The position numbers were made by a program, and so were the translations under genes. From positions 1-64,000 of the forward strand of contig JAGWON010000006.1 of assembly GCA_028871055.1 (NCBI GenBank): a DNA stretch of 64,000 nucleotides, written 5' to 3'. Under the pieces are notes generated by a model. The model was given only the letters and a program-made list of their open reading frames with translations, had not been told where the DNA came from and ran no database searches. Below are positions 1 through 64,000 of this stretch, piece after piece; position 1 is the stretch's first letter, and every line of letters starts with the position of its first letter. This DNA is from Alphaproteobacteria bacterium. Lineage in GTDB: Bacteria; Pseudomonadota; Alphaproteobacteria; ATCC43930; CGMCC-115725.

Positions 1-347
1 CCGATGCGCACCAGGTTGAGCAGCACCTCGCGCGGCTTGCGCGTCGCCTGCAGCGTCTGGCTCAGCACCACGTAGTCGAACGCGTCCGAGGGATAGTCCT
101 CGAGGTCGTTGTCGGCGTCGCCCTGGATCACGCTGAGCCCGTGGCGCACGCACGAGTTCACGCCCGATTGCGACAGCTCCATGCCGCGGCCGTCGACGCC
201 CTTGCTATGCACCAGGTAATAGAGCAGCTCGCCGTCGCCGCAGCCGATGTCGAGCACCCGCGTGCTCGGCTCGATCATCGAGCCGACGAGCCGCAGATCG
301 CCGCGCAGCTCCGACGGCGGATTGAAGGCGCGCGCGTCCACGCTCAT
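1..347 (-). CDS. metW: MetW, methionine biosynthesis methyltransferase-like protein (partial, runs off window start)
   Basis: Minus-strand translation [64 protein letters not shown]...; ATG overlaps metX stop. Confidence 0.9.
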
Positions 348-1510
348 GCTCCCGGCAGGCCGCGATGCTGCGCGCAGCCGTCGAGGAAGCCGCGCAGCGT
401 GGCGAAGAACTCGGGCTCGTCGAGCAGGAAGGCGTCGTGGCCCTTGTCGGTGGCGACCTCGACGAAGCTCACGTTGGCCGCCGCCGCGTTCAAGGCGTGC
501 ACGATCTCGCGGCTCTCGCGCGTCGGATAGAGCCAGTCGCTGTTGAACGAGATGACGCAGAACCGCGTCGGCGAGCCGCGGAAGGCATTGGCGAGCGCGC
601 CGCCGTGCTCCGCCGCCAGGTCGAAATAGTCGCAGGCGCGGGTAATGTAGAGATACGAATTGGCGTCGAAGCGCTCAACGAACGCGATCCCCTGGTGGCG
701 CAGATAGTTCTCCACCTGGAAATCGGCGTCGAAGCCGTAGGTCAGCGCGTCGCGGTTCTGCAAATTGCGGCCGAACTTGCGGTGCAGCGCCGCCTCCGAC
801 AGATAGGTGATGTGCGCCGCCATGCGCGCCACGGCGAGACCGCGGCGCGGCTCGCGCCCCTGCTCCTGGTAATTGCCGCCGCACCATTCGGGATCGGCCA
901 TGATCGCCTGGCGGCCGACCTCGTGGAAGGCGATGTTCTGGGCCGAGTGCCGCGGCGCGGTCGCGATCGGCACCGCGGCGAAGACGCGCTCGGGATAGGC
1001 CGCCGCCCATTGCAGCACCTGCATGCCGCCCATCGAGCCGCCGGTGACGCAGAAAAGCTTGTCGATGCCGAGATGCTCGATGAGCCGCTTCTGCGCCCGC
1101 ACCATGTCGGCGACGGTGATCACCGGAAACGACAGGCCCCACGGCTTGCCGGTTGCCGGATTGATGTCCGCCGGCCCGGTCGAGCCCATGCAGCCGCCGA
1201 GCACGTTGGCGCAGATCAGGAAATAGCGGTCGGTGTCGAGCACCTTGCCCGGTCCGGCGAGCGTGTCCCACCAGCCCGGCTTGCCCGTGACCGGATGCGG
1301 CTCGGCGACGTATTGGTCGCCGCTCAGTGCGTGGCAGGCCAGAATGGCATTCGACTTGTCGGCGTTGAGCGTGCCGTAGGTCTGGTACGCGATGGTGTAA
1401 GGCGCGAGCTGCACGCCGCAATCGAGCGCGAGCGGCTCTGTCACGCGCAGCACGGGGCTGGGCCGCGCGGCGCGGGCCGGACGGGACGGGGCGGCAACCG
1501 GCTTGGTCAT
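344..1510 (-). CDS. metX: Homoserine O-acetyltransferase
   Basis: 388 aa; [38 protein letters not shown] motifs; adjacent metW. Confidence 0.95.
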
Positions 1511-1638
1511 CCGTTCAAAGCCTGAAAATCCAAATAATCCGTGGCGTTAGCTAGGTAACGCGCAGCCGATATGTCAATGTTTTCTTTGCTTTCACCCCGC
1601 CCAGGAATTATCAAAGACGCCCGCACCCCGAATCCGCC

Positions 1639-2502
1639 ATGGCCAAGCAACCGCGCACGCTCAAGACCCTGCGTCGGAAGATCGACCAGACCGACGACCG
1701 GCTGCACGACCTGCTGATGCGGCGTGCCGACCTCGTCGCCGAGATCGGCGTCGCCAAGCAGGCCGAGCGCATCGGCGCCGAGGTGCCGCTGCGCGAGGCC
1801 GAGATCCTGCGCCGCCTCGAAGGACGCCACCGCGGCCCGCTGCCGGTCGGCGCCCTGGTGCGGCTTTGGCGCGAGCTGGTGGGCGCCGCCATCGTCATGC
1901 AGACGGATTTCTCGGTCGCGATCGCGGTGCCGGATGACGATCCCGGCATCTGGGACCTGGCGCGCGACCATTACGGCACCCAGGTGCCGATGGTAGCCTT
2001 TCGTTCGCCGAGCGAAGTCTTGCGCGCGCTCGCCGAGTTGCGCGCCGATTCCGGCGTCATCGCCGTGCCGGGCGAGGGCGTCGACGACCCGTGGTGGCGC
2101 GCCCTTGCCGGCGCCGGCAACGGCCCGCGCGTCACCGCGCGCCTGCCCTTTGCCGGCCGCGGCAACGCGCGCGGCGTGCACGACGCCTTCGTCCTCGGCC
2201 GCACCGCCAACGGCATCGGCGACCGCAGCCTGTTCGTGATCGAGACGCATGGCGAGCTGAGCCGCGCGGGCCTCAATACCGCGCTCGCGGGTGCCGGCAT
2301 CGGCGTCGGCGTGCTGGCGCATTTGCGCGGCAACGACTCCGCGGTCGCGCTCATCGACATCGACGCGCCGCTGGCGCCGGACGATCCGCGCCTCGCGCAG
2401 ATCACCGCCGGCTTCGCCAGGCAGCTCGTCCACGTCGCGCCGCTCGGCTCCTACGCCAAGCCGCTGCTCGCCGGCGAAGCCGCGCGCGCAGCGGCACGGT
2501 GA
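1639..2502 (+). CDS. Chorismate mutase (AroQ-type N-terminus) with long C-terminal extension
   Basis: LKTLRRKIDQTDDRLHDLLMRRADLVAEIGVAKQ is AroQ-like; upstream of hisC-like and tyrA-like genes. Confidence 0.8.
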   Translation: MAKQPRTLKTLRRKIDQTDDRLHDLLMRRADLVAEIGVAKQAERIGAEVPLREAEILRRLEGRHRGPLPVGALVRLWRELVGAAIVMQTDFSVAIAVPDDDPGIWDLARDHYGTQVPMVAFRSPSEVLRALAELRADSGVIAVPGEGVDDPWWRALAGAGNGPRVTARLPFAGRGNARGVHDAFVLGRTANGIGDRSLFVIETHGELSRAGLNTALAGAGIGVGVLAHLRGNDSAVALIDIDAPLAPDDPRLAQITAGFARQLVHVAPLGSYAKPLLAGEAARAAAR

Positions 2503-3602
2503 GCGCCGTGTCCGCCGCGCCGACTCCGCGTCCCGGCATCCTCGACATCGCGCCTTATCAGGGCGGCGAGGGCCGCATCCCCGGCATGACCAAGCCGATC
2601 CGGCTCGCCTCGAACGAGAGCGCCCTCGGCCCGAGTCCCCGCGCGGTCGCCGCCTATCGCGAAGCGGCCGACGACATCTTCCGCTATCCCGACGGCCATG
2701 CCACGGCGCTGCGCCAGGCGCTGGCGCGCCACCACGGCCTCTCCGCCGACCGCATCGTCTGCGGCGCCGGCTCGGACGATCTCATCCACCTGCTGGCCGC
2801 CGCCTATGCCGGTCCGGGCGACGAGGTGCTCTATGGCCGCCACGGCTTTGCCATCTATCCGATCGCGACGCAGACCGCGGGCGCGACGCCCGTCGCCGTG
2901 CCGGAGAAGAATCTCACCTTCGACGTCGATGCGACGCTGGCGCGGGTGACGAAGAAGACCAAGCTCGTCTTCATCGCCAATCCCAACAATCCGACCGGCA
3001 CCTTCATTCCGCGCGACGCGCTCGCGCGCCTCCATGCCGGCCTGCCGCACTCGGTGCTGCTGGTGGTCGACTCGGCTTACGCCGAGTACGTCGTGCGCAA
3101 CGACTACGACCCGGGGCTGACGCTCGCCGGCTCGGCGCCCAACGTGGTGATGACGCGGACCTTCTCCAAGATCTACGCGCTCGGCGGATTGCGCCTCGGC
3201 TGGTGCACTGCCGGCCCGGCGGTGATCGACGTCCTCAACCGCGTGCGCAACCCGTTCAACGTCAGCTCGGCGGCGATCGCCGCCGGCCTCGCCGCGCTCG
3301 AAGATGTGGCCTCGGTCGACCGGGCGCGCGCCCACAACGACGTCTGGCGGCCGTGGCTCGAGCGCGAGCTCAAGGCGCTCGGCCTCGAGGTGGTGCAAGG
3401 CGTCGCCAATTTCGTGCTGGCGCGCTTTCTCGCGCCGCCCCGGGACGCCGCCGCGGCATGGGAATTCCTGCGCCAGCGCGGCATCCTGGTGCGCAAGGTC
3501 GGCGTCTATCATCTGCCGGACTACCTGCGCATCACCATCGGCACCGAGGTCGAAATGCGCGCCGTCGTTGCGGCCGTCGCCGCATTTCTGGGCAAGTCAT
3601 GA
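2499..3602 (+). CDS. hisC: Histidinol-phosphate/aromatic aminotransferase (HisC family)
   Basis: GTG start overlapping previous stop; RLASNESALGPSP, NPNNPTGTF, FSKIYALGGLRLGW PLP fold I motifs. Confidence 0.9.
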   Translation: MSAVSAAPTPRPGILDIAPYQGGEGRIPGMTKPIRLASNESALGPSPRAVAAYREAADDIFRYPDGHATALRQALARHHGLSADRIVCGAGSDDLIHLLAAAYAGPGDEVLYGRHGFAIYPIATQTAGATPVAVPEKNLTFDVDATLARVTKKTKLVFIANPNNPTGTFIPRDALARLHAGLPHSVLLVVDSAYAEYVVRNDYDPGLTLAGSAPNVVMTRTFSKIYALGGLRLGWCTAGPAVIDVLNRVRNPFNVSSAAIAAGLAALEDVASVDRARAHNDVWRPWLERELKALGLEVVQGVANFVLARFLAPPRDAAAAWEFLRQRGILVRKVGVYHLPDYLRITIGTEVEMRAVVAAVAAFLGKS

Positions 3603-4480
3603 GCCGCCTGTTCGATCGCGTCGCCTTCATCGGCATCGGCCTCGTCGGCTCCTCGCTGGCGCGCGTCATGCGGCGCGACAAGCTGGCGGGCGAGATCGTC
3701 GCCTGCGCCCGCACCCAGGCGACGCTCGACACGGTGAAAAAGCTGAAGCTCGCCGACCGCGTCACCCACGATCCGGCCGAGGCGGCAAAGGGCGCCGATC
3801 TCGTCGTCATCGCCACGCATCTCTCAGCCTATCCCGAGATCGGCCGGCAGATCGCCGGTATCCTCAAGCCCGGCGCCATCGTCACCGATGTCGGCTCGGT
3901 CAAGCAGGCGGTGGTGCGCGACTTGAAGCCGCTGCTGCCGGCGGGCGTGCACCTTGTTCCCGGCCACCCCGTGGCCGGAACGGAGTTTTCGGGTCCGGCG
4001 GCGGGCTTCGCCGAGATGTTCCGCGACCGCTGGTGCATCCTGACGCCTGTCGCCGGCGCCGACCGCGCAGCGATCGCCAAGATCACGCACATGTGGGAAA
4101 GCGCCGGCATGAAGGTGACGACGATGGATCCCGAGCACCACGACATGGTGCTGGCCATCACCTCGCACCTGCCGCACCTGATCGCCTTCACCATCGTCGG
4201 CACCGCCACCGATCTCGAGGACACGCTCAAATCCGAGGTCATCAAGTTCTCGGCCGGTGGCTTCCGCGATTTCACCCGCATCGCCGCCTCCGATCCGGTG
4301 TTCTGGCGCGACGTGTTCCTGGCCAACCGCGAGGCGGTGCTGGCGATGCTGCAGCGCTTCACCGAGGATTTGACGGCGATGCAGCGCGCCATCCGCTATG
4401 GCGAGAGCGACACGCTCGAGCGCGTCTTCGCCCGCACCCGTGCCATCCGCAAATCGATCGTCGACGCCAAACAGGCGTAA
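3599..4480 (+). CDS. tyrA: Prephenate/arogenate dehydrogenase
   Basis: FIGIGLVGSSLARVMRR Rossmann motif, TDVGSVKQAV, GHPVAGTEFSGP; ATGA overlap with hisC. Confidence 0.9.
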   Translation: MSRLFDRVAFIGIGLVGSSLARVMRRDKLAGEIVACARTQATLDTVKKLKLADRVTHDPAEAAKGADLVVIATHLSAYPEIGRQIAGILKPGAIVTDVGSVKQAVVRDLKPLLPAGVHLVPGHPVAGTEFSGPAAGFAEMFRDRWCILTPVAGADRAAIAKITHMWESAGMKVTTMDPEHHDMVLAITSHLPHLIAFTIVGTATDLEDTLKSEVIKFSAGGFRDFTRIAASDPVFWRDVFLANREAVLAMLQRFTEDLTAMQRAIRYGESDTLERVFARTRAIRKSIVDAKQA

Positions 4481-4496
4481 TCTCGCTACTCTTGAA

Positions 4497-4573
4497 CGTC
4501 GCCCCCGCGAAAGCGGGGGCCAGGGCCGGCGATGTGCTGTCGGCTCTGGATTCCCGCTTGCGCGGGAATGACG
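4497..4573. repeat. Composite palindromic intergenic repeat (family B)
   Basis: cgtcgcccccgcgaaagcgggggcc...ggattcccgcttgcgcgggaatgacg; related copies near 10043, 38122, 42768. Confidence 0.8.
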
Positions 4574-4594
4574 AACGAAAAATGGAGGATTGCA

Positions 4595-4942
4595 ATGTAT
4601 GCCGTCATCTTCGAAGTCGAGCCCAAGCCGGGCCACGAAGGCGATTACCTCGACATCGCCGCCGCGCTCCGCGGCGAGCTCGAGAAAATCGATGGCTTCA
4701 TCTCGGTCGAGCGTTTCCGCAGCCTGACCAAGGACGGCAAGCTGCTGTCGCTGTCGTTCTGGCGCGATGCCGCGGCGGTCAAGCGCTGGCGCGAGCAGGC
4801 GCAGCACCGCCGGGCGCAGGCCAAGGGCCGCACCGACGTCTTCGCCGATTACCGCATCAGCGTCGCGGCGGTCGAGCGGCAATACGGCATGTTCGCGCGC
4901 GAACAGGCGCCGCAGCCGGCGCCGGAAACCGTCAAGAGCTAG
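4595..4942 (+). CDS. Antibiotic biosynthesis monooxygenase (ABM) family protein
   Basis: MYAVIFEVEPKPGHEGDYLDIAAALRGELEKIDGFISVERF...; ABM-like small ferredoxin-fold sequence. Confidence 0.75.
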   Translation: MYAVIFEVEPKPGHEGDYLDIAAALRGELEKIDGFISVERFRSLTKDGKLLSLSFWRDAAAVKRWREQAQHRRAQAKGRTDVFADYRISVAAVERQYGMFAREQAPQPAPETVKS

Positions 4943-4956
4943 CCGTTCAATTTCAC

Positions 4957-5043
4957 CGTCATTGCGACGCTGCGCGACGCGCAGCGGAAGCAATCCAGAA
5001 TCTCGCCACGGCGCTGGATTGCTTCGCTTAGCTCGCAATGACG
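4957..5043. repeat. Large palindromic repeat (family D)
   Basis: Outer arms CGTCATTGCGA/TCGCAATGACG and inner arms GAAGCAATCCAG/CTGGATTGCTTC. Confidence 0.8.
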
Positions 5044-5337
5044 TGCGGGTTTCCCACGATGCGGTCGAACCCCACTTTCCCTCGCCCCCGTGAGGGGCAG
5101 AGGGAAGGGTGAGGGGCGTGATTCGATCTAAGCTGATCATGCTCTAGCGCCCAGGGTGGCGCTCCGCGGATCGCTCGAATTTTATCGATATTGGACGGAT
5201 GCCGGCGGCGCGCGGGCCGGCGACGGTGCGCACGGCCGAAATTTTTCCGACGCAGTTCTGCCTGATTCTTAACCGTTTTGGGCGATGCTCCATCTGTAGA
5301 GACGTTTGAATCGCCGCCGACCGACGCGGGATTTCGC

Positions 5338-7428
5338 ATGTCGCCACAGTTGCGCAGGGTTTCGGCTCTCACGGTGCGTATCCGCGCGATCCCGTTCGCG
5401 CGGCGCATCGTCCTGCTCACCGTCTTGTTCCTGGCGGTGGTTTACGTCGGCAACGCGCTCATTGTCGCTCACTATTACACCGCGCTCGACGGGCGGGAGC
5501 GCGAGTCCCGCGACGCCAAGGCGGCGCTGCTGGCCGAGCACGCCGGCCGCGCGCTGGCCGCTGTCGATCTCTCGCTCCAAACCATCGCCGAGACGCTGAA
5601 GGCGCGCCTGCCGTTCGACAAGCCAACGGTCTTCACGCAGCTGCTGCTCGACAAGTACCGCAAGGCGCTGCCGTCGGTGCACAGCATTTTCGTGCTCAAC
5701 GTGGACGGCCGCGACATCAACACCACGGCTTCGTTTCCGCCGCCGCCCGTCAACGGCTCGGATCGGATGTATTTCTCGGAGCAGAAGAAGTGGCTCGGCG
5801 TCGGCCTCTATCTCGATCGCCTCCAGTTTTCGCGCGTGGACCACCGATTGGTCTTCGCCGTGAGCCGGCCGATCCTCGACGACAACGGCAATTTCGACGG
5901 CGTCGTCGCGGCGGTTGTCGATCCCGCATACTTTGCCGATTTTTACGGCCGGGGCGGCGGACAACCGGGCGACGTGGTCCTGCTCGAGCGCGCCGACGGC
6001 ACCATCCTCGCCGGCTCCGGCTTGTCCGACCGGGATCTCGCGGAGAGCCGCCTCAACGCCTTGAGCAACCGCGAGAAGGCGCGCGCGGTTACAGCGGCGG
6101 TCCGCGGCTTTCCGGCCAAGATCGTGCTGATCGGCCAGCCGACGATCGCCTCGTCGCAATTCGTGAGCTTTTGCGCGATGGATGGCGGGCTGCTCCTGGT
6201 CATGACGCTCATCGCCTGGTGGCTGGCGACCGCCGCGTCGCGCGAGGCGGCTTCGGTCGATCGCCAAGCGCGCGCGCGCCGGACCGCCGAGGCGCGGCTC
6301 CTGAGCGCGATCGAAAGCGCGCCGGCGGCATTCGCGCTCTACGACGACGCCGACCGCCTGGTGTTGTCAAACGAGCTTTTTCGCTCGTTCTTCGCGCCGA
6401 TCAAGGACCTGATCGTTCCCGGCACGACCTTCCAGCAGATGAGCGAAGCCGCGGTGACGCGTCGCGCTTATGCCCATGCCCATCCGGACGAGCGCGAGTT
6501 TCTGCGCTGGCGGATGGAGCAGCATCGCGTCGGCGTCGGCGAGCCCGTTCTCCAGCTTTACGACGGCCGCTGGATCCTCATGCGCGAGCGGCGCACCCCG
6601 GAGGGTGGCACCGTCCTGTTCTATTCGGACATCACGCCGCTTAAGCAGCGCGAAGACCAGCTCGGCCTGGCGCGGCAGGAGGCCGAACAGGCGAGCCAGG
6701 CCAAGACCGCGTTCCTCGCCAACATGAGCCACGAGCTGCGAACGCCGCTCAACGCGATCATCGGCTTTTCCGAGATGATCGAGCGCAAGATGCTGGGGCC
6801 GATCTCCGAGAGCTATCGCCAGTACGGCGAGATCGTGCGCACCAGCGGCCAGCACCTGCTGGCGATCATCAACGACATTCTCGACATCGCCAAGCTGAAC
6901 GCGGGCAAGACCGAGCTCCACTTCGAGCCGGTCGACGTCAACCAGATCGTCGCCGAGGCGGTATCGATCATCGCCAAGACCGCGGAGACCGCCGGGGTGC
7001 AGATCGTGACGCGCTGCGACGTGCGCTGCCCGGCGATCGAGGCCGATCCTCTGCGCCTGCGCCAGGTCCTGCTCAACGTGCTCACCAACGCCGTCAAGTT
7101 CACGCCGGCGGGCGGGCATGTCGCGGTCGCGACGTCCGTCGCGGCGAGCGAGCTGCGCGTCGCCGTCGAGGATACCGGCATCGGCATGGCGCCGGAGGAC
7201 ATTCCGCGCGCGCTGGAGCCGTTCACCCAGGTCGTCCGCGACAGCACGCGAGCGCAGGAAGGCACCGGCCTCGGCCTGCCGCTGTCGAAATCCCTCGTCG
7301 AACTGCATGGCGGCCGGTTCGAGATCGCCAGCGCACCCCAGCGCGGCACCACCGTGACGATCAGCCTGCCCATTCGCCGCGCCGGCCGCACGGCGGCCGA
7401 CCGGTCGGACCTGGACATCGCGATTTGA
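5338..7428 (+). CDS. Sensor histidine kinase: extracellular dCache-like domain, PAS, HisKA, HATPase
   Basis: TM segment, [26 protein letters not shown] cache-like, [24 protein letters not shown]-box, [22 protein letters not shown] 5338 preferred over the TTG at 5278. Confidence 0.9.
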
Positions 7429-7451
7429 ACGCCAGCTACGGAGTCACTGCG

Positions 7452-8633
7452 ATGAAATTGAACAAGCTTGCGATTTTTGTCGGCATCCTGGTGCTCGCCG
7501 GCTTGCCGGCGCGCGCCGCCGAGCCGATCCGCATCGGCGTCGATGGCCCCTTCACCGGCGGCTCGGCGCCGATGGGGATCGACATGCTGCGCGGCATCGA
7601 GCTCGCCGCCGGCGAGATCAACAAGGCCGGCGGCGTCCTCGGCCGGCCGCTCGTGCTGGTCGAGCGCGACGACCGCGCCAACAACGACCGCGGCGCGCAG
7701 ATCGCCAAGGAGCTGACCGGGAAGCGCCTGATCGACGCCGCCGTCGGCTACGTCAACACCGGCGTCGCCCTGGCGGCGATCCCCTATTTCGAGGAAGCGC
7801 GCATCCCGGTGGTCCTCAGCGTCACCACCGGAAGCCTGCTGACGCGGCAGTTCGCGCCTCCGGAATACGCCGAGAACTACATTTTCCGCGCCTCGTGCAG
7901 CACGGCGCTCGAGGTCCAGAAGATCGCGGAAATCGTCAAGGCGCGCGGCTATCGGAAGGTTTCGATCCTCGCCGACACCACGGCCTATGGCCAGGTCGGC
8001 CGTCACGATCTGATCCAGGCGCTGGCCGCGCAAGGCATCGCGCCGGTGTCGAACGAGAAATTCAACATCGGCGATACCGACATGACCGCGCAGCTGACGC
8101 GCGCGCGCAAGGCCGGCGTTGATGTCGTCCTGACCTACGGCATTGGTCCGGAATTGGCGGCGATTGCCAATGACCGCGCCAAGCTTGGCTGGATGGTGCC
8201 GATGATCGGCAGCTGGACGCTGTCGATGTCGAATTTCATCGACGCCGCCGGCGCCAACGGCGAGGGCACGGTCATGCCGCAGACCTTCATCGAGCAGGGC
8301 GACACGCCGAAGCGCGCCGCGTTCATCGACGCCTTCCATGCCGCCTACAAGGTCGCGCGGATGGATTCGCCGCCCTCCGCCGCCCAGGGCTATGACTCGC
8401 TCTATCTGCTGGTGGCGGCGATCCGCCAGGCGGGCACCGTCGACGGTCCTAAGGTGCGCGCCGCGCTCGACGATCTTCACGACAAGATCGAAGGTGTGCT
8501 GCAGGTCTACGATCATCCCTTCACGCCGACCGACCACGAGGCCGTCGAAGCGGCGAACGTCGCTTACGGCGTGGTCGAGAACGGCCGGGTGGTCCGCCTG
8601 ACGTCGCCCGCCCAGGCGGCGGCCGCGCGCTAA
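7452..8633 (+). CDS. Branched-chain amino acid-type (LivK-like) ABC substrate-binding protein
   Basis: Signal peptide; EPIRIGVDGPFTGGSAPMGIDMLRGIELAAGEINKAGGVLGRPLVLVERDD. Confidence 0.9.
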   Translation: MKLNKLAIFVGILVLAGLPARAAEPIRIGVDGPFTGGSAPMGIDMLRGIELAAGEINKAGGVLGRPLVLVERDDRANNDRGAQIAKELTGKRLIDAAVGYVNTGVALAAIPYFEEARIPVVLSVTTGSLLTRQFAPPEYAENYIFRASCSTALEVQKIAEIVKARGYRKVSILADTTAYGQVGRHDLIQALAAQGIAPVSNEKFNIGDTDMTAQLTRARKAGVDVVLTYGIGPELAAIANDRAKLGWMVPMIGSWTLSMSNFIDAAGANGEGTVMPQTFIEQGDTPKRAAFIDAFHAAYKVARMDSPPSAAQGYDSLYLLVAAIRQAGTVDGPKVRAALDDLHDKIEGVLQVYDHPFTPTDHEAVEAANVAYGVVENGRVVRLTSPAQAAAAR

Positions 8634-8715
8634 TTTTTCTTACCCTCGCCCCGGTGAGGGGAGAGGGCAGCGGGTATAGCCGAGCGACGGCTCGTCGCTC
8701 GTTGATCACTCTCAT

Positions 8716-8829
8716 CGTCATGCCCGGACTTGTTCCGGGCATCCACGTCTTTCCGCCGATCCGTGGATGGGCGGGCCAAGCTTGTCCTCGGGCCGGCCTG
8801 CGGCCGGGCCCGTGGGCCCGGCCATGACG
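8716..8829. repeat. Composite palindromic repeat (family A)
   Basis: cgtcatgcccggacttgttccgggcatccacgtctt then gtggatgg...gggcccggccatgac; other copies at 10003, 19254, 41635. Confidence 0.8.
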
Positions 8830-8849
8830 AGCAAACTGGAGCCGGCGCC

Positions 8850-8901
8850 TCGCCAACTCAAAGCAACCCTCTCCCCTATTTGGGGGAGAGGGAAGGGTGA
8901 G
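8850..8901. repeat. Intergenic repeat (family C)
   Basis: cgccaactcaaagcaaccctctcccctatttgggggagagggaagggtgag; matches 26617-26681 and inverted copy 16804-16862. Confidence 0.8.
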
Positions 8902-8916
8902 CGTTTCGCTATTCCG

Positions 8917-9924
8917 TCAGCGCCAGTCGATCGTCGGGATGCGCGCGATCGCGGCCGGGCCGAGATAGAGCCGGCGGTTCTGCGCGCTGATCGGCAGGCG
9001 GATCTGCTTGCGGCCGTCGTCGCCCTGCTGCGAAATCATGGCGAGGACGGCGCGCGCGAGGCCAGCGTCGCCTTCCGGCATCGCACCCGAGCCGACCGCG
9101 GCGTCGACGATCTCGTTCTGTCCCCTGACCGTCGCGGTCAGCGCCGCCAGCGGTTGCAGGTCGTCGTCGAGCGCCAGCGTGCCGTTGGCGTCGATGTCGA
9201 GCTTGTCCCACGCCAGATGCGCGCTCTCGAGCTCGATCGCGCCGCCGGCGCGCCGCCAGGCGTCAAGCATTTGCGGCAGCGGCGCCGGCGCCATCGTGCC
9301 GTCGATGGTGGCGGTCGCGGAAATATCCTGGATGGTGGTGCCGAACGGCGCCGGCGCGGCGCGCAGCCGGGCGCCCTTGATGTCGAAGTTCACCAGCAGG
9401 GCCGGATCGTGGTCGGTCTTGGGCGGCGTCGGCGGCTGCTGCACGGCGACGTGGACCGAATCGAGGCCGATTCCCTGTGCAGCACCGCGGCCGTCGACGC
9501 CCTGCGCCTCGATGTCGGCGGTGCCGCCGGGCTGGAGCGGCACGGTCACGGTGCCGTCGAGCGCCTTGGCGTCGAAGCCGGCCGAGGCAAGCAGGAACTC
9601 GACGCGCGCGCCGTCGGGCGCGCTGAAATGCCATTGCCGCAGGTCCCACGGCCGCGACCAGAACGAGATGTCGGCGGCGCTCATCACATAGGGCAGGGGC
9701 TTCGCCGCGGCGGCGTCGAAATTGGCGAAGCGCAGCCGGATCGCCAGCGGAAAGCCGCCGATCGCGACGCTGTCCCATTTGATGGTGACGCCCTCGGCCT
9801 GGCGCGAGGCGACCCACGGCGCCATCCGGTCGCGGATCTTGCCGGCGACGGTATACCAGTAGCCGCTGTAAGCCGCTGCGAGCGCGACTGCCAGCCCCCC
9901 GACCACCCACACGATGCGCCGCAT
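8917..9924 (-). CDS. DUF2125 domain-containing protein
   Basis: MRRIVWVVGGLAVALAAAYSGYWYTVAGKIRDRMAPWVASRQAEGVTIKWDSVAIGGFPLAIRLRF pattern. Confidence 0.8.
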   Translation of the reverse strand: MRRIVWVVGGLAVALAAAYSGYWYTVAGKIRDRMAPWVASRQAEGVTIKWDSVAIGGFPLAIRLRFANFDAAAAKPLPYVMSAADISFWSRPWDLRQWHFSAPDGARVEFLLASAGFDAKALDGTVTVPLQPGGTADIEAQGVDGRGAAQGIGLDSVHVAVQQPPTPPKTDHDPALLVNFDIKGARLRAAPAPFGTTIQDISATATIDGTMAPAPLPQMLDAWRRAGGAIELESAHLAWDKLDIDANGTLALDDDLQPLAALTATVRGQNEIVDAAVGSGAMPEGDAGLARAVLAMISQQGDDGRKQIRLPISAQNRRLYLGPAAIARIPTIDWR

Positions 9925-10002
9925 GTTTGAATTATACGGCGAACGCGACGCGCGGTCGAGGCCGCGCGCGGCGCGCCGGTCGGTGAACGGCTGCAAACTT
10001 TT

Positions 10003-10072
10003 TGTCATGCCCGGGCTTGTTCCGGGCATCCACGTTGCTTTTCGTCATTCCCGCGACAGCGGGAATCTAGGG
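10003..10072. repeat. Adjacent family A and family B palindromes
   Basis: tttgtcatgcccgggcttgttccgggcatccacg followed by cgtcattcccgcgacagcgggaatctaggg. Confidence 0.75.
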
Positions 10073-10091
10073 CGGGCGACGGCCCCTCGAT

Positions 10092-11750
10092 TTATCGCGA
10101 CGGCGCCTGAATCTCCGGCCGATAGCGCCACACCGTCAGGTCGCGGTCGTGGAACACGACGTCGGTATCGCGCACGTGCATGCGCACTTTCGGCCCTTCG
10201 CCGAATTTGGGCTCGACGATGACGTGACAGCCGGGCACAGCGTCGGCGCAGCTCTGCAGGCGATAATCGGCGGCGGCGATGTATGTCACGCCGCGCGCGC
10301 GGAAATAGCTCTGCCAGCCGCCCGGCTGCCGCAAGGCGCGAAGATATTCGGCGCCTTCGACCAGGCCCTCGATTTGCACCATCGGCCGCGCGAGCCGATA
10401 GCCGAGACTGCCGGCGAGATCGCCCATTGCCACCACGGCGTCGGCTGGCAGGATCGCGTTGAGTTGCGCCGCGTCGCGCTCGGCATGCACCCAATAGGAG
10501 GACCGGTTGTCGCCGAGCGCGAGGCGCTTGGCAACGACCGCGCCGCTGCCCAGCGCCAGGAGTGCGACGGTCACGGCGACCACCATCGGCACCGCGATCC
10601 AGCGGCGCCACACCGCCGCCAGCGCCAGCGGCACGACGATCGCGCCGAGCAGCGCGCGGCCATAGCCGTACCACGCCCAGATCGGCCAGCTCGAGCCGAC
10701 GCAGAGATAGACCAGGTGCAGCGCGACGCCGGCGAGCAGCACGGCGGCGATGACGAGAAGCTGCGTGCGCGCCCCGTCGGTGTCGCGGTCGCCAGTCTTG
10801 CGCCAAGCCAGCGCCAGCACCGTCGCCGGCGCGGCGACGAACACGAGGCCGAGCGGAATGGTGCGCAGCTGCAAAGTGCTGGCGCCCCACAGCGAGGCGA
10901 TCAGCGGATTGAAATTGAGGAACGGTCCGCCCAGCGCCTTGGCCGCGCCCGAGACCGGCATCGCCGCGCCGAATAGCACCTGGTTCGTCGCCATGTAGAT
11001 CAGCAGCGTGATGGCGAGAGGCGCGCCCATGACAATGCCGTCGCGCAGGCTCGCGTGCCAGCCGCGCTGCCGCCGCACGAGGACAAACGCGGCGATCGTG
11101 GCGCCGGCGATGAACACGGCGTCGAGCCGCGCCAAGCAGAGGAGCGTCAGCACTGCGCCGATGGTCAGCAGCGTGCGCGGCGATTGCGGCGCGGCCGTGA
11201 AGATCGCGCGACTCAGGCTCCATTCGATCAGCCATAGCGCGAGCGGCAGCGCCAGCGTCGTCTCCATGCCGAGGAAGACGAGGCCGGCGCCGCCCGGCAG
11301 CGCGAAGGTGCCGAGCCAGCAGAGATAGAGCCCGCCGAGCAGGAACGCCGCTTCGGCGTCGCACAGTTGGCCGATACGGCGATAGAGAACGACGCAGGCA
11401 ATCCACGCCGCGGACGCGATCGCGAACACCGCCGGTATCGCTTGATCGGGCGCGCGGATGAGCCAGAACACCGGCACCAGCGCGAGCTGCCACAGCGGAT
11501 GGTAGCCGTTGGTCGGCACCAGGTTGCCATAGGTGGAGCCGGCACCGCGCGCGATGTTGGCCGCGACGCGCAGGTAGTAATAGGCGTCGTCGCTCAGATA
11601 GTCGTTCATCGCCATCGGCGGCGACAGCACCGCGAGCACGAACAGCGCCGCAACGGGAACCAACGCCAGCGCCCAATAGCCGGCGGTCAGCGCGGCGGAT
11701 GCGCGAACGCCGCGCCGCGCGGCGCCGCCGGATGACACCTCGATGGCCAT
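10092..11750 (-). CDS. GT-C type multi-TM glycosyltransferase-like membrane protein
   Basis: 552 aa, many TM segments; SDDAYYYLRVAANIARGAGSTYGNLVPTNGYHPLWQL early-loop motif. Confidence 0.6.
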   Translation of the reverse strand: MAIEVSSGGAARRGVRASAALTAGYWALALVPVAALFVLAVLSPPMAMNDYLSDDAYYYLRVAANIARGAGSTYGNLVPTNGYHPLWQLALVPVFWLIRAPDQAIPAVFAIASAAWIACVVLYRRIGQLCDAEAAFLLGGLYLCWLGTFALPGGAGLVFLGMETTLALPLALWLIEWSLSRAIFTAAPQSPRTLLTIGAVLTLLCLARLDAVFIAGATIAAFVLVRRQRGWHASLRDGIVMGAPLAITLLIYMATNQVLFGAAMPVSGAAKALGGPFLNFNPLIASLWGASTLQLRTIPLGLVFVAAPATVLALAWRKTGDRDTDGARTQLLVIAAVLLAGVALHLVYLCVGSSWPIWAWYGYGRALLGAIVVPLALAAVWRRWIAVPMVVAVTVALLALGSGAVVAKRLALGDNRSSYWVHAERDAAQLNAILPADAVVAMGDLAGSLGYRLARPMVQIEGLVEGAEYLRALRQPGGWQSYFRARGVTYIAAADYRLQSCADAVPGCHVIVEPKFGEGPKVRMHVRDTDVVFHDRDLTVWRYRPEIQAPSR

Positions 11751-11853
11751 GCGCTGGAGTCTAAAGCGCGCGGGTAAAGGAAGCTTTGGCGCGGCGCGCG
11801 CGAGCGTGGTTAATTTAGGCTTAGCGCAGTTGAGGCCGCGCAGCCTGCGCGTC

Positions 11854-12060
11854 TCAAGGAGTCGGTGTCAGCTCAAGCCGTCGCTCGATGCGGCCGACAC
11901 GCTCATCGAGGCGGTCCAGCCGGCGCGGCACGCTCGCGTATTGTTCTTCGAGCGTGCCGAGGCGCGATTTCACCTCGCGCATGTCTTCTTTCAACCCGCC
12001 GATATCGCTACGGATTGCGCGAAGATGTTCGAGAGCGACGTTATCGAAGTCCCCAGTCAT
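11854..12060 (-). CDS. Small predicted coiled-coil protein
   Basis: MTGDFDNVALEHLRAIRSDIGGLKEDMREVKSRLGTLEEQYASVPRRLDRLDERVGRIERRLELTPTP. Confidence 0.65.
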   Translation of the reverse strand: MTGDFDNVALEHLRAIRSDIGGLKEDMREVKSRLGTLEEQYASVPRRLDRLDERVGRIERRLELTPTP

Positions 12061-12156
12061 GACAGAAAGATAAGGCCCGGCTGATGTGAAGTCGATATGC
12101 AAATGCCGATGGAAATTCAACACAACTGGTCGAAATCGTCGAGTATCAGGGCGTCA

Positions 12157-12364
12157 ACTCACCCGCACTTCGAGTAGTCGCAGCTCGTGCACTGGTCGCA
12201 GTCTTCGATGCGGATGAGCGCCGCCTGGCCGCATTTCGGGCACTGGCGCAGGCCGGGGTTCTGCCCGGGCAGGTTGACCACCTGGCGCCGAGCTTCGACC
12301 GCGGCCGGCGCGGACCGGGGCTGAATGAACCCGATCTCGATCATGTGCCGCTCGATCACCTTGC
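12157..12364 (-). pseudogene. nrdJ: Detached second copy of the nrdJ 3' end
   Basis: VIERHMIEIGFIQPRSAPAAVEARRQVVNLPGQNPGLRQCPKCGQAALIRIEDCDQCTSCDYSKCG; aligns without gaps to 13537-13744 at offset 1380, about 18 mismatches by eye. Confidence 0.9.
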
Positions 12365-12742
12365 AGATGCGGACCGCCGAGCGGTGGCCGTGAGGCGCTT
12401 GTCGAGCGTCACGAGCTCTCCGCCATACCGGCGTGATAGCCACAGGTAGCTCGCGTCGTAGGCGCTCAGACCCGTTTCCTCGGCCAACCCGAGCGCGTCG
12501 GCATGCTCGACCTCGACGGTCGCAATCGGCATGCGGCTCGCCATGCCGAACGCCTCGAGCAGCGCGTCGCGCTGGGCCGGATGCCGGCGAATCTTCTTGA
12601 GGCAGATATTGGCGACCTCGAACCCGAGGAGGGACGGTGCGATCAACTCGGCGTTGCGCAGCCGGTCCGCGACGGCACGGCCTTCCGGCTCGCCGAACAG
12701 CAGCGCGCCGAGAGCCGAGGCGTCGACGACCTTAACGGCCAT
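12356..12742 (-). CDS. vapC: PIN-domain toxin, VapC/FitB-like
   Basis: VVDASALGALLFGEPEG, FEVANICLKK, GLSAYDASYLWLSRRYGGELVTLDKRL. Confidence 0.88.
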   Translation of the reverse strand: MAVKVVDASALGALLFGEPEGRAVADRLRNAELIAPSLLGFEVANICLKKIRRHPAQRDALLEAFGMASRMPIATVEVEHADALGLAEETGLSAYDASYLWLSRRYGGELVTLDKRLTATARRSASAR

Positions 12743-12968
12743 TCCGGTCCCGGCGGACGATCCGGGCGCTTTCGGCGGGTGTGCGCAGCTTCAGGCGACC
12801 GACCTCCGCCGACACCTCCGCGGGCGTGAGGGGATGCCGCGCCTCGACGGCCGCCTCGACAATGGCCAGCAGTTCGCCCTGCAGCGACCGGTGGTTGCGC
12901 TGGGCGCGCGCCTTGAGGCGGCGCACGACGTGATCGGGTGCGTTCTTGATCGACAGGTTGAGGGACAC
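12732..12968 (-). CDS. vapB: RHH antitoxin, VapB/FitA-like
   Basis: GTG start; MSLNLSIKNAPDHVVRRLKARAQRNHRSLQGELLAIVEAAVE; overlaps vapC by 11 nt. Confidence 0.85.
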   Translation of the reverse strand: MSLNLSIKNAPDHVVRRLKARAQRNHRSLQGELLAIVEAAVEARHPLTPAEVSAEVGRLKLRTPAESARIVRRDRNGR

Positions 12969-12970
12969 CG

Positions 12971-13004
12971 CTTGGCTCCGAATCGGCTCCAAATTGGAGC
13001 CAAG
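12971..13004. promoter_or_regulatory. Candidate toxin-antitoxin operator (nested inverted repeats)
   Basis: CTTGGCTCC (12971-12979) pairs with GGAGCCAAG (12996-13004); GGCTCCAA-A-TTGGAGCC at 12985-13001; directly upstream of vapB start. Confidence 0.6.
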
Positions 13005-13093
13005 TCTAGCGTCTCCGGACCGGGGAAGCAACCCGTCGCCGCGAAACGGCGGTCTAGCTATAGTCGCGGGCCATGGCATCCGCTTCGTTCGTA

Positions 13094-13510
13094 TCAAAAA
13101 ATTTCGGTGGCGCGTATACCGACTGCCGACAAATCTACTCTGACCCTGAATCTCGTTGTCGCTCGTCCTGCTTGAGTCAAAAGCGCTTGCAGCTTAACGA
13201 GTGCAGTGCCATCGCCAAGACGACGCTTTGCAAGTTTACGTATCCGGTAGCGCAGTTCGCGCGAGCCGTCCCTTACTGTCGCATCCAAGGCTTCCTTCTT
13301 GGTCACGTCAGTAAGGTCTTTAATTAACATCCGTAGTTGATTGTCGAGTTGACCGTGGCGAAGAGCAATCATACCGATTGCACTCAGCCTGCGCCGATCA
13401 TCGGGAAGTCTGTGACTTACTCTTCTTTCTTTTTTCGTTTGCACCATCGCCGGGATACCCGCGCTTTTCCTTAATGCCGGCTGCTCGTAGAGCCCGCCAT
13501 GCGAAGGCAC
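13094..13510 (-). CDS. Hypothetical protein in AT-richer segment; C-terminus possibly altered
   Basis: 138 aa ORF, core LPDDRRRLSAIGMIALRHGQLDNQLRMLIKDLTDVTKKEALDATVRDGSRELRYRIRKLAKRRLGDGTALVKLQALLTQ; likely start at MVQTKKERR. Confidence 0.5.
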   Translation of the reverse strand: MPSHGGLYEQPALRKSAGIPAMVQTKKERRVSHRLPDDRRRLSAIGMIALRHGQLDNQLRMLIKDLTDVTKKEALDATVRDGSRELRYRIRKLAKRRLGDGTALVKLQALLTQAGRATTRFRVRVDLSAVGIRATEIF

Positions 13511-13538
13511 ACTTGCCTTCGCGGGTAATTCGTACGAC

Positions 13539-15848
13539 TCACCCGCACTTCGAATAGTCGCAGCTCGTGCACTGGTCGCAGTTCTCGATGCGGATCAGCG
13601 TCGCCTGGCCGCATTTCGGGCACTGGCGCAGGCCGGGGTTCTGCCCCGGCAGGTTGACCACCTGGCGCTGGGCCTCGACCGATGCCGGCGCGGTCTTGGG
13701 CTGAATAAATCCGATCTCGATCATGTGCTGCTCGATCACGTTGCCGAGCGCCGCCAGGATCGACGGCACGTAGTGGCCCTCCATCCAGGCGCCGCCGCGC
13801 GGATCGAACACCGCCTTCAATTCCTCGACCACGAACGACACGTCGCCGCCGCGCCGAAACACCGCGCTGATCATGCGCGTCAGCGCCACGGTCCAGGCGT
13901 AGTGCTCCATGTTCTTGGAGTTGACGAAGATCTCGAACGGCCTGAGCCGGCCGTCCTGCACGATGTCGTTGATGGTGACGTAGAGCGCGTGCTCGCTCAG
14001 CGGCCAGCCCACCTTGTAGGTGTGGCCGGGCAGTGCCTCGGGCCGCGACAGCGGCTGCGTCATATAGACAATGCCGCCGCCCTCGAAGACGTCGGCCGGC
14101 CGCGCCTGCGGCGCCGGCAGCGGCAACTCGGCCTGTTTCGCCGCGCGCGTCTCGGGCTTGGCCTCGAGCACCGCGCCGGTGACCTCGTTCGGCCGATAGG
14201 TGGTGCAGCCCTTGCAGCCGAGCTCGTAGGCCTGGAGATAGACGTCCTTGAACTGCTCGAACGGGAAGTCGGCCGGCACGTTGATCGTCTTGGAGATCGA
14301 GCTGTCGACGTATTTCTGCACCGCCGCCTGCATCACCACGTGGTCGGCGGGCGCCAGCGCCTGGGTGTCGACGAAATAATCGGGCAGCGGCGCGCCGTCG
14401 CCCTTCAACCGGCGGAACAGGCGATAGGCGTGGTCCGAGACCTCTTCCTCGCGCCGCGTGCCGTCCGGCATCAGCACGTTGCGCGTGTACTTGAAGCTGA
14501 ACACCGGCTCGAGCCCCGACGACACGTTGTCGGCGAAGATCGAGATCGTGCCGGTCGGCGCGACCGAGGTGAGGAGAGCGTTGCGGATGCCGTTGGCGGC
14601 GATGGCGGCGCGGATCTCGGCGTCGAGGCCCTTGATCTTCTCGCCGGCGAGATACTTCTCCTTGTCGAAGAGCGGGAAGGCGCCTTTCTCGCGCGCGAGC
14701 TCGGTCGAGGCGAGATAGGCCGCGCGCTCGATCGCCCGCATCCACGCCTCGGTCGTCGCCACCGCCTTGGCCGAGCCGTAGCGCAATCCGCACAGGATCA
14801 GTGCGTCGGCCAGGCCGGTGACGCCGAGGCCGATGCGCCGCTTGGCCTTGGCCTCCTTCATCTGCTGTTCGAGCGGGAAACGCGACACGTCGATGACGTT
14901 GTCCATCATGCGCACGGCGAGCGGCACCAGCCGGTCGAGCGCGTCGAGGTCGAGCCGCGCCTTCGCCGTGAACGGCTCCTTCACCAGCACGGCGAGATTG
15001 ATCGAGCCCAGGAGACACGCACCATAGGGCGGCAACGGCTGCTCGCCGCACGGATTGGTCGCGCTGATGGTCTCGGCGTAATAGAGATTGTTGAGCCGGT
15101 TGATGCGGTCGATGAAGATCACGCCCGGCTCGGCATAGGCATAGGTCGCGCGCATGATCTTGTCCCACAGCTCGCGCGCGGCAATCACCTTGAAGGTCGT
15201 GCCCGCGAAGCTCAGCTCCCACGGCGCGCCTTCCTTCACCGCCTGCATGAAGGCGTCGGTGACCAGCACCGAAAGATTGAACATGCGCAGCCGGCCGGGT
15301 TCGCGCTTCGCCTCGATGAAGGCCTCGATGTCGGGATGGTCGCAGCGCATCGTCGCCATCATCGCGCCGCGGCGATAGCCGGCGCTCATGATGGTGCGGC
15401 ACATCGCGTCCCACACGTCCATGAACGACAGCGGTCCCGAGGCGTCGGCGCCGACGCCCTTCACCGGCGCGCCCTTGGGCCGGAGCGTCGAGAAGTCGTA
15501 GCCGATGCCGCCGCCCTGCTGCATGGTCAGCGCCGCTTCGCGCAGATGCGTGAAGATGCTGCCCATGTCGTCGTCGATCGTGCCCATGACGAAGCAGTTG
15601 AACAGCGTGACGTTGCGGCCGCTGCCGGCGCCGGCGACGACGCGGCCCGCCGGCAGGAACTTGAAATCGGCGAGCGCCTCGGTGAAGCGGTCGGTCCACA
15701 GCGCCTGGTCGCGCTCGGGCGCGGCGAGCGCCGAGGCGACGCGCCGCCACGTGTCCTCGATGGTGCGGTCGATCGCGCCGCCTTCCGGCGTCTTGAGGCG
15801 GTACTTCATGTCCCAGATCTGCTGCGAGATCGAGGCGACGGCGGGCAT
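13539..15848 (-). CDS. nrdJ: Adenosylcobalamin-dependent (class II) ribonucleotide reductase
   Basis: FLPAGRVVAGAGSGRNVTLFNCFV, NPCGEQPLPPYGACLLGSINL, SVAPTGTISIFADNVSSGLEPVF; C-terminal CPKCG...CDQCTSCDYSKCG. Confidence 0.95.
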   Translation of the reverse strand: MPAVASISQQIWDMKYRLKTPEGGAIDRTIEDTWRRVASALAAPERDQALWTDRFTEALADFKFLPAGRVVAGAGSGRNVTLFNCFVMGTIDDDMGSIFTHLREAALTMQQGGGIGYDFSTLRPKGAPVKGVGADASGPLSFMDVWDAMCRTIMSAGYRRGAMMATMRCDHPDIEAFIEAKREPGRLRMFNLSVLVTDAFMQAVKEGAPWELSFAGTTFKVIAARELWDKIMRATYAYAEPGVIFIDRINRLNNLYYAETISATNPCGEQPLPPYGACLLGSINLAVLVKEPFTAKARLDLDALDRLVPLAVRMMDNVIDVSRFPLEQQMKEAKAKRRIGLGVTGLADALILCGLRYGSAKAVATTEAWMRAIERAAYLASTELAREKGAFPLFDKEKYLAGEKIKGLDAEIRAAIAANGIRNALLTSVAPTGTISIFADNVSSGLEPVFSFKYTRNVLMPDGTRREEEVSDHAYRLFRRLKGDGAPLPDYFVDTQALAPADHVVMQAAVQKYVDSSISKTINVPADFPFEQFKDVYLQAYELGCKGCTTYRPNEVTGAVLEAKPETRAAKQAELPLPAPQARPADVFEGGGIVYMTQPLSRPEALPGHTYKVGWPLSEHALYVTINDIVQDGRLRPFEIFVNSKNMEHYAWTVALTRMISAVFRRGGDVSFVVEELKAVFDPRGGAWMEGHYVPSILAALGNVIEQHMIEIGFIQPKTAPASVEAQRQVVNLPGQNPGLRQCPKCGQATLIRIENCDQCTSCDYSKCG

Positions 15849-15962
15849 GGTGGCACGTCCCGAGGCGATGAGAACGCCGCGCCTATTGGGGCGCGGCTTA
15901 GGCCTCAATATAGCGGGTTCGTGCTTTGTTTTCTATGCCCCGGCGTGCGCAAAAAGCCGAAT

Positions 15963-16013
15963 TTATCCACGGATTTAGCGGCGGTGAGCGGTCGCCGACG
16001 AGACTTATCCACA
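15963..16013. promoter_or_regulatory. Two DnaA-box-like sites upstream of nrdJ
   Basis: TTATCCACG (15963-15971) and perfect TTATCCACA (16005-16013) on the plus strand. Confidence 0.5.
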
Positions 16014-16016
16014 AAC

Positions 16017-16763
16017 CTATCCCCAGGAATCCCAGGGACCGTGGCCGTGCGCCCGGCCTTCCGCAACCAGCGCGTCGGTGGCCGCCTCGATGCGGCGCTC
16101 GAGCTCGGCCATGAACGCCGGCCGCGGCTGGCCGGGCGGGATCGGCGGCAGGATCTCGACCACGACGGTGCCCGGCCGCCGCATGAAATGGCGCCGGCCC
16201 CAGAACAGTCCGGAGTTGACCGCGACCGGCACCACCGGCAGGCGCAGCTGCTGATAGAGCGCAGCGACGCCCGGCAGGTAAGGCCGCTGCGCGTCGACCG
16301 CGGTGCGCGTGCCCTGCGGAAAGATCACGATCGGACGATTGTCGGCCGCCGCGTCCTCCGCGCGCGCCACCATGCGCCGTAGGGCGCGCGCCGCCGCGCC
16401 GCGATCGACGGTGATCGAGCCGGCCTTGACCGTGTACCAGCCGTAGAACGGCAGCCAGCCGAGCTCGCGCTTGATGACCGCGGCGCAATCGGGAAACAGC
16501 ACCGGCGCGGCGAAGGTGTCCCACGCCGACTGGTGCTTCATCGCGACGATGACCGGGCCGGCGGGCAGGTGCGCGCGGCCGCGCACCTCGTAGTCGAGCC
16601 CGACGATCCAGCGCAGCAGCGCCAGCGTGCCGCGCGACCAGAACGTGCCGAAGCGCATCATGGCGCGGCGCGTGCCGAGCAGGAAGGGCAGCCCGGCGAA
16701 GGCGAGCAGCGTCGTCCAGCTCCAGAACGCGAGCTGGAAGGCGAGCGAGCGGACGACGATCAC
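16017..16763 (-). CDS. plsC: 1-acyl-sn-glycerol-3-phosphate acyltransferase
   Basis: MKHQSAWDTFAAPVLF (HX4D), IVIFPQGTR motif; GTG start tentative. Confidence 0.88.
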   Translation of the reverse strand: MIVVRSLAFQLAFWSWTTLLAFAGLPFLLGTRRAMMRFGTFWSRGTLALLRWIVGLDYEVRGRAHLPAGPVIVAMKHQSAWDTFAAPVLFPDCAAVIKRELGWLPFYGWYTVKAGSITVDRGAAARALRRMVARAEDAAADNRPIVIFPQGTRTAVDAQRPYLPGVAALYQQLRLPVVPVAVNSGLFWGRRHFMRRPGTVVVEILPPIPPGQPRPAFMAELERRIEAATDALVAEGRAHGHGPWDSWG

Positions 16764-16803
16764 AGCGGCCCGGTCCGGAGCATGATCGGTCAAGATCGAA
16801 TCA

Positions 16804-16862
16804 CGCCCCTCACCCTTCCCGCTCCCCCGAATTGGGGGAGAGGGTTGCTTTGGGTTGGCGAG
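16804..16862. repeat. Intergenic repeat (family C, inverted)
   Basis: ctcacccttcccgctcccccgaattgggggagagggttgctttgggttggcgag. Confidence 0.8.
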
Positions 16863-16865
16863 CCT

Positions 16866-16952
16866 TAACTCCTCGTCCTGAGGAGCCACGCGCTCTCTCC
16901 TTCGAGACGCTTCGCTCCTCAGGATGAGGGCGCGTGGCGTCTCGAAGGACGA
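16866..16952. repeat. Intergenic palindromic repeat (family E)
   Basis: ctcctcgtcctgaggagcc...tccttcgagacgcttcgctcctcaggatgag...cgtctcgaaggacga. Confidence 0.7.
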
Positions 16953-17012
16953 ATGACAAAGGGCGAGCCTTATCCAAAGCTGGGCGAGGGAAACCGTCTC
17001 GATCTAGACCGA

Positions 17013-17609
17013 TCACGTTTCGCCCTGCGCCTCGTGGATCAGCGCCGGCCTGACGGCGGCGGCGAGATACTTGACGTATTCGGTCACGATCAGGTTGAGC
17101 GTGCCGGGCCACTCCCACCACTGGCCCTGCTTCACGTTCCCGGCGAAGACCGGGTTGGGCACGATGGTAATGTCGGGCATGGCGCGTGAGAATTCGAGCA
17201 GACTGCGCGGCATGTGATAGGCCGAGGTCACCAGCCGCAGCGACTGATAACGCTGCTTGCGCATGAAGGCGGCGGTCTCGACCGCGTTGCCGGTAGTGTT
17301 GCCGGCGGTATGGTCGAGCACGATGCAGCACGTGAGAGTCTCCGGAGCGTTGGCGCCGTGCAACAGCGCCGGCACCTGCACGCCGGGGAAGACGCCGGTG
17401 ACGAACAGCGTCTTGCCCATGCCGGCGGCCAGCAGCTGCAATCCGCCTTCGACGCGCTGGCTGCCGCCGGTGAGCACGACGATGGCGTCGGTATGGGTCG
17501 TCGTGTCGGCGACGGCGTCCGGAATCTGATCGGCAAACCAGATCAGACCGGCGAGCCACACGGCCGAGACGGCGCCGAGCACCAGGACGAGCCGCCGCAG
17601 CGCCCTCAC
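17013..17609 (-). CDS. YdcF/DUF218 family protein
   Basis: [67 protein letters not shown] overlaps ftsX stop. Confidence 0.88.
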
Positions 17610-18496
17610 GGCAGGCGCCGCAGCGTCGCGAGCACGGTCAGCCGCGCGGTCGCCATGGCGACGAGCCCGGCCACTACCGGCAGCACCGCCAGCACCGCCC
17701 AGTTCCAGCCGCGCAGGTGCAGCGTCGGCAGCAGCGTCACGCGCTCGCCGAGGAACGCCGCGGCGCCAGTCGCATGGCCGAGCGCCAGCAGCGCCGCCAC
17801 CGCCAGCGCCAGACCGCCGGCGCCGCCGATCAGCGCCAGACGCAGTGCCTGACGCTCGAACTGGCGCGCGACATAGCCGTCGCGCGCGCCCATCAGGTGC
17901 AGGAGCTCGATCACGTCGTGGTGGACGGCGAGGCCGGTGCGCGTGGCGAACGACACGCTGATTACCGCGACGCCGCCGATGAGGGCGAGAATGCCGAGCG
18001 CGGTCAGCTCGGCCGAACGCGCGAAGCGCGCGAGATTGTCGAGCCACAGCTGATGATCGTCGAGCGTCGCGCCCGGCGCCGCCTTGGCGAGCCGCGCGCG
18101 CAGGGCGGCGAGGTCGGGCCGCGCCGCCGGGTCGAGCCGCACGTCGACGAGCCGCGGCAGCTCGAGATCGGTGGGCGACAGCGATGCGCCGAGCCACGGC
18201 GCGACCAGCTTGGCAGTGGCGGCGCTGTCGATCGGCGTCGCGCTGGTAACGCCGGGCGCGACCCGCAGCGCCGCAAGCGCGGCGTCGAGGCTCTTGTCGC
18301 CCGCGCCCGTCGCCGCCGGCAGCTCGACCGTCAGCGTGCCGGTCAGGCTCTGGTCCCAGCGCGCAAGCGCGCGCTCGAGGTCCATGACCGCGGCAAGCGC
18401 CAGCCCCGCCAGGAACACCATGAGCAGCGTCAGCGCCGGCAGGAAGCGGCTGCCGCCGTCGCGGCCGAACGGAATGGCGAGGCCCGGCCGGCTCAC
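17606..18496 (-). CDS. ftsX: Cell division protein FtsX
   Basis: Multi-TM permease adjacent to fts[44 protein letters not shown]. Confidence 0.9.
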
Positions 18497-19170
18497 GACG
18501 CCGCCCACGCCGCCGCCGCGGCGGTCAGCTCGCCCGCCTCGAGATGCAGCACCGGCCGGCCGAACTGCCGCGCCAGCGCCGCGTTGTGCGTGGCGATGAT
18601 CAGCGTCGTGCCGAGCTTGTTGAGCTCCTCGAACAGTCGCATCAGCCGCTGCGCCATCGCGTCGTCGACGTTGCCGGTCGGCTCGTCGGCGATCAGCAGC
18701 TTGGGCCGCGCCACCACCGCGCGCGCGATGGCGACGCGCTGCTGCTGGCCGCCCGACAGCGTCGGCGGCCTGGCGTCGAGCTTGTCGGCCAATCCGACCC
18801 ATTCGAGCATCTCGCGCACGTTGTCGCGGAGCTTCGCCTCGGCCATGCCGGCGACGCGCAGCGGCAGCGCCACGTTGTCGAAGGCCGAGAGATGCGGGAT
18901 CAGCCGGAAATCCTGGAAGACGATGCCGATCCGGCGCCGCAGCGGCGCGAGCGCGGCGCGCGTCAGCCGCGACAAATCCTCGCCGAACAGCGAGATCAAG
19001 CCGCGCGACGGCCGCTCGGCGAGATAGACGAGGCGCAGGAGGCTCGTCTTGCCGGCGCCCGACGGGCCGGTGAGGAAGTGGAACGAGCCCGTCTCGAGCC
19101 GCAGGGTGATGTCGCGCAGCACCTCGGGCCCGGTGCCATAGCGCATGCCGACGTTCTCGAATCGCACCAT
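18493..19170 (-). CDS. ftsE: Cell division ATP-binding protein FtsE
   Basis: [60 protein letters not shown]. Confidence 0.93.
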
Positions 19171-19253
19171 CGGCGCAAGATGGCATGCGGCGGCCGGACC
19201 GGTAAAGGTGCCGCGCCGCCGCGGCTCCGATCCGATCGCTGGCTTCCTTTCAT

Positions 19254-19328
19254 CGTCATGCCCGGCCGAAGTGCCGGGCATCCACGCCTTCAAGTCGTGG
19301 ATGGCCGGGACGGGCCCGGCCGTGACAA
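19254..19328. repeat. Composite palindromic repeat (family A)
   Basis: cgtcatgcccggccgaagtgccgggcatccacgccttcaagtcgtggatggccgggacgggcccggccgtgacaa. Confidence 0.8.
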
Positions 19329-19452
19329 CCGACAAAGCGGATCGCAAACGAGACGCTCCGCCTGCGCCGCCGCGGCGCGCTTCCGTGCGTCGCCAAGAGC
19401 GCGGTATAAGAGACGACCGCCGCCATCGCGGCGTGCCGGCACCGGAGCGGCG

Positions 19453-20115
19453 ATGATCGTCACCTGTCCGACCTGTTCGACGCGCTACCTCGTCGACACG
19501 CAGAAGCTCGGCGTGCAGGGCCGCATGGTTCGCTGCGGCAGCTGCGGCCACACCTGGTACCAGGCGCCTCCCGAGCACGCGACGTCGCGAATCGATCTCA
19601 CCGAGCCCGTGCCCGAGCCGACGCCGGGCGTGGTCGAGCGGCGCGGCTTGCCGGCGATTCAGCGCCGCCGCCGGTCGTGGGGCAAGCTGGTCGCGCTGCT
19701 CGTGCTGCTGCTGGTGCTGGCTGGCGCCGGCTGGGGCGCGATCTTCATGCGCGACCGGGTGATGGCGCTGGTGCCGCAATCGGCGCGGATCTACAGCCGG
19801 CTCGGCCTCGCCGCCAGCATGCCGGATTTCGGTCCCGGGCTCGCGCTGCGCGACGTCGCGCCCCGGCGCGCGGTCGAAAACGGTCAGTCGGTGCTGGTGA
19901 TCGACGGCCGGATCGTCAATCTCTCGTCGGCGCGCCGGCGCGTGCCGCCGCTCAAGGTGACGCTGCGCGACGCCAACGACAAGCCGCTGACCTCGTGGAC
20001 CTTCTCGGCCGGCATCGCCGAACTCGGGCCCGGCGCCTCGGCGTCGTTCCACACCACCTACCAGCAGCCGACCGCCGATGCCACCGGCGTCGTCGTCACG
20101 CTCCAAAATCCGTAG
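19453..20115 (+). CDS. MJ0042-type zinc-ribbon membrane protein with DUF3426-like region
   Basis: MIVTCPTCSTRYLVDTQKLGVQGRMVRCGSCGHTWYQ then TM and C-terminal beta-rich region. Confidence 0.85.
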   Translation: MIVTCPTCSTRYLVDTQKLGVQGRMVRCGSCGHTWYQAPPEHATSRIDLTEPVPEPTPGVVERRGLPAIQRRRRSWGKLVALLVLLLVLAGAGWGAIFMRDRVMALVPQSARIYSRLGLAASMPDFGPGLALRDVAPRRAVENGQSVLVIDGRIVNLSSARRRVPPLKVTLRDANDKPLTSWTFSAGIAELGPGASASFHTTYQQPTADATGVVVTLQNP

Positions 20116-20269
20116 AGCGCCGCCGGCGCAGATCGCGCGCGCGTTGCTCGAACTCCTCGGCGATCTGCACCAGCTCGTTGCCCGCAGGCGGCCGAAACCG
20201 CTGCGCCAGGGCGCGGAACTGGGCGGCCTTTTCCTCGAGAAAACGGATTTCGTCGAGGTCGTCGGTCAC
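20096..20269 (-). CDS. 57-aa helical small protein (paralogue of 20402-20575 product)
   Basis: GTG start; MTDDLDEIRFLEEKAAQFRALAQRFRPPAGNELVQIAEEFEQRARDLRRRRSTDFGA; ends 20 bp inside the convergent gene. Confidence 0.65.
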   Translation of the reverse strand: MTDDLDEIRFLEEKAAQFRALAQRFRPPAGNELVQIAEEFEQRARDLRRRRSTDFGA

Positions 20270-20401
20270 GAGCTGCGCCTCCTGCGGGTCAGCGAGCCCC
20301 CCGGAGAAAACGGCCTAACCCCCTCGCAATTTCCGTCGCTCCTGTGTTAAGAGCGTGATCGACGAACCACGGTTGTGCCACAGTCGATCCGGTGATCCGC
20401 C

Positions 20402-20575
20402 ATGTCGCAGGCGGCCTATCTACGACTCCAAGCAGCGCGCTGTCGGCGGCTGGCGCACGCGATCGCCGTTCCCGACGTCGTCGCGACGCTGCTCGAGATG
20501 GCGAAGGAATTCGACGAGCGCGCCGCCAAGCTCGAAGCCGAACAGGAGCCTGACGGCGACGCCGCCAACGAGTGA
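20402..20575 (+). CDS. 57-aa helical small protein
   Basis: MSQAAYLRLQAARCRRLAHAIAVPDVVATLLEMAKEFDERAAKLEAEQEPDGDAANE; below track length cutoff. Confidence 0.7.
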   Translation: MSQAAYLRLQAARCRRLAHAIAVPDVVATLLEMAKEFDERAAKLEAEQEPDGDAANE

Positions 20576-20602
20576 GACGCGCCGTCCCGCCGGCGTCCGC
20601 GC

Positions 20603-23014
20603 CTAGAATTCCTGCAACAGGCGGTCGATGTAGTCGTGCTCGAGCGGCGGGCGGTCCGGCTCGCCGGCGCGCCGGCGCAGCTCGTCGAGAATCTGCTTCG
20701 CCTTCTCGAGCGCATAGTCGTTCTGCGCCTTGCCCATGCGCAGCGCGCCGCCGTCGTCGACCCCGTTGCCGTCGTCGTTCGGCAACAGCCGGCCGAACGG
20801 ATCGCGCCGGACTCGCGGCTGGTCGCTGTCGCCGGGACCGCCGAACGCGCTCGTGTCTGCACTTCCCATCTTCCGGGCAATTTCGCGCGCCGCCTGCTGC
20901 AGCGCGTCCACCGCATCGGTCTGCGGCCCGATCGCCTGGCCGGGAGCGCCGCGCTTGAGCGCCTCGACCGCGTTGCGCATGGCGCGGTCGGCGCGCGCCA
21001 TCGGCTGCGGAACGGCGCCGCCGTTCTCGCCCAGCCGGCGCATCATGTCGCCGAGCGCCTGCCGCAGCGCCTCCTGCGCCGCGGCACCGTTGCCGCGCTG
21101 CGCGCCGCGGCTGCGCGACTGGCGAAAGCTCTGGTCGAGCAGCCGCTCCTGGCGGCGCGTCAGGTCCTGCATCGCGTCGAGCGAACCCGCCGAACCCTGC
21201 ATCTGCATCGGCCGCGCGCTGCGCAGATTTTCGAGCAGCTCCTGGAGCTCCGCCAGCATGTCGCGCGCCTGGGCGCGCGCGCCGATGCGCGCCAGCTCGC
21301 GCGCGCGATCGAGGATGCGCTGCAGGTCCTGGCTGGTCAGCATGCGCGACGGATCGATCGGCGTTTGCGCCGCTTGCGGGTTCTGGCGCCGCATCTGCTG
21401 CGCGAGCGCCCGGAGATAGCGGTCGATCTGCTGCTGCAGCTGTTGCATCAGGCGGTCGATCTCGGATTGGGGCGCGTTGCGCGTCAGCGCGTCCTGCAGC
21501 GACTGCATCGACTGGCGCAGCGCATTTTGGTTCAGCCGGGCGCCGCCATCCTCGATGCGCACCGCCGTATCCCACAGCAGCTGCTGCACCGAGTGAACGG
21601 CGTCGGCGTCGCGGTCGAGCAGCAGCCGGTCGGCGGCGGTGCGCATGCCGAGGAACGCGACGATGTCGTCGTCGTAGAGGCCGGGCTGCGCCGACAAATC
21701 CTCGAGTGCGTCGGCCACCGGCTCGCGGTCGCCCGGACGGCGCGTCAGCTCCTTGCGCTCGTCGACGAGGGCGCGCGCGATCGGATTGTGGAAGATGCGC
21801 TCGGGCAGCACGAGCTCCATGATCTCGCTGTCGCCGGTCTGGCCGAGCGCGTCGGCCGCCTGCAGCTGGATCCGCACCCGCACGCCGGCCCACGGGCTCG
21901 CCGTCAGGTCGTTGAAGCTCGTGCCGTGGACGTCCTTGAGGTGGCGGTCGGGCAGGGGCAGGTCGAGCGTCAGGGTCTGGCCGCTCGGATCGTCGGGCCG
22001 GCGGATCAGCGCGGTGACCTTCTCGACGCCGTAATCGTCCTTGGCGTCGTATTCGAGATGCAGCGCGCCCATCGCGGTACGCTGCGGCGGCCGGACTAAG
22101 GCGACGGTCGGAGGATTGTCGGGCATAACGGTGATCGGCCACGATCCCAGCGTGCTCCAGCCCTGGTCGACGGCAAGCCGCGTTCCCGCCTTGATCGTGA
22201 TCTCGCCCTTGTAGTCGCCGTCGTCGATCTTGGTCATCGGTGTGGCGCTGCCGTCGACGACTAGCTTGGGCCGCGCGTCGCCGCCATGCACCCGCGCCAG
22301 CACCGTGCTGCCGACTGGTACGGCAACCGTCCCAGCGGCGCCCTGCGTCGACAGGAATTGCGGCGGCAGGCCGGTGTATTGCGGCGGGCTCACCCAGATG
22401 TCGAGCGCCACCGCCGCTCCGCCGCTGCCGCCGAACGCGAGCTCGGGATTGAGCGCGCGGACGATGCGCGCCGGTGCGTCGGCGCCCGCGTCGATCGTGG
22501 CGAGCAACAGCGCCAGGCTGAGCGCGACGCGCAGCGCATAGGGGTCGCGACGCAGCAGGCCGGCGCGCGGCGACCCGACGCGGAGCGCGCGCGCCGCCTC
22601 CGCCATGCGCGCCTGATGCACGTGCCACAGCGCGGCGCTTGCCGGATCCTCCGCGCTCGCCAAAGTGTCCTCGAGCGCGGCGAGCGGCCGGTGCGCGAGG
22701 CCGCTCGCGGTCTCGAGCCGCCGCCGGGCGGCCGCGTGCGACGGCAGCCGCAGGTCGCGCACGCCGAGCGTCAGCGTGGCGATCAGCGCGGCGACGAAGA
22801 GTCCGAGCAGCGCCGCGGCCGCCCAGGCGGGCAAGCGGGCGGGAACGTCGAACAGCGCCAGCGCGAGAAACGCTCCGGCGACGAACAGCGCCGGCCACAG
22901 CGCCGGCCAGATCCGCTCCCAGCCGAGCGCGAGACGGGCCAGCGCCAGGCGCGCGCCGAGCCGCGGCCGCGTGTCCGGCTCGGTGACAAAATCGGGGCGC
23001 TTTTGATCGCGCAA
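20603..23014 (-). CDS. TIGR02302 family membrane protein (DUF4175)
   Basis: 803 aa; N-terminal TM pair, AALEDTLASAEDPASAALWHVHQARM, Gln-rich middle, C-terminal RRDPFGRLLPNDDGNGVDDGGALRMG. Confidence 0.88.
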   Translation of the reverse strand: MRDQKRPDFVTEPDTRPRLGARLALARLALGWERIWPALWPALFVAGAFLALALFDVPARLPAWAAAALLGLFVAALIATLTLGVRDLRLPSHAAARRRLETASGLAHRPLAALEDTLASAEDPASAALWHVHQARMAEAARALRVGSPRAGLLRRDPYALRVALSLALLLATIDAGADAPARIVRALNPELAFGGSGGAAVALDIWVSPPQYTGLPPQFLSTQGAAGTVAVPVGSTVLARVHGGDARPKLVVDGSATPMTKIDDGDYKGEITIKAGTRLAVDQGWSTLGSWPITVMPDNPPTVALVRPPQRTAMGALHLEYDAKDDYGVEKVTALIRRPDDPSGQTLTLDLPLPDRHLKDVHGTSFNDLTASPWAGVRVRIQLQAADALGQTGDSEIMELVLPERIFHNPIARALVDERKELTRRPGDREPVADALEDLSAQPGLYDDDIVAFLGMRTAADRLLLDRDADAVHSVQQLLWDTAVRIEDGGARLNQNALRQSMQSLQDALTRNAPQSEIDRLMQQLQQQIDRYLRALAQQMRRQNPQAAQTPIDPSRMLTSQDLQRILDRARELARIGARAQARDMLAELQELLENLRSARPMQMQGSAGSLDAMQDLTRRQERLLDQSFRQSRSRGAQRGNGAAAQEALRQALGDMMRRLGENGGAVPQPMARADRAMRNAVEALKRGAPGQAIGPQTDAVDALQQAAREIARKMGSADTSAFGGPGDSDQPRVRRDPFGRLLPNDDGNGVDDGGALRMGKAQNDYALEKAKQILDELRRRAGEPDRPPLEHDYIDRLLQEF

Positions 23015-23030
23015 ATCCCTGGTCCAGTCG

Positions 23031-24326
23031 TCAACGCCCGGCGAGCCACGGCGCCATCCGGTCGCGCGCCAGCAGCGCGTCGTAGCTTGGCCGTTCGCGG
23101 ATCACCGCGAAATCGCCGCCGCGCACTAACACTTCCGCGGTCGGCGGACGGGTATTGTAGCTGGAACTCATCACCGCGCCATAGGCTCCCGCCGACAAGA
23201 TGGCCGTCAGGTCGCCGGGCCGGAACGGCGGCAGTAAGCGGTCGAGGGCGAAGGCATCGCCGGTCTCGCAGACCGGGCCGACCACGCTCTGCGCCAGCGC
23301 CGGGCCGCGGCCAACGGGCGGCTTCACCGGCCCGATCTCGTGCCAGGCGTCGTACAGCGCCGGGCGCAGCAGGTCGTTCATCGCCGCGTCGACGATGACG
23401 AAGCGCCGCGTCACGCCCTCCTTCACGTAAAGCACGCGCGTGACCAGCACGCCCGCGTTGCCGACGATGTAGCGCCCCGGCTCGAAGGCGAGCTCGACAT
23501 CGAGTCCCTGGGTCATGTGTCCGACGACCGCGGCGTATTCCTCGATCGAGGGTGGCGTCTCGTCCCGGTAGCGGATGCCGATACCGCCGCCGAAATCGAT
23601 CCGTGGGAGCTTGATGCCGCGGTTGTTCAGCGCGCGCCACAGCTCGATCACGCGCAAGAAGGCGATCTCGAACGGGCCCAGCGCGGTCAGCTGCGAGCCG
23701 ATATGGACGGCCATGCCCTTGAGCGCGATGCCGGGCAGCGCCGCGGCCTCGACGAAAACGTCCGGCGCATGCGCCAGGTCGATGCCGAACTTGTTCTCCT
23801 TCTTGCCGGTGGCGATCTTGTGATGCGTGCGCGCGTCGACGTCGGGATTGACGCGGATGGCGACCGGCGCGACGCGGCCCGCGCGCTGGGCGATCGCGCT
23901 CAGCGCCTCGAGCTCGCCGCGCGATTCGACGTTGATCTGATATGCGTCATGCTCGAGCGCGAAGGCGAGCTCGGCCTCGGTCTTACCGATGCCGGAGAAG
24001 ACGATGCGCTGGCCCGGAATGCCCGCCGCCAGCGCGCGGCGGAACTCGCCCTCGGAGACGACGTCGGCGCCGGATCCCAGCCGCGCCAGGGTCGCGATCA
24101 CCGACAGATTCGAATTGGCCTTGACCGAATAGCACAGCCGCGGGGCGCGGCCGGCGAAGGCCGCAGCGAAGCGCCGGTACTGCCGTTCGATGGCGCCGCT
24201 CGAGTAGCAGTAGAAGGGCGTGCCGACCGCCGCCGCGATGCGCGACAGCGCTACGTCCTCGACGGACAGCTCGCCGTCGCGATAGGCGATTTCCGGCGCG
24301 TCGGGATGCGGAACCGCCGCGCTCAC
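23031..24326 (-). CDS. lysA: Diaminopimelate decarboxylase
   Basis: TPFYCYSSGAIERQYRRF, CYSVKANSNLSVIATLARLGSGADVVSEGE, GPVCETGDAFA. Confidence 0.95.
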   Translation of the reverse strand: MSAAVPHPDAPEIAYRDGELSVEDVALSRIAAAVGTPFYCYSSGAIERQYRRFAAAFAGRAPRLCYSVKANSNLSVIATLARLGSGADVVSEGEFRRALAAGIPGQRIVFSGIGKTEAELAFALEHDAYQINVESRGELEALSAIAQRAGRVAPVAIRVNPDVDARTHHKIATGKKENKFGIDLAHAPDVFVEAAALPGIALKGMAVHIGSQLTALGPFEIAFLRVIELWRALNNRGIKLPRIDFGGGIGIRYRDETPPSIEEYAAVVGHMTQGLDVELAFEPGRYIVGNAGVLVTRVLYVKEGVTRRFVIVDAAMNDLLRPALYDAWHEIGPVKPPVGRGPALAQSVVGPVCETGDAFALDRLLPPFRPGDLTAILSAGAYGAVMSSSYNTRPPTAEVLVRGGDFAVIRERPSYDALLARDRMAPWLAGR

Positions 24327-24335
24327 GAGCCCGAC

Positions 24336-24482
24336 TCATTCACTGGGGTATTTTCCCGGATAGGTCTGCGGCTGATCCTTCGGCGGCGCCGGGTCGCTCT
24401 TCTTGCCGCACGACGCCAGCGGCAGCGCCAGTGCCAGTGCCGCCGCCACCAGGATCAGAATCGGAAGCCTGCGCCACCTCAT
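24336..24482 (-). CDS. Small LptM-like lipoprotein
   Basis: [48 protein letters not shown]; lipobox LASC; between argH and lysA. Confidence 0.8.
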
Positions 24483-25915
24483 CTCTTCTTGTTCTCCTTC
24501 TTCTCTTCCAGAAACCGCGCGCGCGCCGCCTTGGCCGCGGCCGCGACCAGCGTCGGCGCGGTGCCGCCCAGGCTCGCGCGGCTGGCGACCGATTTCTCGA
24601 CCGTCAGCACCTCGCGCGCCGCGGCGGTGATGCGCGGCTCGATCGTTTGCATTTCCTTGAGCGGCAGATCGGCCAGGCTCGTGCCCATCTCCTCGGCGCG
24701 CTTGACCAGCGTGCCGACGATGCGGTGCGCGTCGCGGAACGGCAGCGCGAGATTGCGGGTGAGCCAGTCGGCGAGGTCGGTGGCGGTGCTGTGGCCGGCG
24801 GCGGCGGCGCGCCGCATCGCCGCCTTGTCGACGGCGATGTCGCGTACCATGCCGGCGGTCGCGGCGAGGCACAGTTCCAGCGTGTCGGCGGCCTCGAACA
24901 CCGGCACCTTGTCCTCCTGCATGTCCTTGGAATAGGCCAGCGGCAGGCCTTTCATCACCGTGACCAGCGACGCGAATGCGCCGAGGAACCGGCCGGTCTT
25001 GGCGCGCACCAGCTCGGCGGCGTCGGGGTTGCGCTTCTGCGGCATCATCGAGCTGCCGGTGGTATAGGAGTCCGACAGCCGGATGAAGCCGAAGGGCGGC
25101 GACAGCCAGAGCACGATCTCCTCGGCGAAGCGCGACAGATGCATGCCCGATATCGCGCAAGCCGCGAGGAACTCGAGCGCGAAGTCGCGGTCGGAGACGG
25201 CATCGAGCGAGTTGGCCATCGGCTGGTCGAAGGCAAGCGCCTTCGCCGTCTTGTCGCGGTCGATCGGGAACGACGTGCCGGCGAGCGCTCCCGCGCCCAA
25301 AGGACATTCGTTGAGCCGCTTGCGGCAATCGCGCAGGCGGCCGCGGTCGCGTCCCAGCATCTCGACATAGGCGAGCAGATGATGGCCGAAGGTCACCGGC
25401 TGCGCCGTCTGCAGGTGCGTGAAGCCGGGCATGACGGTGGCGGCATGCGTCTCCGCCTGGTCGATCAGCGCCGCTTGCAGCAGCGTCATGTGCCGGTCGA
25501 GATGGTCGATCGCGTCGCGCACCCACAGCCGGAGGTCGGTCGCGACCTGGTCGTTGCGCGAGCGCGCGGTATGGAGCCGGCCCGCCGCCGGCCCGATCAG
25601 CTCGCCGAGCCGCGCCTCGATGTTGAGGTGGATATCCTCGTGCTCGACGCGGAATGGAAACCGCCCGGCTTCGATCTCGGCGCGAATTTTCTCTAGACCG
25701 CGCGCGATCGCCTCGCCATCCTCGGGCGTGATGATCCGCCGCGCCACCAGCATCGCGCAGTGGGCGAGCGATCCGGCGATATCCTGGGCATAGAGCCGCC
25801 TGTCGAAATCGATCGAGACGTTGATGCGCTGCATGATCTCCGCCGGCTCGCCGGACAGCCGCCCGCCGCGCGCGGCGTTGCGCGGCTTGGCGGCGGATGG
25901 GCGCGGGCGGCTCAT
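24479..25915 (-). CDS. argH: Argininosuccinate lyase
   Basis: [20 protein letters not shown]-like [38 protein letters not shown]. Confidence 0.95.
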
Positions 25916-25939
25916 GGCGCGGCGGCCCGGGTGACGGCA

Positions 25940-26563
25940 ATGACGAGGTTCATGAAGGCGCTTTCGGTCTTGGTCGTCCTGTGCGTCGCGGCGCTGGGCC
26001 TGCTGCTCTATTACCGCGCCCAGCTTCCGCCCGCCACACCCGCGCCAAGCGTCGCGAACGGGCCGCCGGCCGAGGAAGGATTCGAGTTTACCCCGCTCGC
26101 CCCGCCGCGGCCAGCGCCGGCCTTGCGCTTCACCGCGCGCGACGGCACGCCCAAGACGCTTGCCGATTTCCGCGGCCGGCCGGTGCTGGTCAACTTCTGG
26201 GCGACCTGGTGCGGCCCGTGCCGCGAGGAGATGCCGTCGCTCGACCGGCTCCAGGCCCGGCTCGGGAAGCGGCTCACCGTGCTGGCGATCTCCGAGGACC
26301 GCCGCGGCGCCGATGCCGTCGACCCGTTCCTGGCCAAGCTCAAGCTCGCCGCGCTCGCGGTCTATCTCGATCCCGAGAACGACGCCCTCCAGGCGTTCCA
26401 CCTCCGCGGCCTGCCGACCAGCGTCCTGATCGACCGCGACGGCCGCATGGTCTGGCGCGTCGAGGGCGCGCTCGATTGGACCGGTCCCGACGCCGCGGCC
26501 AAGCTCGCGCCCTATCTCGCGCCGCCGCCGCCCGCTGTGCAGCGCACGTCGACAAGCCCGTAA
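25940..26563 (+). CDS. tlpA: TlpA-family thiol:disulfide reductase
   Basis: [44 protein letters not shown]. Confidence 0.9.
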
Positions 26564-26616
26564 CGCGTCGCCGCACAAGGCACCCCTCACCCAGCTTTGA
26601 GTAACGCTCGCGTTGC

Positions 26617-26681
26617 TCGCCAACTCAAAGCAACCCTCTCCCCCAAATGGGGGGAGAGGGAAGGGTGAGGGGCGTTAGCGC
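26617..26681. repeat. Intergenic repeat (family C)
   Basis: cgccaactcaaagcaaccctctcccccaaatggggggagagggaagggtgaggggcg. Confidence 0.8.
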
Positions 26682-27367
26682 GCTGACTGAGCGTTCGCCG
26701 TCAGCGCCGCCGTCAGAAACTCGCCGCCGCGCTTCAGGCCTTCCTCGTCGATCGAATGGCCGAGGCCGGGCCGCGCCAGCGATTCCACTTTCACGCCGTT
26801 GGCCGTCAGCGTCTTCACCGCGGCGTCGAGGGATGTGAACGGCACGAGCGGATCGTCTTCGCCGTGCACCAGCAGCACCGGCGGCCGGCAGCGGATCTCC
26901 TGCGCCAGCCGCGCGGCGCCGGCGAGCGCGCCGGAGTAGCCGACGATGCAGGCCGGCGCGCGGGCACGGCGCAGGCCGCAATAGAGCGACATCATCGTGC
27001 CTTGCGAGAATCCGACCAGCGCCAGGCGCGAGTCATCGAGGCCACGCGACGCCAGCAGCTCGTCGAGAAAATGGTCGAGGATCGGTGCCGCCTCTTGGAT
27101 GCCGGCGAGGATCGCCTCGGGCGAGCGGTCCTGCAGGCTGAACCATTGGCGGCCCATCGGCGCCATGTCGTAGGGGAACGGCGCGTTGGGCGAGACGAAT
27201 TCGGTCTCGGGCAGCGCCGGCGCCCAATAGGGCGCGAGGCCGATCAGGTCGTTGGCGTCGGCGCCGACGCCGTGCAGCAGCACGACGACGCTGGCGGGCG
27301 GCTTGCCCGACGCCGGCGGTAGCGCGACGCCCTGCAGATGCGGCGGATGCGGATGATGATCGGCCAT
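26675..27367 (-). CDS. Phospholipase/carboxylesterase (alpha/beta hydrolase)
   Basis: VVLLHGVGADANDLIGLA, VGFSQGTMMSLYCGL, VHGEDDPLVPF. Confidence 0.88.
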   Translation of the reverse strand: MADHHPHPPHLQGVALPPASGKPPASVVVLLHGVGADANDLIGLAPYWAPALPETEFVSPNAPFPYDMAPMGRQWFSLQDRSPEAILAGIQEAAPILDHFLDELLASRGLDDSRLALVGFSQGTMMSLYCGLRRARAPACIVGYSGALAGAARLAQEIRCRPPVLLVHGEDDPLVPFTSLDAAVKTLTANGVKVESLARPGLGHSIDEEGLKRGGEFLTAALTANAQSAR

Positions 27368-27509
27368 GAGCTCCTCGTTTTTGACGCGACAGCGATAGAC
27401 GAAGCGCCGGCGACTGTCACGCCTGCGCGACGCATCGCCGCCACCCTAACCCTCCCCCCTCGAGGGGGAGGGAATGGGAGGGGGGCGATTCATGCTCTAA
27501 GTTGCACCC

Positions 27510-28349
27510 ATGTCCGTCGTCACCCGCTTCGCGCCCAGCCCGACCGGCTATCTCCATCTCGGCCACGCCTATGCGGCGCTGGTCGCGTTCGGCATCGCCC
27601 GCGAGCGCGGCGGCCGTTTCCTGCTGCGCATGGAGGACATCGACCGCGGCCGCTGCCGCGCCGAGTTCGCCGACGCGATCGAGGACGATCTCTCCTGGCT
27701 CGGCATCGCCTGGGACGGCGGCGTGCGCCGCCAGTCGGAGCATCTCGACGATTACCGCGCCGCGCTGGCCCGGCTCGAAGCCATGGCGCTGATCTATCCG
27801 TGCTTTTGCACCCGCGCCGACATCAAGGCCGAGCTCGCCGCCGCCGTCTCGGCGCCGCACGGTCCCGCCGGTCCGCTCTATCCCGGCACCTGCCGTGGCC
27901 TTCCCGAATCCGAGCGCGCGGCGCGCATTCGCCAGGGCCTGGCCTATGCGCTGCGGCTCGACGTCGCCAAGGCGCAGGCCATGACCGGGCCGCTGTTCTG
28001 GGAGGACGAGATCGAAGGGCCGGTCGAAGCCGCGTCGACGCTGCACGGCGATGTCGTGCTGGCGCGCAAGGACGCGCCGACCTCGTACCACCTCGCGGTG
28101 ACGGTCGACGACGCGCTCCAGGGCGTGACGCTGGTGACGCGCGGCGAGGATCTGTTCGCCGCGACCGACATCCACCGCCTGCTGCAGGCGCTGCTCGGCT
28201 ATCCGACGCCGCGCTATCGCCACCACAAGCTGCTGGCCGACGCCGCCGGCAAGCGCTTCGCCAAGCGCGACCAGGCGGTGACGCTGCGCGGCCTGCGCGC
28301 CATCGGCAAGACGCCCGCCGAAGTGCGCGCGATGGCCGGCTTTGCCTAG
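27510..28349 (+). CDS. gluQ: Glutamyl-Q tRNA(Asp) synthetase
   Basis: RFAPSPTGYLHLGHAYAAL, FLLRMEDIDRGRCRAEF; short GluRS paralogue. Confidence 0.92.
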   Translation: MSVVTRFAPSPTGYLHLGHAYAALVAFGIARERGGRFLLRMEDIDRGRCRAEFADAIEDDLSWLGIAWDGGVRRQSEHLDDYRAALARLEAMALIYPCFCTRADIKAELAAAVSAPHGPAGPLYPGTCRGLPESERAARIRQGLAYALRLDVAKAQAMTGPLFWEDEIEGPVEAASTLHGDVVLARKDAPTSYHLAVTVDDALQGVTLVTRGEDLFAATDIHRLLQALLGYPTPRYRHHKLLADAAGKRFAKRDQAVTLRGLRAIGKTPAEVRAMAGFA

Positions 28350-28353
28350 CGCT

Positions 28354-28584
28354 TCACGGTCCGCCGCTGGCCCAGATGTTCACGACGTAGGCGATCGCCT
28401 GTTTGGCGCCCCAATAGCCGTAGCGCACGATCGGATCGAACCAGATGGCGAGCACGGCGAACAGCGCGGCGTAGATGATCCAGCGCCGCCAGCGCGGATA
28501 GGCGAAGAAGCGCGCGCCGCAATGCGGACAGAAGCGCGCCGTTGTGCTGACCTTGTTCCGGCATTCGCGGCACTCGATCAGCAT
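28354..28584 (-). CDS. Small zinc-ribbon membrane protein
   Basis: MLIECRECRNKVSTTARFCPHCGARFFAYPRWRRWIIYAALFAVLAIWF. Confidence 0.75.
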   Translation of the reverse strand: MLIECRECRNKVSTTARFCPHCGARFFAYPRWRRWIIYAALFAVLAIWFDPIVRYGYWGAKQAIAYVVNIWASGGP

Positions 28585-28592
28585 GGCGCCCC

Positions 28593-29444
28593 CTAGTCGA
28601 ACGACCGGTGGAGATCGGTGACGAGATCGAGATACTCGGGATCGTCGGGCCCGATCACGCCGTGGCGCAGCGCGAAGTCGATCATCACCAGGTTGACGTT
28701 GAACTTGAAATCGTCGGTGTCGCGCACCCGCGCCACCACGTCGGCCGCGTCCATCAGCGCGAATGAGACGATCTCGCCGTCGGTGTTGCGCGGCGTAAAT
28801 TCGGCCGGAATCTCGATATCGTAGACGAACAAAACGTCGTCGCGCACACCGTCCGGCGTGCCCATGCGATAGGAGATCGCGCCGGCCGGCACGGCGCGCG
28901 CGGTGAGGTCGCGCGGCATCGCCGCCTCTTCCCCGCCTTCCTTGAGCAGCGTCTCGACCAGGCCGTGATCGCGGCCGATGCCGCCCGCGACCAGATTGTC
29001 GAGCTTGTCGGGCGCCACCAGCTTGTCGGGCGCGCGCCGGCCGATCCATAGCTTCAACGCGCCGCCGTCGCGGCGCCAGCCGTTGAGATGCACGCCATAG
29101 GCGCGCGCGCCGAAGAACGGCACCGCGCCGCGGTCGAGGTCGAAGCGCGGCACCGCGCTCCAGCGCTCGGCGACGGCGAAATACTCGCGGCGGTACTTGG
29201 TGACGACGCCGTGCGCGACCAGCGTCTCGACCGCTTCGTCGATCCGCGCGGTGAGCGCGGCGCGGCCGCCCGCGGCGACGATCCGCACCGCGTCGGCGCC
29301 GACGTCGAAAATCGCCGGAAACCGCCGCAGCTCTGCGGCGTTGTCGCGGCGGATCAGGCCCAGCCGCGCGCCGTCGTGCCGCAGCGGCACGAAGCGCGCC
29401 GCATCCCAGGCGTTGCAGGCGCGGATGTGGCGCAGCAGGCTCAT
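28593..29444 (-). CDS. DUF4743/NUDIX family protein
   Basis: Internal KLWIGRRAPDKLVAPDKLDNLVAGGIGRDHGLVETLLKEGGEEAAMP NUDIX-like region. Confidence 0.8.
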   Translation of the reverse strand: MSLLRHIRACNAWDAARFVPLRHDGARLGLIRRDNAAELRRFPAIFDVGADAVRIVAAGGRAALTARIDEAVETLVAHGVVTKYRREYFAVAERWSAVPRFDLDRGAVPFFGARAYGVHLNGWRRDGGALKLWIGRRAPDKLVAPDKLDNLVAGGIGRDHGLVETLLKEGGEEAAMPRDLTARAVPAGAISYRMGTPDGVRDDVLFVYDIEIPAEFTPRNTDGEIVSFALMDAADVVARVRDTDDFKFNVNLVMIDFALRHGVIGPDDPEYLDLVTDLHRSFD

Positions 29445-29605
29445 CGCGCCATTTCAACATGCCCGCGACGCGGCGTCGTGACAAAACCGGGATCCTGCCG
29501 CGCCGCGCCGCCCGCGTCCCAATTTCGTCATTTTGTTTCCCGGTATGGCCATATTCGCTGCCTAGCTACTGGGCGGGTTCCCGATGGTCGGGACGGAGGA
29601 TCGAC

Positions 29606-29842
29606 ATGCGCAGTCTGATCGCCTGCTTGTGCCTCGCCGCGTCGGCGGCGCTTGCCGGCTGCAGCTCGGTCGGAGAGCCGGCTCCGTCGACGGCGCGCGC
29701 CATCGATAGCGACATATCGGCGGCCCACAACACCGGTCCGACCGCGGAACAGATCGGCCAGACGGTGGTTCCGAACGTCACCTCGCCGCGCGACACGTCG
29801 GTCATTCCCACCGTGACGGTGCCGCTCAACAACGCGTATTAA
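29606..29842 (+). CDS. Small lipoprotein
   Basis: MRSLIACLCLAASAALAGCSSVGEPAP; lipobox LAGC. Confidence 0.7.
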   Translation: MRSLIACLCLAASAALAGCSSVGEPAPSTARAIDSDISAAHNTGPTAEQIGQTVVPNVTSPRDTSVIPTVTVPLNNAY

Positions 29843-29867
29843 CCTCACGCGATTGACCGCGCGGGGA

Positions 29868-30431
29868 TCAGCTCGGCTCGAGCTCGGTGTCCCAGTAGAG
29901 GAAGTCGCGCCAGGAATGGTGCAGGAAGTTGGGCGGGAAGGTGCGGCCGTTCTCGCGCAGCAGCTGCGTCGTCGGCTGGATCGGGCGGTGGCGCGGATGT
30001 AGCCCGCTCTCGGCCGGGATGCGGTTGCCCTTGCGCAGGTTGCAGCCCGAGCAGGCGGTGACGACGTTCTCCCAGGTCGTGTGCCCGCCGCGCGAGCGCG
30101 GCACGACGTGGTCGAAGGTCAAGTCGTGCGACGGGAAGCCGTCACCGCAGTACTGGCAGATGAAGCGGTCGCGCAGGAAGACGTTGAACCGCGTGAAGGC
30201 GGGCCGCCGCGCCATCCGGATGTATTCCTTGAGCGAGATGACGCTCGGCAGCTTCATCTCGAAGGACGGGCTGCGCACGACCCGGTCGTATTGCGAGACG
30301 ATGTTGACGCGCTCGAGGCAGACGGCCTTGACGGTCTCCTGCCACGACCAGAGCGAAAGCGGGAAGTAGCTCAGCGGACGGAAATCCGCATTGAGCACCA
30401 GCGCCGGGCAGCTATCGAGCGTGACTGACAA
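29868..30431 (-). CDS. HNH endonuclease family protein
   Basis: CQYCGDGFPSHDLTFDHVVPRSRGGHTTWENVVTACSGCNLRKGNR. Confidence 0.9.
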   Translation of the reverse strand: MSVTLDSCPALVLNADFRPLSYFPLSLWSWQETVKAVCLERVNIVSQYDRVVRSPSFEMKLPSVISLKEYIRMARRPAFTRFNVFLRDRFICQYCGDGFPSHDLTFDHVVPRSRGGHTTWENVVTACSGCNLRKGNRIPAESGLHPRHRPIQPTTQLLRENGRTFPPNFLHHSWRDFLYWDTELEPS

Positions 30432-30518
30432 CCAGCCTCCAAATCCCGGCGGGTTGGAGCCCGCCGTTGCCGCGCATTAAAGCCAAAAAATTGTTACGCT
30501 GCAATGTCATCGCGGCGC

Positions 30519-31409
30519 TCACCGCGTCGGCACCGGCTTGTCGCCGCGATAATCGTAGAATCCGCGCCCGGCCTTGCGTCCGAGCCAGCCGGCCTCGACG
30601 TATTTGACCAGTAGCGGACACGGCCGATACTTCGAATCGGCGAGGCCCTCGTACAGCACCTGCATCACCGCGAGGCAGGTATCGAGGCCGATGAAATCGG
30701 CGAGCTCGAGCGGTCCCATCGGGTGATGGGCGCCGAGCTTCATCGCCGTATCGATCGCCTCGACCGAGCCCACGCCTTCATAGAGCGTATAGACCGCCTC
30801 GTTGATCATCGGCAGCAGGATGCGGTTGACGATGAAGGCCGGAAAATCCTCGGCCGCGACCGGCGTCTTGCCCAGCTTCACGGCCAGCTCGCGGATCGCG
30901 GCGAAGGTCGATTCGTCGGTGGCGATGCCGCGGATCAGCTCGACCAGGGCCATCACCGGAACCGGATTCATGAAATGCATGCCGATGAACCGGCCCGGCC
31001 GGTCGGTCGACGCGGCGAGCCGCGTGATCGAGATCGACGAGGTGTTGCTGGCGACGATCGCCGACGGCTTGAGATTCGGCACGAGTTTCTTGAAGATTTC
31101 GCGTTTGGTCGCCTCGTTCTCGGTCGCCGCCTCGATCACCACGTCGCAATCCTTGAACTGATCGAACGCGGTGCTGGTCTTGATCCGCTTCAGCGCGGCC
31201 ACCTTGTCAGCCTCGCTGACCTTGCCGCCCTTGACCTGGCGCGCCAGGTTTTTGTCGATCACGCCCATCGCGCGGTCGAGCGCCTTCTGGTCGACGTCGG
31301 CGAGATAGACGTCGTAGCCGGCCAGCGCCGTCACATGGGCGATGCCGCTGCCCATCTGGCCGGCGCCGATGATGCCGACGGTCTTGATCGTGGTCGCTTG
31401 CTCCGCCAT
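30519..31409 (-). CDS. 3-hydroxybutyryl-CoA dehydrogenase
   Basis: [64 protein letters not shown]. Confidence 0.93.
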
Positions 31410-31425
31410 GTGGTGCTCCCCTTTT

Positions 31426-32370
31426 TCATGCCGCGCCGCCTTTTTCGAGCGCCTTGTCGAGCGCCGGAACGATCTCGAACAGGTCGCCGACCAGGCCGTA
31501 ATCGGCGACCTGGAAGATCGGCGCTTCCTCGTCCTTGTTGATCGCGACGATGACCTTTGAATCCTTCATGCCGGCGAGATGCTGGATCGCACCCGAAATG
31601 CCGACGGCGATATAGAGCTCGGGCGCGACGATCTTGCCGGTCTGGCCGACCTGATAGTCGTTGGGCACGAAGCCGGCGTCGACCGCGGCGCGCGAGGCGC
31701 CGACCGCGGCGCCGAGCTTGTCGGCGAGGCTCTCCAGCAGCTTGAAATTGTCGCCCGACTGCAGGCCGCGCCCGCCCGAGACGATGACGCGCGCCGCGGT
31801 GAGCTCGGGCCGCTCGCTCTTGGCGAGCTCGGCGCCGACGTATTGCGCCAGCCCGGCGCCGCCGGCGGCCGCGATCGTCTCGACCGGCGCATTGCCGCCG
31901 GATGCGTCGGCCGCCGGAAACGCCGTCGCGCGCACCGTGATCACCTTGATCGGATCGGGCGACTTGACCGTGGCGATGGCGTTGCCGGCATAGATCGGTC
32001 TTTCGAACGTGTCCGCGGAAACCACGCCCGAGATGTCGGAGATCGGCGCCACGTCGAGCAGCGCGGCGACGCGCGGCATCGCGTTCTTGCCGAACGTCGT
32101 CGCCGGCGCCAGCAGATGGGAATAGCCCTTCGCGAGGCCGACCAGCAATCGCGCCAGGTCCTCGGCCAGCGGATGGGCGTAGATCGCGTCGTCGGCGACC
32201 AGCACTTTGGCGGCGCCGGCGACTTTGGCCGCCGCCGCGGCCGCGGTGGCGCAGCCCGATCCCGCCACCAGCACGTGGACATCGCCGAGCTTCGCCGCCG
32301 CCGCAATGGTGTTGAGCGTCGCCGGCTTCAGGTTCTTTCCGTCGTGCTCGGCCAGGACGAGAACCGCCAT
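31426..32370 (-). CDS. etfA: Electron transfer flavoprotein alpha subunit
   Basis: [62 protein letters not shown]. Confidence 0.95.
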
Positions 32371-33119
32371 CAGATCACCCGCGCCTCGTTCCGGAGCTTG
32401 TCGACCAGCTCCGCCACCGAGCCGAGCTTCTTGCCGGCTTGTCGCTTGTGCGGCTCGGCGACTTTGAGCGTCTGCAGCCGCGGCTTGGGGTCGACGCCGA
32501 GCGCTTCGGGGGTGACCTGTTCGATGGGCTTCTTCTTCGCCTTCATGATGTTGGGGAGCGAGGCGTAGCGCGGCTCGTTGAGCCGGAGGTCGGTCGTCAC
32601 TACCGCGGGCAGGGCGAGCTTCACCGTCTCGAGCCCGCCGTCGACTTCGCGCGTCACCGTCGCGGCGTCGCCTTCGAGCTTGAGCTTCGAGGCAAAAGTT
32701 GCCTGGCCCCAGCCGAGCAGTGCCGCCAGCATCTGGCCGGTCTGATTGCAATCGTCGTCGATTGCCTGCTTGCCCAGGATCGCGAGAAGGGGCTGTTCCT
32801 TCGCGACGATGGCCGTGAGCAGCTTCGCCACCGCCAGCGGCTGGAGCTCGACGTCGCTTAACACGTGAATGCCGCGATCGGCACCCATGGCGAGCGCGGT
32901 GCGGATGGTTTCCTGGCATTGTGCCGCGCCCATCGACACCGCGACGATCTCGCTGGCCGTGCCCGCCTCCTTGAGGCGCACCGCCTCCTCGACGGCGATC
33001 TCGTCGAACGGATTCATCGACATCTTGACGTTGGCGGTCTCGACGCCGCTGCCGTCCGCCTTGACGCGGATCTTGACGTTGAAGTCGATCACCCGCTTGA
33101 CGGCGACGAGAACCTTCAT
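32370..33119 (-). CDS. etfB: Electron transfer flavoprotein beta subunit
   Basis: [48 protein letters not shown]. Confidence 0.95.
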
Positions 33120-33161
33120 GATCGGGTCGTTCAGCCTGTTTTGCTGCAATGCGGCGAGGAA

Positions 33162-33177
33162 TTGTGCACGCGCACAA
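33162..33177. promoter_or_regulatory. Perfect inverted repeat upstream of etfB, candidate operator
   Basis: TTGTGC-ACGC-GCACAA. Confidence 0.4.
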
Positions 33178-33241
33178 CGTGAACGCAAGGAATTCGTGTA
33201 ACAGAAATTTCACGGATCAGGCGGGCGATAGCCCGCGGAAA

Positions 33242-33805
33242 TCAACGGTTTGCGCCCGGCTTCCACAGCACGTCGGACCGTCCCTGGTCGTTGGCGTGGC
33301 GTGCCAGGACGAAGAGATGGTCCGACAGCCGGTTGAGGTATTTGAGCGCCTCGGGATTGATCCTCTCCTTGGCGCCGAGCGCCGCGACGGTGCGCTCGGC
33401 CCGCCGCACGACGGTGCGCGCCAGATGCAAAGCCGCCGCAAAGGGTGTGCCGCCGGGCAGGACGAAGGATTCGAGCGGCTCGAGCTCGGCGTTGAGCGCA
33501 TCGATTTCGCGCTCGAGCCGTTCGGTTTGCGCCGGCACGACGCGCAGCGCGCCCTTCGCTTTGCGGCCCGTATGCGGCGTCGCCAGGTCGGCGCCGACGT
33601 CGAACAGGTCGTTCTGGATGCGGCCGAGCATGGTGTCGATGTTGTCGGTGGTGTGCAGCCGCGCCAGGCCGAGCGCGGCGTTGGCTTCGTCGACCGTGCC
33701 GTAAGCGGCGACGCGCAGATGCTGTTTCGGCACCCGCTTGCCGCCGACGAGTGCGGTCTGTCCCTTGTCGCCGCCGCGGGTGTAGATGCGCGTGAGTTTG
33801 ACCAT
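33242..33805 (-). CDS. PduO-type ATP:cob(I)alamin adenosyltransferase
   Basis: MVKLTRIYTRGGDKGQTALVGGKRVPK, GTVDEANAALGLAR, LPGGTPFAAALHLARTVVRRAER. Confidence 0.93.
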   Translation of the reverse strand: MVKLTRIYTRGGDKGQTALVGGKRVPKQHLRVAAYGTVDEANAALGLARLHTTDNIDTMLGRIQNDLFDVGADLATPHTGRKAKGALRVVPAQTERLEREIDALNAELEPLESFVLPGGTPFAAALHLARTVVRRAERTVAALGAKERINPEALKYLNRLSDHLFVLARHANDQGRSDVLWKPGANR

Positions 33806-33812
33806 CAGCGCC

Positions 33813-34004
33813 TCAGCGCCGATAGAGCATCATGAAGATGAAGAACAGCAGCAGCGCCGTTCCCTGGAACCAGATGCGATAGCGCATGATCACGTTGGCG
33901 CGCTGCGGGTCGCCACCGCGCGCCATCCAGAACACGCCGAAAAGCAGCGTCCCGAGCGTCGCGAGCATGGCGATCACGACCAGGATCGGCAGGACGATTT
34001 GCAT
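33813..34004 (-). CDS. Small twin-transmembrane protein
   Basis: MQIVLPILVVIAMLATLGTLLFGVFWMARGGDPQRANVIMRYRIWFQGTALLLFFIFMMLYRR. Confidence 0.75.
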   Translation of the reverse strand: MQIVLPILVVIAMLATLGTLLFGVFWMARGGDPQRANVIMRYRIWFQGTALLLFFIFMMLYRR

Positions 34005-34153
34005 GGCGCATTATATACCGCCCGGCGGCGCGCCGGCCAGCGCGCGAAGTGGGCCCAATCCCAATTTGACGCCGCGGCGCGCGACACCGATAATTGCCGA
34101 AATCGAAATCAACCGCCGGCGCAAGGCGGCCATCCACGGGGAGGAGAAATCGC

Positions 34154-35536
34154 ATGGCTTCCGCACCGACGGTCGACGTCGCGCGCATCATCGACGATCG
34201 CAAGCTCGACGGCTTCACCTGGGCGATCATCATCTGGTCGTTCCTCATCATCAACTTCGACGGCTACGACATCTCCGCGATCGCATCGGCCGCGCCGCTG
34301 GTGATGCACGCCTGGGGCATCACCAATCCCGGCCTCTTCATGGGCACGGTGATCAGCGCCAGCCTGTTCGGCATGCTGTTCGGCGCGCCGATCCTCGGCT
34401 ACGTCGGCGACGGCTTCGGCCGCAAGACCGCGACCATGATCGCGTGCGTCATCTTCGGCGTCTTCACCCTGGCCTGCGCCTGGGCGAGCGATCTCGACAC
34501 GCTGCGCACGCTGCGCTTCTTCGCCGGCCTCGGCATCGGCGGCCTGTTGCCGAACCTCATCGCACTGACCGCCGAGTATGCGCCGCGGCGCGTGCGCGCG
34601 ACGCTCATCATCGTGATGTTCGTCGGCATTACGCTGGGCGGCGTTTTCCCGGGTCTCGCCGCGGTCTATATCGCGCCGACCTATGGCTGGCAGGCGGTGT
34701 TCGTGATCGGCGGCGTGGCGCCGCTGGTGATGGCCGTGCTGGCCTTCTTCTTCCTGCCTGAATCGCTCAAGTTCCTGGTCGTGCGCAACAAGCGCGCTCA
34801 GGCCGAGACCATGATCCGCCGGCTCGCGCCCGACGCCAATGTCGGGCCGGGCACGCAGTTCGTCATCGCCGACGAAGGCAAGACCAGCCGGAGCCTGTCG
34901 CCGCATCACCTCTTCAAGGGCGGCCTCGCCTACATCACGCCGCTGCTGTGGCTCTGCTTCTGCATGAACCTGATGGGCTTCTATTTCATGATCGGTTGGA
35001 TGCCGATCATCCTCCAGCGCACCCACGTCCTCACGCCCAACGATGCCCAGTTCGCCAACGTGCTCGTTCAGCTCGGCGGCACCATCGGCGGCCTGCTGCT
35101 GGCGCGGCCGATGGACAAGAAGGGCTTCCTGCCGGTGACGGTGCTGTTCGCACTCGCCGTGCCGGCGATCGCCGGCATCGGATATTTCTCGCAGATCTCG
35201 CAGCCGATGGTGCTCGCGTCGGCTTTCGTCGCGGGCTTCTGTGTCCTCGGGCTGCAGTTCGGCATCAATGCCGCCTCCGGCATGATCTATCCGACGGCGG
35301 TGCGCTCCAACGGCTCGGGCTGGGCGTTCGGCATCGGCCGCTTCGGCTCGATCGCCGGCCCGGTGCTCGGCGGCTATTTCATCGCCCAGCACCTGCCGCT
35401 GCCGAGCCTCTTTCTGCTGTGGACGATCCCCAGCATCGTCGGCTTCCTCGCCGCGCTGACGCTGACGCTGCTGTATCACAGCCGCTTCAAGGGCCTGGGA
35501 TTGGGCCAGCGCGAGGTGCTGGAGGCGGCCGAATAG
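34154..35536 (+). CDS. MFS transporter, aromatic acid:H+ symporter-like
   Basis: INFDGYDISAIASAAPLVMHAWGI, GYVGDGFGRKTATMIACVIFG; 12-TM MFS. Confidence 0.85.
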   Translation: MASAPTVDVARIIDDRKLDGFTWAIIIWSFLIINFDGYDISAIASAAPLVMHAWGITNPGLFMGTVISASLFGMLFGAPILGYVGDGFGRKTATMIACVIFGVFTLACAWASDLDTLRTLRFFAGLGIGGLLPNLIALTAEYAPRRVRATLIIVMFVGITLGGVFPGLAAVYIAPTYGWQAVFVIGGVAPLVMAVLAFFFLPESLKFLVVRNKRAQAETMIRRLAPDANVGPGTQFVIADEGKTSRSLSPHHLFKGGLAYITPLLWLCFCMNLMGFYFMIGWMPIILQRTHVLTPNDAQFANVLVQLGGTIGGLLLARPMDKKGFLPVTVLFALAVPAIAGIGYFSQISQPMVLASAFVAGFCVLGLQFGINAASGMIYPTAVRSNGSGWAFGIGRFGSIAGPVLGGYFIAQHLPLPSLFLLWTIPSIVGFLAALTLTLLYHSRFKGLGLGQREVLEAAE

Positions 35537-35611
35537 GTTTGCTTCACACGACGCCGGCGCGCTGAATTCACGCGCCGGCTGTGCTACGCGGAACGCATTG
35601 ACGCTTGCGAC

Positions 35612-35643
35612 AGGTCCGGCGATGTTCGCCGGACCTTTTTCTT
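35612..35643 (+). terminator. Rho-independent terminator (strong hairpin + T tract)
   Basis: AGGTCCGGCGA-TGT-TCGCCGGACCT TTTTCTT, 11-bp perfect stem. Confidence 0.85.
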
Positions 35644-35655
35644 GGGAGGAGCGCG

Positions 35656-36456
35656 ATGGTTGATATCGATTTTGCGCGCATGGCGCCGCCCAAAGGCGCG
35701 CGCGTCGCGGTGGTCGGCGCCAGCGGCGGCATCGGCCGCGCTCTGACAGAGGCAGCGGTCGACATCGGCCTCGATGTTGCGGCGCTCGACCTGCCGCGCT
35801 CGCTCGAAGAATTTCCACCCGCCGGCGTGAAGCTCGCGGTCGCGCTCGACGCCACCAAGGAAGCGCAGGTCGAGTCCGCCTTCGGCCGCGTCGGTCGCGC
35901 CTTCGGCGGCCGGCTCGACGGCCTGGTCAATCTTGCGGGGTTCCCGAACCGCCATGTGCCGTTCGACGAGCTGACGCTCGCCGAATGGCAGGAGACGGTC
36001 GATGGCAGCCTGAAGACCACCTATCTCTGCTGCCGCGCCGCGCTGTCGCTCTTGCGGGCCGCGGCCGATGCCGGGGGATCGCCGGCGATCGTCAACACCG
36101 CGTCGGGCCTCGCGGCGCGGCCATTGCCGGGGCTCTCGGCGTACAGCGCGTCGAAGGCGGGCGTCGCCAACTTCACCAAGACGCTGGTGCACGAGCTCGC
36201 GCCGCACATCCGCGCCAATACGCTGGCGCCCGGCGTGGTGCGCACCGCCTTCCACACCGGCGGCACCGGCCGGCCGTCGGATGCGCCCAACGCCAATCCG
36301 CGCGTCGACTTCGAGGGCTATGCGCGGCTGGTGCCGCTGGCCCGCGTCGCCGAGCCGGCCGACATGGTGGGGCCGATCCTGTTCCTGCTCGGTCCGGCAT
36401 CCGGCTGGGTCAACGGCCAGGTGCTGCACGTCAACGGCGGCGGCTTGATGCCCTGA
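35656..36456 (+). CDS. SDR family oxidoreductase
   Basis: VAVVGASGGIGRALTEAA, YSASKAGVANFTKTL, NGQVLHVNGGGLM. Confidence 0.9.
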   Translation: MVDIDFARMAPPKGARVAVVGASGGIGRALTEAAVDIGLDVAALDLPRSLEEFPPAGVKLAVALDATKEAQVESAFGRVGRAFGGRLDGLVNLAGFPNRHVPFDELTLAEWQETVDGSLKTTYLCCRAALSLLRAAADAGGSPAIVNTASGLAARPLPGLSAYSASKAGVANFTKTLVHELAPHIRANTLAPGVVRTAFHTGGTGRPSDAPNANPRVDFEGYARLVPLARVAEPADMVGPILFLLGPASGWVNGQVLHVNGGGLMP

Positions 36457-36497
36457 AAAGGGCGGTCTGGGTTGCGCTGGCCGCAACCAGCCTCGCC

Positions 36498-36532
36498 TTG
36501 CCGATCATAAGCTTGCTTATTATACTCGTCGG
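36498..36532 (+). promoter_or_regulatory. Predicted promoter/operator of marR-emrAB operon
   Basis: TTGCCG - 17 nt - TATACT with dyad ATAAGC-TT-GCTTAT (36507-36520) in spacer. Confidence 0.6.
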
Positions 36533-37012
36533 ATGCCGACAATTCATGATTTCGAGCGCGCGTTCGGCTTCGTGCTCTATGAGGCGGCGCGGCTCTACGG
36601 CAAACGGTTCGACCACAAGGCGCGCGCCCTCGGCCTGTCGCGCGCGCAGTGCCATGTCCTGTTCCGTCTGGCGGTCAACGAAGGCGCCAACCAGGCGCGC
36701 CTCGCCGAGCTCCTCGAGCTCGAGCCGATCTCGCTGGCGCGCATGATCGACCGCATGGAAGAGGCGGGTTGGGTCGAGCGTCGCGCCGATCCGGCGGACC
36801 GGCGCGCGCGGCTGCTCTATTTGACATCCAAAGCGAAGCCGATCTTCGACCGCATCGTCGCGCTCGGCGCCGAGACGCGCGGCGAGGCGCTGACCGGCAT
36901 TTCGCCGGCCGACCGTGACCGGATGATCGAGCTGCTGACCCAGGTGCGCCGCAACCTGTCGGAGCGCGGCACGCTCGAGCCCGAACACAGCAACGCCGGA
37001 GAGCGCGCATGA
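36533..37012 (+). CDS. MarR family transcriptional regulator
   Basis: LFRLAVNEGANQARLAELLELEPISLARMIDRMEEAGWVERRADPADRRARLLYLT. Confidence 0.93.
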   Translation: MPTIHDFERAFGFVLYEAARLYGKRFDHKARALGLSRAQCHVLFRLAVNEGANQARLAELLELEPISLARMIDRMEEAGWVERRADPADRRARLLYLTSKAKPIFDRIVALGAETRGEALTGISPADRDRMIELLTQVRRNLSERGTLEPEHSNAGERA

Positions 37013-38085
37013 GTCCCGACACGCGCGGCGCGTTGCGCCTCGGCCGCGAGCCGATGACGGCGCGTGTCCGCCACTGGGTCCGCCGGCACGCGCCGCAATG
37101 GCGCCTGCCGCTGCTGCTCGCCGGGCCGATCCTGGTCCTGCTCGTCGCCGCCTGGCTCTATGTGACCGCCGGCGCCTCCATCTCGACCGACGATGCCTAT
37201 GTCCAGGCCGACAAGGTCACGGTGAGCGCCGACGTTCCGGGCCGCGTCGTCGCCGTCGCGGTCCGCGACAATCAGCTCGTCCACGCCGGCGACGTGCTGT
37301 TCCGCCTCGACGACCGGCCGTACCGCATCGCGGTCGAGCGCGCCCAGGCGGCGCTCGCGAGCGCGCGCCTCAAGGTGCGCGAGGCGCTCGACAATCTCGC
37401 CTATCGCCAGCGCGAGTTCGATCGCCAGCAGCGGCTGTTCGCCAGCCACGTCACTTCGCAGGCCAGGCTCGACGAGGCGCGCAACGCGCTCGACGTCGCG
37501 CGCCAGCAGGCCGCCAGCCTCGCGCCGCCCGGTCCCGGCGACGACGCCAACGCCATCGACGCCGAGGTCGAGCATCATCCGCTGGTGCTGCAGGCCAAGG
37601 CGGCGCTCGACCAGGCGGAGCTCGACCTGTCGCACACCGTGATCGAAGCGCCGCTCGACGGCGTCGTCACGCGCGTCGCCAGCCTGCCGGTCGGCCAATA
37701 TCTCAATACCGCGACGCCGGCCTTCGCGCTCGTCGCCAGCCGGCAAATCTGGGTCGAGGCCAATTTCAAGGAAACCGACCTGACCCACGTCCTGCCGGGC
37801 GATCGGGCGACGGTCGACGTCGACACTTATCCCGACAAGACCTTCACGGGCCATGTCGAGAGCCTCGGCCCGGGCACCGGCTCCGAGTTCTCGGTGCTGC
37901 CGGCGCAGAACGCCACTGGCAACTGGGTCAAGGTGGTACAGCGCATTCCGGTCCGGGTCGTCATCGACAACGCCGATGCCAACCATCCCCTGCGCGCCGG
38001 CATGAGCGCCGAGGTCGAAATCGACACCGGCTATTCGCGGCTCTTCGGCTGGACCAAGCCGCCGCAGGCGGCCGCGCAGCACTAG
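37009..38085 (+). CDS. emrA: EmrA/HlyD-family efflux periplasmic adaptor
   Basis: STDDAYVQADKVTVSADVPGRVVAVAVRDNQLVHAGDVLFRLDDRPY; ATGA overlap with marR. Confidence 0.9.
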   Translation: MSPDTRGALRLGREPMTARVRHWVRRHAPQWRLPLLLAGPILVLLVAAWLYVTAGASISTDDAYVQADKVTVSADVPGRVVAVAVRDNQLVHAGDVLFRLDDRPYRIAVERAQAALASARLKVREALDNLAYRQREFDRQQRLFASHVTSQARLDEARNALDVARQQAASLAPPGPGDDANAIDAEVEHHPLVLQAKAALDQAELDLSHTVIEAPLDGVVTRVASLPVGQYLNTATPAFALVASRQIWVEANFKETDLTHVLPGDRATVDVDTYPDKTFTGHVESLGPGTGSEFSVLPAQNATGNWVKVVQRIPVRVVIDNADANHPLRAGMSAEVEIDTGYSRLFGWTKPPQAAAQH

Positions 38086-38121
38086 GCGAAGGCCTGCCAT
38101 GCGGACCCGCATTTTCTCCAT

Positions 38122-38184
38122 CGTCATTCCCGCGCAAGCGGGAATCCAGGGGCTTCCGGACCCTCGCTTTTGCGGGGGTGACGG
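38122..38184. repeat. Composite palindromic repeat (family B)
   Basis: cgtcattcccgcgcaagcgggaatccaggggcttccggaccctcgcttttgcgggggtgacgg. Confidence 0.8.
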
Positions 38185-38202
38185 AAAAACGGGCGTGCTC
38201 TG

Positions 38203-39732
38203 ATGTCGCCCGCTGGCGAGGGCCCGGTCGTCAATCGCAGCCTGATCACGATCTCGATCATGCTGGCGACGCTGATGCAGGCGCTCGACACCACGATCGC
38301 CAACGTCGCGCTGCCCGACATGCAGGGCAGCTTCGCCGTCGCGCAGGACCAGGTTGCCTGGGTGCTGACGTCGTACATCGTCGCCGCCGCAGTCGCGACG
38401 CCGCTCTGCGGCTGGCTCGCCATGCGCTACGGACGCAAGTGGCTGTTCCTCGTCTCGGTCGCCGGCTTCACGGTCGCCTCGGGGTTGTGCGGTCTCGCCG
38501 GCAGCTTGGCGCAGATGGTGATCTATCGGCTGCTCCAGGGCATCTTCGGCGCGGCACTGGTGCCGCTGTCACAGGCGGTGCTGCTCGACACCAATCCGCG
38601 CGAGAAGCACGGCCAGGCGATGGCGCTGTGGGGCGCCGGCATCATGCTCGGTCCCATCCTCGGGCCGACGCTCGGGGGCTGGCTCACCGATACCTACAAC
38701 TGGCGCTGGGTGTTCTACATCAACCTGCCGGTCGGCATCCTCTGCTTCCTCGGGCTGCTGCTGTTCCTGCATGAGACGCCGACCAGCCGCAGCCGGCCGT
38801 TCGATTTCTTCGGCTTCGTCATGCTGAGCATCGCGGTCGGCGCGGCGCAGATGATGCTCGATCGCGGCGAGCTCAAGGACTGGTTCGGCGCGACCGAGAT
38901 CCGCGTCTACTTCGGCCTGATCGTGGCCGCGTTCTGGGTGTTTGTGATGTGGACGGCGATGGCCGATCACCCGTTCTTCAACCGCGCGCTGCTCAAGGAC
39001 CGCAATTTCGTCGCCGGCTGCATCTTCATCGCGGTGATCGGCGTCGTGCTCTATGGCACGCTGGCGCTGCTGCCGCCGTTCCTCCAGACCCTGATGGAAT
39101 ACCCAACGGTGACCACCGGGCTGCTGCTGGCGCCGCGCGGCGTCGCCACCATGATCGGCATGCTGATCGTCGGCCGGCTGTCGGGCAAGGTCGACACGCG
39201 GTTGATGCTGCTCTTCGGCTTCGGCGCCACGTCCTATTCGCTCTGGCAGATGAGCCACTTCGACCTGCAGATGGACTGGTGGCCAGTGGTGACGACCGGC
39301 CTCGTCCAGGGATTCGGCCTCGGCTTCCTGTTCGTGCCGCTGACAACGATCGCCTTCACCACGCTCGACCCGCGCCTCCGGACCGAGGCGGCCGGCATCT
39401 TCAGCCTGATCCGCAACGTCGGCGCGTCGATCGGCATCTCCTTCGTCGAGACCGAGCTGGCGCGCGGCATCCAGGTGAGCCACCAATCCTTCGCCGCGGT
39501 GATGACGCCGTTCAACCGCGCGCTGACGAATCCCCAGGTCCAGGCCTATTGGAACATCCACGACACGGCCGGCCTCGCCGCGCTCAACGCCGAGGTCAAC
39601 CGCCAGGCGGTGATGCAGGCCTACATCAACGACTTCATGCTGATCATGCTGATCGCGCTGGCGTCGGTGCCGCTGCTGTTCCTGCTGCGCAAGGCCAAGC
39701 CGCCGCCCGGCGCGGCGCCGGCATTGGAATAG
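38203..39732 (+). CDS. emrB: DHA2 family MFS efflux transporter (EmrB-like)
   Basis: LMQALDTTIANVALPDMQGSFAVAQDQVAWVLTSYIVAAAVATPLCGWLAMRYGRK; 14-TM type. Confidence 0.92.
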   Translation: MSPAGEGPVVNRSLITISIMLATLMQALDTTIANVALPDMQGSFAVAQDQVAWVLTSYIVAAAVATPLCGWLAMRYGRKWLFLVSVAGFTVASGLCGLAGSLAQMVIYRLLQGIFGAALVPLSQAVLLDTNPREKHGQAMALWGAGIMLGPILGPTLGGWLTDTYNWRWVFYINLPVGILCFLGLLLFLHETPTSRSRPFDFFGFVMLSIAVGAAQMMLDRGELKDWFGATEIRVYFGLIVAAFWVFVMWTAMADHPFFNRALLKDRNFVAGCIFIAVIGVVLYGTLALLPPFLQTLMEYPTVTTGLLLAPRGVATMIGMLIVGRLSGKVDTRLMLLFGFGATSYSLWQMSHFDLQMDWWPVVTTGLVQGFGLGFLFVPLTTIAFTTLDPRLRTEAAGIFSLIRNVGASIGISFVETELARGIQVSHQSFAAVMTPFNRALTNPQVQAYWNIHDTAGLAALNAEVNRQAVMQAYINDFMLIMLIALASVPLLFLLRKAKPPPGAAPALE

Positions 39733-40188
39733 TCAGGCGCGCGTCAGCGCCGCGCGGAACGCGCGCGGATCGAAATCCGCGGCGCCTTCCGGGCCCTCGC
39801 GCTTGACCGGCAGATCGAGCCGCGCCGCCGCCAGCAGCGCGGTCTCCGACAAATCGCTCGCGCTCTCGGTTTCGAGCGCCACCCGCGCCAGCGACGGGCT
39901 CTGCGCCAAGAGCCGGAACAGCGCGGTGACGCGCAGGAACAGCGCCAGCGTCACCGGCACGCTGGTGCCGAGCTCTTCGGCGAAGAGGTCGAGTACCGCG
40001 CGCGTGTCGATCTCGGGCTCGGCCGGCGCCGGCGCGTCGCCGCCGGCGTCCGCGTTCTCCTCCGGCGGCGGCATGGCGGCCCGAAGACGGTCGAGATACT
40101 CGCCGAACACGAACACCGCCGAGGCGAGCAGGTCGGGCTCGACCGGCGGCACCCGCGGCGGCATCGGGAAGGGGAGAACCTCGTTCAT
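39733..40188 (-). CDS. Hypothetical protein
   Basis: MNEVLPFPMPPRVPPVEPDLLASAVFVFGEYLDRLRAAMPPPEEN...; no family recognised; overlaps eamA-like gene start. Confidence 0.6.
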   Translation of the reverse strand: MNEVLPFPMPPRVPPVEPDLLASAVFVFGEYLDRLRAAMPPPEENADAGGDAPAPAEPEIDTRAVLDLFAEELGTSVPVTLALFLRVTALFRLLAQSPSLARVALETESASDLSETALLAAARLDLPVKREGPEGAADFDPRAFRAALTRA

Positions 40189-41102
40189 CCGTCCGTCTCG
40201 GCCGGGACCGGCACCGCCGATGGCGTGCGGTTGACCAGCCAGATGCCAACGCCCACCAGCGCCACCGCCGCCACGAGCAACGCCGATAGCGGCTCGCCGA
40301 GCAGCGCGCCGCCGGCGATCAGCCCGAACAGCGGCGTCAGGAACGAGAACGCCGACAGCTTGAATACCGGATAGCGCGCGATCAGGCCGAACCACGCGAG
40401 ATAGGTCACGAACGCCACCACCACGGTCTGGAATCCGAGCGCCGCCCATACCGGCACACTGGGCGCGAACACGCCGCGCTCGCCGAGCAGCGGCGACAAG
40501 ACAAGGAGAATCACCGCCGAGCCCGCAAGCTGGTAGAACAGCGCGCGATGGGCGCTGATCCGCGCCAGCCGGGTCGCCTTGATCACCACCGTCGTGGTGC
40601 CCCAGAACACCGCGCCGAGCAGCACCATGGCGTCGCCCAGGAGTTCGCGATGAGTCGGTAGGCGCAGCGCATCGGCGAAGGCGAGGGCGATGCCGGCGAA
40701 GGCGGAGACCAGGCCAGCGACGTGGATCGGCCGCAGCCGCTCGCCAGGCACGAAAAGATGCGCGCCGATCGCCACCACGAACGGCGCGGTGTAGAGGAAG
40801 AGAACCGCGCGCGAGGCGTTGGTGTAGACGATGCCGCCGAACACGAAGATGAACTCGGCAGCGAACATCGCCGCGATCAGCGCGCCGAGCGCAAGCGTGC
40901 CGTCGCGCCGGAACAGCGGGATTCCACGCGCTGCCGCCCACAGCCAGAGCAGCACGGCGGCACCGGCCGAGCGCAACCCAGCCTGCAGCACCGGCGCTAT
41001 GCCGCCGTCGGCGACCTTGATCGCCACCTGGTTGAGGCCCCACAACGCGCAGAGCAGCGCCATCAGAGCGATCGCCCCGGTATCGAGCCGGTTATGCTTC
41101 AT
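40185..41102 (-). CDS. EamA/DMT family transporter
   Basis: ALLCALWGLNQVAIKVADGGIAPVLQAGLRSAGAAVLL; two EamA-like repeats. Confidence 0.88.
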   Translation of the reverse strand: MKHNRLDTGAIALMALLCALWGLNQVAIKVADGGIAPVLQAGLRSAGAAVLLWLWAAARGIPLFRRDGTLALGALIAAMFAAEFIFVFGGIVYTNASRAVLFLYTAPFVVAIGAHLFVPGERLRPIHVAGLVSAFAGIALAFADALRLPTHRELLGDAMVLLGAVFWGTTTVVIKATRLARISAHRALFYQLAGSAVILLVLSPLLGERGVFAPSVPVWAALGFQTVVVAFVTYLAWFGLIARYPVFKLSAFSFLTPLFGLIAGGALLGEPLSALLVAAVALVGVGIWLVNRTPSAVPVPAETDG

Positions 41103-41115
41103 CGCGGCGCTGCGC

Positions 41116-41556
41116 TCACGCGGGCTCGCCGGTATCGGGCGTCAGCCCCGCCGCCTTGATGCCGGCGACGGCGCAAGCCTCGTCGTTGTCCGAGGTGTCG
41201 CCGCTGATGCCGACCGCGCCCAGGATCTCGCCGGCGCCGTCGCGGATCAGCACGCCGCCCGGCACCGGAACCAGGCGCCCATCGAACACCGCCGACAGCG
41301 CCTGGATGAAATGCGGCGCGACCGGCACGCGACGCGCGAATTCGCGCCCGCCGAAGCCCATGCCAAGGCAGCCATACGCCTTGCCGAAGGCGATCTCGAA
41401 CCGCATGATCGACGTCTTGTCCTCGCGCTTGAAGACGACGACGTGGCCGCCGGAATCCAGCACTGCGACGGCGAGCGGCTTGAACTTCTGACCGCGGCCG
41501 TGCTCCAGCGCCTTGTCGGCGATGATCGCGGCCTGGGCCAGCGTGACGTTGCTCAT
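41116..41556 (-). CDS. GlcG/HbpS family heme-binding protein
   Basis: LAVAVLDSGGHVVVFKREDKTSIMRFEIAFGKAYGCLGMG, PVPGGVLIRDGAGEILGAVGISGDTSDNDEACA. Confidence 0.88.
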   Translation of the reverse strand: MSNVTLAQAAIIADKALEHGRGQKFKPLAVAVLDSGGHVVVFKREDKTSIMRFEIAFGKAYGCLGMGFGGREFARRVPVAPHFIQALSAVFDGRLVPVPGGVLIRDGAGEILGAVGISGDTSDNDEACAVAGIKAAGLTPDTGEPA

Positions 41557-41634
41557 TGGAATCTCCCTCCCGTTTTCGAGCCAAGGATCGCTATGATAGA
41601 GGCTGGGCGCGGCGAACGGAACGCGCCAATCCGC

Positions 41635-41712
41635 CGTCATGCCCGGACTTGTTCCGGGCACCCACGTCTTGAAGAAAGTCGTGGATGGCCGGGTCGAGCC
41701 CGGCCGTGACAA
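41635..41712. repeat. Composite palindromic repeat (family A)
   Basis: cgtcatgcccggacttgttccgggcacccacgtcttgaagaaagtcgtggatggccgggtcgagcccggccgtgacaa. Confidence 0.8.
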
Positions 41713-41740
41713 CCACAAAAAGTCGGGGGAAGAAAAACGC

Positions 41741-42733
41741 ATGCCGAAGTTGCAGATGACGCTCGCCTGCTGGGACTATGACCGCACCAAGGCGCTGGCC
41801 GACGGCACGGTGCAGCCCGAAGGCATCGAGCTCAACGTACTGCCGCTGGTCGTGGAAGAAACCTTTTGGCGCATGCTGCGCCACCGCGAGTTCGACGCCG
41901 CCGAGCTGTCGCTGTCGTCCTACTGCGTGTCGCTGATGAAAGAGCACCAGGACTTTGTCGCCATTCCGGTGTTTCCCTCGCGCATGTTCCGCCATTCCTG
42001 CTTCGCCGTCTCGGCCAAGAGCGGCATCCGCGAGCCCAAGGACCTCGCCGGCAAGCGCATCGGCAATCCGGAGTACCAGCTCACCGCCATCGTCTGGATG
42101 CGCGGAATATTGCAGGACGAATACGGCGTCGATCCGGCGGGCTGCCGGTATTTCACCGGCGGCGAGGAGGAGCCCGGTCGCGAGGAGAAGCTGAAGCTCG
42201 ACCTGCCGGCGAAGTTCAAGGTCACGCCGATCGGTCCGACGCAGACGCTGTCGCGCATGATCGCGGACGGCGAAATCGACGCGATCTATGCGCCGCGCCT
42301 GCCCTCGACCATCCACACCGAGCCCGACAAGGTGAAGCGGCTGTTTCCGAACTACGTCGAGGTCGAGCAGGCCTATTTCCGCAAGACCAAGATCTTCCCG
42401 ATCATGCACGTCATCGCCTTGCGCCGCGACCTCTACGAGGCCAACCGCTGGATCGCGATGTCGCTGATGAAGGCCTTCGTCGAGGCGCAGAAGCGCACTT
42501 ATGCCGATCTCGAGATGATCGCATCGCAGAAGACCATGCTGCCGTGGCAGAGCGCTCATCTCGAGGAGACCAAGCGCGTCATGGGCAAGGAATGGTGGCC
42601 CTACGGCCTCGCCGCCAACCGCCACACGCTCGACACGTTCCTGCGCTACCACCACGAGCAGGGATTGTCGCAGCGGCGCCTCGCGCCCGAGGAGTTGTTC
42701 GCGCCCGAAACCTTCGAGGCGTTCAAGATTTGA
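41741..42733 (+). CDS. 4,5-dihydroxyphthalate decarboxylase-like / ABC substrate-binding-like protein
   Basis: LACWDYDRTKALADGTVQPEGIELNVLPLVVEETFWRMLRHREFDAAELSLSSY. Confidence 0.75.
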   Translation: MPKLQMTLACWDYDRTKALADGTVQPEGIELNVLPLVVEETFWRMLRHREFDAAELSLSSYCVSLMKEHQDFVAIPVFPSRMFRHSCFAVSAKSGIREPKDLAGKRIGNPEYQLTAIVWMRGILQDEYGVDPAGCRYFTGGEEEPGREEKLKLDLPAKFKVTPIGPTQTLSRMIADGEIDAIYAPRLPSTIHTEPDKVKRLFPNYVEVEQAYFRKTKIFPIMHVIALRRDLYEANRWIAMSLMKAFVEAQKRTYADLEMIASQKTMLPWQSAHLEETKRVMGKEWWPYGLAANRHTLDTFLRYHHEQGLSQRRLAPEELFAPETFEAFKI

Positions 42734-42767
42734 GCGCTTGCGCCGGCCGAGCCGAATAGAAATTCAT

Positions 42768-42848
42768 CGTCGTTCCCGCGCAAGCGGGAACCCAGGAGCG
42801 GGCGACGTGCGTTTGCTCTGGACCCCCGCTTCCGCGGGGGTGACGACG
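42768..42848. repeat. Composite palindromic repeat (family B)
   Basis: cgtcgttcccgcgcaagcgggaacccagg...ctggacccccgcttccgcgggggtgacgacg. Confidence 0.8.
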
Positions 42849-42857
42849 AAAAGGGGC

Positions 42858-44117
42858 GTGATCGCGTTGAAAGCTCGCACGCTCAGTACCGGTTTTGCCC
42901 TGCTGGCCTTCGCCATGTTGGTAAGCAGCGGAGCGGCCTGGGCGCAGGCGGACCGGCCCGGCGCGGTCCACCGCATTTCACCCGACCTGCCGCCGCCTTA
43001 CGCGACGCCGCCAGCCGCGAATCCGCCGCGCCTCGTGCGGCAACCGCCGGACGTGAAGCTCGCGGCGCCGCCCGGCTTCACCCTCAGCGCCTATCTGACG
43101 GGGCTGGTCCGGCCGCGCGTGCTATGCGCGGCGCCGAACGGCGACATCTTCGTTGCCGAGAGCGCCGCCAACCGCGTCAGTGTCGTGCGCGCGCCCGCCG
43201 GCGCGGCGCAGGCGAGTCAACACGAGGTCTTCGCCCGCGACCTCGACCGGCCGTTCGGCATCGCGTTCTATCCGCCGGGTCCGAACCCGCGCTGGGTCTA
43301 CGTCGCCAACCAGAGCTCGCTCGTGCGCTTTCCCTATCGCAGCGGCGACGTGCATGCGAGCGGGAAGCCGGAGATTGTGGTGCGCGAGCTGCCGGCGGGC
43401 GGCCACTGGACGCGCGCCCTCGCCGTCGCGCCCGACGGCAAGCATCTGCTGGTTAGCGTCGGCTCGGCCAGCAACGACGCCGAAGCCGGCATGGCGCTCG
43501 AGGCCGACCGCGCCGACATCCTCGAGTTCGATCCCGACGGCAGCCATAAGCGGATCTACGCCGCGGGCCTGCGCAATGCCTCCGACATCGCCTTCGATCC
43601 GGCCTCGCACGCGCTCATCGCCGTGGTCAATGAGCGTGACGGTCTGGGCGACAACCTGCCGCCCGATTACCTCACCCGCGTCAAGCCCGGCGGCTTCTAT
43701 GGCTGGCCGTGGTACTACATCGGCGACCATCCCGATCCCCGCCACCGCGGCGCCCATCCCGAGCTTGCGTCGTCGGTGGTTGCGCCGGACCTCCTGATCC
43801 AGGCGCATTCGGCGCCGCTTGGCGTCGCGATCTACGACGGCAATCAGTTTCCGGCCGCGTATAAGGGCGATGCCTTCGTCGCGCTGCACGGCTCATGGAA
43901 TCGCGCCGCGCGCACCGGCTACAAGATCGTCCGCGTGCGGATGAAGAACGGCGCGCCGACCGGCGCATACGAGGACTTCGTCACCGGCTTCCTGCTGCCG
44001 GACGGCGAGGTTTGGGGCCGGCCGGTCGGCGTCACCGTCGCGCGCGACGGCGCGTTGATCTTCAGCGATGACGGTTCGGGCACGCTCTGGCGCGTCGCCT
44101 ATACGAGCCGGCGCTAG
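42858..44117 (+). CDS. PQQ-dependent sugar dehydrogenase-like (sorbosone/glucose dehydrogenase) beta-propeller protein
   Basis: Signal peptide; LVRPRVLCAAPNGDIFVAES, VYVANQSSLVRFPYRSGD, GGFYGWPWYYIGDHPDPRH, FVALHGSWNRAARTGYKIVRV; GTG start tentative. Confidence 0.85.
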   Translation: MIALKARTLSTGFALLAFAMLVSSGAAWAQADRPGAVHRISPDLPPPYATPPAANPPRLVRQPPDVKLAAPPGFTLSAYLTGLVRPRVLCAAPNGDIFVAESAANRVSVVRAPAGAAQASQHEVFARDLDRPFGIAFYPPGPNPRWVYVANQSSLVRFPYRSGDVHASGKPEIVVRELPAGGHWTRALAVAPDGKHLLVSVGSASNDAEAGMALEADRADILEFDPDGSHKRIYAAGLRNASDIAFDPASHALIAVVNERDGLGDNLPPDYLTRVKPGGFYGWPWYYIGDHPDPRHRGAHPELASSVVAPDLLIQAHSAPLGVAIYDGNQFPAAYKGDAFVALHGSWNRAARTGYKIVRVRMKNGAPTGAYEDFVTGFLLPDGEVWGRPVGVTVARDGALIFSDDGSGTLWRVAYTSRR

Positions 44118-46177
44118 GCGTAGAACCCGCGTCCCTCCTTCACGCGGCGCTCGATCAACGGCGCCGGCACCAGCGCCGGCTCGCCGAGCTCGCGCGCCAG
44201 GTGACCGAGCCGGTCGCGCACGCTCTCGAGCCCGATCTGGTCGGCATAGAACATCGGTCCGCCGCGCCAGGCCGGAAAGCCGTAGCCGTTGATCCAGATC
44301 AAATCGACGTCGCCCGGCCGGAGCGCTACGCCCGCCTCGAGAAGGCGCGCGGCCTGGTTGACCAGCGGATAGATCAGCCGCTCGACGATGACGGCGGCGG
44401 CGATCGGCTGCGGTGCGACGCCGAGCCGGTTGCGCACGTCGCTGATGATCCGATCCGCTTCGGGGTCGGGCACGCCTTGGCGGCTTCCGGCCTCGTAGCG
44501 GTAATAGCCCGTGCCGGTTTTCTGACCGAAACGGCCGGCCTCGCACAGCGCGTCGGCGACCGGAAATTCGACGATGCCGCGCGCCTTGCGCATGCGCCAC
44601 GAGATGTCGAGACCGGCCAGGTCCGTCGCCGCAAAGGGGCCCATCGGAAAGCCGAATTCGACCATCGCCCGGTCCACGTCCTGCGGGGAGGCGCCGTCGC
44701 GCAGCAGCCGGTCGGCTTCGCGCGAGCGCTCGAACAGCATGCGGTTGCCGACGAAGCCCGGCGCCGCGCCGACCACCACCGGCAGCTTGCGCAGCCGGCG
44801 CATCAGCGCGATCGAGGCCGCGACCACGGCGGGCGCGGTCTCCTTCGCACGCACCACCTCGACCAGGCGCATGATGTGCGCCGGGCTGAAGAAATGCAGG
44901 CCGATCACGTCGGCCGGTCGCGCGGTCGCCGCGGCGATGGCCTCGACATCCTGGTACGACGTGTTGGTGGCGAGGATCGCGCCTGGCTTGGCGATTCGGT
45001 CGAGGTCGCGGAACACGCGCTGCTTGAGCGCCAGATCCTCGAACACCGCCTCGACGATCACGTCCGCCGCAGCCGCGTGCGCGAGTTGCAGCGACGGCTT
45101 GACCAGCCCCAGCCGCTTGTCCAGCTCGGCCGCCGACAGGTTCTGGCGCCGCGCGCTCGATTCATAGTTGCGCCGCAGCGCCGCGAGGCCGCGCTCGAGC
45201 GCCGCCTTGTCGGCTTCGATCAGCGTCACCGGAATACCCACGGCAGCGAAGCACAGCGCGATCCCGCCGCCCATCGTGCCGGCGCCGATCACCGCCGCCT
45301 GTGTGATCTCGCGCGGCGGCAGATCCGCCGGCAAATCCGGAATCTTCGCGGCTTCGCGCTCGGCGAAGAAGACGTGGCGCAGCGTGCCGAACTGCGGACC
45401 GCGCTGCAGCTCGGCGAAGATCGCCTGCTCGCGCTTGAGGCCGTCGTCGAACGGCTTCAGCGAGGCGGCGACGGCATCGACCGCCTTGAGCGGCGCCTCG
45501 AGCCCGCGTTGGCGGCGCGCGATCTCGGTGCGCGCGCGGGAAAAAAGCTCCGATGGCGCGAATTCGACGGCGCGGTCGCGCAGCCGCTTGAGCGGCCACT
45601 TCTCGGCTACGGCGCGGCGGGCGAAGGCGATCGCCGCGGCGCGCACGTCGGCACGCGTCGCGATCTCGTCGACCAATCCCGCTTCGAGGGCCGCTTGCGC
45701 GCCGATCATGTCGCCGCCGGTGATCATGTCGAGCGCCAGCTTCACGCCGACCGCGCGCGGCAGCCGCTGGGTCCCGCCGCCGCCTGGGATGATGCCGAGC
45801 TTGACCTCGGGCAATCCCAGCCGCGCGTCCGGCGCCGCGACGCGCCAGTGGCAGGCGAGCGCGAGCTCGAGCCCGCCGCCCAGCGCGGTGCCGTGGATCG
45901 CCGCCACCACCGGCTTGGTGCAGCCATCGAGCTGCGCCGCGATGTCGCCGGTGAACGGCGGCGAACGAGGCTTGCCGAGCTCGTTGATGTCGGCGCCGGC
46001 GACGAAGGTGCGGCCGGCGCAGGCGATCACCGCCGCCTTGACCGTGCCGTCCGCCATCGCCTCGCCGAGCCGCGCGGCCAGCGCAACGCGCACCGCCTGG
46101 CTCAGCGCATTGACCGGCGGATTGTCGATCTCGATGACAGCGACATCGCCCGCGTGCTCGAGCCTCACCTCCGCCAT
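44114..46177 (-). CDS. Enoyl-CoA hydratase/3-hydroxyacyl-CoA dehydrogenase (FadB-like fusion)
   Basis: IEIDNPPVNALSQAVR, GTALGGGLELALACHWRVA, VIGAGTMGGGIALCFAAVGIPVTLIEAD, GLHFFSPAHIMRLVEVV. Confidence 0.93.
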   Translation of the reverse strand: MAEVRLEHAGDVAVIEIDNPPVNALSQAVRVALAARLGEAMADGTVKAAVIACAGRTFVAGADINELGKPRSPPFTGDIAAQLDGCTKPVVAAIHGTALGGGLELALACHWRVAAPDARLGLPEVKLGIIPGGGGTQRLPRAVGVKLALDMITGGDMIGAQAALEAGLVDEIATRADVRAAAIAFARRAVAEKWPLKRLRDRAVEFAPSELFSRARTEIARRQRGLEAPLKAVDAVAASLKPFDDGLKREQAIFAELQRGPQFGTLRHVFFAEREAAKIPDLPADLPPREITQAAVIGAGTMGGGIALCFAAVGIPVTLIEADKAALERGLAALRRNYESSARRQNLSAAELDKRLGLVKPSLQLAHAAAADVIVEAVFEDLALKQRVFRDLDRIAKPGAILATNTSYQDVEAIAAATARPADVIGLHFFSPAHIMRLVEVVRAKETAPAVVAASIALMRRLRKLPVVVGAAPGFVGNRMLFERSREADRLLRDGASPQDVDRAMVEFGFPMGPFAATDLAGLDISWRMRKARGIVEFPVADALCEAGRFGQKTGTGYYRYEAGSRQGVPDPEADRIISDVRNRLGVAPQPIAAAVIVERLIYPLVNQAARLLEAGVALRPGDVDLIWINGYGFPAWRGGPMFYADQIGLESVRDRLGHLARELGEPALVPAPLIERRVKEGRGFYA

Positions 46178-46312
46178 GCCGTCTCCCCGATTTGCGCCCG
46201 AACCGAGCTTCGGGCGGGCCGCGCAGGCCTGTCAAGCACGCCCGACTCGGGCGCCGGTCAGCCCTGCGCCGGCCGCCGTTCCGAGCCGGCATGGCCTTTG
46301 GTATTGTCCGCC

Positions 46313-47041
46313 ATGGCTGGCGATCCACCGTCGGACGACGACAAGAACTGCACGCACAAGCTCACGCGTGAATCCGTGTTGAGCGGCGATTTGCGCCGGC
46401 TGCTCGAGCGACGCGATCCGTCGGTCCGCGTCATTCCCGACGAGGAGCACTGCGCCTCGGTCGCGACGATCCTCACCCGGCATCCCGAAGGCGGCGGCGA
46501 CGTCTGGCTCTTCGCCTACGGCTCCCTGATCTGGAATCCGATGATCCATTACGTCGACAAGCGCGTCGCGACGGTGCACGGCTATCACCGCCGTTTCTGC
46601 CTGTGGACGCATCTGGGACGCGGCAGCGCCGACGCGCCAGGGCTGATTCTGGGTCTCGACCGCGGCGGCGCCTGCCGCGGGCTGGCCTACCGCATCGAAG
46701 CTTCGATCGCACAGGCCGAGCTCGAATTGCTGTGGCGGCGCGAGATGGTGACCGGCTCCTATTGTCCGCGCTGGGTGCGGATCGTCACCAAGGAGGGCGG
46801 CCGCGGTTGGGCGATCACGTTCATTATCAACCGCGCGCACCAGCGCTATGCCGGCCCGGTGCCGGAGGACCGGATGGTCGAGTCGATCGCCAAGGCGCGC
46901 GGCGCGCTCGGCCCCTGTGCGGTCTATCTCTTCGACACCGCGCGCCATCTCGAAGCGCTGGGCATCCGCGACGAAAGCCTCTTCCGCCTGCGCGATCGCG
47001 TCGCTCAAGTGCTTGAAGGCCAAAAGAAAAATCCCGAATAA
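46313..47041 (+). CDS. ChaC-type gamma-glutamylcyclotransferase
   Basis: DVWLFAYGSLIWNPMIHYVDKRVATVHGYHRRFCLWT; LYWREM-like LLWRREM. Confidence 0.9.
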   Translation: MAGDPPSDDDKNCTHKLTRESVLSGDLRRLLERRDPSVRVIPDEEHCASVATILTRHPEGGGDVWLFAYGSLIWNPMIHYVDKRVATVHGYHRRFCLWTHLGRGSADAPGLILGLDRGGACRGLAYRIEASIAQAELELLWRREMVTGSYCPRWVRIVTKEGGRGWAITFIINRAHQRYAGPVPEDRMVESIAKARGALGPCAVYLFDTARHLEALGIRDESLFRLRDRVAQVLEGQKKNPE

Positions 47042-47124
47042 GTTTTACGCGGGCGCTCGCGGCGCTTTATCAATAAAATGGCGGCGTGGATAACGGGCGA
47101 AGCCCGGCTGGGAGCGGTTTCGAC

Positions 47125-48327
47125 ATGACGGCGGCGGCGCATAAGCGGCGCGTGACGATCCTCGGCTCGACCGGCTCGGTCGGTTGCAACACCGTCGAAC
47201 TCGTCGAGGCCGATCGCGACGCCTACGAAGTCGAGGCGCTGGTCGCGCGCAACAATGTTGCGCGCCTCGCCGAGCAGGCGCGCCGCCTCGACGCAAAATT
47301 CGCCGTGATCGCCGATGACCGCCAGTACCGCGCGCTGAAGGAGGCGCTCGCCGGCACGGGCATCGCTGCCGCCGCGGGCCAGGCCGCGGTGGTCGAGGCT
47401 GCCGCGCGGCCGGCCGACTGGGTGATGGCCGCCATCGTCGGCGCCGCCGGCCTCGCGCCGACGCTCGAAGCGGTGCGCCGCGGCGCCATGGTCGCGCTCG
47501 CCAACAAGGAGGTGCTGGTCTGCGCCGGCGCCCTCGTCAAGGCCGAAGCGACGCGGCACGGCGCGCAGCTGCTGCCGGTCGACAGCGAGCACAATGCCGT
47601 TTTCCAGGTCTTCGATTTCGAGCAGACCAAGACGATCGAGCGTATCGTCTTGACCGCGAGCGGCGGTCCGTTCCGCGAGCGACCGCGCGAGGCCATGCGC
47701 GACGTCACGCCGGAGCAGGCGGTGGCACATCCCAACTGGCGCATGGGCGCCAAGATCTCGGTCGATTCCGCGACGATGATGAACAAGGGCCTCGAGGTGA
47801 TCGAGGCGCACCATCTCTTCGGCCTGAGCTCGCGGCAAATCGAGGTGGTGGTGCATCCGCAATCGGTGGTGCACGGCCTGGTCTATTACAGCGACGGTTC
47901 GGTGTTGGCGCAGCTCGGCTCGCCCGATATGCGCACGCCCATCGCCAACGCGCTCGGCTGGCCGCGCCGCATCCCGGCGCCGAGCCCCAGGCTCGATCTC
48001 GCCAAGCTTGCCCGGCTCACCTTCGAGACGCCCGATCCCGCGCGCTTTCCGGCCCTGCGCCTGGCGCGGGCAGCGATGGAGGCGGGCGGCGGCGCGCCCT
48101 GCGTGCTCAATGCCGCCAACGAGGTCGCGGTCGAGGCGTTCCTCGACCGGCGCATCGGCTTTCTCGAGATCGCCGAGATCGTCGAGCGCACGCTCGCGCT
48201 GCTGCCCGGCCGGCGGATCGACGCGCTCGATGACGTCTACGCGCTTGACGGCGAGGTGCGTGCGGCGGCCTCGGGCTTCGTCGCCAGCCGCGCCACTCCG
48301 AACGCGCCCCGCGCGGCGGCGGTCTAG
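47125..48327 (+). CDS. dxr: 1-deoxy-D-xylulose 5-phosphate reductoisomerase
   Basis: RVTILGSTGSVGCNTVEL, ALANKEVLVCAGALV, PVDSEHNAVFQ, LTASGGPFRE, ATMMNKGLEVIEAHHLFG. Confidence 0.95.
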   Translation: MTAAAHKRRVTILGSTGSVGCNTVELVEADRDAYEVEALVARNNVARLAEQARRLDAKFAVIADDRQYRALKEALAGTGIAAAAGQAAVVEAAARPADWVMAAIVGAAGLAPTLEAVRRGAMVALANKEVLVCAGALVKAEATRHGAQLLPVDSEHNAVFQVFDFEQTKTIERIVLTASGGPFRERPREAMRDVTPEQAVAHPNWRMGAKISVDSATMMNKGLEVIEAHHLFGLSSRQIEVVVHPQSVVHGLVYYSDGSVLAQLGSPDMRTPIANALGWPRRIPAPSPRLDLAKLARLTFETPDPARFPALRLARAAMEAGGGAPCVLNAANEVAVEAFLDRRIGFLEIAEIVERTLALLPGRRIDALDDVYALDGEVRAAASGFVASRATPNAPRAAAV

Positions 48328-48348
48328 GAGCAGCGCCCGGACAGCGCC

Positions 48349-49353
48349 ATGGCTCACAGCGACAAGCCCGTGCTCGTCACCGGCGCATCGGGCTTCGTTG
48401 GCGCGGCCGTCGTCCGCTCACTGCTCGCCGCCGGGCGGAAGGTCCGCGTTCTGCTCCGTCCGTCGAGCGACCGGCACAACGTCGACGGTCTCGCGGTCGA
48501 GCTGCGCTTCGGTTCGCTCACCGAGCCGCGTTCGCTCGCCGTCGCGCTCGAAGGCTGCGGCGCGCTCTACCACGTCGCTGCCGACTACCGGCTGTGGGTG
48601 CGCGATCCCGAATCGATGTACGCCGTCAACGTCGAAGGCACGCGCAGCCTGATGGAGGCGGCGCTCGCCGCCGGCGTCGACCGCGTCGTCTATACCAGCA
48701 GCGTCGCCACGCTCGGCTGGCGCGCCAACGGCGATGTCGCCGACGAGACGACGCCGAGCGCGCTCGCCGACATGGTCGGCCATTACAAGCGGTCCAAGTT
48801 CCTGGCCGAGGCGGCGGTGCGCGATCTCGTGCACACGTGCAACCTGCCGGCGGTGATCGTCAATCCCTCGACGCCGGTCGGGCCGCGCGACGTCAAGCCG
48901 ACGCCGACCGGCCGGGTCATCGTCGAAGCCGCCGCCGGCCGCATGCCGGCTTATGTCGACACCGGGCTCAACATCGTTCACGTTGACGACGTTGCCCGCG
49001 GCCATCTGCTCGCCGAGGACAAGGGCCGTGTCGGCGAGCGCTACATTCTCGGCGGCGAAAACCTGAGCCTGGGCGAAGTCCTGCGGCTGGTTGCCGCCGT
49101 CGTCGGCCGCAAGCCGCCTACCGTTCAAATACCGGCGGCACTGGTCTGGCCGGTGGCGGTGGTCGAGGAGACGCTCGGCTGGCTCACCGGGCGCGAGCCC
49201 TTCGCGACGCGCGAGGGGTTGCGCATGGCGCGGCACAAGATGTTCTTCTCCTCGGCCAAGGCCGAGCGCGAGCTCGGCTACCGCCCGCGGCCTGCGCGCG
49301 AGGGTCTCGCCGATGCCGTCGCTTGGTTCCGCCAGGCGGGGATGTGCCGATGA
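48349..49353 (+). CDS. hpnA: Hopanoid-associated sugar epimerase HpnA
   Basis: LVTGASGFVGAAVVRSLLAAGRKVRVLLRPSSDRHNVDGL; SDR epimerase directly upstream of hpnB-G. Confidence 0.92.
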   Translation: MAHSDKPVLVTGASGFVGAAVVRSLLAAGRKVRVLLRPSSDRHNVDGLAVELRFGSLTEPRSLAVALEGCGALYHVAADYRLWVRDPESMYAVNVEGTRSLMEAALAAGVDRVVYTSSVATLGWRANGDVADETTPSALADMVGHYKRSKFLAEAAVRDLVHTCNLPAVIVNPSTPVGPRDVKPTPTGRVIVEAAAGRMPAYVDTGLNIVHVDDVARGHLLAEDKGRVGERYILGGENLSLGEVLRLVAAVVGRKPPTVQIPAALVWPVAVVEETLGWLTGREPFATREGLRMARHKMFFSSAKAERELGYRPRPAREGLADAVAWFRQAGMCR

Positions 49354-50492
49354 GCGCCGCATATTTCTTCGCCCTGCTCGCGCTGCTGATTTGGAGCTAT
49401 CTGCTGCTCGGCCGCGGGTTGTTCTGGCTGCCGCGCCTGTTCAAGCCGTCGCCGGCGCCGAAATCGTGGCCGCGGGTTACCGCCGTCGTTCCGGCGCGCG
49501 ACGAGGCGGCGACGGTCGGCGCGGCGGTGACGTCGCTGTTGAAGCAGGACTATGCCGGCGCGTTCTCGGTGGTGCTGGTCGACGATCACAGCGGCGACGA
49601 CACCGCTCGGATCGCGCGCGACGCGGCGGCGGCGCTGGGCATGGCCGACCGGCTGCGGATCGTCGCGGCGCCGCCGCTGCCCGGGGGCTGGACCGGCAAG
49701 CTGTGGGCGCTCTCCACCGGCGTGCGCGCCGCTGTCGAGGCGGGCGCGCCCGACCTTTATCTCTTCACCGACGCCGACATCGCGCATCATCCGCGCAACT
49801 TGGCCGAGCTCGCCGCGCGGATCGGGACCGGCTACGACCTCGTCTCGCTCATGGTCCGGCTCCATTGCCGCTCGGCGGCGGAGCGCTTCTTGATTCCGGC
49901 CTTCGTCTATTTCTTCGCCATGCTCTATCCCTTCGCCTGGTCGAACGATCCGCGCAAACACATGGCGGCCGCGGCGGGCGGCTGCATGCTGATGCAGCGC
50001 ACCGCGTTCGAGCGCATCGGCGGATTCGAGGCGGTGAAGGGCGAGATGATCGACGATTGCGCGCTGGCGCGTGCGGTGAAGCGCGGCGGGCGCATCTGGC
50101 TCGGCCTGACGCGCGAGACGCGCAGCCTGCGCGCCTATCCGAGCCTCGCCGGCATCTGGAACGTGATCGCGCGCACCGCCTACGCGCAACTCGGTTATTC
50201 GGTGCTGATGCTGCTCGCAACCGTGGCCGCGCTCGGCGTCACCTTCCTGGCGCCGGTGCTCGTGCTACCGGCCGGCGGGCTCGCCGCCATGTTGGGGTTC
50301 GCCGCGTGGGCTGTGATGAGCGTCACCTACGTTCCGATGCTGCGCTTCTACGGCTTGAGCGCATACCGCGCGCTCTTGCTTCCGGCGATCGCGGCGGTTT
50401 ATCTGGCGGCGACGGTGGCTTCCGCCTGGCGGCATTGGCGCGGCCGGGGCGGCGAATGGAAAGGGCGGGTGTCATGGCAGAACCGGCCGTGA
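49350..50492 (+). CDS. hpnB: Hopene-associated glycosyltransferase HpnB
   Basis: VTAVVPARDEAATVGAAVTSLLKQDYAG, VLVDDHSGDDT, TDADIAHHPRNL; context. Confidence 0.92.
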   Translation: MSAAYFFALLALLIWSYLLLGRGLFWLPRLFKPSPAPKSWPRVTAVVPARDEAATVGAAVTSLLKQDYAGAFSVVLVDDHSGDDTARIARDAAAALGMADRLRIVAAPPLPGGWTGKLWALSTGVRAAVEAGAPDLYLFTDADIAHHPRNLAELAARIGTGYDLVSLMVRLHCRSAAERFLIPAFVYFFAMLYPFAWSNDPRKHMAAAAGGCMLMQRTAFERIGGFEAVKGEMIDDCALARAVKRGGRIWLGLTRETRSLRAYPSLAGIWNVIARTAYAQLGYSVLMLLATVAALGVTFLAPVLVLPAGGLAAMLGFAAWAVMSVTYVPMLRFYGLSAYRALLLPAIAAVYLAATVASAWRHWRGRGGEWKGRVSWQNRP

Positions 50493-51325
50493 GCGGCGCG
50501 GTCGAGACGCCCTCGGGCAAAGGCCGCCGCGACGAGAACTTTCCGGTCGGCTCGTGGCTGATCCGCCGCGATTTGCGTCCGCACGTCCATGCCTTCTATC
50601 GTTTCGCGCGCGAGGCCGACGATGTCGCCGATAACGGCGACCTTTCGGCCGCGGACAAGATCCGGCGGCTCGAGCGCATGGGTGAGGTACTCGACGGCGC
50701 GCCGGGCGATGATGCGCCGGCGGCCGTGGCAATGCGCGCGAGCCTGCTCGCCACCGGCGTCACCGCACAGCACTGCCACGACGTGCTCACCGCATTCAAG
50801 CAGGACGCGACCAAGCTGCGCTATCGCGACTGGGACGATCTGATGGACTATTGCCGCTATTCCGCCGCGCCGGTCGGCCGCCAGCTGCTCGACCTGCACG
50901 GCGAAAGCCGCGCCACCTGGGGACCAAGCGACGCGCTGTGCGACGCGCTCCAGGTCTTGAACCATCTGCAGGATTGCGCCGAGGACTACGGGCGGCTGAA
51001 CCGCGTCTATCTGCCCGAGCCCTGGCTGATCGAGGCCGGCGCACGCGTCGAGGATCTGCGCCCGGCGTCGTCGAGTCCGGGACTGCGCCGCGTCATCGAC
51101 CGGTTGCTCGATGGCACCGACGCGCTGATCGCGACGGCGCGCGCCCTGCCGGGCGTGGTGAAAAGCCCGGGCCTGAGCCGAGAATGCGCCGCCATCGTTG
51201 CGCTCGCGGCCCGCCTCGCGGCGCGGCTGCGGCGCGGCGATCCCCTGGCGATGCGGGTCAAGCTCAGCCCCGTCGACTTCGTGCTGGCGATGCTGACCGG
51301 CCTGATGCGCGGCGGCCGACCGTGA
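50474..51325 (+). CDS. hpnC: Squalene synthase HpnC
   Basis: ENFPVGSWLIRRDLRPHVHAFYRFAREADDVADNGDLS, LQDCAEDYGRLNRVYLP. Confidence 0.93.
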   Translation: MAEPAVSGAVETPSGKGRRDENFPVGSWLIRRDLRPHVHAFYRFAREADDVADNGDLSAADKIRRLERMGEVLDGAPGDDAPAAVAMRASLLATGVTAQHCHDVLTAFKQDATKLRYRDWDDLMDYCRYSAAPVGRQLLDLHGESRATWGPSDALCDALQVLNHLQDCAEDYGRLNRVYLPEPWLIEAGARVEDLRPASSSPGLRRVIDRLLDGTDALIATARALPGVVKSPGLSRECAAIVALAARLAARLRRGDPLAMRVKLSPVDFVLAMLTGLMRGGRP

Positions 51326-52179
51326 GCGCGCTGGCGCAACCGGCGAGCGGCGAGCGCGCCGGCATCAAGGCGCAGGTCGCGGCCGCCAAGACCTCGTTCT
51401 ATTGGGCGATGCGCTTCTTGCCGAAGCCGCGGCGCGAGGCGATGTTCGCGATCTACGCCTTCTGCCGCGCGGTCGACGATGTCGCCGACAGCGACGACGC
51501 GCCTGCCGTCAAGCTCGCTTCGCTTGCCGCCTGGCGGCGGACGATCGACGCCTTCTACGCCGGTCAGCCGAGCGATCCGCTGACGCGCGCGCTGGCCGCG
51601 GCGGCGGCGGAATACGGGCTGCGTCGCGCCGATTTCATCGGCGTCATCGAGGGCATGGAAATGGACGCGCGCGCCGACATTCGCGCGCCGTCGCTCGCCG
51701 AGCTCGACCTCTATTGCGACCGCGTCGCTTGCGCCGTCGGCCGGCTGTCGGCGCGCATCTTCGGCGCGCCCGGCGATCAGGCCGATCGCGTCGCCAACGC
51801 GCTCGGTCGTGCGCTGCAGCTCACCAACATTCTGCGCGACCTCGCCGAGGACGCCGCGCGCGGGCGGCTCTATCTGCCGCAGGAGCTCCTCGACCGGCAC
51901 GGCATCGCCGCGCGCGAACCGGCGGCGGTGCTGGCGCATCCGAAGCTGTCGGAAGTCTGTGAAGCCGTCGCCGCGATGGCGCATGCGCGCTTCGCCGAGG
52001 CGCGCGGCGCCATGGCCGAATGTCCGCGCGGCACGATGCGGCCGGCGGCGGTCATGGCGGCGGTCTATACCGACGTCCTGGCACGACTGGAAAGACGCGG
52101 CTGGCGGCGGATCGACGCGCGCGTGAGCGCGCCCGCACCGCTGAAATTGTGGTACGCGCTGCGTTACGGCCTGCTATGA
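51322..52179 (+). CDS. hpnD: Presqualene diphosphate synthase HpnD
   Basis: SFYWAMRFLPKPRREAMFAIYAFCRAVDDVADS, LTNILRDLAEDAARGRLYLPQELL. Confidence 0.93.
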   Translation: MSALAQPASGERAGIKAQVAAAKTSFYWAMRFLPKPRREAMFAIYAFCRAVDDVADSDDAPAVKLASLAAWRRTIDAFYAGQPSDPLTRALAAAAAEYGLRRADFIGVIEGMEMDARADIRAPSLAELDLYCDRVACAVGRLSARIFGAPGDQADRVANALGRALQLTNILRDLAEDAARGRLYLPQELLDRHGIAAREPAAVLAHPKLSEVCEAVAAMAHARFAEARGAMAECPRGTMRPAAVMAAVYTDVLARLERRGWRRIDARVSAPAPLKLWYALRYGLL

Positions 52180-53516
52180 GCGGCCGCGTCCACGTCGTCG
52201 GCGCCGGCATGGCGGGACTCGCCGCCGCCGTGCGTCTGGTCGATGCCGGCCGGGCGGTGACGCTGCACGAAGCCGCGCCGCAGGCGGGCGGCCGCGCGCG
52301 CTCCTATGACGACCAGGCGCTCGGCTGTCGCATCGACAACGGCAATCACCTGTTGATCGCCGGCAACCGCGCCGCGCTCGATTTCCTCGATGCCGTCGGC
52401 GCGCGCAGTACGCTCACCGGTCCGGGCGTGCCGGTCTATCCGTTTCTCGACCGCGCCACCGGCGAGCGCTGGGTGCTGCGGCTCAACCTCGGCCGCGTGC
52501 CGTGGTGGATGGCGTCGCCGGCGCGGCGCGTTCCCGGCACCACGCTCGGCGATTACCTGAAGGCGCTCCGACTGCGCCGCGCCCGGCCGAGCGACCGCGT
52601 CACCGATGTCCTCGATCCCGGCACTGTCGTCTTCCGGCGGCTGTGGCAGCCGCTGGCGATCGCTGCCCTCAACACACCGCTGCACGAAGCGTCGGCAACC
52701 TTGCTCGCACGGGTATTGGCCGAAAGCATCGGCGCCGGCGGTGTCGCCTGCACGCCGCTGGTGCCGCGCGAGGGGCTGTCGGAAACACTGGTCGATCCGG
52801 CGCTCGACTATCTCCGGCGGCAGGGCGCGGCGATCCGCTTCGGCGCGCGGCTGCGCAGCATCGACTTTGCCGGCGATGGCATCGCAGCGCTCGATTTCGA
52901 CGGCGGCCGCGAAACGTTCGGCGACGACGATGCTGTCGTGCTCGCGGTCACCGCGCCGGTGGCGATGCGGCTCGTGCCCGATCTGGTCGCGCCCGATCAA
53001 TATTACGCCATCCTCAACGCCCATTACCGCTTCGCCGCGCCGGATGAGTCGCCGTTCTTCGTCGGCATCATCGGCGGTACGGCGGAATGGGTGTTCCGGA
53101 AGCGCACCGTGCTGTCGGTCACGGTCAGCGCCGCGGACCGGCTGCTCGACGCGCCGGAGAACGAGCTCGCCGCCACGCTGTGGCGCGACGTCGCCGCCGC
53201 CTACGAGCTGCCGTCGGCGCCGGTGCCGCCTGTCCGGATCGTGCGCGAGCGCCGCGCCACCTTCGCGGCGACGCCGGAACAGGCCCGGCTTCGGCCCGGC
53301 GCGCGCACACGCTGGCGCAACCTGGCGCTGGCCGGAGATTGGACCGACACCGGCCTGCCGGCGACCATCGAGGGCGCCATCCGGTCGGGCTTCGCCGCGG
53401 CGCACGTTCTCGGCGCCGGCTGCGCCGGCGCGGCGGAAAAGACCTTGAGCGGCGCGGAAACCCGGGCCAAGGTAGCGCCGCTATCGCGTTCCTTGGAACC
53501 GCGCCCCAACCGCTGA
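52176..53516 (+). CDS. hpnE: Hydroxysqualene dehydroxylase / squalene-associated FAD-dependent desaturase HpnE
   Basis: VHVVGAGMAGLAAAVRLVDAGRAVTLHEAAPQAGGRARSY, GCRIDNGNHLLIAGN. Confidence 0.93.
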   Translation: MSGRVHVVGAGMAGLAAAVRLVDAGRAVTLHEAAPQAGGRARSYDDQALGCRIDNGNHLLIAGNRAALDFLDAVGARSTLTGPGVPVYPFLDRATGERWVLRLNLGRVPWWMASPARRVPGTTLGDYLKALRLRRARPSDRVTDVLDPGTVVFRRLWQPLAIAALNTPLHEASATLLARVLAESIGAGGVACTPLVPREGLSETLVDPALDYLRRQGAAIRFGARLRSIDFAGDGIAALDFDGGRETFGDDDAVVLAVTAPVAMRLVPDLVAPDQYYAILNAHYRFAAPDESPFFVGIIGGTAEWVFRKRTVLSVTVSAADRLLDAPENELAATLWRDVAAAYELPSAPVPPVRIVRERRATFAATPEQARLRPGARTRWRNLALAGDWTDTGLPATIEGAIRSGFAAAHVLGAGCAGAAEKTLSGAETRAKVAPLSRSLEPRPNR

Positions 53517-55453
53517 TGTCCGACGCCGCCACGACCGAATCCCGCGCGTGCGCCGCTCCAGCCTCCGCCCTCGACCGGGCGGTGGAACGCGCTGCGGCCG
53601 CCCTGATCGCGCACCAGCACGCCGACGGCCACTGGTGCTACGAGCTCGAAGCCGATGCGACGATCCCCGCCGAATACATGCTGTTGCAGCATTACCTCGG
53701 CGAGATCGAGGACGATCTGCAGCGCGACTTCGCCCAATACCTGCGCGCGGTTCAAGGCGAGCACGGCGGCTGGCCGCTGTTTCATGGCGGCGACGTCGAT
53801 CTCTCGGCGAGCGTGAAGGCCTATTTCGCGCTCAAGGCCGCCGGCGATCCGCTGGATGCGCCGCACATGGCGCGCGCGCGCGCCGCGATCCTGGCGAAGG
53901 GCGGCGCGGCGCGCAGCAACGTCTTCACCCGCATCCAGCTCGCGCTGTTCGGTGAATTGCCGTGGACGGCGGTGCCGGTGATGCCGGTCGAGATCATGCT
54001 GCTGCCGCGCTGGTTTCCGTTCCATCTGAGCAAGGTGTCGTACTGGTCGCGCACCGTGATCGTGCCGCTGCTGGTGCTGATGGCGCTGAAGCCGCGCGCC
54101 AAGAATCCGTGCGGCATCAGCGTACGCGAGCTGTTCGCACCCGGCACGCGGGCGCGGCCGCCGCGCGCGTCGGGCTCGATCTGGGCCTGGGTGTTCAATC
54201 GCATCGACGACGTGCTGCGCCGCGCCGAGCCCCATATGCCGACGGGTCCGCGACGGCGCGCGATCGACGCCGCGGTCAGTTTCATCATCGAGCGCCTCAA
54301 CGGCGACGATGGCCTCGGCGGGATTTATCCAGCCATCGCCAATTCGGTGATGATGTTCGAGTGCCTCGGCTATCTCGAGGACGATCCCGCGCCGCGCATC
54401 GCCAAGTCGGCGTTGCGCAAGCTGGTCGTACGCGCGCCCGGCCGCTCCTATTGCCAGCCCTGCCTGTCGCCGGTGTGGGATACCGCGCTGGCGGCGCACG
54501 CGTTGCTCGAAGCGGGCGGCAGCGACAGCGAGGCGTCGGCACGCCGCGGCCTCGAGTGGCTGGTGCCGCGCCAGGTGCTCGATCTGCCGGGCGACTGGGC
54601 GATGTGGCGGCCGAACGTGCGGCCGGGCGGCTGGGCTTTCCAGTATGCCAACGCCCATTATCCCGATCTCGACGACACCGCCGTGGTCGCGATGGCGCTC
54701 GACCGCGCCGATCGGATGAAGTGGCGCGAAGCGGTCGCGCGCGCGAGCGAATGGCTCCTCGGCATGCAGTGCCGCAACGGCGGCTGGGCCGCCTTCGACG
54801 CCGATAACGAATACTATTATCTCAACTACATCCCGTTCGCCGATCACGGCGCGCTGCTCGACCCGCCGACCGAGGACGTCAGCGCGCGCTGCCTGTCCCT
54901 CATGGCGCAGCGCGGCGACAAGGGTGAAGCCTTCGATCGCGGCCTCGACTACCTGCGCCGCACCCAGCTTCCCGACGGCTCCTGGTTCGGCCGCTGGGGC
55001 ACCAATTACATCTACGGCACGTGGTCGGTGCTGTGCGCGCTCAACGTCGCCGGCATCGATCCGGCCGATCCCATGATCCGCCGCGCCGTCGCCTGGCTCG
55101 CCGCCAAGCAGCGCGCCGACGGCGGCTGGGGCGAGGATGGCGCGTCCTATTGGCGCGACCGGCCGCGCGGCGAAGGCAAGGCCAGCATCGCGTCGCAGAC
55201 CGCATGGGCGCTGCTCGGACTGATGGCGGCGGGCGAGGTGGACAATCCCGCCGTCGTGCGCGGTATCGAGTATCTGCTCGCGACGCAGCAGCCGCACGGG
55301 CTGTGGGACGAGATGTGGTACACCGCCGTCGGCTTTCCGCGCGTCTTCTATCTCCGCTACCACGGCTATTGCGCCTATTTCCCGCTCTGGGCGCTGGCGC
55401 GCTACCGCGCGCTGCGCCGTGACGGCGCGCGCCGAACGTCCTACGGCATGTAA
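53516..55453 (+). CDS. shc: Squalene-hopene cyclase
   Basis: ADGHWCYELEADATIPAEYMLLQHYLGE, DLDDTAVVAMAL (DXDD), multiple QW repeats. Confidence 0.96.
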   Translation: MSDAATTESRACAAPASALDRAVERAAAALIAHQHADGHWCYELEADATIPAEYMLLQHYLGEIEDDLQRDFAQYLRAVQGEHGGWPLFHGGDVDLSASVKAYFALKAAGDPLDAPHMARARAAILAKGGAARSNVFTRIQLALFGELPWTAVPVMPVEIMLLPRWFPFHLSKVSYWSRTVIVPLLVLMALKPRAKNPCGISVRELFAPGTRARPPRASGSIWAWVFNRIDDVLRRAEPHMPTGPRRRAIDAAVSFIIERLNGDDGLGGIYPAIANSVMMFECLGYLEDDPAPRIAKSALRKLVVRAPGRSYCQPCLSPVWDTALAAHALLEAGGSDSEASARRGLEWLVPRQVLDLPGDWAMWRPNVRPGGWAFQYANAHYPDLDDTAVVAMALDRADRMKWREAVARASEWLLGMQCRNGGWAAFDADNEYYYLNYIPFADHGALLDPPTEDVSARCLSLMAQRGDKGEAFDRGLDYLRRTQLPDGSWFGRWGTNYIYGTWSVLCALNVAGIDPADPMIRRAVAWLAAKQRADGGWGEDGASYWRDRPRGEGKASIASQTAWALLGLMAAGEVDNPAVVRGIEYLLATQQPHGLWDEMWYTAVGFPRVFYLRYHGYCAYFPLWALARYRALRRDGARRTSYGM

Positions 55454-56136
55454 TGCGCCTGGTCGCGCTCTGCGGCTTCGCGGCGGAGGTGCGGCTCGCC
55501 CGGCGCTTCGGCATCGAAGCGCATGCGACCGGCGGCGATGCGGCGCGCGGCCGCGCGCTCGCCGCGCAGGCGGCGGAAGCGGCGGACGGATTGCTGAGCT
55601 TCGGCATCGCCGGCGGCCTAGCGCCGCGCCTGCCGCCGGGAACGCTGCTGCTGCCGCGTGCCATCGTGAGTGAAAGCGGCGAGCGTTTTACCGTCGATCC
55701 CGGTCTCCATCGCCGCACCGCCGCCGCGTTGGCCGAAGCGGGCCTGCATGCCGAGACGGGTGACCTGCTCGGCCTCGAGGCCGTGGTCGCGACGCGGCAC
55801 GCCAAGGCGGCGCATCATGCGCGCCACGGTGCGACCGCGGTCGATCTCGAATCGATCCACGTCGCGCGCGCGGCCCACCGCGCCGGCAAGCCGTTCCTGG
55901 TGCTGCGCGCCGTCGCCGATCCGGCGGCGCACGGACTACCGGCGGCGGCGCTGGTCGGGCTCCACCCGTCGGGTCGCGCCGCGCCCGGTCGCGTTCTCGC
56001 CGCGGTGCTGCGCCAGCCCGGCCAGATTCCGCAGCTGATCGACGCCGCGCGCGACACGCGGCGCGCGCTGGCGGCGCTGCGCGCGGCGCTGCCACCGATC
56101 GAGCGGCAAATTCACAATCCGAAATCGCTGGCTTAG
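55453..56136 (+). CDS. hpnG: Hopanoid-associated phosphorylase/nucleosidase HpnG
   Basis: LLSFGIAGGLAPRLPPGTLLLPRAIVSESGERF, VDLESIHVARAAHRAGKPFLVLRAVADPA; downstream of shc. Confidence 0.88.
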   Translation: MRLVALCGFAAEVRLARRFGIEAHATGGDAARGRALAAQAAEAADGLLSFGIAGGLAPRLPPGTLLLPRAIVSESGERFTVDPGLHRRTAAALAEAGLHAETGDLLGLEAVVATRHAKAAHHARHGATAVDLESIHVARAAHRAGKPFLVLRAVADPAAHGLPAAALVGLHPSGRAAPGRVLAAVLRQPGQIPQLIDAARDTRRALAALRAALPPIERQIHNPKSLA

Positions 56137-56145
56137 AGTGGGCAT

Positions 56146-56289
56146 ATGACCGGTGTTCCGCGATCACGCTTTCGCGACATAAAAATTCAAGATCAGCCAC
56201 TGCCGCCCGAGCTTCCGATTTGCGAAATTCCTGGTCTGTTGCTAGATTTCCTGGACGCGGTGACCAAGCCTTGCGCGGTATTCGACTGA
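56146..56289 (+). CDS. Candidate 47-aa small ORF between hpnG and fdhD
   Basis: MTGVPRSRFRDIKIQDQPLPPELPICEIPGLLLDFLDAVTKPCAVFD; no recognised family. Confidence 0.3.
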   Translation: MTGVPRSRFRDIKIQDQPLPPELPICEIPGLLLDFLDAVTKPCAVFD

Positions 56290-56308
56290 GGCGAAGGAGC
56301 TACGCCGG

Positions 56309-57136
56309 ATGACGGTGGCGTTCTCTCCGTTGCGGCATGTGACACACGCTGCTTGGCGCTGTGGCGACACGGGTGTGGGCGATCGTGCCATCCCGGAAGA
56401 AACCGCCATTGCCTTCACCTTCAACCGGCTCACCTACGCCGTCATGATGGCGACGCCGGCAGACCTCGAGGATTTCGGGGTCGGATTCAGCCTGTCTGAA
56501 GGCGTGATTTCGGGGCCGGACGAGATCGAGAACATCGAGATTGTTCCCGGCGCCGATGGCATCGAAGTCCGGATGTGGATCACAGAACCGCGCCTCGATG
56601 CTTTCACCGCGCGGCGGCGCTATCTGGTCGGTCCGACGGGCTGCGGCTTGTGCGGGGTTGAAAGCCTCGCGGAGGCAATGCGCGCGCCGCCCAAGATCGT
56701 CTCCGATTTCTGCGTCTCCGCTGATGCGATTGCCGGCGCCATCGCCACGATGTCGGTCGGGCAGCGGCTCAACCGACAGACGCACGCGGTCCACGCGGCG
56801 GCGTATTGGGAGCCCGGGCGAGGCATCGTCGCCCTGCGCGAGGATGTCGGCCGGCACAACGCGCTCGACAAGCTCGCCGGTGCGCTCGCCCGCAGCGGCA
56901 CGAAGGCGAGCGGCGGAGCCGTGTTGCTGACCAGCCGCGTCTCGGTCGAGTTGATTCAGAAGGCCGCGGTGCTGGGCGCGCCCGTTGTCGCGGCGATATC
57001 CGCGCCGACGGCGCTGGCCGTGCGCTTCGCCGAACAGGCCGGCATCACTCTGGCCGCGGTCGCGCGCGACGACGGCTTCGAGATTTTCACGCATCGTCAC
57101 CGCATCGTCGGCGATTCGGCCGAACACGTTGCCTGA
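56309..57136 (+). CDS. fdhD: Formate dehydrogenase accessory sulfurtransferase FdhD
   Basis: LVGPTGCGLCGVESLAEAM, GRGIVALREDVGRHNALDKLAGAL, GAVLLTSRVSVELIQKAAVLGAPVVAAISAPTALA. Confidence 0.94.
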   Translation: MTVAFSPLRHVTHAAWRCGDTGVGDRAIPEETAIAFTFNRLTYAVMMATPADLEDFGVGFSLSEGVISGPDEIENIEIVPGADGIEVRMWITEPRLDAFTARRRYLVGPTGCGLCGVESLAEAMRAPPKIVSDFCVSADAIAGAIATMSVGQRLNRQTHAVHAAAYWEPGRGIVALREDVGRHNALDKLAGALARSGTKASGGAVLLTSRVSVELIQKAAVLGAPVVAAISAPTALAVRFAEQAGITLAAVARDDGFEIFTHRHRIVGDSAEHVA

Positions 57137-57307
57137 CGCCAAAGCGACGGAATTGACCGGTGCGGCGGACAGGGTGCCGCAGCCGCACGCCTTCGAGTCA
57201 CGAACGGTGTTCACCACGTCCATTCATAGATGCGTCGCGTCGTTTCGAGGTCCGTCCCGACCGCAGCCGCGATTCCATCCGCTACTCACGCTACTCCGCG
57301 ATCCAAA

Positions 57308-58366
57308 TTACGGGAGCCCGAGAGTGGCGGCCGCGGCAGCGGCGAGCAGCCCGAAGACGAACGTCCCGAAGCCGAGCGAGACGATCGCGCGAAGCGGCAA
57401 TGCCCGGCCTAGCATTGCGAGAGAGGGCAGGCTCACGGCCGGCAGCGTGATGAGCAGCGCCGCGGCCCCGGCACCGCCGAGGCCGAAATGCTGCAGGATC
57501 TGGATAATTGGCACCTCGCCGGCCGTGGGAATGACCAAGAGCGTCCCGGCGGCGGCAAGCGCGGGGCCAAGCCAGAAGGCGTGGCCGATAGCCGGCGTCA
57601 TCTCCGGAAAGAGCCAGGCGCGGAGCACACCAAGGGCGAAGACGAGCACGGCGTATTCCGGAACCAGACGGACGGCAAGGCGGATGAAAGCGCGCACCCA
57701 GGCGAGAAGAAAATGTTCGTTCGTGCCGCTTGGTGGCCGCGGCGCATGCGTAACCCGCCAACCAGGCGGAACGAGGCGTGTCGCCGCGTAGCCGACGACG
57801 AAGACGAGCGCCAAGCCCATAACGAGCCGGAGCGCCGCCCACTGCCAGCCGAGGACGATGCCTATAACGACCAACACGGCGGGATTGAGGGCCGGATTGG
57901 CGAGCCAATAGACGAGGGCGGACGTAGGGCTGGCCCCGCTCTCGAGGAGGCCGACCGTAATCGGAGCGGTGCAGCAAGTGCACATCATCGACGGAACGGC
58001 AAAGGCGGTGGCGCGAAGCGAGGCTGCGGAGCCGGTGAAAAGGCGGCCGAGGATTGCGCGGGGAAGCAATGCCTCGACGCCGGCGCCGAGGGCCAGCCCG
58101 AGCAACAGCGCTTGCCAGATCGCCTTGAGGTAGGCAATCGAGTAGGCAAGACCTGCCTGCCAGCCGACAGTGGGCGGCGCAGCCTTTGTGCCGCTCAAGA
58201 TCGAGGCGCCGAGCGTGTGATGCTGGGCGGCGAAAAAGGCCTTCGCATAATAGGGTGACCACTTGACATAGAAGAGACCCCCGACGGCAAACGCGAAAAA
58301 GAGCGCCATCGGAATCCATGCAGAGAAACGCGATGCTGACGGACGCGCGGCCATGCGAGCAGTCAT
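57308..58366 (-). CDS. Permease resembling the ArsP_1/DUF318 family
   Basis: FAVPSMMCTCCTAPITVGLLESGASPTSALVYWLANPALNPAVLVVIGIVLGWQW; Cys motif and two permease-like repeats. Confidence 0.75.
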   Translation of the reverse strand: MTARMAARPSASRFSAWIPMALFFAFAVGGLFYVKWSPYYAKAFFAAQHHTLGASILSGTKAAPPTVGWQAGLAYSIAYLKAIWQALLLGLALGAGVEALLPRAILGRLFTGSAASLRATAFAVPSMMCTCCTAPITVGLLESGASPTSALVYWLANPALNPAVLVVIGIVLGWQWAALRLVMGLALVFVVGYAATRLVPPGWRVTHAPRPPSGTNEHFLLAWVRAFIRLAVRLVPEYAVLVFALGVLRAWLFPEMTPAIGHAFWLGPALAAAGTLLVIPTAGEVPIIQILQHFGLGGAGAAALLITLPAVSLPSLAMLGRALPLRAIVSLGFGTFVFGLLAAAAAATLGLP

Positions 58367-58406
58367 CGACCCCCCGTTATTGGATCAGCAATCGTTATGG
58401 CAGTCC

Positions 58407-59450
58407 TCAGCAGACGCGGATGCGCGGCGAACCCGTTTCGAACGCTCCGATTTCACACGCGCCGACGAAGCCGCGTCGGCGTGCCAGCTCAAGGACGGCG
58501 GCCACCGCGCTCGGCGCACAGGCAATCAGCAAGCCGCCGCTCGTCTGCGGATCGCAGAGCAAGTTGCGACGCCAGTCGGGCAATTTCGGCGGCAAATCCA
58601 CTTCTACTCCATAGCTCGCCCAGTTGCGTTTCGATGCGCCGGTCGCAATGCCCGATTCGGCGAGCTGGCTCGCCGCGGGAAAGACCGGCAGCGCTTCAAG
58701 CTCGACCCGGGCCGCTAGCGACGCGCCACGGCACATTTCCAAGGCGTGACCGAGCAGGCCGAACCCGGTGACGTCGGTCACCGCATGCACACCGGCAACA
58801 CCCGGAAGCTCCGCGCCGACGGCGTTGAGCTGCGTGGTCGAGGCGATCATCGTCGCATAGGATGCCTCGGCCAGCTCCCCGCGCTTGAGCGCGGCGCTGA
58901 AAATGCCGATGCCGAGCGATTTGGTCAGGATTATGCGATCGCCTGATTGCGCCGTGCTGTTGCGCAGGATGCGCTTCGGGTCGACCAAGCCGATGACGGC
59001 AAGGCCGTAGATCGGCTCGGGCGAATCGATCGAATGACCGCCCGCAACCGGGACGCTGGCGGTCGCGCATACCGCGGCGCCACCGGCGACGATCTGCTGG
59101 ATCATCTCCACCGGCAGCTTGTCGACCGGCATGCCGAGGATGGCAAGCGCCAGAATCGGCGTGCCACCCATGGCATAGACGTCGGCCAAGGCGTTGGTCG
59201 CGGCGATACGACCGAACTCATACGGGTCATCGACGATCGGCATGAAAAAGTCCGTCGTCGCGATGACGGCCTGGCGATCGTTGATGCGATAAACGGCGGC
59301 GTCGTCCGCGGTTTCCGTGCCGACGAGGAGATCGGTGAACCGCGCGCCGCCGGGCATCTTGGCGAGAATCTGACTCAGGACCGCCGGCGCCAGCTTGCAG
59401 CCGCAGCCGCCGCCGTGGGCGAGATCGGTCAGCCGGAGCGCGACGGTCAT
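58407..59450 (-). CDS. selD: Selenide, water dikinase
   Basis: [76 protein letters not shown]. Confidence 0.95.
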
Positions 59451-59712
59451 CCGCAACCCCGACGCTGCCGCATACGCTCGACCACGGCGCGGCATCTCTG
59501 CGCGTTGGAAGGCTTCGATCGATGGCGCGCCGGCACGCGGCAGCCGCTCAGAAGCACAACGGTACTATGCGGTGATCGATGCGGACGGTCAAGCCGGGCC
59601 CACTTGATCGCGCGGAGGGGCCCGGTCCTTGACGAGATCGGCAGTCGCGTAGATACTGTTAAAAAAATAAGCATCCTTGTTACCGATGCCGTTAGGGGAA
59701 GGGGACGCCGGG

Positions 59713-62700
59713 ATGCCACACGACGTTTCAAGGCGCGATTTTTTGCGCGGCGGCGCGGCGGCGGGGTTAGGCGCCACGAGCCTCGGCGCCTTCGGCTTCG
59801 CCGCCATCGAAGCGGCACATGCCGCGACAATCCGGCCGTTCAAGCTCGCGCGCATGGTCGAGACCCGCAACACCTGCCCCTATTGCGCGGTGGCCTGCGG
59901 CATCATCATGTACGCGCCGCAGGCTGCGCCGGGCGCCAAGCGCACGCTCATGCACATCGAGGGCGATCCCGACCATCCGACCAACCGGGGCACGCTCTGT
60001 CCGAAGGGCGCCGCCCTGTTGGACTTCGTGCGTGCGCCGACGCGGCTCACCGTGCCGCGCTACCGCGCGCCGGGCGCGAAGGAATTCAAGGAAGTCGCCT
60101 GGGACTGGGCGCTCGATCGCGTGGCGCGCCTGTTCAAGGACGACCGCGACAAGAATCTCGTCACCACCAACGCCAGCGGCGTGACGGTCAATCGCTGGAT
60201 CACCACCGGCTTCCTCGCCGCTTCGGCCAGTACCAACGAGTCGGCATGGGCCACCTACAAGGTGGTGCGCGGGGCGGGCGCGCTGGTCTTCGATAACCAA
60301 GCAAGAGTCTGACACGGCCCCACGGTGGCCAGTCTGGCCCCAACCTTCGGCCGCGGCGCGATGACCAACCTGTGGACGGACATCCGCAGCGCCGATCTCG
60401 TCATCGTCATGGGCGGCAACGCCGCCGAAGCGCATCCCTGCGGCTTCAAATGGGTGACGCGGGCCAAGGCCGAGCGCGGCGCCAAGCTGATCGTGGTCGA
60501 TCCGCGCTTCACCCGCACCGCCGCTGTGGCGGATTACTACGCGCCCATCCGGCCGGGCACCGACATCGCCTTCCTGTCCGGTCTCATCAAATACTGCATC
60601 GACAACGGCAAGGTGCAGTGGGACTACGTGAAGCCGTTCACCAATGCCGCTCTCATCGTCAAGGAAGGGTACGGCTTCAAGGACGGGCTTTTCACCGGCT
60701 ACGATCCGGCGAAGCGGACCTACGACCGGTCGAGCTGGGCCTATGAAATCGGCCCCGACGGCTACGTGAAGGTCGACGAGACGCTCGCCCATCCGCGGTG
60801 CGTCTGGAACCTCCTGAAGGAGCACGTCGCCGCCTTCACGCCGGAGATGGTCGAGCGCATTTGCGGCACGCCCAAGGATAAGTTCCTCCACATCGCGGCG
60901 ATGGTCGGCGAGATGTCTGCGCCGAACAAGACCATGACGTCGATGTACGCGCTCGGCTGGACGCAGCATTCTTACGGATCGCAGAACATCCGCACCATGG
61001 CCATGCTGCAGCTCATCCTCGGCAATGTCGGGTTGCGCGGCGGCGGCGTGAACGCGCTGCGCGGCCATTCGAACATCCAAGGGCTGACCGATATCGGCCT
61101 GATGTCGGAGCTGATTCCGGGCTATCTCAATATGCCGCACGACAACGAGCCCGACCTCGCGACCTACTTGAAGACGCGCACCTTCAAGCCACTGCGGCCG
61201 AACCAAATCAGCTACTGGCAGAACTATCCGAAGTTCATGGTGAGCTTCCTCAAGGCGATGTGGGGCGACGCGGCCACCAAGGAGAACGACTACCACTACG
61301 ATTGGATTCCGAAGCTCGACAAGCCGATGTACGACATGCTGCTAGCTTTCGAGATGATGGCGCATGGCGAGATGAATGGCTACGTCTGCCAGGGCTTCAA
61401 TCCGCTCTTGTCCATCTCCAACCGCGCCAAGGCGACGGCCGGGCTTTCCAAGCTGAAATTCCTCGTTGTGATGGATCCGCTCGACACCGAGACCGCGAAC
61501 TTCTGGGCGAATCACGGTGACTTCAACAACGTCGATCCGACCAAGATTCAGACCGAGGTGATCCAGCTTCCGACCACATGCTTCGCCGAGGACGAGGGCT
61601 CGCTCACCAACTCCGGCCGCTGGCTGCAATGGCACTGGGCGGGTGCCGATCCGCCGGGCCAGGCGAAGGGGGATCGGTGGATCATGGCGCAGATCCACCT
61701 CCGCATGAAGGCGCTCTATCAGAAAGAGGGCGGGAAGCTGCCGGAGCCGATCCTCAATCTCGATTGGCGATACAAGGACCCGGGCAACCCGACGCCCGAC
61801 GAGCTGGCGCGCGAGATGAATGGCTCGGCCCTGGCGGACGTGAAGGATCCGACCGACAAGAAGAAGGTGCTGGTGCCGCAGGGCAAGCAGCTTCCGTCCT
61901 TCGCCTTCTTGCGCGACGACGGCTCGACCGCCTGCGCCTGCTGGATCTACTCGGGCTGCTATCCCGAAGCGGGCAACGCGATGGCGCGGCGCGACAACAC
62001 CGATGTCGGCGATGCCGGGCTGTTCCCGAAATGGGCGTTCTCCTGGCCGGTGAACCGCCGCATCCTCTACAACCGCGCGTCGTGCGACCTCACGGGCAAG
62101 CCCTGGGATCCGACCCGCAAGATCATCGAATGGAACGGCACGATGTGGACCGGCTACGACGTGCCGGACATGCTGCCGACGGCGAAGCCGGAAACGGTGA
62201 TGCCGTTCATTATGGTGCCCGAAGGCGTCGGCCGGCTGTGGGTCGCCGGTCTGATGGCCGACGGACCGTTCCCGTCGCATTACGAGCCCTTCGAATCGCC
62301 GGTCGCTAATGTCGTCGCGCCGGCGGTGCACGGCAATCCGGCGGCGCGCGTGTTCGCGGGCGATCTCAAGGACATGGGCGACGCCAAGCAATACCCGATC
62401 GTCGGCACGTCCTACCGCCTGACCGAGCATTTCCACTTCTGGACCAAGCACAACCGCGTCAACGCGGCACTGCAGCCCGAGTTCTTCGTCGAGCTCTCGG
62501 AACAGCTCGCGAAGGCGAAAGGTATCGCCAACGGTTCGTGGGTCCGCGTGTGGTCGAAGCGGGGCTCGATCAAGGCGGTAGCCTGCGTGACCAAGCGGAT
62601 CAAGCCCATGACCATCGACGGCAAGACCGTGCACATGGTCGGCGTGCCGTTGCATTGGGGCTTCATGGGCGTCGCGCGCAAGGGCTTCGGTCCCAATTCC

Positions 62701-62793
62701 CTAACGCCTGTGGTGGGCGATGCGAACACGAACACGCCGGAATTCAAGGCGTTCCTGCTCGACATCGAGCCCAGCACGCCGCCCTCGGTCTAA
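59713..62793 (+). CDS. fdnG/fdoG-like: Formate dehydrogenase catalytic (alpha) subunit, selenocysteine-containing; TGA at 60310-60312 read as Sec
   Basis: Tat signal RRDFLRGG; 4Fe-4S CPYCAVACG; in-frame TGA inside RV-U-HGPTVASLAPTFGRGAMTNLW; the two track ORFs 59677-60312 and 60325-62793 share one frame. Confidence 0.95.
60310..60350 (+). promoter_or_regulatory. SECIS-like element immediately 3' of Sec UGA
   Basis: TGACACGGCCCCACGGTGGCCAGTCTGGCCCC; apical stem GGCC-AGTCT-GGCC (60327-60339). Confidence 0.75.
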
Positions 62794-62808
62794 GGAAGGG
62801 GACGGACA

Positions 62809-63711
62809 ATGGCATCCCGCGCGATGAACGTGGTCCGGACCTCGGCGACGTCGACGGCGAACGCCCAGGTGACCTTCCACGACGAAGTCGTGAAGCTGAT
62901 CGACGTCTCGAAATGCATCGGCTGCAAGGCGTGTCAGACCGCCTGCCTCGAGTGGAACGATCAGGTGCTGGACATCGGCGAATTCACCGGTTCGTACCAG
63001 GTTCCATCCGATCTCACGCCCAGCATGTTCACGCTGATGCGGTTCAACGAATGGGAGAACCCGAAGACCGGCGAGCTCGAATGGCTCATCCGCAAGGACG
63101 GGTGCATGCATTGCGCCGATCCGGGCTGTCTTGCCGCCTGTCCGGCGCCGGGCGCGATCGTGCAGTACGACAACGGCATCGTCGATTTCGTCGCCGAGAA
63201 CTGTATCGGCTGCGGCTATTGCGTGAAGGGATGCCCGTTCAACATCCCGCGCATCTCGGCGGAACCCGCCAAGGCGCACAAATGCACGCTCTGTTCGGAC
63301 CGCGTGGCGGTCGGCGAAGGTCCCGCCTGCGCCAAGGCCTGCCCGACCGAAGCGATCGTGTTCGGCACCAAGCCGGACATGCTCAAACATGCCGCAGGGC
63401 GGCTGACCGACCTAAAGTCGCGCGGTTTCGACAATGCCGGCCTGTATAACCCGGATGGGGTCAGCGGAACCCACGTCATGTATGTCCTGCCGCACGCCGA
63501 TCAGCCGGAGCTCTATTCCGACCTGCCGCGCGACCCGCGGATCAGCCCGTGGGTCCGGACGTGGAAAGGGGCAACGAAGACCTATACCAGCCTTGCGGCG
63601 ATGGCCGTCTTTGTCGTCGGTGCTTTCGTCCATCACGTCGGTACCGGAGCCAACCGCGTCTCGAGCGAGGATGAAGAGAAGGGACGTAGGGTGATCGAGG
63701 GGAGGGACTAA
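62809..63711 (+). CDS. fdoH/fdxH-like: Formate dehydrogenase iron-sulfur (beta) subunit
   Basis: CIGCKACQTACLEWND, CMHCADPGCLAACPAPGAI, CIGCGYCVKGCPFNIPRI, C-terminal TM. Confidence 0.95.
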   Translation: MASRAMNVVRTSATSTANAQVTFHDEVVKLIDVSKCIGCKACQTACLEWNDQVLDIGEFTGSYQVPSDLTPSMFTLMRFNEWENPKTGELEWLIRKDGCMHCADPGCLAACPAPGAIVQYDNGIVDFVAENCIGCGYCVKGCPFNIPRISAEPAKAHKCTLCSDRVAVGEGPACAKACPTEAIVFGTKPDMLKHAAGRLTDLKSRGFDNAGLYNPDGVSGTHVMYVLPHADQPELYSDLPRDPRISPWVRTWKGATKTYTSLAAMAVFVVGAFVHHVGTGANRVSSEDEEKGRRVIEGRD

Positions 63712-63716
63712 CCGCC

Positions 63717-64000
63717 ATGCCTGCCGATTCCTCGGGCGCAAGCACGGTCAAGCGGCACCCGCTCGATGTTCGCGTCGCACACTGGGTCGCCGCAGTGAGC
63801 TTTATCCTGCTCGGGCTGTCCGGCCTTGGTCTGTTTACGCCGGGACTTTTCTTCCTGACCGCGCTCTTTGGCGGCGGCGAAACGGCGCGGTGGCTCCATC
63901 CCTGGCTCGGACTCGCACTCGCACTCAGCTATCTCGTGCTGTTCATCCGGTTCATCGGTTCGTGTCTATGGGCTCAGGAGGACACGACCTGGATGTCACA
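63717..64000 (+). CDS. fdoI-like: Formate dehydrogenase cytochrome b (gamma) subunit, partial
   Basis: MPADSSGASTVKRHPLDVRVAHWVAAVSFILLGLSGLGLFTPGLFFLTALFGGGETARWLHPWLGLAL; truncated at window end. Confidence 0.85.
   Translation, partial: MPADSSGASTVKRHPLDVRVAHWVAAVSFILLGLSGLGLFTPGLFFLTALFGGGETARWLHPWLGLALALSYLVLFIRFIGSCLWAQEDTTWMS

Follow-up and report, generated by a model that had tools for sequence, protein, structure and literature searches.

A diverged copy of the nrdJ 3′ end flanks a predicted toxin–antitoxin pair, in a layout that recurs at other gene tails

Introduction

Integrative elements such as e14 in icd and the tRNA-targeting islands replace the 3′ end of a gene, and this element-borne replacement of a gene tail is their classic appearance. 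A second kind of event is known as insertion with long target duplication (Nobusato et al. 2000, Gene 259:99, as cited in PMC1643837, PMC3874152 and PMC4978471), by which restriction-modification genes insert with target duplications of the order of 100 bp, according to a review (PMC3874152) and a paper that illustrates it (PMC1643837). For T6SS immunity arrays, homology-facilitated illegitimate recombination has been proposed as the way in which gene 3′ ends are displaced (Kirchberger et al. 2017, PMC5361080). Finally, a ParDE-type module lies behind MaOC1 of Microcystis aeruginosa, between 152-bp direct repeats (PMC7935541).

The locus described here is part of a 64,000-nucleotide stretch of an alphaproteobacterial contig (the window; its genome is referred to as G000). 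Its insert is bracketed by a direct duplication of 211 bp, 91% identical and of the order of the known target duplications (~100 bp), which consists of the tail of nrdJ, the gene of an adenosylcobalamin-dependent ribonucleotide reductase.

Results

The nrdJ tail is present twice, around a predicted toxin–antitoxin pair

A repeat search of the window returned a gapless direct repeat at an offset of exactly 1380 (Table 1), the two copies of which correspond to the final 68 codons of nrdJ and have the same orientation, much as the first-pass annotation, which put the length at ~65 codons, had described. Aligned in frame over the 207 nt up to the stop, the copies show 19 nucleotide and 9 amino-acid differences, two of the latter at the extreme 5′ edge; the earlier count of ~18 mismatches and 7 changed residues was about right. 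Chance is excluded as the origin of the repeat because the similarity between the tails has a blastn E of ~1e-80, and misassembly is unlikely because the layout has seven other examples (see below). A genome search found the repeat confined to this locus. Read leftward along nrdJ, the order is gene body, attached tail, stop, low-GC ORF, vapB, vapC, spare tail and old neighbourhood.

Table 1. Features of the nrdJ locus, with window coordinates, strand and supporting matches
Feature	Coordinates	Strand	Basis
552-aa membrane protein	10092..11750	-	81% DNA identity to G001 L032 555-2273; partial in G003 L033
Small coiled-coil ORF beyond spare tail	11854..12123	-	weak coiled-coil matches only
nrdJ tail copy A, spare, detached from gene	12157..12367	-	direct repeat
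vapC/fitB-like PIN-domain toxin	12356..12742	-	PF01850 E=1e-12
vapB/fitA-like RHH antitoxin, probable GTG start 12968, open frame to 13097	12732..12968	-	PF22513 E=5e-11
Low-GC ORF, 138 aa, C-terminally truncated relative of 170-aa G002 protein	13094..13510	-	68% identity over 95 aa
nrdJ tail copy B, attached, in frame with gene	13537..13747	-	direct repeat
nrdJ, adenosylcobalamin-dependent ribonucleotide reductase, intact, stop 13539-13541	13539..15908	-	PF02867 E=2.4e-125; NCBIfam NrdJ_Z 595 bits

Of the 19 tail differences, eleven are changes found in the spare copy alone and are distributed 5/3/3 over codon positions 1/2/3, an even spread that would be expected without constraint and points to decay. 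The remaining eight fall 1/0/7, a distribution suggestive of constraint. At the same time, the spare tail keeps all six cysteines and a frame unbroken by internal stops, as it might if it had been retained to encode a separate peptide equivalent to the redox-cysteine C-terminus of NrdJ; we give this reading hardly any credence, however, considering the even spread of its changes, the lack of an obvious start of its own and its presence in one family genome only.

Between the tails, vapC overlaps the upstream vapB by 11 nt, both domain matches lie above their cut-offs and the acidic residues of the PIN domain are intact, so that the pair, identified as VapC and VapB already on first reading and now by Pfam, is predicted to be an intact type II toxin–antitoxin system of the VapBC/FitAB class. 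The final three codons and the stop of vapC are supplied by the spare nrdJ tail, read in a different frame; homology of vapC to its relatives ends near 12383-12400, and at the junction near 12367 the gene runs into the tail copy without long homology. The low-GC ORF region has a GC content of 53%, compared to 68.5% for the window and 69% for vapBC, and the truncated ORF is foreign in composition. It has no match in Pfam, PADLOC or NCBIfam, and a plasmid relative was looked for and not found; the sole relative detected, which adjoins rplU/obgE in G002, continues ~65 residues further, the ORF matching its N-terminal ~100 residues. The earlier description of this ORF as an AT-richer orphan therefore holds for its composition but not for its orphan status, whereas the remark that no integrase is present agrees with a domain search of the nrdJ cargo ORFs, in which no recombinase domain was detected. 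Two same-orientation copies on a single contig could also have arisen by plain old tandem duplication of the nrdJ tail and cargo region, followed by deletion. This is highly improbable, however: the cargo is present once and includes the compositionally foreign ORF, and cargo-free neighbours at other such loci (see below) indicate insertion.

Among 30 family genomes with the nrdJ tail, two tails occur only in that of the window. The congeners G001 and G003 carry a single tail followed right after the stop by different genes, and similarity between the nrdJ genes of three congeneric species (91% DNA identity between those of the window and G001) ends at the stop codon. The 552-aa membrane protein gene is found behind nrdJ in G001 too, and G003 has a remnant of it there; the gene marks the spare-tail side as the older surroundings. 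Relatives in which nrdJ is joined directly to the DNA beyond 12157, envisaged in the first-pass annotation, were not encountered: a cargo-free nrdJ site was not found in the genus, the congeners carrying unrelated genes behind nrdJ.

The same layout is found at other genes and in other genomes

The arrangement of gene, stop, cargo and spare tail was found in eight gene-tail cases, at nrdJ (window, G078 and G308), glmS (G000 and G001), ligA, rpoH and an amidohydrolase gene; the relatives compared, among which G001, G002 and G003 are congeners, are mostly draft or metagenome assemblies, and the names glmS, ligA, rpoH, cysS and amidohydrolase were assigned by reading translations rather than by tool match. 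When ~1.6 Mb of the window's own genome (about half of it) was scanned for interspersed direct repeats present in two copies, only four strong pairs emerged at thresholds of 60 nt and 90% identity, at nrdJ, glmS, ligA and GDT1-cysS, the first three of which are gene-tail scars. The glmS pair in this genome (286 nt, 94.8%) encloses an NTP_transf_2 (MntA/PDC-S09-like) gene together with DUF4160 and DUF2442 genes, and the one in G001 (115 nt) encloses Gp49/HigB-like, HTH_37 and DUF2283 genes, so that two sister species seem to carry different toxin–antitoxin cargo, some of it putative, at one and the same gene. The ligA pair measures 62 nt (95%), and the gene is uninterrupted in G001 and G002.

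The rpoH case in G013 came to light through relatives of vapBC: the rpoH tail is present twice (96/98 nt up to the stop codon) with an oppositely oriented vapBC pair in between, and the second tail runs on into downstream DNA common to G062, where the site is uninterrupted. In G061, an amidohydrolase tail (172 nt, 92%) is repeated around GNAT and AAA_28 genes. Cargo-free sites are available for four of the eight gene-tail cases (rpoH in G062, amidohydrolase in G021, where the gene lies next to vapBC, ligA in G001 and G002, and the nrdJ of G308 in G387), and toxin–antitoxin cargo is present in four of the eight, a raw count without background rate. Two further pairs were set aside for being too short or too diverged, a weak one at a lolD tail (41 nt, G000:C5) and one of 80 nt in G013:C207, and spanning repeats at L105, L108 and L114 in a GTDB scan were dismissed as diverged paralogs or low-complexity sequence.

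A search of 395 Alphaproteobacteria with the nrdJ tail added two double-tail genomes, G078 and G308, both from one other genus in another alphaproteobacterial family. Their cargoes are a gene for a 209-aa membrane protein and one for a DUF2927 protein, and G387, of the same genus, has an uninterrupted nrdJ site for G308. Different cargo between nrdJ tails elsewhere, as had been foreseen, is thus found, and the proposal that the nrdJ 3′ end is a recurrent cargo site stands, except that glmS and the other genes show it not to be specific to ribonucleotide reductase; nrdJ is a recurrent site, though not a special one.

The toxin–antitoxin pair was itself considered as the mover. Family relatives of vapBC in G009, G017, G021, G024, G030 and G051 lack a bracketing repeat, and the vapBC pair which the amidohydrolase gene directly adjoins in G021 stands outside the scar in G061, which argues that vapBC is cargo rather than the mover.

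The copies part at the stop codon

In all eight gene-tail cases the two copies, 91–98% alike before the stop, diverge from 3 nt before to ~12 nt after it, and the length of the duplication varies even at one gene (286 versus 115 nt at glmS; 211 versus 95 versus 117 nt at nrdJ). The sole exception to the boundary, which is seen in eight of nine pairs, is GDT1-cysS, whose copies (138 nt, 97.8%) reach from the last part of a GDT1-type gene across the spacer into cysS, taking in its initial 36 nt. They enclose 2 kb of cargo, and the site is uninterrupted in G003 and G002.

A replaced gene tail would also be seen in the remnant of an integrative element that had its attB in the gene 3′ end, carried a replacement tail and has since lost its integrase, a tyrosine recombinase. 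We consider this improbable, in that a recombinase domain is absent from all cargoes tested, the cargoes are just 0.5–1.7 kb long, the nrdJ, glmS, rpoH, ligA and amidohydrolase targets have no obvious common core and the duplication length differs within the same gene.

The main rival to the explanation favoured below is that end joining inserted the cargo and produced a long target duplication. The GDT1-cysS pair looks like a true target duplication and provides a clean example in the window's genome, which encodes Ku, and the class is already known for restriction-modification genes, as set out in PMC3874152 and PMC1643837. This explanation leaves the stop-codon ends in eight of nine cases unexplained, and its remaining strengths and weaknesses concern the descent of the copies.

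The tail copies differ in their apparent descent

Of 29 differences between the copies of glmS (both genomes), ligA and rpoH, 23 lie at third codon positions (p=5e-7 against one third), suggesting that these copies diverged mostly while both were working genes. Moreover, the spare nrdJ tail of G078 matches the G308 gene at 92/93 positions and its own gene at 87/93, the derived changes sitting on the attached tail, and the G001 glmS gene tail matches the G000 gene at 112/115 positions and its own spare tail at 105/115; in both genomes the two tails come from different lineages. Target duplication explains neither the synonymous character of the glmS and ligA copy differences nor, unless allelic exchange came after, the mixed descent of the tails in G078 and G001; the third-position excess could nevertheless also result if, after a target duplication, the gene underwent ordinary allelic exchange.

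Other pairs favour target duplication. The copies in the rpoH, amidohydrolase and cysS pairs are closest to each other, those of rpoH and amidohydrolase being closer than to sister species. This mutual closeness at rpoH and amidohydrolase would also be expected from duplication inside one lineage and counts against displacement. In the window, the two nrdJ tails are joined weakly (support 80/13), the spare one on the longer branch, which again leans towards target duplication. Alternative topologies could not be rejected, with p-AU values of 0.55 and 0.49, and the signal is too weak for the tree that had been suggested as a means of telling which tail is native. Sliding identity of the window's nrdJ to G001, G003 and others gave nothing clear by way of a foreign segment or mosaic, and no donor with nrdJ adjoining the window's cargo was found. 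The initial idea of an element that brought its own tail and displaced the native one thus gains from the different-lineage tails in G078 nrdJ and G001 glmS, but not from the tree of the window's tails. Overall, target duplication explains cysS and may also lie behind the rpoH case and the nrdJ case of the window; as an account of the whole set we regard it as possible, on the unlikely side.

Discussion

The reading to which we give somewhat better than even odds (roughly 55%) is integrase-free insertion anchored in a conserved gene 3′ end, with an illegitimate second join and displacement of the resident tail as the spare copy. At nrdJ, an incoming piece of linear foreign DNA would have carried nrdJ 3′ sequence followed by cargo, consisting of the ORF that is now truncated and then vapBC. 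This piece would pair with the resident nrdJ and recombine within the common coding sequence, and its other end, within or at the end of vapC and without homology, would be joined illegitimately ~68 codons before the resident stop. The product would be an uninterrupted nrdJ, the cargo, and a spare tail still joined to the old downstream DNA; selection would retain only outcomes with nrdJ intact, after which the addiction pair would resist loss while the spare tail decayed. The duplication would end at the stop because donor and resident are alike only up to that codon, a limit of similarity also seen between the nrdJ genes of the congeners. We infer these molecular steps, and that the same process lies behind the window's copy, from comparison of the sequences. 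Homology-anchored insertion is the best reading in that it accounts for the boundary, the intact gene, the missing recombinase, the varied upstream end, the differing cargo and the mixed-lineage tails. A bolder version, which we hold to be doubtful, is that Alphaproteobacteria have an unrecognised traffic of integrase-free cassettes that dock at stop-bounded gene 3′ ends, in which the tail would serve as the address label of small addiction modules and a dedicated or biased machinery would favour the stop.

Toxin–antitoxin genes are among the most mobile of bacterial genes, and most of their chromosomal copies have no visible vehicle. Scars of the kind described here would reveal one route, in which incoming DNA uses conserved housekeeping genes as its anchors and the spare tail remains as a dated footprint. 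Such a footprint can be looked for in any genome by a simple repeat scan and indicates the resident side, so that one could measure how often integrase-free insertion occurs and which cargo it prefers.

In comparison with known systems, the loci share with insertions with long target duplication, as described in the sources cited above, transposase-free and often addiction-type genes between direct duplications of ~100 bp. A relative with a single copy and no insert, which marks the empty site in those systems, is seen here for rpoH, ligA, amidohydrolase, the nrdJ of G308 and cysS, and at the window's nrdJ the congeners have one tail with other genes behind it. Unlike in those accounts, a stop codon bounds the duplication in eight of nine cases, the cargo often consists of type II or putative toxin–antitoxin genes, and some copy pairs come from different lineages rather than from one target. 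As in e14 and the tRNA islands, a replacement tail keeps the gene intact and the displaced tail lies on the far side, whereas here there is no integrase, the cargo is tiny, duplication lengths vary and the targets are many and unrelated. In Microcystis, MaOC1 is likewise followed immediately by a toxin–antitoxin module that long direct repeats flank, but those repeats are identical, begin 14 bp past the stop, contain inverted repeats and are not copies of the gene tail (PMC7935541). The favoured reading is paralleled by the T6SS and Rhs loci (PMC5361080), with a homology anchor at one end, an illegitimate join at the other and resident 3′ pieces beyond the cargo; there the anchor gene gains a new C-terminal domain, whereas here the housekeeping protein stays essentially as it was and change is limited to the cargo behind it. 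No report of a multi-gene, stop-codon-bounded pattern was found in the open-licence literature searched. In summary, insertion with target duplication and homology-anchored displacement are both mechanisms of known kinds, and what is new is the recurrence of the layout at multiple genes with addiction cargo.

Duplicated gene ends at shared and additional sites

The nrdJ tail, whose copies in the window enclose vapBC and a truncated low-GC ORF, has been duplicated independently in two genomes of one genus from another alphaproteobacterial family (G078, L285; G308, L286), with cargo other than toxin-antitoxin genes (a membrane protein; DUF2927). Likewise, glmS (this name, like ligA and cysS, being our reading of translations) is a target gene in both the congener G001 and the window's genome, G000, but the cargo differs, with Gp49/HigB-like, HTH_37 and DUF2283 genes lying between the G001 copies.

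The nrdJ of G001 also carries an intein-like insertion (CVTAETWVHT...GIIVHNC) at the NPC/GEQ site, which the window's nrdJ lacks. In the congener G002 the truncated cargo ORF has a 170-aa relative, whose gene is adjoined by rplU, rpmA and obgE and by what looks like a tRNA gene.

In the congener G003, ~3.9 kb of other DNA separates ligA from its usual neighbor (L280, G003:C58), at the same place, 3' of ligA, as the ligA scar of G000; no clear ligA tail copy was found in this stretch. The short repeat of a lolD-like gene end in G000, which brackets a 175-aa ORF, may represent an earlier scar of the gene-tail type. A dispersed repeat on the same contig is matched dozens of times across G000, G001 and G003.

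Target duplication and possible end joining

The clean target duplication in G000 covers a GDT1-type gene end, the spacer and the cysS start, and its copies enclose ~2 kb of cargo, including an exported repeat protein; the site is uninterrupted in G003 and G002. Relevant to the alternative of insertion with a long target duplication, G000 has a Ku protein match (153.7 bits) within an open frame that, at 577 aa, is unusually long, and end joining may therefore be available.

Coordinates of repeats and associated features
Feature	Stretch	Contig	Positions	Remarks
glmS tail, two copies	L278	G001:C42:76000-82000	2214-2328 and 4009-4123	reverse strand
GDT1-type gene/cysS target duplication	L162	G000:C15	14535-14672 and 16678-16815	138 bp
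lolD-like gene end repeat	L205	G000:C5	18169-18209 and 18927-18967	41 nt, 93%
Dispersed repeat	L232	G000:C5	13390-13439	~50 nt
Intein-like insertion	L032	G001:C13	about 5184-6304	
170-aa protein gene	L034	G002:C153	446-958	
Ku match	L221	G000:C14	72409-72948
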